Shown: positions 1-35,200 of the stretch, in pieces | Layout of the letters: every line of letters begins with the position of its first letter | Numbering within the stretch: the stretch's first letter is position 1 | NCBI GenBank assembly: GCA_023487035.1 | Contig: JAMDEN010000062.1 | Location: 1-35,200 of the forward strand | Length of the DNA stretch: 35,200 nt | From: Actinomycetota bacterium | GTDB taxonomy: Bacteria > Actinomycetota > Humimicrobiia > Humimicrobiales > Humimicrobiaceae | Direction: 5' to 3' | Program-made: the position numbers and the translations under genes | The notes under the pieces: model-generated | Told to the model about the DNA's origin: nothing | Seen by the model: the letters and a program-made list of their open reading frames with translations, nothing else | Database searches by the model: none

Positions 1-1
1 T

Positions 2-103
2 ATCAGGTTCCCAATTTTTTTTAATAAAATAATTCCTTTTTTTAATAGTGACAAGATAAATGTCAGTGGCGAAAGCACAATGCAAATTGAAGAAAAAGAA
101 TAA
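2..103 (+). CDS. C-terminal end of a TadE/TadG-like pilus protein (partial)
   Basis: This open frame enters from the left edge and stops at a TAA, giving about 33 residues. It ends in a Phe-rich stretch followed by NVSGESTMQIEEKE. The last 30 residues resemble the end of the intact TadE/G-like protein 2.5 kb downstream (FFLKFIGIENINVHSQAQG), where a short aromatic segment is followed by a beta strand with V-S-G/A-x-S/A. TadE/G-type minor pilins typically end this way. Its start lies outside the window and it is absent from the ORF track because it has no start codon here. The assignment rests on this short similarity and on the neighbouring gene, so it is moderate. Codon use and base composition match the rest of the window. 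Confidence 0.45.
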   Translation: MRFPIFFNKIIPFFNSDKINVSGESTMQIEEKE

Positions 104-213
104 TTTATACAGGAATTTAAATTAGAATAAGATTTAGCATAAGAAATTTTATTACAATTAGTATAGGCAATATGAACAGATAGAATTAGATAGATATAGT
201 AAGGAAACAGTAT

Positions 214-258
214 ATGAAATTTTTTTACAGATATAAAATTAGATGTGGTGTCTATTAA
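214..258 (+). other. 14-codon ORF with RBS, possible remnant of a TadE/G-like gene start
   Basis: An AAGGA ribosome binding site at 201-205 lies 8 bases before an ATG that opens a 14-codon frame, MKFFYRYKIRCGVY. Its beginning resembles the start of the TadE/G-like protein at 2533 (MNIFYKLKNEKAAS) but stops before the membrane helix. It may be the decayed 5' end of another pilin-like gene, or simply chance. No function is claimed. The rest of 104-388 is AT-rich with no further gene. Confidence 0.2.
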
Positions 259-388
259 CTAATATAAAATAAATCATCAGGTTAAAATAAAAGGTCAATA
301 AATAAAAGTTTTTAATATTAATTACTAATTATTAATATTAAAAATAAATATTATATTTAATAACTTAATGAAATTTAAGGGAATAATT

Positions 389-1120
389 ATGAAAATAATA
401 AAGATTATTTTATTTATTATTCTTTTTGTTATTATAACTGCTTCCTTAGCTTATGTTTTTATAAGATATCAGGAAGAAAGAAAGCTAACTGAGGCAGACA
501 GCAAAGATGCTGCTATAGCAAAAGAATTATTTAGCAGAGTGAAAGATTTAAAGGATATTAATGAACCTGTAGGAATCTGGGATGAAAATGGGAATTTTCT
601 TGATGTAACTGATGCTACAGTCATTGATGATAATGGGAATATTACTAAAGTTACTAAATACGAAACTTTTAAAGATAAATATGGAAATGATGTTCAAGTT
701 AAATTAAAGAAACAAATTGAAAAAACAAAAGACGGAAAAACCATTGAAAGCTGGGGTTTTGATAGGCCATACAGAATGCTTACCAGATATTATTCAGGAG
801 AAATTAAGGAAATCAGAGAAAATTACATAGTTTTTCTGGTCGAATCAGAAAGTGACTTTGAGGAATTTGAGATGCACCATCACTATTTAAAAGATGTTAA
901 GGATTATGAAAAAGTATTTGATTTTAATAATTATGATTTAAAAAATGATAAGGGATTTATGATACCTCCAGACAGTATTCAAATTGGTTTTAGAGAAATG
1001 GTTACAATTAATGACTTCAAAAAATATTTAAACAAGAAAATAAGTGTTCAGGAAAGCATAACTACTCTTTATAAAAATAGTCCGGAGTCTACTACGATAG
1101 CTTTTAAAGAATATTATTAA
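389..1120 (+). CDS. Single-pass membrane protein of unknown function in a Tad-like locus
   Basis: About 243 residues. I prefer the ATG at 389 over the upstream in-frame ATG at 368, because AAGGGA at 377-382 sits 6 bases before 389 and lies inside the reading frame of the longer form. Residues 4-25 form a strong hydrophobic helix preceded by lysines, so the protein is an N-terminally anchored membrane protein or has an uncleaved signal. The remainder is highly charged with mixed alpha/beta character and an HHH cluster near residue 170. I recognise no domain. It lies 27 bases before the Trp-repeat protein and is flanked by TadE/G-like genes, so it is probably co-transcribed and may act at the cell surface with them. 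That role is inference only. Confidence 0.7.
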   Translation: MKIIKIILFIILFVIITASLAYVFIRYQEERKLTEADSKDAAIAKELFSRVKDLKDINEPVGIWDENGNFLDVTDATVIDDNGNITKVTKYETFKDKYGNDVQVKLKKQIEKTKDGKTIESWGFDRPYRMLTRYYSGEIKEIRENYIVFLVESESDFEEFEMHHHYLKDVKDYEKVFDFNNYDLKNDKGFMIPPDSIQIGFREMVTINDFKKYLNKKISVQESITTLYKNSPESTTIAFKEYY

Positions 1121-1147
1121 AAATAAATGAAAATTTTAATATAAAGT

Positions 1148-2509
1148 ATGTTCAGAAAAAATATAAAAAACCTAACATTCTTAGCTATTTTTATATTTCT
1201 TTTAATTGAGTTAATTTTTATAAACAGTATTTTTGCTGAAGAAGAAAAAATATGGATTGATACTTCACACTGGGAAATTCAAACAACTTTTGTTTCGGAT
1301 GGTTACTGGAAAACAAATGAAAATAAAAGATGGGTAGATACTTCCTATAAAGTAAATCAGGGTTACTGGTCTAATGACAGTTATCAGGTTTGGGCAGATA
1401 CATCTCATTGGGTTAACAGTGGATATTGGGTACCTGAAAATTATAATGTCTGGATTAATAGTGGTTATAATAAAGTAATTAATTATAATGTATGGGTTAA
1501 TAGCGGATATACTACATATAAATGGGTAAATTCAGGTTACTGGAGTACTTATTCTTATAATGTTTGGGTTTCAAGTGGTTATATAGCTAAAGTAGAGTAT
1601 GGTTATTGGGAAATTGTAGAAGAATATGGATGGAGTATTAACAGACTTTATCCAGTAATAGGTTCTGCTGGTCATGCACAATGGAGAACAAAGATTTATT
1701 ATTATTGGGTCGATACCTCCCATTATGAAACAAGATATGCAATCAGATGGGTGGATACATCTCATTGGGAAAGCCAATACGTCGATACTTCTCACTGGGA
1801 GCAAAGGCAAAGTACTGTTTGGGTTGATACATCACATTGGGAAACAAGACAACGTTTGGTATGGAAAGATATAAGTTATTATGTAACTGAAGGACATTGG
1901 GAAACCAGAACAGGAAGACACTGGGTTGATACTTCTTATATAGTTAATCAGGGATATTGGGAGAACTATACAACATACAGCTGGGTTGATACGTCTCATT
2001 ATGAAACAAAAAAAGTTTGGGTAACTTCGGGTTATTTCGCCACTCCAATGCATGGTCAAATTATTGTTGAAAAACAACCAGAATATGTATTTACAAAATG
2101 GCACAAGGATGCAAACGGAAATGAAGCTTCAATGTCATTAAAAATTACATGGAAGGTTGATAACAATAATGTTAATTCAGAAGCAGAAAAAAGAAAAATA
2201 AATAAGGTTTATATTTATGAAGATGTAGTCAGATATAATGATAAAGGGATAGAAAAAATAATATTGTTTGATGGTAATGTTTTAAGCGCTGAAGAAGGTA
2301 GCATTGATGCCAGCTGTAAATTTGAACACGCTGGTAATGAAGAAAGTATCTTGCACGTATATGTTTATGCAGAAAGCGGAGAAGCTGGTCATATCTCATT
2401 TGCAAATCCAATAAACGGATTCCGCTCAATAAATATAAGTCCAGATAATTCAAATTTAAATCCGGATTTATGGCTTGGTGGTATTACTTATGAAATTTTT
2501 GAATTTTAA
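1148..2509 (+). CDS. Secreted Trp-rich repeat protein (WVDTSHW / WVNSGY repeats)
   Basis: 453 residues. Residues 1-30 are a signal peptide: basic start, long hydrophobic core, and an A-x-A-like end before EEEK. Residues about 35-310 consist of some 15 degenerate units of two related types. About ten are W-[VIA]-D-T-S-[HY]-[WY] and five are W-[VI]-[NST]-S-G-Y. Several occur as a compound repeat WVDTSHWVNSGYW or WVDTSYxVNQGYW, each unit usually followed by a basic or polar spacer (ETR, EQRQ). Residues about 320-453 are non-repetitive and beta-rich, resembling a small sandwich domain. The Trp and Tyr content is extreme. No ribosome binding site is obvious. The gene sits between a membrane protein and a TadE/G-like protein. 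I do not recognise a named family; a surface binding or adhesion role is a guess from secretion and the aromatic repeats. Confidence 0.85.
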   Translation: MFRKNIKNLTFLAIFIFLLIELIFINSIFAEEEKIWIDTSHWEIQTTFVSDGYWKTNENKRWVDTSYKVNQGYWSNDSYQVWADTSHWVNSGYWVPENYNVWINSGYNKVINYNVWVNSGYTTYKWVNSGYWSTYSYNVWVSSGYIAKVEYGYWEIVEEYGWSINRLYPVIGSAGHAQWRTKIYYYWVDTSHYETRYAIRWVDTSHWESQYVDTSHWEQRQSTVWVDTSHWETRQRLVWKDISYYVTEGHWETRTGRHWVDTSYIVNQGYWENYTTYSWVDTSHYETKKVWVTSGYFATPMHGQIIVEKQPEYVFTKWHKDANGNEASMSLKITWKVDNNNVNSEAEKRKINKVYIYEDVVRYNDKGIEKIILFDGNVLSAEEGSIDASCKFEHAGNEESILHVYVYAESGEAGHISFANPINGFRSINISPDNSNLNPDLWLGGITYEIFEF

Positions 2510-2532
2510 TCAAAACTCATCTTAAGATTTAA

Positions 2533-2982
2533 ATGAACATTTTTTATAAATTAAAAAATGAGAAAGCTGCATCTTTAATATTAATGGCGATATTAATGCC
2601 TGTTTTTATAATGCTTATTGCTTTTGTTATAGATATTGGTGGTTCAATAATGCTAAAAGAAGAGCTGTATAAAGCATGCCTGATATCAGCTGAAGAAGCA
2701 TCAAAAATTATTGATTTAGATAAAGCTCAAATGGAAGGTTTAAATAATTTAGGTTCTTCTTTTGAAGATATAATAAATGATTATTTTAAAAAAAATTTCA
2801 AACCGATGAAAAATTCAGGTTTAAATAATTTAAACTATAAAGTTGTAGATAGTATGGAAAATCCAAAATATATTTTAGTAACCGGGGAAGCAAATTATAA
2901 AACATTTTTTTTAAAATTTATCGGCATTGAAAATATTAATGTTCATTCTCAAGCTCAAGGCAGATTAAAAAGGATAAAATAA
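2533..2982 (+). CDS. TadE/TadG-like pilus-assembly (minor pilin-like) protein
   Basis: 149 residues. After a short basic start, residues 11-37 read EKAASLILMAILMPVFIML and continue into FVIDIGG. This is the hallmark N-terminus of TadE/TadG-like proteins, in which a short leader with E/A-A-S precedes a hydrophobic helix ending in a V-D-x-G motif. Such proteins are membrane-anchored parts of Flp/Tad pili or related secretion systems. The remaining 110 residues are an extracytoplasmic domain ending in short beta strands. The gene follows the Trp-repeat gene by 23 bases with no clear ribosome binding site, which suggests one transcript. No TadA ATPase, TadB/C or Flp pilin is visible; they may lie upstream of the window. 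TadE and TadG cannot be separated from this sequence. Confidence 0.75.
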   Translation: MNIFYKLKNEKAASLILMAILMPVFIMLIAFVIDIGGSIMLKEELYKACLISAEEASKIIDLDKAQMEGLNNLGSSFEDIINDYFKKNFKPMKNSGLNNLNYKVVDSMENPKYILVTGEANYKTFFLKFIGIENINVHSQAQGRLKRIK

Positions 2983-3262
2983 TTTCATTTATCAAGAAAT
3001 ATTATATCCTAATCATCTTACTTCTATTTGTAATCTTAATTTAATTATTTAACATAAATTTAACGTCTCCTTAATATTGTCTTAATAAATTTAAAATATA
3101 ATTCCTCGTATAAAAATTAAAATCTAAATTGTTTGATTTTAATATCAAATTTTTAAATATTTTTAAATATGAGGGTTAAGAGTTTTGATACCAGCATAAT
3201 CAGATATTAGTAATTTTAAGTTTTTTAAAATAAATATTTTTAACAAATAAAGGAGACTGCAA

Positions 3263-5181
<1,919 letters not shown>

Positions 5182-5290
5182 TATGGCTAGTAAAATAAAT
5201 TATTTTTAATAATTAATTCCGTTATTTTTATATAATTTTTATATAATAATTTAATAATATTATTCAAAATTAAAATTGAAAGGAATTAAA

Positions 5291-5524
5291 ATGTCATGTT
5301 ATTTTAGACACATGAATGATGTTTTTGAAGAATTGGGTATTGAAATTAACAAAGATAATAAAAAAGAAGTTGATAAAGCCATACATAAACTGGTAAATGT
5401 CGAGTATAAAAATTGTCCTGATACATGGAAAAAGGTAAAGGAAATCATAAATGGCGATGGCGAGGATAACAGTAAAAAAAAGGATTTTATTGACAGATTA
5501 AAAAAAGAATTACAAAAAGTTTAA
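5291..5524 (+). CDS. Small conserved-looking protein of unknown function (77 aa)
   Basis: I place the start at the ATG at 5291 (MSCYFRHMNDVFEELG), because AAAGGA lies 7-12 bases upstream. The longer ORF-track form begins inside that ribosome binding site. The protein is small, highly charged, probably all-helical and cytosolic, with a CYFRH start and a central NVEYKNCPDTWKKVKE segment. Two cysteines (residues 3 and 42) could bind metal, but this is not shown. I believe similar short proteins exist as uncharacterised proteins in other anaerobes, but I cannot name a family. It follows glnB after 109 bases and may belong to the nitrogen operon or be separate. Confidence 0.7.
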   Translation: MSCYFRHMNDVFEELGIEINKDNKKEVDKAIHKLVNVEYKNCPDTWKKVKEIINGDGEDNSKKKDFIDRLKKELQKV

Positions 5525-5637
5525 AGTAAAAGGTTATATTTTTAAAAAAATTGCTAAATAACTAACAATAAAAAATTTTTTTAAATAATCTGATCTATTT
5601 TATAAAAATATTATTAATTTGATTTTTTATTTAAATT

Positions 5638-5673
5638 GCCTGATACATACTGATTGCCTAATACATATTGATT
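5638..5673 (+). repeat. Tandem 18-bp imperfect direct repeat upstream of the URO-D-like gene
   Basis: Two adjacent 18-base units, GCCTGATACATACTGATT and GCCTAATACATATTGATT, differ at two positions. They lie about 30 bases before the -35 box of the next promoter, where an activator would bind. Confidence 0.5.
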
Positions 5674-5702
5674 AATAAGTTAATTATTCTTCAAATTAAC
5701 GT

Positions 5703-5731
5703 TTGATAATTTTTAAAATTACCTTTATAAT
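5703..5731 (+). promoter_or_regulatory. Sigma70/SigA-type promoter of the URO-D-like gene
   Basis: TTGATA (5703-5708) and TATAAT (5726-5731) are separated by 17 bases, a near-consensus vegetative promoter. Transcription would start near 5738, about 40 bases before the ATG at 5779. An AACGTT also overlaps the -35 region (5698-5703). Confidence 0.65.
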
Positions 5732-5745
5732 TTTGTTAAAATTAT

Positions 5746-5759
5746 AAAAAAACGTTTTT
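5746..5759. promoter_or_regulatory. CG-centred palindromic operator candidate (AAAAACGTTTTT)
   Basis: The sequence AAAAAAACGTTTTT contains a perfect 12-bp palindrome around CG, just downstream of the predicted start point and overlapping the 5' leader. LacI-family regulators bind CG-centred palindromes of this kind. The same 15-mer (with a leading T) recurs at 17296-17310 before the ABC transporter genes. No LacI-type gene is in the window. Confidence 0.5.
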
Positions 5760-5778
5760 CTTAAGAGGAGTCTTAATT

Positions 5779-6966
5779 ATGAATTCAAGAGAAAAATTTC
5801 TTTCTGTCATGAGAATGCAAGATGGCGATTATAGTGGAGTTGAGATACCAAAAGTTGAATTTGGTTACTGGGCCGGGACTGTAAGAAGGTGGTTTAAGGA
5901 GGGTTTACCAAAAGTAGCTCCTGTGCCTGATAATATATCTGATGGCATTGCGATAATGGCTAATAAGAACATATATGGAGAAATGGAAAAAGCAGGAGAT
6001 GTAAATGTCCAGCCTGTATTTAATCTTGATCAGCATTTAACGAAATTTCCTGTTGATTATAGCCCTATGTTTAAGAAAGAAATTATAAGTAAAGATGATG
6101 AAAATATTATATACAAGGATGAATATGGAGTAACAAATAAAACTTCTGTTAATATGACTTCTCTTCCGATGGAACTTGACAATCCTGTCAAGGACTGGAA
6201 AAGCTGGCTTGAATATAAACAGTATTACAGTCTGGATACCATTCCCAAAAGACTTCCTCCTGACTGGGATAATATTGTTGCAAAGCTAAAAAACAGGGAT
6301 TTTCCAATAAGACTTGGTGGTACAAATGGCGGATTTCTTGGATTTCCAAGACAAATTATGGGAATAACAAGGTATATGATGGCTTTAATTGATGATCCGA
6401 AACTTATACATGATATAAATTCAACTTTTTGTGATTTTTTAATTGCTTATTATGGAAAAATTTGCCAGGATGTTGAAATTGACTGTATCCTTATTTGGGA
6501 AGATATGGCATATAAATCAGGTTCATTAATATCTCCTGCACATTATAGAGAATTTTTAACCCCTTATTATAAAAAAATGGTTAATTTTGCCAAAGAAGTT
6601 GGGGTAGATATCATAATTACAGACAGTGATGGCTATGTAGAGGATTTAATTCCCTTAATTGTTGAGACTGGTGTAACTGGAATGTATCCGTTTGAAAGAG
6701 CTGCAGGTAATGACCTGTTAAGGATAAGAAAAGCTTTTCCAGATTTTCAGATAATGGGTGGTTTTGATAAGAGAACGATGTTTAATGAAGGTGGTAAAGC
6801 TGCAATAGATAAAGAGCTTGAAATGGTTAAGGAAATGCTTAAAAAAGGAAGATATATCCCTCATACTGATCATTTTGTCTCCCAGGATTGTACTTTTGAA
6901 AACTTCACTTATTATAGAAACAAATTAAATGAATTAATTGATGAATTCAGTAGTAATCATAAATAA
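5779..6966 (+). CDS. Uroporphyrinogen-decarboxylase-like (URO-D superfamily) protein
   Basis: 395 residues. The TIM-barrel URO-D family is suggested by the early SREKFLSVMR motif, the central GFLGFPRQIMG, the LIWEDMAYKSGSLISPAHYREFLTPYYKKM block, and the terminal GGFDKRTMFN...HTDHFVSQDCTFENFTYYRNKL pattern. True heme-pathway HemE carries an N-terminal RQAGR motif, which is absent here, and no other heme gene is nearby. It therefore more likely belongs to the non-heme branch that includes MtaA/CmuA-like corrinoid methyltransferases and uncharacterised catabolic relatives. Good ribosome binding site (AGAGGAG) 9 bases before ATG. It has its own promoter with an operator candidate and a terminator after it, so it is a single regulated gene. 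The substrate is unknown. Confidence 0.85.
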   Translation: MNSREKFLSVMRMQDGDYSGVEIPKVEFGYWAGTVRRWFKEGLPKVAPVPDNISDGIAIMANKNIYGEMEKAGDVNVQPVFNLDQHLTKFPVDYSPMFKKEIISKDDENIIYKDEYGVTNKTSVNMTSLPMELDNPVKDWKSWLEYKQYYSLDTIPKRLPPDWDNIVAKLKNRDFPIRLGGTNGGFLGFPRQIMGITRYMMALIDDPKLIHDINSTFCDFLIAYYGKICQDVEIDCILIWEDMAYKSGSLISPAHYREFLTPYYKKMVNFAKEVGVDIIITDSDGYVEDLIPLIVETGVTGMYPFERAAGNDLLRIRKAFPDFQIMGGFDKRTMFNEGGKAAIDKELEMVKEMLKKGRYIPHTDHFVSQDCTFENFTYYRNKLNELIDEFSSNHK

Positions 6967-6981
6967 TATATTGTGATATTG

Positions 6982-7010
6982 TGATATTTTGAGATAATAT
7001 CATTTTTTTT
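6982..7010 (+). terminator. Weak rho-independent terminator after the URO-D-like gene
   Basis: TGATATT (6982-6988) pairs with AATATCA (6996-7002) around a 7-base loop, followed at once by eight T residues. The stem is AT-only and weak, but its position 16 bases after the stop codon fits. Confidence 0.5.
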
Positions 7011-7559
7011 ATAATTTTTTTTTATCTATTTTATTGGCTTATTCTTCTTTGAGCAAAGGCACATGTATTCCATATATAATTTATTAGAGTTGGATAATAT
7101 ATTATTTGCCAATAACAAGACGAATAAATAGTTTCTCTCTGTTTGTTTAATTTATATATGTTTTATTAACTAGTTCCTGTTGAATGATTCAATCTTTAGT
7201 GAATTATTTATCTAAATTAAGCTTAAAATTTTGTCAATTTAGACTTTTCAGTTGATTATTTAGCAAAAACTAATTTGTCTCACCAAAATTTATTTTTCAT
7301 GCCATCATGTCAAATTATACGTCCCTTTGACATATTTCCCCTTGGCAAATTTTTATTAGTTCAATAAAATAATAAAAAATTCAAAAAAATTCAAATTTAA
7401 GTTTATTTTTTATTAAATTTTAATTATAATATTTTTTAAAGCTAATAATTTTCATATTTAATTTATTAATTATTTGTTAAATTGAAATTTATCAATAAAA
7501 AATTTTACTAAATTTATTTATACTGAATATAAACTTTAAAATTATCGAAGGGAGCTTTA
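7011..7559. other. Gene-free AT-rich region before the aminotransferase
   Basis: No ORF above about 30 codons with a plausible start was seen. The part at about 7040-7350 is less AT-only than the flanks. It contains an inverted repeat, ATGTCAAA (7307-7314) and TTTGACAT (7326-7333), with 11 bases between, as an operator might have. The last 180 bases are almost pure A/T and probably hold the aminotransferase promoter. Confidence 0.5.
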
Positions 7560-8921
7560 ATGGATTCAATAATAAAAAAGATTTTAGAATTTAAAAAGGA
7601 AGATATTCCTTCTTATGAACCTTACCTTATGCTTGGTGGCGGAACTCCTGGCGTAAATCTTGTTAGAGGTGAAAATATTTATGTTTTTGACATAGATGGC
7701 AAAAAATATCTTGATGCTACAAGCCAGTCATGGGCGCTTCATCTTGGTTATGCTCATCCTGAAATAAACCAGGCTATAAAGGAACAAATTGATTATTCAA
7801 GTCATTTCCATACTGGTTTTTATACTATTCCAAGATATCTACTCGCAAAAAAACTTGCTGAAATTTTTCCGGAAAAAATGAATAGAGTTCTCTTTACTAT
7901 AGGTGGTGGAGTGTCCATAGAAGCAGCACTTAAGGTAGCCATAATTAACAGGCCTAAAGCTCATAATTTTATTTCATTATATGGTGGTTATCATGGAACA
8001 TCATTTATGACAACTGGAGCATCACATACAGGGACTATGGCAAGCGGAAAATACCATGGAGGTGCTACTCTTGCTCATTTTTCACAAAATTTCATAAGAG
8101 TTCCTGCCCCATATTATTACAGACCTTATTTTGAAGTAACAAACAAAGATGACAAGGATGAAGTTGACAGAAGATGTCTTGAAGCTTTAGAAATGCAGAT
8201 AAAATATGGTTCAACTGGACCAGTTTGCGCTCTTTTAATGGAACCACTTCAGGCAAGCGGCGGACAGATAATATTTTCAAAAAATTATCTTCAAGGAGTA
8301 AGAGATATCTGCAATAAGCACAATATCATTCTTATCTGGGATTGTATACAAACTGCATTTGGCAGAATGGGAACATGGAGTGCTGCAGAGTATTATGGAG
8401 TTACTCCAGACATAATGGTTCTTGGTAAATCAATGGGGGCAGGTTATCCAATTAATGCAATAGTAATTAGTGATGATCTTGAAGGCGTTAAAATGGATGG
8501 AATAGACCTTCATACTTTTGGCAATAACCAGGTTAGCCAGGTAGCATCACTTAAAATGATTGAAATAATAGAAAGAGATAATATTCTTGAAAATGTAAGA
8601 AATGTTGGTGCATTTATTAGAGATGGCTTACTTGAAATGCAAAAAAAATCAGATCATATTGGAGATGTAAGGGCTGCAGGTTTTCATATAGGTATTGAAT
8701 TTGTTAAGGACAGGGAAACCAGAGAGCCTGATTATAAAGGTTGCGCTGTAATGAGAGATACTGGTTTTAACAACGGCATTATCTTTGGTGTTGGTGGAAC
8801 AGGACAAGGTAAAGCTGTGCTTAAAATAAAACCTCCATTAATTACGACAAAAGAGCAGGGTTCCGAGATACTGGAAAAATTCAGAAAAACAATCAAAGAT
8901 GTTTATGGGGAGAATTTATAA
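7560..8921 (+). CDS. Class III pyridoxal-phosphate aminotransferase
   Basis: 453 residues, the usual length for class III (omega-amino acid / 4-aminobutyrate / ornithine-type) aminotransferases. Visible features are the substrate-side LDATSQSWALHLGYAHPEI segment, a YGGYHGTSFMTTGAS cofactor phosphate region (about residues 141-155), LIWDCIQTAFGRMG in place of the usual DEVQTGFGR with Asp retained, and the Schiff-base lysine K290 in LGKSMGAGYP. These enzymes transfer an amino group from an omega- or beta-amino donor to a keto acid in the cytosol. GAAGGGAG ribosome binding site 6 bases before ATG. It stands alone between two long spacers. DEVQ to DCIQ is a small departure from the common motif. 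The exact substrate cannot be read from sequence. Confidence 0.93.
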   Translation: MDSIIKKILEFKKEDIPSYEPYLMLGGGTPGVNLVRGENIYVFDIDGKKYLDATSQSWALHLGYAHPEINQAIKEQIDYSSHFHTGFYTIPRYLLAKKLAEIFPEKMNRVLFTIGGGVSIEAALKVAIINRPKAHNFISLYGGYHGTSFMTTGASHTGTMASGKYHGGATLAHFSQNFIRVPAPYYYRPYFEVTNKDDKDEVDRRCLEALEMQIKYGSTGPVCALLMEPLQASGGQIIFSKNYLQGVRDICNKHNIILIWDCIQTAFGRMGTWSAAEYYGVTPDIMVLGKSMGAGYPINAIVISDDLEGVKMDGIDLHTFGNNQVSQVASLKMIEIIERDNILENVRNVGAFIRDGLLEMQKKSDHIGDVRAAGFHIGIEFVKDRETREPDYKGCAVMRDTGFNNGIIFGVGGTGQGKAVLKIKPPLITTKEQGSEILEKFRKTIKDVYGENL

Positions 8922-9061
8922 AAGATTATGAAAGACTTGCAAATAAACTTCTTGAGCATTCTGATTTTATTGATAAAAACCTTCAAAACCATAATTTTGC
9001 TGATAACATGCTTTTAATTAGAGAAATCATATTTGTGAAACAAAATTTACAGAAGCAATAA
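8921..9061 (+). other. Open frame without a start codon after the aminotransferase
   Basis: From the last base of the aminotransferase stop a frame stays open for 46 codons (KDYERLANKLLEHSDF...NLQKQ) and ends in TAA. Its charged, amphipathic composition looks coding, but there is no ATG, GTG or TTG; the only candidate is an ATA at 8918 after GGGGAG. It may be the remnant of a small gene or of an original C-terminal extension. The rest of the 299-base gap (9062-9220) shows no gene. Confidence 0.2.
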
Positions 9062-9220
9062 TTATAAACTACATCTTAATTAAATAGTTATTTTATTAAT
9101 ACTATTAATACAGGTATCAGGAGAGAGAGACACATCTAATAACTGATAAGAGAAAGATAAAAGCAAAAATAAAATATGATATAATTATAAAAATAAATAA
9201 ACTAATATTAAAAATTTAGT

Positions 9221-12028
9221 ATGTCAGAACTAACTTCATTTTTAGATGAGAGTTTTTCACTTAAAGGTAAAAATAAATACTATTATATTCGCAATAAGTA
9301 TAGAACTACCAGATGCTCATTTAATGAAATTTACAATTACTCTAGAAAATTAGCCTGCTTTTTAATCCAAAAGGGTGTCAAAAAAGGTGATAAGATAATA
9401 ATTAAAAGCCCAAATTCACCACAATGGGTAATAGCCTATATTGCATGCATTAAATTCGGATTTGTAATTGTCCCAATTGACTATAAGTCTGATTTTGATT
9501 TTGAAATTAAAATTATTAATCTGGTAAAACCTGAATTTATCTTTTATTCTTACGAGAATGAAACTTTTTATAAATTTACAAAATTTTTTAGTGAAAACAT
9601 TTTTTATAATGAATACAGCAACAATTTTGATAAGGACAATTTTGATAAGGATATAAATGAACAATCAGCTAATAAGTTTAATTATTCAGATTCTGAGTCA
9701 AAATCTAAAACAAAAAACAATTATTTAAAATTTGACATCAGGAAAATCGGGATATTATTGCTTGAAAATTTAGAAACAATCGTTAAGGATTTTGATTTTG
9801 GTGGAAGGTTTTATGAGGATTATTTGATTTTAGATAATAATTTAGCTGAAATAGTATTTACATCAGGTTCAACGGCGATACCAAAGGGAGTAATGCTGAC
9901 TCATAAAAATATCAGTTCTAATTTAAAAGCTGCTAAGCCCGTTATAGAAAGATGGAAAGGTGTTTTTAAGTTTATGATTAATCCCAAACTTTTAAGCCTT
10001 GTTCCATTAAGCCATATGTATGGTCAGGTAATAGGTATTTATATTCCATTAATGATAGGAAGTTCCGTTGTATTTCTAAATAGCATAAATCCAGAAGAAA
10101 TACTTAAAGCAATTAAAAAAGAAAAGATATGGATTTTAGGAGTTTTACCTAAGTTAGCCTCAATAATTAAAAATCACATAGTTAATAAATATAACCTTAA
10201 TTCAAAATCTTTTAAAAATAAGTACAAAAGGTTAAGAAATATTAAATGGTGGATTAGATTTCCTTTGTTTTCAGGTATAAAAATTAAAATAGGATGGAGA
10301 CTTGTAGCTATAATTTCTGGTGGTGCTGCCACTGATTTTGAAACAGAAGATTTTTTCAGATGTCTTGCTTATAGTTTTTTCCAGGGTTATGGACTTACTG
10401 AAACAGCTCCTTTAATTACTTTAACTGATCCATCAAAAAATAAGGAAGGTTCTGTTGGAAGTTTCTTAGATGGCCAACAAATAAAAATTGTTAATGGTGA
10501 AATATATATAAAAGGAGAAAATGTTACAAAGGGATATTATGAAATAGATACTAACAATGCTGGCAATAGGACTAGTGAAGCATTTAAGAATGGATGGTTT
10601 AGAACGGGAGATATAGCAGAAATTGATAAAGATGGCAATGTATTCATAAAAGGAAGAGTAGATGATTTAATTGTTCGCCCTGATGGGTTAAATATTTATC
10701 CTTATGATATTGAAAATGTTATTAAATCTACTTCTAATAAAATTAAAGATTGTGTAGTGTTGGGTATTACAAGAATAGATAAATTGAATGACGATGAAAT
10801 ATTCAGCCAAAGGAGCAGTCAGGAAATTCATGCAGTTTTACTACTTGATTTTAAGAATTATTCTGAAATTAGTGAAAAAGAAATAAATGAAATAATAAGA
10901 GAGTCAAATGATAAATTAAATCCTTACCAAAAAATTGATAGTTTCAGTACATGGCCCGAAAATGATTTTCCAAGAACTCCTACTCTAAAACCAAGAAAGA
11001 ATGAGATTAAGAAAATTGTTGTTGAAAGAATGAAAGCCCAGGAAGAATTTGGACCGATCGAAGAACAGAAAATTGAAAAAAAAGATTTTATTAAATCAGA
11101 AAAAGTAGATTTATATAATCTGATAAACTATGTTCATAAGGTTCAAAAAGATTATATTCAAGATGAGGCTAAACTGCAGGATGATTTAGGATTTGATTCG
11201 CTTGATATCATTGAGCTTACCAGTGCTATTGAAGAAAAATTTGATATAGATTCAGGCAGTTTAAATATAACAAAGGATACAAACTTAAAAGAACTAAAAA
11301 ATTTAATTAATAATCCTCCAAAAGAGGTTTATAAAATACCTTTTTACAACTTTCCATACAATATCATTTTTGTAATTCTAAGAACCATATTTCAGTATAT
11401 CTTATTTCCTTTTATCTCAATTTTATACAGGCGTAAATATGTTGGCAGAGAAAATTTAAAGCATTTAATACGTCCGACAATTTTTATTTCAAATCATGTT
11501 TCTCTAATAGATACTTTTGTTATTTTATATTCGCTTCCAATTAAAATCAGGTTAAAATTAACTACAGTAATGTCTATTGAGCATCATTTTTTAAATTATT
11601 TTAAGGGGACAGGTAATATTTTTAGAAGATTTTTTGAAGCAGTTGGCTTTTATCTTTTTATTTGCTTATTTTTAAATGTTGTTCCATTATCACGAACTCA
11701 TGGTTTTAAGCAAAGCCTTGAAAATATTGGAAGCCTTATTGATAAAGGCTGGAATATTTTAATATTTCCTGAAGGAGCAATTACTATTGGTGGAAATATA
11801 AAGGAATTTGAACCAGGGATTGGAATAATTGCCAAAGATATGAAAGTGCCAATAGTTCCAATAAGAATAGACGGGCTTCATGATATTTTGCATAATGGCA
11901 TTTTGCCCTTAGGACATTTCCCGAAAATTCCACTTGTAAAAATTAATTTTGGAAACCAAATCGGGAATTTAGAAGGAACTTATAAAGAAATAGCTGATAA
12001 ATTAAGAAATATTGTTTTAAAATTATAA
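9221..12028 (+). CDS. Acyl-activating enzyme / acyl carrier / acyltransferase (PlsC) fusion, Aas-like
   Basis: 935 residues with three domains. Residues about 1-610 are an AMP-binding (ANL) domain: TSGSTAIPKG at 214-223, GYGLTETAP from 389, GWFRTGD near 460, GRVDDLIV near 477, and a late NDFPRTPTLKPRK carrying the catalytic-lysine region. A low-complexity Asn/Asp/Ser insert lies near 125-170. Residues about 635-700 are an acyl carrier domain with the phosphopantetheine serine in GFDSLD (S660). After a hydrophobic segment, residues about 735-935 are a PlsC-type acyltransferase with NHVSLID (H759, D764), FPEGA near 850 and VPIVPIRIDG. It probably activates a fatty acid, loads it on its own carrier domain and acylates a lysophospholipid or glycerophosphate at the membrane. 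E. coli Aas has the acyltransferase first and no carrier domain. No clear ribosome binding site. Confidence 0.93.
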   Translation: MSELTSFLDESFSLKGKNKYYYIRNKYRTTRCSFNEIYNYSRKLACFLIQKGVKKGDKIIIKSPNSPQWVIAYIACIKFGFVIVPIDYKSDFDFEIKIINLVKPEFIFYSYENETFYKFTKFFSENIFYNEYSNNFDKDNFDKDINEQSANKFNYSDSESKSKTKNNYLKFDIRKIGILLLENLETIVKDFDFGGRFYEDYLILDNNLAEIVFTSGSTAIPKGVMLTHKNISSNLKAAKPVIERWKGVFKFMINPKLLSLVPLSHMYGQVIGIYIPLMIGSSVVFLNSINPEEILKAIKKEKIWILGVLPKLASIIKNHIVNKYNLNSKSFKNKYKRLRNIKWWIRFPLFSGIKIKIGWRLVAIISGGAATDFETEDFFRCLAYSFFQGYGLTETAPLITLTDPSKNKEGSVGSFLDGQQIKIVNGEIYIKGENVTKGYYEIDTNNAGNRTSEAFKNGWFRTGDIAEIDKDGNVFIKGRVDDLIVRPDGLNIYPYDIENVIKSTSNKIKDCVVLGITRIDKLNDDEIFSQRSSQEIHAVLLLDFKNYSEISEKEINEIIRESNDKLNPYQKIDSFSTWPENDFPRTPTLKPRKNEIKKIVVERMKAQEEFGPIEEQKIEKKDFIKSEKVDLYNLINYVHKVQKDYIQDEAKLQDDLGFDSLDIIELTSAIEEKFDIDSGSLNITKDTNLKELKNLINNPPKEVYKIPFYNFPYNIIFVILRTIFQYILFPFISILYRRKYVGRENLKHLIRPTIFISNHVSLIDTFVILYSLPIKIRLKLTTVMSIEHHFLNYFKGTGNIFRRFFEAVGFYLFICLFLNVVPLSRTHGFKQSLENIGSLIDKGWNILIFPEGAITIGGNIKEFEPGIGIIAKDMKVPIVPIRIDGLHDILHNGILPLGHFPKIPLVKINFGNQIGNLEGTYKEIADKLRNIVLKL

Positions 12029-12150
12029 TTTTTTAAAAAAATTTCAGGTAAAAAAATACATTTTAGAATTTTAAATATTCCTATTTAAAAATCTCATTAA
12101 AAGTAGTATAAGTTTTTATTTATATAAAATTAAAAATTAAGTTAGTCATT

Positions 12151-13395
12151 ATGAAAAATATTTTAAGATCTTTAAATCATAGAAATTACAGGTTATTTTT
12201 TAGTGGCCAATTAGTTTCACTTATCGGCACCTGGATGCAGCAGGTAGCTATGAGCTGGCTTGTATATCATTTAACTAGCTCAGCATTTATGCTAGGATTA
12301 ATTACTTTTTTTAGTCAAATACCTATTTTTTTACTTTCTCCATTTGCAGGTGTTTTTACAGATAGATGGAATAAACATAAAGCTTTAATAATTACTCAAA
12401 CATTTTCAATGATTCAAGCTTTTATAATTGCAATATTAACATTAACAGGGATTGTTCAAGTTTGGCATATTATCGTTTTAAGTTTAATGATTGGTTTTAT
12501 TAATGCATTTGACATGCCGATAAGACAAGCTTTTGTAATAGAAATGATTGAAGATAGAAAGGATCTTGGAAATGCTATTGCGTTAAATTCTTCAATGGTG
12601 AATGGGGCAAGATTATTTGGACCTGCTATTGCAGGTATTTTAGTATCAGCTGTTGGTGAGGGTATGTGCTTTTTAATAAATGGAATAAGTTTCATAGCAG
12701 TTATTGTGGCTTTGTTTTTTATGAGAATTAAAAAAGTTCAAATTAAAATAGAGATTAAAAATATATTTTTAGATTTAAAAGAAGGCTTTAAATATTCATT
12801 TGGATTTGCTGCAATAAGAGATGTACTTATTCTTATTGCAGTTATAAGTTTAATAGGAATGCCTTATACTGTTTTAATGCCTATTTTTGCGAAAGATATA
12901 TTAAAAGGCGGGTCAGATGTTTTAGGTTTTCTTATGGCATCTACTGGAGTAGGTGCTTTAATAGGTGGCATTTTTCTTGCTAATAAAAAAAGTGTAACTG
13001 GTTTAGGTAAAATAATGGCTATGTCTACAGCAATTTTTGGGATTACTCTTGTTATTTTTTCTTTGTCAAAAATTTTGTGGTTTTCAATCATAATATTACT
13101 ATTTGTTGGTTTTGGAATGATAACATTAATAGCTTCTACAAATACATTTCTTCAGACAATTACAGATGATGAAATGCGTGGTAGAGTAATGGGTTATTTT
13201 ACCATGGCATTTATAGGTATATCTCCATTTGGAAGTTTAATTTCAGGAGGAGTTGCCGATGCAATTGGTGCACCTTATACTTTAATGATTAGTGGTATTA
13301 TAGTTGTAATTTGTTCTATAATATTTTATATAAGACTTCCATTTTTAAGAAAACTTGTAAGGCCTGTTTACATAAAAAAAGGTATAATAAGCTAA
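12151..13395 (+). CDS. MFS transporter next to the Aas-like fusion
   Basis: 414 residues with about twelve hydrophobic helices. The start (LRSLNHRNYRLFFSGQLVSLIGTWMQQVAM) and the loop GVFTDRWNKHKAL are typical of the MFS_3/EntS-like branch of the major facilitator superfamily. The second half repeats the architecture with GVADAIGAP. It begins 122 bases after the acyltransferase fusion, in the same direction. In enterobacteria the lysophospholipid flippase LplT (also MFS) is encoded beside Aas, so a lipid-import role is possible. This is inference from context, since MFS_3 members also export drugs and siderophores. No ribosome binding site is obvious. Confidence 0.88.
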   Translation: MKNILRSLNHRNYRLFFSGQLVSLIGTWMQQVAMSWLVYHLTSSAFMLGLITFFSQIPIFLLSPFAGVFTDRWNKHKALIITQTFSMIQAFIIAILTLTGIVQVWHIIVLSLMIGFINAFDMPIRQAFVIEMIEDRKDLGNAIALNSSMVNGARLFGPAIAGILVSAVGEGMCFLINGISFIAVIVALFFMRIKKVQIKIEIKNIFLDLKEGFKYSFGFAAIRDVLILIAVISLIGMPYTVLMPIFAKDILKGGSDVLGFLMASTGVGALIGGIFLANKKSVTGLGKIMAMSTAIFGITLVIFSLSKILWFSIIILLFVGFGMITLIASTNTFLQTITDDEMRGRVMGYFTMAFIGISPFGSLISGGVADAIGAPYTLMISGIIVVICSIIFYIRLPFLRKLVRPVYIKKGIIS

Positions 13396-13627
13396 ATTAT
13401 AATTACCAAAGTCATTCAAGCTATAGCTTATTTTAATAACTTTTAAAAATTCTTTTAAAATAAGCTAATTAAAAAAATTTAATAAGTTGAATTATTAGTA
13501 GAGTTGTATTAGTATTTCACTTGATTTTTATTTTTAGTTATTTTAAGTTTTTTTAATAGTATTATTTTAAAAATTTAAAAATTATTTTTTATTTAAGATA
13601 TTTCAAAATTAAAAACAGGAGTTACTA

Positions 13628-14470
13628 ATGGTAAACACAAAGAACATCAGAAAGTCTATTTGTGAAATAGGAAAATTGCTTTATGATAGAGGATATATTG
13701 ATGCAAGTGGCGGTAATATTTCAGTTAGGGATGGCGATAAGGTATATTTAAGCCCCAGACAATCAGGGGAGCATCATCAGTGGAATATTGAAGAAGATTC
13801 CATAATAGTAACTGACATGTGTAAAGTTCCTATTATTGGTGATTTTAACAAAATAACTAGAGAATCGGTTAGCCATTATTATATTTATAATGCATTTCCA
13901 GAAGTAAAAGCAATTGTTCATGCTCATCCGCCATATATGATGGCTTTCGGGTCTGCTCATATGGATATTCCTGCTGTATCTGAAGGTACAAGATGTGTTA
14001 TAGGGACTTTACCTATAACAAATATTGAAGAATCAGTTCCAGGCTCAGCTCAACAAGCTGAAAGAGTTGTTGAAAATTTTAAACAAAGAAGAAAAATTGA
14101 CCCGGAATGCGGGCTAATTTGCAACATACCTTTTCATGGGGTTTTTTCAGCAGCCAGTGATTTAAATTATGCTTTTTTATATGTAGAAGTTTCTGAAATA
14201 AATTGCAAAATTTTAATTAACAGACAAATTATGTTTGGAAATGATCCGAGAGCAGATTTGTCAATTCATCATCAAATAACCAGAGAAGAAATAAATTCAA
14301 TATCACAGGATAAAGATGTTTGTGAAGTCGGATATAGATATAAAGATCCTTATGGAAATGAAGCTATTTATTTAGGCGAAGGACAAAAAAAACCCGTAGT
14401 TCCAAATGTTACACCTGATCTTGTAAGCAAAATAACTGAGGAAGTTCTAAAAAAGTTAAAAAACAGCTAA
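13628..14470 (+). CDS. Class II aldolase, L-fuculose-phosphate aldolase type
   Basis: 280 residues. The AraD/FucA fold cleaves a ketose 1-phosphate to dihydroxyacetone phosphate and an aldehyde using zinc. Visible motifs are DASGGNISVRDGDKVYLSP (phosphate-binding G-N-I-S region), catalytic Glu79 in the TRESVSHYYIYN helix, zinc ligands H98 and H100 in VHAHPP, and a third histidine H170 in PFHGVFSA. The typical family motif at this last site is NHG, with the Asn replaced here by Phe. About 60 residues longer than E. coli FucA (215 aa), with the extra mostly at the C-terminus. CAGGAG ribosome binding site 7 bases before ATG. It opens sugar module A and is followed by a DeoR-type regulator. Fuculose-, rhamnulose- or ribulose-phosphate substrates are all possible. 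Confidence 0.9.
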   Translation: MVNTKNIRKSICEIGKLLYDRGYIDASGGNISVRDGDKVYLSPRQSGEHHQWNIEEDSIIVTDMCKVPIIGDFNKITRESVSHYYIYNAFPEVKAIVHAHPPYMMAFGSAHMDIPAVSEGTRCVIGTLPITNIEESVPGSAQQAERVVENFKQRRKIDPECGLICNIPFHGVFSAASDLNYAFLYVEVSEINCKILINRQIMFGNDPRADLSIHHQITREEINSISQDKDVCEVGYRYKDPYGNEAIYLGEGQKKPVVPNVTPDLVSKITEEVLKKLKNS

Positions 14471-14545
14471 TTTATGAATAAATTATTTATTATGTTAATA
14501 AATTAATAAATATTTAAAAAATTAAAATAATTATAATAGAAATAT

Positions 14546-15322
14546 ATGAGAATTCCTGAAAAAAGAAGAATAGATATTAGAAATCTTATTTTGCAGGAAA
14601 AGACTGTAAGTGTTGAGAAAATTGCCAAACTTTTTAATATTTCTCCAATTACAGTTAGAAGGGATTTGGAAAAGCTACAAGAAAGAGGCTTGATTTCAAA
14701 AGTTCATGGTGGTGCAATTGTTAAAGATAATCTAATGTCTGAGCCTGTTTTTAAAGAAAGAATAAATCTTTATAAAGAAGAGAAAAAAAGAATTGCCGTT
14801 GAAGCAGCAAAAAGAATAAATGATGGTGATTCAATAATTATAGAATCAGGAAGTACTTGTCAGGGTCTGGTAAAGCACTTGATAAATAAAAATAATCTTA
14901 AAATTGCTACAGCAGGTATTTCAGTAGCAGAAGAATTATTGGAACTTTTAAATATTAAAAATGATTTTGAAATAAGTGTTTGTGGAGGAATTTTAAGAGC
15001 TGGTTCGAGCATTTATGTAGGACCTCATGCAGTAGGTTTTTTTAAAAGTATAAATGTAGATAAGTCTTTTATTGGAGCGGTTGCAATTTCAGTTGCTAAA
15101 GGTCTTTCTACAGCAACTCAGTTTGACGCTGAACTTGCAAAAGCGATAATTGATAGTGCAAGAGAGGTAATTTTGCTTGCAGACAGCTCAAAATTTGAAA
15201 CAGAATCTTACATAAATTTTATGCCATTAACTGGAATTAATGAAATTATTACTGATAATAAACTGGATATAAAAATTGTTGAAAAAATTAAAAAGCTTGG
15301 TGTAAAAATCACTTTGGTATAA
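14546..15322 (+). CDS. DeoR-family transcriptional regulator of sugar module A
   Basis: 258 residues, the standard DeoR length. Residues 1-55 form the winged helix-turn-helix: RRIDIRNLILQEKTVSVEKIAKLF, then the recognition helix SPITVRRDLEKLQERG and the KVHGGA signature. The C-terminal sensor domain resembles a ribose-5-phosphate-isomerase fold, with IIIESGSTCQGL and the DSSKF motif that contacts sugar phosphates. Such proteins are usually repressors released by a phosphorylated intermediate. A TATAAT at 14532-14537 lies only 8 bases before the ATG and there is no ribosome binding site, so a leaderless transcript is possible. The likely targets are the neighbouring aldolase, amidohydrolases and ABC importer genes. 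Confidence 0.95.
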   Translation: MRIPEKRRIDIRNLILQEKTVSVEKIAKLFNISPITVRRDLEKLQERGLISKVHGGAIVKDNLMSEPVFKERINLYKEEKKRIAVEAAKRINDGDSIIIESGSTCQGLVKHLINKNNLKIATAGISVAEELLELLNIKNDFEISVCGGILRAGSSIYVGPHAVGFFKSINVDKSFIGAVAISVAKGLSTATQFDAELAKAIIDSAREVILLADSSKFETESYINFMPLTGINEIITDNKLDIKIVEKIKKLGVKITLV

Positions 15323-15365
15323 TTAGTGTAAAGTTTAATAGAGATAAAAAATAATAAAATATAGA

Positions 15366-15395
15366 TATTAATAAGATAAAGTTATTAATAAGATA
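15366..15395 (+). repeat. 13-bp direct repeat between deoR-type and amidohydrolase genes
   Basis: TATTAATAAGATA occurs at 15366-15378 and again at 15383-15395, a 17-base period, in the leader of the next gene. It could be an operator, but the low complexity makes chance a real alternative. Confidence 0.3.
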
Positions 15396-15445
15396 TAGAT
15401 AATAATATTAGAAAAAATAAAGAGAAAAAATACAGGAAAATCGTA

Positions 15446-16267
15446 ATGACAGGTATGGAAAAAAATATTGAATTTTTTGATATAAATTTCTGGTTTGGTG
15501 AAAACTATATATCAAAAAAATACACATTACTGGAAGAAAATGCTGCTAAAATTCTCTTAAAAAGAAAAATAGAAAATAATGTTAATTTTACTTTAATTTC
15601 AAATTTTTTATCTTATTTTTATAGTCCTGCTGTTGGAAATGATTTAACTTCAGAGTTAATTAAAAAAGATGAATTTAAAGAAGCAGGAGCAGCAGGCACA
15701 TTACTTATGGAACATGAATGGTTTTATCATCCTGATGATTTTGAAAACTGGTTAATTAAAAGAAATAAAAGTGGTTTTAAACTTTTAAGGCTTTTTCCAA
15801 AAACACATAAGTATCCTTTTGAATTAAGTTTATTCGCACCTTTTTATGAAATTTTAAACTCTTATAATTTTCCTATAATGATTAGTATTGATGAGCTCGA
15901 TATTACTGGAAATAAAAATATAGAATGGGATAAAATAGCAGAGATTGCTGATATGTATGAAAATATGCCCATAATCATAGAAGGTGGTCAGTCAAAGGAA
16001 TTAATGTATAATTGTTTTTTGTTAGCCTTGCTCAATAATACTTCCAATGTTTACATTGAAACTCATAACTTACTGGGATTTAACCAGATTGAAGACCTTG
16101 CTGATTTTAAAGGCTCAGATAGATTAATTTTTGGAAGTTATTATCCGTTTTTTGATGATAACCTGGCTGTTTCCAGGATAATTAATAGTAATCTCGATGA
16201 TAAAGATAAGGCTAAAATTGCCTCAATTAATATAAAAAGAATTATTGATAATATTATTATTATTTAA
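15446..16267 (+). CDS. Amidohydrolase-fold protein lacking metal ligands (probable pseudoenzyme)
   Basis: 273 residues. The strand order parallels the metal-dependent amidohydrolase encoded just after it, but each metal position is changed. The first-strand D-x-H-x-H becomes FFDINFWFGE. The middle-strand LTHS becomes MISID. The LAHAGG strand becomes IIIEGGQ, and the final GTDMPW strand becomes FGSYYPFF. The lysine strand is kept (SGFKLLRLF). It may be a non-catalytic partner of the neighbour, a metal-free hydrolase, or a protein of related barrel fold with a new activity. AGGA lies 10 bases before the chosen ATG; a second ATG three codons later is less well placed. It lies 123 bases after the DeoR gene in sugar module A. 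Confidence 0.6.
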   Translation: MTGMEKNIEFFDINFWFGENYISKKYTLLEENAAKILLKRKIENNVNFTLISNFLSYFYSPAVGNDLTSELIKKDEFKEAGAAGTLLMEHEWFYHPDDFENWLIKRNKSGFKLLRLFPKTHKYPFELSLFAPFYEILNSYNFPIMISIDELDITGNKNIEWDKIAEIADMYENMPIIIEGGQSKELMYNCFLLALLNNTSNVYIETHNLLGFNQIEDLADFKGSDRLIFGSYYPFFDDNLAVSRIINSNLDDKDKAKIASINIKRIIDNIIII

Positions 16268-16325
16268 TTAAAACTTTAAAATATAAAAAAATATTAAAGA
16301 TATTAAATTAAAGTTTAGAAGTGAG

Positions 16326-16340
16326 TGGTGCAAAGCACCA
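16326..16340 (+). other. Small GC-rich hairpin before the amidohydrolase start
   Basis: TGGTGC and GCACCA pair perfectly around AAA, 18 bases before the next ATG. No T-run follows, so it is not a standard terminator. It would cover the region where a ribosome binding site is expected. Confidence 0.4.
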
Positions 16341-16358
16341 GATTTTAAGACATTGACT

Positions 16359-17165
16359 ATGGTTACAAATAATTTAGAAAATCTAATAAGGGATTTTATA
16401 ATAGTTGATACCCATGTTCATCTTGGTCCTTTATCAAATCTTTATATGCCTTCAGGCAGCAATAGCAATATAATAAAATTATTAAAAAAGTTTGGAGTTA
16501 AAAAGGCTATTTGTGCAACACACAGTTCTTTATCAACGGTAAACTATGGATCTGTTGGATTGCCTTCAATTTTAGAAGAATATAAGGATTTTCTGTATGG
16601 ATATTTTGTATTTAATCCTAATTTTGAAGAAATTTCTTTAAAAACTCTTGAAAATTATTTAAATAAAGATCTTATTGTTGGAGTGAAAATACATCCGTCA
16701 TGGCATTTTTGTTATCCTTTTGATAAAAAATATGAAAAGTTCTGGGATTTTATTACTGAAAGGCAGATTCCTGTTTTGACGCATAGCTGGAATCCCAATG
16801 TTCCAAATAAAGCGCAAAAATATTCTGATCCATTTTTCTTTGAAGATATAATTAAAAAACATCCCGGACTGAGGTTAATTCTTGCTCATGCAGGAGGTAG
16901 AGGAGAAATGTTATATAAAGTAATTTCATTACTTGAAAATTATACAAATCTTTATGTAGATTTTGCTGGAGATATTTTTGTTCCCGGCTTAATAGAAGAA
17001 TATGTAAAAAGAGTTGGTTCCCAAAGATTATTATTTGGAACTGATATGCCATGGGTTGATATAAGGTTTCAACTTGCTAATGTTATGAATCTTGATATTG
17101 ATGAAAATGATAAAAGAAATATTCTCGGGCTTAATGCAATAAAACTTTTTAATTTAAAAATTTAA
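16359..17165 (+). CDS. Metal-dependent amidohydrolase (amidohydrolase_2 type, possible sugar lactonase)
   Basis: About 268 residues from the ATG at 16359; the ORF track uses a TTG two codons earlier. All amidohydrolase metal or catalytic strands are present: IVDTHVHLG, VGVKIHPSWH, PVLTHSW, LILAHAGGRG and LLFGTDMPWVD, in the right order along a TIM barrel. The PF04909-type family includes L-fucono- and L-rhamnono-lactonases as well as decarboxylases such as LigW-type enzymes. Beside a fuculose-type aldolase, a short-chain dehydrogenase and a sugar importer, hydrolysis of a sugar lactone is the simplest guess. No ribosome binding site is visible; a hairpin sits just upstream. It follows the ligand-less paralogue by 91 bases and the two may form a pair. 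Confidence 0.85.
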   Translation: MVTNNLENLIRDFIIVDTHVHLGPLSNLYMPSGSNSNIIKLLKKFGVKKAICATHSSLSTVNYGSVGLPSILEEYKDFLYGYFVFNPNFEEISLKTLENYLNKDLIVGVKIHPSWHFCYPFDKKYEKFWDFITERQIPVLTHSWNPNVPNKAQKYSDPFFFEDIIKKHPGLRLILAHAGGRGEMLYKVISLLENYTNLYVDFAGDIFVPGLIEEYVKRVGSQRLLFGTDMPWVDIRFQLANVMNLDIDENDKRNILGLNAIKLFNLKI

Positions 17166-17295
17166 AAAAATTTTATTTAAGTATATGATTTTTTTAAAAT
17201 TTGATTTAATATACTGATTTATAAAATCAAATTTCAAAAAATTAAAAGAAATTAAAATACATTAAGAATTTAAACTTTTTTTTATTTTATTTAAT

Positions 17296-17310
17296 TAAAA
17301 AAACGTTTTT
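17296..17310. promoter_or_regulatory. Operator candidate before the ABC importer (second copy)
   Basis: TAAAAAAACGTTTTT is identical over 15 bases to the site at 5745-5759 before the URO-D-like gene. The remaining 17166-17419 spacer is A/T-rich; a TATAAT at 17344-17349 is the best -10 candidate, without a good -35. Confidence 0.45.
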
Positions 17311-17419
17311 AATAAATAAAAAAATTTTTGTACTTATTGTATTTATAATTTTAATCATAATAAATTTTTTTTAAACTTATCGATTATTAATTACTTATTA
17401 ACACATTAAAGGCAGTATA

Positions 17420-18943
17420 ATGAATAACAATAATATTTTTATTGAGCTAAAAAATATAAGAAAAATTTTTCCAGGTGTTGTTGCTCTTAAAAATGTTGAT
17501 TTTGATGTAAGGTATGGAGAAGTTCATGCTCTTGTCGGTGAAAATGGTGCTGGCAAAAGTACTTTAATTAAAATTTTGGGAGGAGCTTATCAGCCTGATG
17601 GCGGAGAGATAATAATTGAAGGCAAATCTGTAACAATTGGTTCAACTTCCATGGCTCAGCATTTTAAAATTGCTGTAATTTATCAGGAATTTAACCTTGT
17701 TCCCGATCTTTCAGTTGCTGAAAATATTTTTATAGGTCGGGAGCCAAAGATAGGGAAGTCTTTTATTAACTGGAGAAAAATAAATAATGATGCTGCAGAG
17801 ATATTAAAGAAACTTGAAATAGACATAAATCCGCGAAAATTCATTTCTGATTTATCTGTTGCTGAAAAGCAGATGGTCGAGATAGCAAAATCACTTTCAA
17901 TGAATGCAAAACTAATTATAATGGATGAACCTACTGCAACTTTAACAGAAAAAGAAGTATTAAAACTGTTTTCAATAATAAAAGAATTAAAAGCAAAAGG
18001 TGTTTCAATTATTTATATTTCTCACAGACTTGATGAAGCTTTTAAACTTTCTGACAGAATCACCGTTTTAAGGGATGGTAGAAAAATTGAAACTAAAAAA
18101 ACTCCTGAGACGAATCAGGATGAAATAGTATCCTTAATGGTTGGTAAAGTTGTGAAGGATTATTTTATTGGTAAAAAAGAAAGAATAGATGAAAAAGAAA
18201 TTATAATGGAGGTAAAAAATTATAATATTGCTGATAGCATACATGATTTAAATTTCAAACTATATAAAGGTGAAATACTTGGATTTGCTGGAGTTCTAGG
18301 TTCTGGAATCCATCATTTATTAAGATCTTTATATGGAGCTTCACAAAAGACAAGTGGAGAAGTTTATTTTGAAGGAAAAAAAGTCGAAATTAACAATCCT
18401 TCAGAAGCAATAAATCTTGGAATAGGCTATGTTACTGAAGATAGAAAAGGGGAAGGTTTATTATATGATATGTCAGTTCTTCAGAATCTTTCCATAATTA
18501 TTATTAAAACATTAACTTTTCTTAAGGGATTGTTTATAAGACAAAAAAATGAACTTGCTATATTTAATAAAATGGCAAATGAACTTGATATAAAATATGC
18601 AAATGTCAATCAAAGAATAATTTATTTAAGTGGCGGGAATCAGCAAAAAGTAATTATGGGGCGAACTCTTGTAAGCGAATGCAAGGTTTTAATTTTACTT
18701 GAACCAACAAGAGGTATTGATGTTGGAGCAAAAGCTGAAATTCATAAAATAATGGTTGAACTTGCAAATAAAGGTATATCAATTATTATGGCATCGTCTG
18801 AACTTCCTGAACTCGTTAATCTTACTGATAGATGCATAGTGCTTTATAAAGGGAAATTCGCTGCAGAATTTAACAGGAAAAATATGAATGAAGAAGAGCT
18901 TGTTGCTGCTGAGATAGGTAAATTAAGTTATGAAGTTAACTGA
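17420..18943 (+). CDS. Sugar ABC importer ATPase with two nucleotide-binding domains (RbsA-like)
   Basis: 507 residues, the usual RbsA/MglA/XylG length. The first ATPase domain has Walker A GENGAGKST (40-48), signature LSVAEKQ near 145 and Walker B LIIMDEP (D169, E170). The second domain has the degenerate Walker A typical of this family (GVLGSGIHHLL), an intact LSGGNQQ signature near 402, and a Walker B in which the Asp is replaced by Leu (LILLEPTRGID, L427; Glu428 retained). The second site is therefore probably unable to hydrolyse ATP normally. It powers carbohydrate uptake with the two permeases downstream. AAAGG precedes ATG. It is the first gene of the importer operon, with an operator candidate upstream. 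Confidence 0.95.
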   Translation: MNNNNIFIELKNIRKIFPGVVALKNVDFDVRYGEVHALVGENGAGKSTLIKILGGAYQPDGGEIIIEGKSVTIGSTSMAQHFKIAVIYQEFNLVPDLSVAENIFIGREPKIGKSFINWRKINNDAAEILKKLEIDINPRKFISDLSVAEKQMVEIAKSLSMNAKLIIMDEPTATLTEKEVLKLFSIIKELKAKGVSIIYISHRLDEAFKLSDRITVLRDGRKIETKKTPETNQDEIVSLMVGKVVKDYFIGKKERIDEKEIIMEVKNYNIADSIHDLNFKLYKGEILGFAGVLGSGIHHLLRSLYGASQKTSGEVYFEGKKVEINNPSEAINLGIGYVTEDRKGEGLLYDMSVLQNLSIIIIKTLTFLKGLFIRQKNELAIFNKMANELDIKYANVNQRIIYLSGGNQQKVIMGRTLVSECKVLILLEPTRGIDVGAKAEIHKIMVELANKGISIIMASSELPELVNLTDRCIVLYKGKFAAEFNRKNMNEEELVAAEIGKLSYEVN

Positions 18944-19030
18944 AATTAATTAATTTTTTTTTACATATTTTTTTAGTGCAATAGTAAGCTAATAAGCAAT
19001 AATAAAAGAAAATTTTAAAGGATTTATAAT

Positions 19031-19993
19031 ATGGTAAAATTTTTAAAATTATATGAAAAAATTGGTATTTTTATTTTAATTGTAGCTGCCAGCATTTTTC
19101 TTGCCATAGTCAGTCCTAATTTCAGGAATTTAAGTACGATTCTTGGTATTATTATGCAAGGAAGTTATGGAGCAATAATAGCTTTTGGTATGACATTAGC
19201 GATTACAAGTGGTGGTTTTGACCTTTCAGTTGAAGCAGTAATGGGACTTACAAGTGTAATAATTGCAATGCTAATACCAACTATGGGATTTGCTGGCTCG
19301 ATAATTATTGCAATTGTAGCAAGTTGTTTTGCTGGTTTGATTAATGGATTATTAATTACTAAAATGGGTATCAGCCCGCTTATAACAACTTTAGCAATGC
19401 AGGTTATTTTAAGGGGAGCTTCTTTATTAATTACCGGTGGCAGACAAGTTGTAATTTCTCAAAAAGCTTTTATGTCAATAGGTGCTACAGAATTTCTTCA
19501 TATACCAACTCCTATAATATATATGATAGTGTTATTCATTATATTTTATATAATTTTAAATATGACTGCATTTGGAAGACATATTGCGGCCTCCGGATCA
19601 AATGAACAGGCAGCAAAAATGTCCGGGCTTAACGTTTCACTTATAAAAACAATTGTTTATATTCTTGTAGCTCTTTCTGCAAGCATAGTTGGCGTTATCA
19701 GAACATCTCAAGCTTTAATAGGGATTCCAACAATGGCTCCTGGTTTTACTCTTAATGTTTTAACAATAGCCATTCTTGGAGGAACAAGTCTTGCAGGAGG
19801 AAGGGGAAATTTAATCGGAACTTTATTTGCAGGGATATTTATCTCCATGATTTATTATGGGCTTAATTTGCTTCATGTTCAAATTTTTTATCAAATGCTG
19901 GCTGTAGGAATTACTCTTTTATTTGCTTTGTTTATTGATGGTTTAAGAAACAGATATCTGGAAACTGCAAGAATTAGAGGAATCAGGGTGTAG
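19031..19993 (+). CDS. Sugar ABC importer permease 1 (RbsC-like)
   Basis: 320 residues with eight to ten hydrophobic helices of the BPD_transp_2 (RbsC/AraH) family. Typical motifs are visible: ITSGGFDLSVEAVMGLTS early, NGLLITKMGISPLITTLAMQ in the middle, FGRHIAASGSNEQAAKMSGL in the coupling loop, and LTIAILGGTSLAGGRGNLIGTL near the end. AAAGGA ribosome binding site 8 bases before ATG. It starts 87 bases after the ATPase gene and is followed after 147 bases by a second permease, so the channel is probably a heterodimer as in the LsrCD and RhaPQ importers. Confidence 0.95.
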   Translation: MVKFLKLYEKIGIFILIVAASIFLAIVSPNFRNLSTILGIIMQGSYGAIIAFGMTLAITSGGFDLSVEAVMGLTSVIIAMLIPTMGFAGSIIIAIVASCFAGLINGLLITKMGISPLITTLAMQVILRGASLLITGGRQVVISQKAFMSIGATEFLHIPTPIIYMIVLFIIFYIILNMTAFGRHIAASGSNEQAAKMSGLNVSLIKTIVYILVALSASIVGVIRTSQALIGIPTMAPGFTLNVLTIAILGGTSLAGGRGNLIGTLFAGIFISMIYYGLNLLHVQIFYQMLAVGITLLFALFIDGLRNRYLETARIRGIRV

Positions 19994-20140
19994 GATCACG
20001 GTGCAGGTGGTGTAGGATATAAATAATAATTAATAAAAAATAATTTTTATATATTGTAAAAAATATTGCAAAAAATAATTTTTATCTTGTAGATATATTT
20101 TATTTAATATATTTTGAAATAATTTTTAAGGGGTTTTGAT

Positions 20141-21121
20141 ATGGATGATTCTAAAGTAAAGTTTACTCCAAAGCAAAGAGCAGGAAATTTCTTAAGCAGT
20201 TTCGGGCTTATAGTTATTTTACTGATAATTTTTGGCTTTTTTTCATCATTAATTCCAAAATTGTATTTCACCTGGCCTAATTTTAGAGACATGATAAGGT
20301 TTTCTACCTATGTTGGAATAGGAGCAATTGGTATGACATTTTTAATTATGACTGGAAATTTTGATATTTCAGTTGGATCCATGCTTGCTCTTGCCGGTGT
20401 AATAGGTGCATCAATTGCAATAAAAATAGGTGGATTTATTGGTGTAATTATAACAATTATTATTGCTACCTTACTTGGTTTTATAAATGGTATTTTCGTT
20501 ACAAAATTAAAAATACCTGCTTTTATAACAACTCTCGGAATGATGTTTATATTCAGGGCTATTGCATATATATATACAAATAATGTTCCTCAATATATAC
20601 AAGACAGATTTTGGATATTTCTTGGCAATGGGAGTTTTTTAGGATTACCTTTACCTATTTATATAATGGCAATATGCTATCTTATTGCATATTTAATGTT
20701 AAAAAAAGCTCCAATAGGTAGATATATATTGGCTGTTGGAACTAATAGTAAGGCTGCAGCATTATCTGGAATTCATGTAGATAATGTAAAAATTTTAGTT
20801 TTCACCTTAGTAGGAGTATTTGTAGGAGTAGCAGCAGTTTTAAATAGTTCGATGCTTGGAGCAGCAAATCCAGGAATGATGGGTGATGGATATGAATTTC
20901 AAGTAATAACAGCAGTTGTTCTTGGTGGAACTGCTCTATCAGGTGGTAGTGGAAGCTTGGGTGGTACACTTCTTGCAGCTTTGATTATTATTTTTTTAAA
21001 AAGCGGGATGAGTAATGCTCAAGTAAATAGTTACTGGCAGCAAGTTGCTACTGGAGTTGTTTTAATTTTAGCGGTTTCTCTTAATAAATTAAAATTCTGG
21101 TTAATTGGACAAACTCAATAA
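20141..21121 (+). CDS. Sugar ABC importer permease 2 (RbsC-like)
   Basis: 326 residues of the same family as the preceding permease, but clearly diverged. Motifs seen are MTGNFDISVGSMLALAGV, NGIFVTKLKIPAFITTLGM, IGRYILAVGTNSKAAALSGI and ITAVVLGGTALSGGSGSLGGTL. These are inner-membrane proteins that form the translocation pore and contact the ATPase through the cytoplasmic loop. AAGGGG ribosome binding site 8 bases before ATG. It probably pairs with permease 1. The binding-protein gene follows after a 310-base gap. Confidence 0.95.
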   Translation: MDDSKVKFTPKQRAGNFLSSFGLIVILLIIFGFFSSLIPKLYFTWPNFRDMIRFSTYVGIGAIGMTFLIMTGNFDISVGSMLALAGVIGASIAIKIGGFIGVIITIIIATLLGFINGIFVTKLKIPAFITTLGMMFIFRAIAYIYTNNVPQYIQDRFWIFLGNGSFLGLPLPIYIMAICYLIAYLMLKKAPIGRYILAVGTNSKAAALSGIHVDNVKILVFTLVGVFVGVAAVLNSSMLGAANPGMMGDGYEFQVITAVVLGGTALSGGSGSLGGTLLAALIIIFLKSGMSNAQVNSYWQQVATGVVLILAVSLNKLKFWLIGQTQ

Positions 21122-21431
21122 TTTTTTAAATTTGTTATAATTAAATTATTAAAAATATAAATTAAAAGAAGCTAGAATTGATATAAAAATAGATATCAAA
21201 ATAGACTGTAAATATTTTTTTATATTCAATAAATTTGTAAAGAAATTTAATATTTTAATTAAAAAAATAATATTTTATTTGCTAAAAAATTATTTTTTAA
21301 TAATAAAAAAAATTAGGATTAATTATTATTAGTTTGAAATAATTAAAATTTTCATTATTAATAAAAAACAATAAACAATATAAATAATAAAATAATAAAA
21401 ACAAAAGTAAAAATGAAAGGGAGGTAAAAAA
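21122..21431. other. AT-rich spacer between permease 2 and the binding-protein gene
   Basis: No gene, strong hairpin or convincing promoter is seen. The last bases carry the GGGAGG ribosome binding site of the next gene. Such a long spacer suggests separate or boosted expression of the binding protein. Confidence 0.5.
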
Positions 21432-22463
21432 GTGAAAAGATATCTAAAAATATCTGTATTTGCCGTTCTGATCCTTGCTCTTGCGATTTCTTTCTCAGTT
21501 GCTGGTTGCAAAACAGGGGCAACAACTGCTAAAGGAACAACGGCAAAAACAATGAAAGCATCAGATGTTACTATTGGTTATTCAGTTTGGACTATGGAAT
21601 TCACATTTTTCCAGAATCTTGAAAAAGGTGTAAAAGATGCTTGTAAAGCGTTTGGTTTCAAATATACAATGATTGATCAAAAGTCTGATGCTACACAAAT
21701 GGTTCAGGATCTGAATACTCTTGTTAATCAAAAAGTTAGTGGTATTGTAGTTACTCCTGTAGATCCCGGTGCTATGGCACCAGCAGTTCAAAAAGCAAGA
21801 GATGCCGGTATCCCAGTAGTTTGTGCTGATATTGGTAAATCAGGCCCAGTTAATGCTCTTATTATTTCAAATAACTTCCAAGGTGGACAACTTGCAGCTG
21901 AATATCTTGCTAAATTATTCCCTGACAAAAAAACTGTATTCGGTCTTGCTAACCTTAAACCACAATGGACTTATGCAAGGCAAAGAGGTGAAGGTTTTAA
22001 AGCTAAATGTGACGAATTAGGATATACTGTTAAATCAGAAATAATAGTACAAAATCCTTCTGCTGAGGGTGGTTATGATACTATGCAGCAAATTATGTCA
22101 GCTGCTCCTGAAACCAAAGGTGTTTTTGTTACATCTGGACGTGAAGCTACTGGTGCTGCAAACTATGTTAAATCTCAGAATCTGGATGTGAAAGTTGTAG
22201 GATATAATGGTGATCCTGAGGAATTCAATGCAATTAAAGATGGAATAGAAGCAGCTACTATATTACAGCAGCCTTATGTTATAGGTTATAAGGCAGTAGA
22301 AACTTTAAAGGAAATATTAGTTGATGGAAAATCTTATGAAAACGTTGAAATTCCTGCAGAGGTTAAGCTTGTAACTCCTGAAAATCTTAATCAAATTGCT
22401 GATGAAATTTTAAAAACTACTGGTAATTCGGCATTTGGTACACCAACTACAACTACTAAATAA
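21432..22463 (+). CDS. Sugar-binding lipoprotein of the RbsB type (Peripla_BP_4)
   Basis: 343 residues from a GTG start with a strong GGGAGG ribosome binding site 7 bases upstream. Residues 1-26 are a lipoprotein signal ending in the lipobox VAGC, followed by a Thr/Ala/Lys linker. The mature part is the two-lobe type I binding fold of ribose/galactose/AI-2 binding proteins: FTFFQNLEKGVKDACKAFGF, then VSGIVVTPVDPGAMAPAVQKARDAGIPVV, then GYDTMQQIMSA and VVGYNGDPEEFNAI. It captures the sugar outside the membrane and delivers it to the two permeases upstream. A strong terminator follows, closing the importer operon. RbsB-type proteins cover many sugars, so the ligand is open. Confidence 0.95.
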   Translation: MKRYLKISVFAVLILALAISFSVAGCKTGATTAKGTTAKTMKASDVTIGYSVWTMEFTFFQNLEKGVKDACKAFGFKYTMIDQKSDATQMVQDLNTLVNQKVSGIVVTPVDPGAMAPAVQKARDAGIPVVCADIGKSGPVNALIISNNFQGGQLAAEYLAKLFPDKKTVFGLANLKPQWTYARQRGEGFKAKCDELGYTVKSEIIVQNPSAEGGYDTMQQIMSAAPETKGVFVTSGREATGAANYVKSQNLDVKVVGYNGDPEEFNAIKDGIEAATILQQPYVIGYKAVETLKEILVDGKSYENVEIPAEVKLVTPENLNQIADEILKTTGNSAFGTPTTTTK

Positions 22464-22505
22464 ATATTTGATTCTTAAAGAAATGTAGTTGTAAAAATAA
22501 ATAAA

Positions 22506-22545
22506 ATAAAAGGGGCATATTTTTTTATGCCCCTTTTATTTTTAC
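22506..22545. terminator. Strong bidirectional rho-independent terminator
   Basis: ATAAAAGGGGCATA (22506-22519) pairs perfectly over 14 bp with TATGCCCCTTTTAT (22526-22539) around a six-T loop. It is flanked by T-rich sequence on the right and A-rich sequence on the left. It sits between convergent genes and can serve both. Confidence 0.92.
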
Positions 22546-22584
22546 TAAATTAATTATTGCCAAAATTTTATTGTCAAAATTAAA

Positions 22585-23370
22585 CTAACTGCCGACTGGA
22601 TGCTGATAAAGTATCCTTCCACCATCCGCAACTATCTCACTTCCGCAAATATAACCTGATTCATCACTTGCAAGAAATAATGCAACATTTGCAATGTCTT
22701 CAGGTTTTCCTATTCGACCAACCGGTATTTGTGCTGCAAGCATTTTATTAGTTTTTTCATTATCAGGATATCTGTCTCTTAAAAGAGGAGTATCTATAAC
22801 AGCAGGAGTTATATAATTTGCTCTAATTCCTTTTGATAAAAGTTCATAAGATATCCCTTTTACCAGGCCTACAAGACCAGACTTTGAAGCTGCATAATGA
22901 ACACCACCGCCACTACCTGTCCATGTTGTTGATGAGCCCACTATAATAATATTTCCTTTTTTATTTTCAATCATTGGATTTATAAGGCTTCTTACAAAAT
23001 AAAATGCCCCATTCAAGTTAATGTCCATTGCTTTTTGCCAGACAGATATATCTATCTGATTTAATGGTGCTCTTACAGTCCAACCTGCATTATAAACAAG
23101 GATATCAACTTTTTTGAATTTTTTAATTATTTCCTCACAAACATTTTTTACGTCTTCATATTCTGTAACATCACAATGGATAAAGCAGCAACCAGTATTA
23201 TTATATTTTTTATTAATTTCTTCCTCAGTTTTTTTTGCTTCAGTATCATTAATATCAATAATAATTGTTTGAGCACCATGCTGAGTGAATTTGTCTGCTA
23301 TTGCTTTGCCAATACCATGCGCAGCACCAGTTATCACGGCAACTTTGTTTGATAAATCAAATTCCTTCAT
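22585..23370 (-). CDS. Short-chain dehydrogenase/reductase (SDR), probably sugar-specific
   Basis: 261 residues from the ATG at 23370, chosen because GAAAGGA lies just upstream on the minus strand; the longer ORF-track form starts with a TTG that overlaps this site. Classical SDR features are present: NAD(P)-binding TGAAHGIG (14-21), a CDVT motif, NAG (94-96), the active-site serine near 146 in VGSSTTW, the Y159-x3-K163 pair in YAASKSG, and a closing GSEIVADGG. Family members oxidise or reduce sugars and polyols. Convergent with importer operon A, it may oxidise the imported sugar (for example a fucose/rhamnose-type dehydrogenase whose lactone the nearby amidohydrolase would open). That pathway is inference. 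Confidence 0.93.
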   Translation of the reverse strand: MKEFDLSNKVAVITGAAHGIGKAIADKFTQHGAQTIIIDINDTEAKKTEEEINKKYNNTGCCFIHCDVTEYEDVKNVCEEIIKKFKKVDILVYNAGWTVRAPLNQIDISVWQKAMDINLNGAFYFVRSLINPMIENKKGNIIIVGSSTTWTGSGGGVHYAASKSGLVGLVKGISYELLSKGIRANYITPAVIDTPLLRDRYPDNEKTNKMLAAQIPVGRIGKPEDIANVALFLASDESGYICGSEIVADGGRILYQHPVGS

Positions 23371-23765
23371 AAATAATCCTTTCAATTAAAAGAAGTAATT
23401 ATTGCTATTATATTATGGCAAATATTTATTATTTTATAAAAAATATTTAAAAGCTTATAAAAAATTATATTAAAATAATCAAAATAAATCAAAATAATAA
23501 TTTAAAGTTCATATTAAATTTAATATTATGTTAATAATTATGTTAATAATTTTTTAAAAATTAACTATGGTGAAAATACTCACTATTATTTTTACTTAAT
23601 ATAAATTTTAATATAAATTTAAAAATGATTTTAATTTTTTTTAGTTTTATGGAATTAAAATTATTTTAATTATAAAATATATTAAATCCTGGTATTTGAT
23701 AAGAGGTATTATTTTTAATTATTAAGCAAATTTTTTATGAATATAACATATATATAGCAAAATAT
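23371..23765. other. Divergent AT-rich intergenic region between the SDR and surE
   Basis: 395 bases with no ORF of note; it must contain the promoters of both divergent genes. Many TATAAT-like strings occur, but none has a convincing -35 partner. An imperfect duplication ATTATGTTAATAATTATG is seen at about 23524. Confidence 0.4.
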
Positions 23766-24548
23766 ATGACGAAAAAGTTAATTTTACTTACAAATGATGA
23801 TGGCATAGAAGCCAGAGGTATTTATGCCTTATATAAGACATTTATTAATGATGATGAATTTGAAATAAAAGTTATTGCTCCTGAATTTGAAAGAAGTGCC
23901 GTTGGCCATGCAATTACTGTTTTTGACCCTATATGGGTTAAAAGAGAATATAAAGATGGCGAATTTTTTGGATTTGGTGTTAACGGAACTCCTGCTGATT
24001 GTGTAAAATTATATAATGAACTTCTTGGCACAAAACCTGATTTACTGATTTCTGGTATTAATAGAGGGGCAAATGTTGGTGAAAATATAATTTATTCTGG
24101 AACAGTATCAGCAGCTACAGAAGGTATTGCAAATGGTATTCCGTCAATAGCAGTATCAATTGATTGCTATACTGAGCCTGATTATAATTTTTCTGCAAAA
24201 TTTACAAAAAAAATTGTTAAAATGATATTTAAACATAATAATTTTCCAGAAAAAACTCTTTTAAATATAAACATCCCGGACTTATCTGAAAATGAAATAA
24301 AAGGTATTAAAATTACAAAACAAAGTGATGCAAAATTTAAAGATTATTTTTTAAAACGCTCAGATCCAAGGGGAAGAGATTATTACTGGATGGATGGTGA
24401 ATTTATTGAAATTTCAAAATGTGAAGAAGGAGATTATTGTGCTATTAAAAATGGATATATTTCAATAACTCCAATTCAATATGATATGACTGATTATAAA
24501 AGAATTGATTATTTCAGAAAGTGGGATATAAAAATAAATGAAAGATAG
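23766..24548 (+). CDS. surE: 5'/3'-nucleotidase SurE
   Basis: 260 residues, the standard SurE length. It is a metal-dependent phosphatase that removes phosphate from nucleoside monophosphates and short polyphosphates. The metal site is visible: LLTNDDGIEA at residues 7-16 (Asp11, Asp12), the serine in ERSAVGHAIT, and the Asn in SGINRGANVGENIIYSGTVSAA. NGTPADCVKL gives the second family signature. No ribosome binding site precedes the ATG. The gene overlaps the next by 11 bases, suggesting coupled translation with an RNA-processing enzyme, so a joint nucleotide/RNA turnover role is plausible. Confidence 0.96.
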   Translation: MTKKLILLTNDDGIEARGIYALYKTFINDDEFEIKVIAPEFERSAVGHAITVFDPIWVKREYKDGEFFGFGVNGTPADCVKLYNELLGTKPDLLISGINRGANVGENIIYSGTVSAATEGIANGIPSIAVSIDCYTEPDYNFSAKFTKKIVKMIFKHNNFPEKTLLNINIPDLSENEIKGIKITKQSDAKFKDYFLKRSDPRGRDYYWMDGEFIEISKCEEGDYCAIKNGYISITPIQYDMTDYKRIDYFRKWDIKINER

Positions 24549-25932
24549 CAATAAACAACTTAGCCGTGATCTGGTTAATGGAGATAAAGTAAAATCAGCA
24601 TTTTTAATAACTAAAAAAGATACTAAAAAAGATAAAAATGGTAAATATTTTTGTGATTTGGAATTACAAGATTGGACAGGAAAAATTTCAGGGAAGATAT
24701 GGAGCGATTCGATAAATCTTATTGATATTAATAGCTTTAAAAAGAAAGATGTGGTGTTTATTGAAGGTGAAGTAAATGATAGTGACAAATTTGGCAGGCA
24801 AATAAATATAAAGAAAATAACAAAAATAGATGATAAAAATATTGATTATTCTGATTTTATTTTTATAAGTAAAAAAATTGATGAAGAATCAAAAAAGATG
24901 TTGTCACTTGAATTAAAAAAATATATTGAAAATATTGAAAATTTATATATCAAAGCTTTGCTTGAAAGTATTTTTAATGATGAAGAATTTTTAAAAAAAT
25001 TTTGCAGCGCAACTGCCGCAATAAAGAATCACCATGCAGCAGAAGGCGGATTGCTTCTGCATACTGTATCTGTTACAAAAATTTGTGAATTCATATCTAA
25101 TTCTTACAGTAAAGACAGCAATATGATTAATCGCGATATATTGTTTTGCGGTTCTATATTACATGATATCGGCAAAACGGATAGTTATTCTGTAGGAACG
25201 ACTATTGATATAAATGAAGAAGAAGAAAATCTTATAAGCCATATAAGTCTTGGTTATGGCATGGTTTTAGTGAAAATGGAAAAAATAAAAAATTTTCCGG
25301 AGGATTTAGAAAGAGAAATACTGCATATTATTTTAAGTCATCATGGCTTAAAGGAATACGGCTCACCTATTGAACCTCAAACACTTGAAGCAATAATTGT
25401 ATATAATGCAGATAAGTTTGATGCTGATATTGATCATTTCATTAATTTAACAAATGAATGTCCTGAAAATGAATGCTGGCCTTTTTCTAATTATTTTAAA
25501 AGAAGAATTTCAATAAAGAAAAATCCCGTAAGACAAAAAAATCATAAAACTGAGGAATTGCAAAAAAATAAAATTAATACTTCAGCAAATAGCATTGGTA
25601 ATTTAAATATGGAAAAATTACAGAATTTAAAAAAATCAATGCTTGAAAGTAAAGAAGTTCTAAAAGATATAACATATAGAAATCATGAAAACGATGCTGA
25701 GAATATCATAAATAAAGATAGTGTTATAAATAAGAATAATATTATGAATAAGAATGGTATTGACAATATTGAAAATAGAAAAGATCTAGGAGGTGAAAAA
25801 AATGAAGAAGATAAAAAAGACGAAATTAATAAGATACACAAAAATAGGCCATTAGAAATTAATAAAAATGCTGAAGAAACAAAACAAAAAAAGATGGAAG
25901 ATACTGACTTCGAGCAACCTCAACTGATTTAA
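24538..25932 (+). CDS. yhaM: YhaM-like 3'-5' exoribonuclease (OB fold + HD domain) with long tail
   Basis: 464 residues. Residues about 15-105 form an OB-fold nucleic-acid binding domain (FCDLELQDWTGKISGKIW). Residues about 155-310 form an HD phosphohydrolase domain with NHHAAEGGLLLHTVSV, the HD pair in LHDIGKTDSYS, SHHGLKEYGSP and VYNADKFDADID. This is the layout of YhaM, an exonuclease of Bacillus-type bacteria of about 310 residues. The extra 140 residues are Lys/Asn/Glu-rich, with near-repeats around VINKNNIMNKNGIDN, and look disordered. The start overlaps surE by 11 bases. Confidence in the domain calls is high; the exact activity is inferred from the family. Confidence 0.88.
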   Translation: MKDSNKQLSRDLVNGDKVKSAFLITKKDTKKDKNGKYFCDLELQDWTGKISGKIWSDSINLIDINSFKKKDVVFIEGEVNDSDKFGRQINIKKITKIDDKNIDYSDFIFISKKIDEESKKMLSLELKKYIENIENLYIKALLESIFNDEEFLKKFCSATAAIKNHHAAEGGLLLHTVSVTKICEFISNSYSKDSNMINRDILFCGSILHDIGKTDSYSVGTTIDINEEEENLISHISLGYGMVLVKMEKIKNFPEDLEREILHIILSHHGLKEYGSPIEPQTLEAIIVYNADKFDADIDHFINLTNECPENECWPFSNYFKRRISIKKNPVRQKNHKTEELQKNKINTSANSIGNLNMEKLQNLKKSMLESKEVLKDITYRNHENDAENIINKDSVINKNNIMNKNGIDNIENRKDLGGEKNEEDKKDEINKIHKNRPLEINKNAEETKQKKMEDTDFEQPQLI

Positions 25933-26002
25933 TGATTTTAATTATATTATTAAATATAATTTAAATTTAATGAATTTTCAGCTAATTAATATATGTTTTT
26001 AT

Positions 26003-27463
26003 TTAGAATAAATTATATTTTTTATTATAAAATCTTAAATTTAATTCATTAGGTTTGATTAATTTAAAATTTGTTTTTAATTTTTTATAAGCGTCATTAA
26101 TTGTAGGGAATAAACCAGCACCCCATCCTGCTATGATAGCAGCACCTTTTGTTGCTAAATCCTGGTTAATATCTTGAGGGATTAATACATCTATATTATT
26201 TATATCTGCAATAATCGATGGCCAAACTTTATCTTTTGTACAACCTCCAACTATTTTTATTTTGTTTATGTCCATCCCTTTCTCATTATAAATATTTAGT
26301 ATTTTTCTTAATTGGAAACCTATACCTTCCATTATAGATTTTAAAAAATCTAAATAATTATGACCAATTTCTACATTTAAAAAACTAGCTTTTTTAGAAA
26401 TATCAAAATCTGGTCCAAAATTTCCAGTTAAATACGGATGAAATATAATATTGTTTTTAATGTCAGCTAATTTATCAGGATCGGAATCAATTAAATTGAA
26501 AAATTTTTTTTCATTTTTAAATAACATTATATTTAATGCAAACCATTTAATTGAAGCACCTGCTGCTGGAATTGAATATATTAATCCAAATTTATCTTTA
26601 ATTACACTTCTTCCAGGGGCAAAAAAACTTTTTGAATCAAAAATTGGATCTTCAGTCATTTTGAAAACTATCCAAGCTGTTCCAGTAGCAAGTAGCATTT
26701 CATTTGTATCTAATATCCCAGCACCAACAGAAGAGCAGTATTGATCATGGCCGCCATTAATTAAAATTACTTTATTTTTTAATCCTAATTTAGATGAAAT
26801 TGAATTGTTTAAATAACCAATAAATTCTCCAGAATCTTTTACTTCAGAAAAATTTTCTTCATTTAAATTTATTAAATCAAGTATTTCTTTATCCCAACAA
26901 TTCTTTGTAATATTATAAAATAAAGTGATAGAAGAGTTTGATGGGTCCTGATAATATTTACCTGTTAATCTCATTAATAAATAATCATTAACGAAAAAAA
27001 TTTTATAGATTTTTTTAAAAATTTCTGGTTTATTTTCCTTTAACCAAAATAATGGCATGAAAGACATATTTGTATCTAATCTCCAGCCTGTTTTATAATA
27101 AAATTCTATGTTTTTAGATAAAAGTTTTTTATTTGTTTCTAAAATCTCAGATCCTCTACGGTCTAACCATGTAATAGCGTTATAAAGTGGGTTAAAGTTT
27201 TTATCAACCGGCACTATAGTACCACCTTGAGTAGATAATGAAATTGCCTTCAGGTTTGTTTTAACTGATTTATTTACACATAATTTTGATAAAACTTTTA
27301 TTACTCCTTCATACCAATCATTTGGATCCTGTTCATGGTAATTATTTTTAGGAGAAAAACTATTATAAGACATTCTTGCTGTATTTATCAAATTTCCATC
27401 AGCTGAATAAACGGATCCCTTAATATTCGAGGTACCTACATCAATGCCCGCAAAATATTCCAC
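26003..27463 (-). CDS. FGGY-family carbohydrate kinase (xylulokinase-like)
   Basis: 486 residues from a GTG start, with AAAGGTGA 5 bases upstream on the minus strand. The first ATPase-fold half begins with FAGIDVGTSNIKGSVY, carries a HEQDPNDWYEG segment typical of FGGY kinases, and has ALSTQGG plus AITWLDRRG for sugar contact. The second half starts near INGGHDQYCSSVGAG, where Asp is the catalytic base, followed by LLATGTAW and a late GGCTKDKVWPSIIADI. It phosphorylates a ketose or polyol in the cytosol. Downstream of and probably co-transcribed with the class I aldolase gene (185-base gap). Xylulose, rhamnulose, fuculose, erythritol and AI-2 kinases all belong here, so the substrate stays open. 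Confidence 0.93.
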   Translation of the reverse strand: MEYFAGIDVGTSNIKGSVYSADGNLINTARMSYNSFSPKNNYHEQDPNDWYEGVIKVLSKLCVNKSVKTNLKAISLSTQGGTIVPVDKNFNPLYNAITWLDRRGSEILETNKKLLSKNIEFYYKTGWRLDTNMSFMPLFWLKENKPEIFKKIYKIFFVNDYLLMRLTGKYYQDPSNSSITLFYNITKNCWDKEILDLINLNEENFSEVKDSGEFIGYLNNSISSKLGLKNKVILINGGHDQYCSSVGAGILDTNEMLLATGTAWIVFKMTEDPIFDSKSFFAPGRSVIKDKFGLIYSIPAAGASIKWFALNIMLFKNEKKFFNLIDSDPDKLADIKNNIIFHPYLTGNFGPDFDISKKASFLNVEIGHNYLDFLKSIMEGIGFQLRKILNIYNEKGMDINKIKIVGGCTKDKVWPSIIADINNIDVLIPQDINQDLATKGAAIIAGWGAGLFPTINDAYKKLKTNFKLIKPNELNLRFYNKKYNLF

Positions 27464-27648
27464 TTATTTCACCTTTAATACTTATAGTTAATTTATTAAT
27501 AAAACTATTTATACAAAATTAAAATTTCTTTAAAAATAATTGGCAATTTTTGTAAATATTATGTAATTAAAGAAAAATTGCACTAATTTACTTCAAAATT
27601 AAATAATTATGGAAAAAATAAATTTATATTATTAAATTCCTCATACAT

Positions 27649-28458
27649 TTAAATTAAATCATATTTTTTTATTGCATCTTCAGGTTTAAGATTTGAATTA
27701 ATAACATCATTAAGTGCAGCAATTATTTTACCAGGGTTATTAGCCATAAAGATATTTCTCCCGAATACAATACCTTTTGCTCCAGCATTGATAGTATTAT
27801 ATGCCTTTTTTAAAACATCCAGATCTGTATTTAATTTTTCTGCACCAATTGAAAAAACAGGCACCGGAGTATTATTAACTATTTCTGTAAAATTATCTGT
27901 ATAAAATATTTTAACCATATCTGCTCCAAGTTCTGCCATAATTCTTGATACTCTTTTTACCTTTTTATGAAGTAAATCAGGAGTTAATCCTATGTGTTCA
28001 ACAACATAACATTCGCCAATTAACGGTATACCTAATTTTTCTTTTTGTCTTACAACTTCTGAAAATAATTTAATATTTTTTGTTTCCATTTCTTGATCAT
28101 TATTTTCCAGGAATAAAGAACTTATTACTAATTCTGCACCTGATTCAACAGCTTCGTCCACCATAGTTGCTATTTCAGTGTATCCTTTTTGATAATTTAG
28201 GGGATAATAATATGCTGCAGACCAATTAATTCTAACAACTGGCATTGATTTATTTTTACCTGCAAAAAGATCCCAATTTCTTTTTAAAGAAAATCTTGAT
28301 AATAATAATGCATCTGTATCTAAACAATTTATAATGGCTTTTCTTGAATCTTCCAAACCCTGTTGATCACCATACATAATTACATGATCAATTGCTGATA
28401 AAACAATATTTTTCTTGCCATTAAATAATTTTTTTATTCTTAAATCAATTCCAGACAT
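27649..28458 (-). CDS. Class I aldolase of the FbaB/LsrF (DeoC-like) family
   Basis: 269 residues. TIM-barrel features match the DhnA/FbaB/LsrF group: NIVLSAIDHVIMYG near the start (family norm DHG, here DHV), alternating barrel strands, GADMVKIFYTDNF with the Schiff-base lysine K183, VPVFSIGAEK, and the phosphate-binding GAKGIVFGRNIF near the end. It would cleave or condense a phosphorylated sugar without metal. GGGAGA ribosome binding site 7 bases before ATG on the minus strand. First gene of a two-gene operon with the FGGY kinase, whose product is a sensible substrate. LacD/tagatose-bisphosphate-type and LsrF-type activities are alternatives. Confidence 0.85.
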   Translation of the reverse strand: MSGIDLRIKKLFNGKKNIVLSAIDHVIMYGDQQGLEDSRKAIINCLDTDALLLSRFSLKRNWDLFAGKNKSMPVVRINWSAAYYYPLNYQKGYTEIATMVDEAVESGAELVISSLFLENNDQEMETKNIKLFSEVVRQKEKLGIPLIGECYVVEHIGLTPDLLHKKVKRVSRIMAELGADMVKIFYTDNFTEIVNNTPVPVFSIGAEKLNTDLDVLKKAYNTINAGAKGIVFGRNIFMANNPGKIIAALNDVINSNLKPEDAIKKYDLI

Positions 28459-28878
28459 ATTTTATCTCCCAATTTATCACGATAATAATTTTATTAATAA
28501 TAACATACAATAAATTGAATAAACTATTACATAAATAATGATAATAATTAATTTATTCAAAAATTTTAAATATTATGAAATATTATGAAATAATTATATG
28601 GAAAATAATATATTAGTCAATAAAAATATCAATATATTTATATTTCATTTTAAAATTTAAAAATAATTAATTAATATAATTATATACGTATTTCTATATA
28701 TATTTTTCATTTTATATGTCTAATATTTTAAAAATTGCTAATAATTGCTAATAATCATAAAATTTCAATAAATATAATGAAATAATACTAGCTAATACTT
28801 GACAAATATTGCAAATTTTTTATAATTATTTCAAATAATATCATATATTATAAAAAAATATAATAATTCATATTAATC
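28459..28878. other. Divergent regulatory region of sugar module B
   Basis: 420 bases without a gene between the aldolase (minus) and the DeoR regulator (plus). It contains a tandem repeat of ATTGCTAATA (28734-28753) upstream of the promoter below and a duplicated AAATATTATG near 28568. These are possible binding sites for the adjacent regulator, although low complexity limits confidence. Confidence 0.45.
28799..28826 (+). promoter_or_regulatory. Consensus SigA-type promoter of the DeoR-type gene
   Basis: Perfect TTGACA (28799-28804) and TATAAT (28821-28826) boxes are separated by 16 bases. The predicted start lies about 45 bases before the ATG at 28879. Confidence 0.75.
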
Positions 28879-29652
28879 ATGTTACAATTAAACAGAAAAG
28901 AAGAAATAATAAATATCCTAAAAAAGGAAAAAGCATGCAAAATTGAAGATCTCTGTAATAAGTTAGAAGTATCACTATCAACAATACATAGAGATTTAAA
29001 TGAACTTGAACGAGAAGGAAGCGTTAAGAAAGTTCATGGAGGGGTTTTAATAAATAATTCTGATGATTTGGAAATAAGAAATACTATAAGACTTAAAAAA
29101 AATGTAGATCTAAAAAATAGAATAGCATTAAAAGCATTAGAATTTGTAGAAAATGGGGATTATATCTTTTTAGATAATTCAACTACTTGTTATTATTTTG
29201 CCAAAATACTTTCTGAATCAAAGTTTGAGGATATATTAATTATCACTAATTCTTATTTAATTCCAGGGTTATTTTTTAAAAATAAAGAAATTGAAGTTAT
29301 TTCAACAGGAGGATTATTATTAAAAGAATATAGTTGTTTTGCAAGATCTTATGCAATTGATACTATAAGTAAATTTTCTGTTGATAAGTTTTTCTTTTCA
29401 GTAGCCGCTATATCAATTAAAGGGGAATTTGGTGATACTTTTGGTCCAGAATCTGAAGAAGTAAAAAGTGAAATGTTTAAAAGATCAGAAAAACGCATTT
29501 GTTTAGTGGACTCTACCAAATTTGGTCGTATTGGGCATATTAGTATCCCATTTCCCTTAAATGAAGTAAATAGCATTATAACAGATAAAAATTGTAGTGA
29601 AGAAATAAGGGAGGAGTTTGCTAAATTAGGGAAGAAACTAATAATTGCATGA
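28879..29652 (+). CDS. DeoR-family transcriptional regulator of sugar module B
   Basis: 257 residues. The N-terminal winged helix has RKEEIINILKKEKACKIEDL, the recognition helix SLSTIHRDLNELEREG and the KVHGGV signature. The sensor domain has DYIFLDNSTTCYYFA and the DSTKFG sugar-phosphate motif. It shares overall architecture with the DeoR protein of module A but is clearly diverged (SLSTIHRDL versus SPITVRRDL), so each probably controls its own set. Driven by a consensus promoter; no ribosome binding site is visible before the ATG. Divergent from the aldolase-kinase operon and 31 bases upstream of an amidohydrolase gene, both likely targets. Confidence 0.95.
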   Translation: MLQLNRKEEIINILKKEKACKIEDLCNKLEVSLSTIHRDLNELEREGSVKKVHGGVLINNSDDLEIRNTIRLKKNVDLKNRIALKALEFVENGDYIFLDNSTTCYYFAKILSESKFEDILIITNSYLIPGLFFKNKEIEVISTGGLLLKEYSCFARSYAIDTISKFSVDKFFFSVAAISIKGEFGDTFGPESEEVKSEMFKRSEKRICLVDSTKFGRIGHISIPFPLNEVNSIITDKNCSEEIREEFAKLGKKLIIA

Positions 29653-29683
29653 AAATTAAAATATAAGTTTTGAAAGGTAATTA

Positions 29684-30748
29684 ATGAAAAATTTGTTAAA
29701 AGAATTTAGTGAAGCTGATTTAAAAATTTTTAAAGAAGAATTCAACGACTTTCTACCTAAAAAAATATTAGATTCGCATATTCATTTGTGGAAAAAAGAA
29801 TTTTTTAAAGAGGAAATTTCTATAGATAAACAAAAAACTAATCCATTTGCCGATAAAGATATAATTGATGGTTTTACTTTTAGTGATTTTAAATTTGTAG
29901 CAAATAAATTATTCCCGAATAAAATATATGAAGGTCTTTTTTTTGGCCTTCCGATTAAAGAAATAAACTTGCAAATGGCAAATAAATATATTTCGAATGT
30001 ATGCATGGAAAATAATTGTTATGGCCTCTATATACCTGAACCGAATTTAAAAAATATTCCCGAGGATTTTTTTAAAAACAGATTTATTGGTTTTAAACCC
30101 TATCCGGATTTAGTGGAATATAAAATGCCCACAGATTTCTCTGAATTAGATATTGATGTAAGTATATTTGATTTTATTTCTAAAAAGGTTTTAGAATTTT
30201 CTGAGGAAAATGGTCTTATGCTATTAATTCATATCCCCAGAAAGAATAGATTAAATGATAAAAGAAATATAGAAGAAATAAGTACTATTGCTACAAAATA
30301 TAAAAATATAAAAATAATTTTAGCTCATGCCGGAAGATCATATTGTTATAGTGATATTAAAGACAGCATTAATTATTTAAAAGATTTTAAAAATTTATAT
30401 GTTGATACAGCAATGATAAATAATTTTTCGGTTAATAAATTATTAATAAAAGAGTTGGGTCCAGAAAAAATATTATATGGAAGTGATTTAGCAATAGCAG
30501 CATTAAAAGGAAAAAATATTGAAATTAATAACAAACATTATTTTGTGACTAACGTACCTCATTCCTGGAGTTTATCATCATCAGAAATGAATTTAGATAA
30601 TTTTACCTATTTTATTTATGAGATTATAGGAGCTATAAAAATTGCTGTAAAGAGTTTGAATTTGGGCAAAGAAGATATTGAAAATATATTTTATTTAAAT
30701 ACTAAAAGGTTAATTGATGATATTTTATATAGCATATCAAAAAATTGA
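29684..30748 (+). CDS. Metal-dependent amidohydrolase of sugar module B
   Basis: 354 residues. Barrel strands with metal ligands are seen in order: ILDSHIHLW (H32, H34), IGFKPYPD (lysine strand), LMLLIHIPRKN, IILAHAGRS and ILYGSDLAIA. An N-terminal 25-residue helix and a long loop after the first strand make it about 85 residues larger than the module A enzyme. GAAAGG ribosome binding site 7 bases before ATG; 31 bases after the regulator gene, so co-transcribed. The amidohydrolase_2-type family includes sugar lactonases, and a lactone-opening step would suit the two zinc dehydrogenases downstream. Decarboxylase or deacetylase activity cannot be excluded. Confidence 0.85.
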   Translation: MKNLLKEFSEADLKIFKEEFNDFLPKKILDSHIHLWKKEFFKEEISIDKQKTNPFADKDIIDGFTFSDFKFVANKLFPNKIYEGLFFGLPIKEINLQMANKYISNVCMENNCYGLYIPEPNLKNIPEDFFKNRFIGFKPYPDLVEYKMPTDFSELDIDVSIFDFISKKVLEFSEENGLMLLIHIPRKNRLNDKRNIEEISTIATKYKNIKIILAHAGRSYCYSDIKDSINYLKDFKNLYVDTAMINNFSVNKLLIKELGPEKILYGSDLAIAALKGKNIEINNKHYFVTNVPHSWSLSSSEMNLDNFTYFIYEIIGAIKIAVKSLNLGKEDIENIFYLNTKRLIDDILYSISKN

Positions 30749-30861
30749 CTTTTGTTTAGCTTAAGTCTGATTATATAAAATAATAGTTATGTTTTAAAAA
30801 TAATAGGTCTGTTAAAAAAAATATTTTATCAATAAGGAGATAATATAAAAGTTAGGGGGTG

Positions 30862-30966
30862 ATGGATAAGTTAATAGCTTTGCGTTTCCAGCAATATTTG
30901 ATGGAAACGCAAAGTTTGGTACTTAAGAAATTAAAGCATATAAAATATAACACAAAATGGAGGTGA
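30862..30966 (+). CDS. Putative 34-codon leader ORF before the ABC importer of module B
   Basis: An ATG 5 bases after AGGGGG opens a 34-codon frame (MDKLIALRFQQYLMETQ...) ending in TGA inside a second Shine-Dalgarno-like GGAGGTGA. The peptide is basic and has no recognisable domain. It fully contains the perfect inverted repeat at 30878-30914, so translation of the ORF and folding of that hairpin would compete. It could be a regulatory leader, a small protein, or a coincidence of a good ribosome binding site. It is too short for the ORF track. Confidence 0.35.
   Translation: MDKLIALRFQQYLMETQSLVLKKLKHIKYNTKWR
30878..30914. promoter_or_regulatory. Perfect 13-bp inverted repeat in the leader of importer B
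   Basis: CTTTGCGTTTCCA (30878-30890) and TGGAAACGCAAAG (30902-30914) are exact reverse complements around an 11-base loop. No T-run follows, so it is not a simple terminator. The arms are much richer in G/C than the surroundings. It may be an operator (DeoR-type regulators often use TTTC/G-TTT-like arms) or an RNA hairpin. Confidence 0.7.
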
Positions 30967-31042
30967 TTTTAAGTTAAAAAAATAATTTCAAACTTAGAAA
31001 GACTAATTTATTTAAAACAGTTTAAGTTAGGAGAAAATAAAA

Positions 31043-32425
31043 ATGTTTAAAAGTAAGATTTTAAATTTATTATTATTGTTTTTAATAATTATAGTTGTAA
31101 TGTCTTTTAGCATGTTTGGCTGCAAAGCAACAACATCTACTGAAACAACATCAGCAGCTACTGAAACAACAGCTGGTGCTGAAACAACAGTAGCAGCATC
31201 AGAAACTACAGCCGCTGCTGAAACTGCCGGAAAAATAAAGTTAGATTTTCCTCATTGGTTTTTTAGTCATGGTGGAACTTTTGATACATGGATAAAGGGT
31301 GCTGTAGATGAATTTGTAAAACAAAATCCAAATATAGAAGTTAATGGTTATGCTGTAGGTTATGATGAATTTTGGGATAAAATTGATACAGCTATTGCAG
31401 CTGGAACTCCTCCAGATATTATAGCAGCACATAACACAAATTTAGGAAAATATATTTCAGCTGGTGCATTATTACCATTGGATGATTTGATAAACATGGC
31501 TGATATAAAAGATAATTGGAGTGTTATGCAAAAAGAAGGTGTTACTTCAACTAGTCCCGATGGAAAAACATATTTATTAACTTCAGATATGGGATTTTAT
31601 TTACCGATGTATAGACCGAGCGTTTTTAAAAAAGCAGGAATATCTAGTTATGCAAAAACTCCTGAGGAATTCATTGAAATGACAAAAAAATTAACTCAAT
31701 CAGGTATTAAAGGGTATGCAGCAATGATTAATCCTGGTAATTGGCAGGAAGGATTATATGATTTAGCTATATGGACTATTGGATTAGGTGGACACTATGG
31801 AAAAGATGGTAAACCAGCGCTAAATTCACCAGAGGTAATTCAAGCAGTAACTTATTTAAAACAATTATTTGATGCAGGTGTTATGCCAAAAGAAATTGAC
31901 AAAGGTACATATAGAAAAATGTTTGCTACTGGAGAAGTTGGAACATTAATAGATGGCCCATGGATGTATGAAATGGCGGTTGGTTGGGACCCATCTGTTA
32001 AAGGAGATTTCGAAGTAGTTGATTTACCTTTTCCTACACAAAGAGTAACATCATTTTTTGAAGGATTATCAATTAGCTCCAAATCTAAAAATCCTAAAGA
32101 AGCTGCAAAGTTAATAGAATTCTTATGTTCTCCAGAACAGCAAAAAAGACTTGTTGAAATTACTGGAATCATGTCAGCAAGAGAAGATATCTATAAGGAT
32201 CAAACATGGTCAAATGGATTGACCCAAAAATGGCCATGGTTCCAAAAGTATATTGATCATGTAAGTCAGGCTGTTCTTAATAATCCAACAGGTATGCCTG
32301 GAGAAAAAATTCCTGAGGTAGTTAAAATTTGGTACACTGCTTATGAAAAAGTGCTTTATGAAAATGCAGACCCAACAAAAGCTATGAATGATGCACAGAC
32401 AGAAGCAATGGCATTATTTAAATAA
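31043..32425 (+). CDS. Sugar-binding lipoprotein of the MalE/UgpB type (SBP_bac_1)
   Basis: 460 residues. A lipoprotein signal with lipobox MFGC (Cys28) is followed by a Thr/Ala/Glu linker of about 35 residues with repeats of (A)ETT. The mature protein has the extracellular solute-binding family 1 pattern: FDTWIKGAVDEFVKQNPNIEV, DEFWDKIDTAIAAGTPPDII, GALLPLDDLI, GTYRKMFATGEVGTLIDGPWM and a late PKEAAKLIEFLCSPEQQKR. It binds an oligosaccharide or sugar derivative for a MalFG-type importer, whose first permease lies at the window end. TAGGAGA ribosome binding site 9 bases before ATG. A hairpin follows the gene. Confidence 0.95.
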   Translation: MFKSKILNLLLLFLIIIVVMSFSMFGCKATTSTETTSAATETTAGAETTVAASETTAAAETAGKIKLDFPHWFFSHGGTFDTWIKGAVDEFVKQNPNIEVNGYAVGYDEFWDKIDTAIAAGTPPDIIAAHNTNLGKYISAGALLPLDDLINMADIKDNWSVMQKEGVTSTSPDGKTYLLTSDMGFYLPMYRPSVFKKAGISSYAKTPEEFIEMTKKLTQSGIKGYAAMINPGNWQEGLYDLAIWTIGLGGHYGKDGKPALNSPEVIQAVTYLKQLFDAGVMPKEIDKGTYRKMFATGEVGTLIDGPWMYEMAVGWDPSVKGDFEVVDLPFPTQRVTSFFEGLSISSKSKNPKEAAKLIEFLCSPEQQKRLVEITGIMSAREDIYKDQTWSNGLTQKWPWFQKYIDHVSQAVLNNPTGMPGEKIPEVVKIWYTAYEKVLYENADPTKAMNDAQTEAMALFK

Positions 32426-32440
32426 TAATAAATAAATATA

Positions 32441-32489
32441 AGAGTGGGTAAGAATATGAATAGTTTTATCTAGCCTATTCTCCCACTCT
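32441..32489 (+). terminator. Hairpin after the binding-protein gene (partial terminator or mRNA stabiliser)
   Basis: AGAGTGGG-TA-AGAATA pairs with TATTCTCCCACTCT, giving 14 bp with one 2-base bulge and a loop of about 19 bases. No T-run follows. Between a binding-protein gene and downstream operon genes such hairpins commonly raise binding-protein expression. Confidence 0.6.
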
Positions 32490-32534
32490 AATTATAGAAT
32501 TATTATATTAAATTATAATATAAGTGAGATATAA

Positions 32535-33543
32535 ATGATTTCAGCAGTATTTTATGGCAATCGGAACATTCAAATAAGGAAAAATAAAATAAAAAAAGTT
32601 AAAAATGATGAATTATTAATTAAAGTAATGGCATCTGGAATTTGTGGCACAGATATTTTATTTTATAATGGAAAATGTTCTTATATTAACTTACCTGTTA
32701 TTCTTGGGCATGAATATTCAGGAGAAGTGGTAGAAATAGGAGAGGATGTAAATAATATTCAAATTGGAGATAGAGTAGCTATTGACCCTACTGTCTTTTG
32801 CTGTGAGTGTTTTTATTGTTGTAATGGCCAAGTTCATCTTTGTGATAATATGTTTACATTAGGTGTTAATAAAGACGGAGGTTTTTCTCAATATTCATTA
32901 GTCCCTTGCAGAAGCGTATATAAGCTTGAGAATAATATTAGTTTTGAAGAAGGTGCGCTTCTTGAGCCAATTTCTTGTTGTATCCATGGACTTGATAAAT
33001 TAAAAATACAATTGGGCGATGTAGTTATGTTATCTGGATTTGGTCTTATTGGCTTTATTATGCTTCAATTATTAAAGATTTATGGAGCATCCAAGGTTAT
33101 TGTTTTAGAACCAAAAGCAGATAGGAGGGAATTAGCAGAAAAATTTGGTGCTAATTACATATTAAATCCAAATAACAATATTGATTATAATATTAAGCAG
33201 ATCGTACAAAATGGTGCCGATATATTAATTGAATGTTCAGGTAATCCATTAGCACAAGAAAATGCATTTTCATTTGTTAAAAAAGGTGGAAAAATACTTT
33301 TTTTTGGATGCTCCCCTGATTTCCAGAAAATATTTATTTCCACCTTATCATAATGAATTATCTTTAATAGGTTCAACAAATAGTCCTTTTTCATTTATTA
33401 AAGCACTGAGATTATTATCTAGTAAAAGAATAAATGTAAAAGAAATTATCAGTCATAAATTAAAATTAGAAAATATCGTAAAAGCTTTTAATATGGTTGG
33501 ATCAAAAAATATAGGAAAGATATTAATAATACCAAATTCTTAA
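32535..33543 (+). pseudogene. Zinc-dependent medium-chain dehydrogenase with a frameshift
   Basis: The first frame (32535-33353, 272 aa) carries the start of a medium-chain dehydrogenase: SGICGTDILFYNG (catalytic Cys), GHEYSGEV (zinc His), the structural zinc set CCECFYCCNGQVHLC, and the NAD-binding SGFGLIGF. It then stops soon after GGKILFFGCSPDFQ. The family's ending continues in the +1 frame (PPYHNELSLIGSTNSPFSF...KILIIPNS, to 33543). Skipping one base near 33339, in ATTTATTTCC, joins the two into a 335-residue protein, essentially the length of the intact paralogue that follows. So this is a single-base frameshift: a true mutation, an assembly error, or much less likely programmed shifting. 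Weak ribosome binding site (GTGAG). Confidence 0.85.
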
Positions 33544-33603
33544 AGTTTTTACTTTTAACTATTAGTTTTTATAAATATTTAAAATATAAAAAAGGAAATA
33601 AAA

Positions 33604-34614
33604 ATGCTAAAAGTAATCATTAAAGAAATTAGAAAAATTGTTATAGAGGAAGATAAAGAACTTGAAAGTTTTAATAAAGAAGAAGCTATTATTAAAGTAA
33701 AAGCAGTTGGTATTTGCGGATCAGATATGCACGTTTATGCTGGGGAAAATCCTGTTCTTTCACCTCCAAGAGTTCCTGGTCATGAATTTGGCGGAATAAT
33801 CAAAAATATTGGTAGCGAAAATAACAACCTAAAGGTTGGAATGAAGGTTGTTGTAAATCCTGTTATTAATTGTGGTAAATGTTTCTATTGTAAAAATTCA
33901 ATGGAATATTTATGCGAAAACCAGAGTGTTATTGGGGGTGATATTGAAGGAGCTATGAAAGAAGAGATTATAGTTCCGATAAAAAATATTATTAAACTAC
34001 CAAACTCATTTGATTTATTATATTCTCCTTTAATTGAACCAACTGCTGTTGCAATTCATACTGTAAATAAGATTTATGACTCGACTGTTTTAGTAATAGG
34101 GATGGGTACTATAGGTTTATTAATTCAACAGATATGTAAAAATAATAATAATAAATTAATATCGATGGATATCAAGGATTACCCTTTAAAGCTATCTAAA
34201 GAATTAGGTGCAGATTTAGCGATTAATTTTAATGATAATAATAAATTGGAAATATTATATAAATTTTTAAATAACAGTAAAATTGATGTAGTTATTGATA
34301 CAGTCTGCTCTTATAACACTAGTCTTTTTTTAGCTAGTATTGTAAGAAAAGGTGGGAAAATATTTATGGTTGGCATACCAACTAAAAATTATGAGTTTGA
34401 TATAATTAAAATAATATGTAATGAAATAGGAATAATTCCGAATTATCTATATAGAGATTTAGAGTTTAAGAAAGCTGCCGATCAAATAATAGAAGGAAAA
34501 ATTATGTATAAGCCTCTTTTATCAAAAGTTTTTGATTTAAAAGATGCAAAAGATGCATTTGAATTTAAAGATAAAAATCCAACAATTAAGGTGATTTTGA
34601 AAAATGATAATTAA
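33604..34614 (+). CDS. Zinc-dependent medium-chain dehydrogenase (sorbitol/threonine dehydrogenase-like)
   Basis: 336 residues, full length. Catalytic zinc residues are in VGICGSDMHVYAG and VPGHEFGG. The structural zinc cysteines are in NCGKCFYCKNSMEYLC, and the Rossmann motif is VIGMGTIGLL (near 165-174). The C-terminal part has GGKIFMVGIPTKN and the closing DLKDAKDAFEF...PTIKVIL. It oxidises a secondary alcohol of a polyol or sugar acid with NAD(P). AAAGGA ribosome binding site 8 bases before ATG. It lies 60 bases after the frameshifted paralogue and overlaps the permease gene by 11 bases, so these are one operon with the importer. It could compensate for the broken paralogue if their substrates overlap. 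Confidence 0.95.
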   Translation: MLKVIIKEIRKIVIEEDKELESFNKEEAIIKVKAVGICGSDMHVYAGENPVLSPPRVPGHEFGGIIKNIGSENNNLKVGMKVVVNPVINCGKCFYCKNSMEYLCENQSVIGGDIEGAMKEEIIVPIKNIIKLPNSFDLLYSPLIEPTAVAIHTVNKIYDSTVLVIGMGTIGLLIQQICKNNNNKLISMDIKDYPLKLSKELGADLAINFNDNNKLEILYKFLNNSKIDVVIDTVCSYNTSLFLASIVRKGGKIFMVGIPTKNYEFDIIKIICNEIGIIPNYLYRDLEFKKAADQIIEGKIMYKPLLSKVFDLKDAKDAFEFKDKNPTIKVILKNDN

Positions 34615-35200
34615 ATTACAAAATAGAATAAATAAAAAAAGTAATTATAAGAGATTTGATAAAACTCCTTATGTTTTAATAAGCCCCTCTGTAATTATTA
34701 TTTTTGCTATATTAATTATCCCTATTTTTTATGCTATATTTCTAAGTTTAACAGATAGCAACCTTTTAAAATTAAACTCGGCATCATTTATTGGGTTAGA
34801 AAATTTCAAAAACTTTTTTATCAGTGATAACTTAACTAAAGTATTATATGCAACAATAGTATATGTAATAGGTGGGGTAAGCTTAACATTTTTTATTGGA
34901 TTGGTTATAGCTTGGCTTTTAAATAATTCATTAAAATTTAATTTTTTATTTAAAGGAATTATAATATTACCATGGGCAGTACCCCAAGTTGTTCTAGTTT
35001 TAATTTGGAAGTGGATGCTAAATCCGCAAAATGGTGTTATTAATTTTTTCTTAAATAAATTAGGTTTAATTCCAAAAGGTTTTAGTTGGTTGAGTAATGT
35101 TAATTTTGCTATTTTAGCTATTCTAATGGTTACACTATGGAAACAATACCCATTAAGCTTTATGATTTTATTAGCTGGGATGAAAACTATTCCTGAGGAA
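34604..35200 (+). CDS. ABC importer permease, MalF/UgpA type (partial, runs off the end)
   Basis: An ATG at 34604, inside the end of the dehydrogenase gene, opens a frame that stays open for 199 codons to the window edge, so it is missing from the ORF track. After a basic start comes KTPYVLISPSVIIIFAILIIPIFYAIFLSLTD, the standard first helix of MalF/UgpA-type permeases. FIGLENFKNFF, four further hydrophobic segments, ILPWAVPQVV and WKWMLNPQNGVIN follow. The sequence ends in LLAGMKTIPEE, the start of the EAA loop that docks the ATPase. It would form the channel served by the SBP_bac_1 lipoprotein upstream; a MalG-type partner and an ATPase are expected beyond the window. Confidence 0.9.
   Translation, partial: MIIKLQNRINKKSNYKRFDKTPYVLISPSVIIIFAILIIPIFYAIFLSLTDSNLLKLNSASFIGLENFKNFFISDNLTKVLYATIVYVIGGVSLTFFIGLVIAWLLNNSLKFNFLFKGIIILPWAVPQVVLVLIWKWMLNPQNGVINFFLNKLGLIPKGFSWLSNVNFAILAILMVTLWKQYPLSFMILLAGMKTIPEE

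Follow-up and report, generated by a model that had tools for sequence, protein, structure and literature searches.

A tryptophan-rich repeat protein with evenly spaced turns is encoded in a Tad pilus locus of Actinomycetota and Bacillota and may be an adhesive component of the pilus

The DNA analysed here (the window) is an entire 35.2-kb contig from an Actinomycetota genome bin of 2.2 Mb that is about 80% complete, and all features described below lie on its + strand. The gene of interest (1148..2509; ATG start, stop codon 2507-2509) encodes a protein of 453 residues with five parts: a Sec-type signal peptide (residues 1-30, MFRKNIKNLTFLAIFIFLLIELIFINSIFA; 1148..1237), a first repeat block in which DTSH and NSGY turns are mixed (residues 35-152; 1250..1603), a non-repetitive insert delimited by alignment of relatives (residues 153-186, including EYGWSINRLYPVIGSAGHAQWR; 1604..1705), a second repeat block in which DTSH turns predominate (residues 187-297; 1706..2038), and a conserved C-terminal domain (residues 298-453; 2039..2506), which is a beta-sandwich according to AlphaFold2 prediction and ends, in the alignment, with a conserved Phe. 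An SYGWSVYSFA insert is found in many relatives at an alignment position comparable to that of the window insert. The signal peptide of the original prediction is retained on reading of the sequence: the N-terminus is hydrophobic, ends in SIFA, is modelled by AlphaFold2 as a helix (residues 4-28) and shows no prepilin-type cleavage motif (G/A-x4-E). In the closest relative (genome G004, L031:3692-5066), the gene is spread over two overlapping frames owing to a frameshift or an assembly error.

The flanking genes had been described as TadE/G-like, which is true for the family; in the window itself, however, only the downstream TadE/F-like neighbour is visible. This putative minor pilin gene (family C4; 2533..2982) lies 24 bases after the repeat gene, and its product matches Pfam TadE at E=0.0084, below the cut-off, whereas its relative at locus L035 passes at 8e-5. 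The immediate upstream gene (368..1120), initially taken for TadE/G, instead belongs to a separate family of small membrane proteins (C8), defined by neighbour clustering, with an N-terminal transmembrane segment and a small predicted beta domain that gives a sub-threshold SH3-like match; relatives suggest that this gene starts at 389, and in them TadE is found one gene further upstream. Since the window is a whole contig starting at base 1, the remainder of the Tad operon is missing here.

The exact motif W[VIAKM][DNST][TSI][SG][HY] occurs 15 times in the window protein, in line with the roughly 15 WVDTSHW/WVNSGY repeats first reported; 10,000 shuffles of the mature sequence contained it 0.01 times on average and never more than once. 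A looser motif retrieves 21 turn motifs (DTSH, NSGY, NQGY, SDGY, TEGH), and residues 35-300 comprise 28 Trp, 32 Tyr, 10 His and no Cys. The repeats are thus real, but the picture of a single region of about 275 residues with two interleaved motif classes has to be revised: there are two blocks split by the insert, and DTSH and NSGY, judged from sequence, seem to be variants of a single turn motif. Nor is the aromatic spacing near 11-17 residues, as had been stated, since it is strictly even inside each block (6, 8, 10, 12, 14, 20). When all turn-to-turn distances of 30 residues or less are counted in all members of the family, 232 are even and 3 are odd, the three exceptions being the same PEQG-type turn in Thermoanaerobacter relatives. 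Trp-Trp distances of no more than 26 residues within the window protein are all even, both in block 1 (30 even, 0 odd; residues 35-160) and in block 2 (25 even, 0 odd). These spacings are not independent, as the relatives share ancestry, and the safer argument is that several length classes and separate lineages obey the rule. The even values are 6, 8, 10, 12, 14, 16, 18, 20, 24, 26 and 28, and this diversity argues against the copying of one unit; the mixture of lengths 6, 8, 10, 12, 14 and 20 rules out a fixed-length repeat unit. Recent tandem duplication of the DNA was also ruled out: with the minimum score set to 30, Tandem Repeats Finder detected no array, so the copies have diverged too far at the DNA level and the repeat pattern is old.

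In the strands between turns, Trp accounts for 38% of the residues on one face and 0% on the other; in this figure, the search pattern largely dictates the Trp before the turn but not the one after it. Together, the parity rule, which is new here, and the one-sided distribution of Trp point to an antiparallel beta-meander carrying a Trp stripe, in which strands would change length only by two residues. AlphaFold2 predicts residues 301-420 of the window protein as a beta-sandwich with pLDDT mostly 85-96, in agreement with the non-repetitive beta-rich C-terminal domain of the original prediction. The repeats are modelled as strands at low confidence (pLDDT about 30-80; mean 62.9), and in the AlphaFold model of the Thermoanaerobacter wiegelii relative they are mostly below 50. 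This latter model nevertheless places strands at 180-188, 192-200, 204-212 and 216-224, that is, every 12 residues with three-residue turns, as expected from the parity argument. The regular beta structure proposed at the outset is therefore favoured by the even-spacing rule and the predicted strands, but not by the AlphaFold confidence in the repeats, and it is for this last reason that we infer the meander rather than read it from a model.

Neither the repeats nor the C-terminal domain could be assigned to a named family. Even with E values up to 10 allowed, the window protein matches nothing in Pfam-A, NCBIfam or PHROGs, the CW_binding repeat profile of Pfam included, and a PDB sequence search with it gave nothing significant (a viral VP0 match at E 0.13 was treated as chance). 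Pfam scans of 21 relatives yielded nothing significant, with no TadE/Tad, vWA, PilY1, catalytic or pore-forming domain; NCBIfam scans of 15 relatives were equally negative, an EAGR_box match in one member of the 15 (E 0.014) being treated as chance. Nothing significant came from a PDB profile search of the family, so that the absence of a named repeat family noted originally holds across the Pfam, NCBIfam, PHROG and PDB searches, and a literature search on the motif string found nothing. Foldseek with the whole model found no match at E <= 0.001 in PDB or BFVD; the folds nearest to the C-terminal domain (superoxide reductase, SoxYZ, Ig-like) are not significant (E 0.02-0.2, TM about 0.5-0.6 by target length). 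A phage or plasmid origin was set aside, as tblastn gave no match in phage or plasmid collections.

A scan of 84,980 species genomes identified 29 loci, whose neighbouring genes were clustered and then named with Pfam. Tad (Flp) pilus genes surround the repeat gene in 24 of them, which bears out the pilus association initially guessed from the neighbours. The contigs of four of the five other loci (L045, L052, L054, L055) are too short to tell, and the sole true exception is L059, where the repeats are present and the family C-terminal domain is absent; homologs are thus not mostly found outside Tad loci. The typical gene order is TadZ-CpaB-TadA-TadB-TadC-Flp-TadE-[small membrane protein]-repeat protein-TadE/F-like, with the C8 gene directly before the repeat gene in many loci and a Flp-type pilin (G[AS]TLIE[IM]ALY...) after TadC in eight. 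Pfam identifies TadA as T2SSE (E 3e-38), TadB and TadC as T2SSF, and TadE at E 5e-15; for instance, L035 holds T2SSE, two T2SSF, TadE, SAF/CpaB-like and ParA-like TadZ genes, and L048 holds T2SSE, TadE and an A24 prepilin peptidase. The distance between the repeat gene and the C4 gene ranges from -67 to +66 bases, the two genes overlapping in many relatives, and in Thermoanaerobacter a type IV prepilin peptidase gene directly follows C4. The locus genes scanned included neither a large TadG or vWA protein nor a secretin. The place of TadG/vWA proteins is taken by the repeat protein, but this has a Sec-type signal and no pilin leader, which suggests a separately secreted adhesin, bound at the tip or along the filament.

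The link with this Tad type is also apparent from the distribution of the gene. The repeat gene is present in 19 of 40 genomes of the class, a TadA of the same type (type 1, above 380 bits) in 21 and both in 14; most of these genomes also have another, more distantly related Tad system (about 240-300 bits), which is unlinked to the repeat gene. Seven type-1 genomes seemingly lack the gene, but in all six inspected (G025 left out) this apparent absence arises because the contig stops before the gene would start, and no continuous type-1 Tad locus without the repeat gene was seen in the 40 genomes. Contigs of metagenome-assembled genomes (MAGs) repeatedly end at or just before the repeat gene (G001:C90, G002:C149, G003:C193, G029:C19/C89, G030:C144, G022:C38), and the repeats may therefore break short-read assemblies and hide the gene. 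Over 14 loci, the identity of the C-terminal domain correlates with that of TadA (r = 0.904; 0/2000 permutations as high). Membership of the repeat protein in the Tad locus is thus well supported. In a sample of the phylum, the gene is found in 23/397 genomes and is consequently lineage-limited, with a second home in Bacillota (T. wiegelii, Thermoanaerobacter sp. A7A, T. thermocopriae and Caldanaerobacter subterraneus). Hosts of relatives include many Actinomycetota MAGs, Clostridia MAGs, a Symbiobacteriaceae MAG and a contig binned as Micrarchaeota.

Such near-obligate presence in one Tad type would also be expected of an assembly or envelope-passage factor, for example a sleeve or scaffold associated with the cell wall, which would steer the pilus through the envelope and be structural rather than adhesive in function. 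The conservation of both the N-terminal repeats and the C-terminal domain, and the lack of a secretin among the locus genes scanned, are consistent with this alternative. We nonetheless consider it unlikely, because repeat number and length differ widely between relatives and because the repeats can be replaced altogether, features easier to reconcile with a part that faces a ligand than with a conserved channel. At L058, the C-terminal domain is kept near Tad genes and a different N-terminal part takes the place of the repeats, the arrangement expected for a dock with a variable head, as in the adhesive pilus component that we favour. Conversely, in the type-B relatives (L047, L052) these repeats are joined to another C-terminal domain, which counts against the reading that we favour.

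The genome of the window itself (G000) contains two further traces of the family. On contig C31 (L087, 6176-7517), the repeat protein occurs a second time, broken by a stop and split frames and with another C-terminal domain (GYEIFFNGERF...LLHRGF); this copy is preceded by a C8-family gene and followed by HTH-like and recombinase-like genes, in the same order as at L052. On contig C89 (L086, 146-1005), a remnant consisting of the C-terminal domain only lies beside a pilin 79% identical to the product of 2533..2982, which suggests duplicated tip cassettes.

Similar repeats are also encountered in other contexts. In Symbiobacteriaceae, the L059 protein (7983-10076) fuses period-6 GHWEDQ and VWVPNM-like arrays to Ig-like and zincin-like (HELGHALGLE) parts. 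A 1402-residue open frame with WVDTSHW repeats and a Kazal-like stretch fills the contig binned as Micrarchaeota (L055:1-4207), the origin of which is uncertain. On a viral contig (L060:175-291), only a WVQSGYWET...WVDTSHWETR hairpin is found, inside a protein resembling a phage tail-tip (J-like) protein. The even bias extends to L055 (90% even) and L059 (80% even), and the signal is absent from the short L060 insert. Repeats outside Tad loci (the L059 fusion and the L060 protein), together with a Sec signal that is not accompanied by pilin features, would suit a cell-surface adhesin or a matrix protein with no attachment to the pilus, for which the operon would be a shared location and nothing more. 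This explanation is rather improbable, given the overlap with the minor-pilin gene and the co-inheritance with TadA (r=0.90); moreover, the Pfam scans revealed no cell-wall anchor domain, and no C-terminal transmembrane segment or sorting motif was seen in the sequence. More tentatively, the repeats may constitute a new architecture, an open-ended meander of tandem tryptophan-zipper-like hairpins that varies in steps of two residues with every Trp on one face, serving as a Tad adhesive head in two phyla and borrowed as a module in other settings (the protease fusion, the phage tail-tip-like protein and the large protein of the Micrarchaeota-binned contig).

We propose, with a probability of roughly 0.55, that the protein is a Sec-exported non-pilin component of one Tad (Flp/type IVc) lineage, with its C-terminal domain on the minor pilins and an adhesive Trp face. 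After export by the Sec pathway, the protein, which would not itself be a pilin, would attach through its conserved C-terminal beta-sandwich to the end of the pilus that carries the TadE/TadF-like minor pilins. In the antiparallel meander, three-residue turns (DTS/NSG) would connect strands of variable length and fixed parity, and all Trp would lie on one face as cross-strand pairs beside the turns, much as in tryptophan zippers linked in series. The resulting row of aromatic side chains would be exposed, as originally suggested, and would act as the adhesive surface, most likely for a polysaccharide or else for another surface, and retraction of the pilus would draw the cell to the bound target. 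Polysaccharide appears the likeliest target by analogy with Myxococcus, in which a pilus Trp binds a glucosamine-containing polysaccharide (PMC12691611). The Trp residues could alternatively serve stability rather than ligand binding. We infer the attachment to minor pilins and the position at the tip, as well as the ligand and the exact fold; as the C-terminal domain has no significant fold match, its role as a dock is read from its conservation.

Several known systems share parts of this scheme. Tryptophan zippers are designed short hairpins with cross-strand Trp pairs flanking tight beta-turns; the repeat protein would likewise have such pairs beside its turns, but as a natural tandem series with three-residue turns. 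Choline- or cell-wall-binding repeats are also short aromatic-rich beta-hairpins, whose Trp and Tyr form ligand sites; they have a fixed unit of about 20 residues, however, whereas the units here vary over even lengths, follow another consensus and have no Pfam match. The Caldicellulosiruptor tapirins are secreted adhesins of thermophilic Firmicutes encoded beside type IV pilus genes, a comparable type of protein and neighbourhood, but they are not known to be Trp-repeat proteins, their pilus locus is different and no sequence relation was found here. In Tad systems, TadE/F/G-type minor pilins have been proposed as tip complexes in which variable domains set pilus function (PMC12075869), and Caulobacter CpaL has been proposed as a pilin-vWA tip protein (PMC12607857). 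Like TadG/KilN and CpaL, the repeat protein is encoded with TadE/TadF-like minor pilins and would be the variable, surface-contacting part of the tip (PMC12075869, PMC12607857); those proteins, however, consist of an N-terminal pilin module and vWA or other C-terminal domains, whereas here a Sec-type signal, no pilin leader, no vWA and Trp repeats are found. PilY1 of type IVa pili is similarly a secreted non-pilin that works with minor pilins and has docking and variable adhesive parts (PMC7541494), but the repeat protein has no PilY1 domain match, belongs to another pilus class and would have a beta-sandwich of about 150 residues instead of a propeller. A tip for contact-dependent killing, belonging to a Kil-like Tad pilus, was also envisaged, since the Tad pili with which Myxococcus kills prey have variable tips (PMC12075869); it is very improbable, as none of the 21 members scanned matched a catalytic or pore-forming domain and the composition of the repeats resembles a binding surface, in keeping with the adhesive role proposed above.

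Tad tip proteins have recently been proposed to set what pili touch, and those known are pilins, some with vWA-type heads. If our proposal is true, the family described here would provide a non-pilin Tad tip protein in monoderm and uncultured lineages. It is also present in cultured Thermoanaerobacter and Caldanaerobacter and is hence experimentally accessible, and the parity rule makes a clear prediction, open to checking, about the structure of a repeat family unnamed in the databases searched.

Follow-up and report, generated by a model that had tools for sequence, protein, structure and literature searches.

Plasmid copy-number control supplies most known examples of loop-specific antisense RNAs. 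In IncFII plasmids (R1), CopA keeps the Tap leader from being translated, and repA is coupled to that leader (PMC12779154). Importer genes can also be under RNA control: those regulated by the small RNA GcvB include oppA and dppA (PMC3658540). On the sense strand, STAB-SD of cry3A is a Shine-Dalgarno (SD)-like sequence in the 5′ UTR that stabilizes the mRNA without initiating translation (PMC4113751).

Here we describe a hairpin in the leader of an importer gene within a 35,200-nucleotide stretch of DNA from an Actinomycetota bacterium of the family Humimicrobiaceae (the whole stretch is called the window), together with R1, a set of cassettes found in the leaders of substrate-binding protein (SBP) genes of the same family. 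The nearest analogue of the R1 cassettes would be CopA/Tap-type antisense control, with which the predicted arrangement shares a stem-loop antisense RNA opposite a leader and a target leader carrying a short upstream reading frame. Unlike CopA, the cassettes are chromosomal, occupy many loci per genome and combine one stem sequence with unrelated loops; their targets would be ABC-importer binding proteins. The likeness to GcvB is RNA control of importer genes, but GcvB is one trans-acting RNA, whereas here each gene would have its own cis-encoded RNA. STAB-SD differs in being a sense-strand stabilizer without antisense hairpin or promoter. DeoR-family operators are similar in having inverted half-sites near a deoR gene and differ in that the half-sites here are lost at orthologous deoR loci and the arm spacing varies across the family. 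A full-text literature search for such RNAs returned no description, and its incomplete coverage makes this weak evidence of absence. Cis-antisense control is known; what is apparently new, as far as checked, is a chromosomal set of many loci that combines one shared scaffold with free loops in the leaders of importer genes.

The source genome is an AT-rich draft of 2.2 Mb in 174 contigs. On the plus strand of the window, genes for a DeoR-family regulator (28879–29652) and an amidohydrolase (PF04909, 29684–30748) are followed by the leader (30838–31042) and by the gene for an importer lipoprotein SBP (SBP_bac_1/8, 31043–32425). Elsewhere in the window, a zinc alcohol dehydrogenase (32535–33543) seems to lie in two overlapping frames (32535–33353 and 33262–33543), which appears to reflect a frameshift or an assembly error, and a perfect, terminator-like 17-bp inverted repeat with a 6-nt loop (22503–22542) directly follows a ribose-type SBP gene (21432–22463).

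The perfect 13-bp inverted repeat with an 11-nt spacer that had been reported in the leader was found exactly at 30878–30914, as CTTTGCGTTTCCA (30878–30890), N11 and TGGAAACGCAAAG (30902–30914). This hairpin, H1, is the top inverted repeat of its leader (z = 10 against shuffles) and is single-copy in the source genome even with three mismatches allowed. The fold of 151 nt around it had a z-score of −3.8, and 0 of 200 shuffled sequences folded equally well. Fold energies in the window are equal on the two strands (−19.5 kcal/mol antisense and −19.5 kcal/mol sense). An Rfam covariance-model scan of the leader gave no match, the exact hairpin was not found in viral contigs, and plasmid blastn gave AT-rich chance matches only.

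Orthologous loci were traced via the DeoR and amidohydrolase orthologues. Among 35 family genomes, the whole leader was found only in G015 (75% DNA identity, E = 1.5e-34), where synteny is kept, with 63% identity for DeoR and 72% for the amidohydrolase. In the same slot of G015, the SBP resembles that of the window in its signal peptide but shares just 27% identity with it (31043–32425 against 2742–4145 of locus L149). Conservation therefore covers the leader and the signal-peptide region and does not extend to the gene body; binding proteins could be exchanged by recombination in the leader. Between the window and G015, the arms CTTTGCGTTT/AAACGCAAAG and the element GGAGGTGATTTTAAG are invariant. 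In G004 the stem reads CTGTGCCTAC-N11-GTAAGCACAG, at the same distance from an upstream GGGGG as in the window, and, relative to CTTTGCGTTT/AAACGCAAAG, has double substitutions at three pairs, all preserving the pairing. On the coding strand, the G015 stem has A·C at two positions, each of which is G·U on the antisense strand, and the G004 stem has one C·A pair that is likewise G·U in antisense. Fold energies (antisense/sense) are −21.2/−13.1 kcal/mol in G015 and −14.7/−8.6 kcal/mol in G004, and this antisense-strand pairing supports a structured RNA opposite the target leader in three genomes. The hairpin is present in these three genomes only: G011 has a weak stem that is better paired on the sense strand, together with a different promoter-like site, and the orthologous locus of G017 has neither the H1 hairpin nor an antisense promoter of the type described below. 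A related hairpin whose arms (GAGGTTTAC...GTAAACCTC) show compensation was seen at a paralogous locus (L351, G000 contig 171), in the leader that separates a second amidohydrolase from an SBP.

The original prediction left out the antisense strand, on which the stem pairs best and a promoter candidate points into the stem. This candidate (minus strand, 30944–30972, score 8.2) consists of a −35 element TTAAAA (30972–30967), a 17-nt spacer and an extended −10 element TG-T-TATATT (TATATT at 30949–30944); it lies 29 nt from the stem, with a predicted start near 30937. The same site with the same score occurs in G015 and G004; across the three loci, the top antisense promoter in the hairpin–SBP interval reads TTAAAA or TTTATA, 17 nt and TGnTATATT, 25–30 nt from H1. 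Promoters of the TGnTATATT type were found in exactly these three loci. Taken singly, each candidate has p of about 0.1 against shuffles, so the weight is carried by the shared site and its co-occurrence with the hairpin. The minus strand has no U-tract after H1, where the sequence continues CUAUUAACUUAUCC, and hence no 3′ end is predicted.

Comparison of the loci thus points to a stem of RNA type that pairs better in antisense and is accompanied by a conserved promoter-like site. Because the stem is conserved, its mismatches are only G·U in antisense and a conserved promoter candidate faces it, we slightly favor reading the inverted repeat as the stem-loop of a cis-encoded antisense RNA (30878–30914, minus strand), rather than as a DeoR operator or part of a leader peptide. 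Transcription of the minus strand would begin at the extended −10 promoter between the hairpin and the SBP gene. The RNA would then base-pair with the complementary hairpin in the leader of the SBP mRNA, probably starting from the loop, and this would lower SBP expression, either through RNase III cleavage or by blocking the ribosome from the upstream SD site or upstream reading frame. Both this effect on the SBP and its sign are inferred.

H1 is preceded by an SD-like site and followed, in the same orientation, by a lipoprotein SBP gene, and a comparable layout recurs among the other SBP leaders compared: an SD-like site, about 20 nt, the pattern GAGATTTG…CAAATCTC and then the SBP gene. The pattern occurs in 20 of the 35 family genomes (reversed-pattern controls gave zero), and elsewhere in the phylum it gave three chance-like matches only. 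Read in antisense, the cassette consists of a TTTACT-17-TAAAAT promoter, a 14-bp stem GAGAUUUG…CAAAUCUC enclosing a random-like loop, and a U-tract. A covariance model, R1, derived from 55 antisense sequences, matched 75 places in 21 of the 35 family genomes (E ≤ 0.01). Sixteen matches that the pattern search had not used were inspected, and 13 had a lipoprotein SBP start just downstream. In 297 sampled Actinomycetota genomes, family included, no match at E ≤ 1e-4 fell outside the family. A lipoprotein SBP start lies within 200 nt downstream on the same strand in 56 of 60 elements; three of the remaining four lack a recognized lipoprotein start and one is at a contig end. Example downstream genes carry the Pfam domains SBP_bac_1/8 and Peripla_BP_4. 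An Rfam scan of seven element loci gave no relevant match, the weak ones being far below the gathering threshold. Stem identity is 0.89, and loop identity is at chance (0.30 vs 0.28 shuffled), as expected if the loops give specificity. The upstream SD-like site is followed by a start codon in 60% of the elements (34% in shuffles), and many copies have a mini-ORF there, typically of 3–6 codons and often ending at the hairpin base. Translation of the mini-ORF may therefore still matter in these copies, and coupling similar to CopA/Tap is possible by analogy. In two further SBP leaders (L154, L187), palindromes similar to GTAAGCGCGTAC and TGGAAACGCTTCCA lie upstream of the SD site and look like LacI-family operators.

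The strand of the R1 cassettes was assigned mainly from promoter and U-tract. Two conserved motifs past the 3′ arm on the coding strand read TTTACT-17-TAAAAT on the opposite strand, with the −10 ending 6–7 nt before the first stem base in 47 of 58 elements and a promoter score of 6.15 against 4.08 ± 1.8 for shuffled sequences. In antisense, a U-tract (at least six T in 8 nt) follows the stem in 44 of 58 elements; in sense it does so in 0 of 58, and the rate in a control is 8%. Stem covariation is 0.249 in antisense (0.143 shuffled, 0 of 500 reaching it) and 0.163 in sense (0.075 shuffled), in both cases against shuffles that ignore relatedness. The better fold is antisense in 42 elements and sense in 12. 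At pairs 9–15, the sense strand shows 68 A·C and 25 G·T pairs; column shuffles alone are likewise A·C-rich (79 vs 35), so that the asymmetry owes as much to the composition of the columns as to pairing and adds support without being decisive. In held-out copies, the outer eight pairs show no strand bias (6 vs 7) and pairs 9–14 do (13 vs 5). Since the shuffles are blind to relatedness and the first eight held-out pairs are unbiased, the strand call rests mainly on promoter and U-tract. A mobile element was rejected for R1 because orientation and position before SBP genes are fixed, and sense-strand riboswitches because the loops are at chance identity and promoter and U-tract lie on the opposite strand. 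The simplest reading of a cassette is a self-contained antisense gene made of promoter, stem with loop, and terminator, and we consider it likely that the R1 cassettes are antisense RNA genes.

The R1 model did not match at the window and G015 loci, where the arms differ, the window promoter candidate stands 29 nt from the stem, not 6–7 nt as the sigma70-like promoter of the cassettes does, and the U-tract is missing. The window hairpin is therefore the same kind of arrangement and not a sequence member: it shares layout with the R1 family, and membership is not claimed.

The strongest competitor of the antisense reading, which we nevertheless regard as unlikely, is a sense-strand hairpin of the SBP mRNA leader that stabilizes the mRNA or controls translation together with a startless SD2. 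The equal folding of the two strands in the window is consistent with it, as is the covariation of the family elements, which is significant on the sense strand too. SD2 (GGAGGTGATTT, 30959–30969) contains the second GGAGGTGA that had been noted as having no usable start codon nearby; this observation held, and similar startless sites recur in many SBP leaders of the family, SD2 itself being identical in G015. In five other leaders (L006, L173, L212, L251, L266), as at 30959–30969 of the window, GGAGGTGRTYT, which complements the anti-SD almost perfectly but has no start codon, lies about 70–115 nt before the SBP start. Since STAB-SD is a known non-initiating stabilizer (PMC4113751), SD2 could, by analogy, stabilize the mRNA as a landing site of this kind. 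On the minus strand, SD2 overlaps the −35 of the candidate antisense promoter. Against a sense hairpin, the stem mismatches of G015 and G004 fall on the sense strand only, and the family promoter and U-tract face the opposite way.

Less probable still is a DNA operator, an alternative raised in the original prediction, in which the DeoR-family regulator encoded nearby would recognize CTTTGCGTTT as inverted half-sites. In its favor, 20 of 20 half-site bases are identical between the window and G015 while the loop has diverged, and a DeoR gene is linked in both. However, the half-sites are absent from G004 and G011, which retain DeoR orthologues (63% and 68% identity, respectively); no exact or one-mismatch 9-mer half-site (TTTGCGTTT/AAACGCAAA) was found upstream of deoR in the window or G015, and the arm-to-arm span among family elements, 45 to 69 bp, is not operator-like. 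The proposed comparison of compensatory changes with fixed half-sites came out accordingly: the two closest copies have fixed arms, and the compensation between window/G015 and G004 favors RNA over an operator.

Translational control of the importer by a leader peptide, in the manner of a classical attenuator-type leader ORF, is very improbable. A 34-codon ORF (30862–30966, plus strand) with a nearby SD site, SD1 (GGGGGTG, 30855–30861), does span the hairpin, its TGA lying within GGAGGTGA (30959–30966), and the start-codon enrichment after SD1 in family elements speaks for translation there. The ORF had been credited with a strong RBS, which did not stand up: GGGGGTG, 16 nt before H1, abuts the ATG, and the gap of 2 nt from GGGGG is too short for a normal start. 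GGGGG itself is found 17–18 nt ahead of H1 in the window, G015 and G004. The ORF can be translated only on paper, since at the corresponding position G015 has no ATG and the frame ends after 24 codons; a search of 35 genomes gave no convincing homologue of the peptide (best match E = 0.03). With its start and 3′ half unconserved, a specific leader peptide is unsupported. A chance or decayed mobile-element palindrome is scarcely credible, for although the CTTTGCGTTT palindrome is repeated in some unrelated Acidobacteria, H1 is single-copy here and sits at the same site across genera with compensation. A GTDB-wide search with CTTTGCGTTTN{9,25}AAACGCAAAG returned 86 loci, which include many palindromic repeats of Acidobacteria and, as the sole true relative, G015; the repeated CTTTGCGTTT...AAACGCAAAG palindromes of SZAS-14, CALMYB and Pyrinomonadaceae (L063–L142) are unrelated to the window leader.

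The antisense reading would explain an odd leader that, with its perfect hairpin and startless SD, annotation would otherwise record as an operator or a peptide. Taken together with R1, it leads to a broader picture that we put forward tentatively, rating it a little short of even: dozens of chromosomal antisense RNA genes, built on a shared scaffold with promoter and terminator and bearing unrelated loops, would each silence their own ABC-importer binding protein, and the window copy would be an independent variant with arms of its own. A set of chromosomal importer genes appears to bear self-addressed antisense RNAs on one scaffold. If true, this would allow modular, separate control of each of many paralogous binding proteins, and would constitute a natural library of orthogonal RNA regulators.
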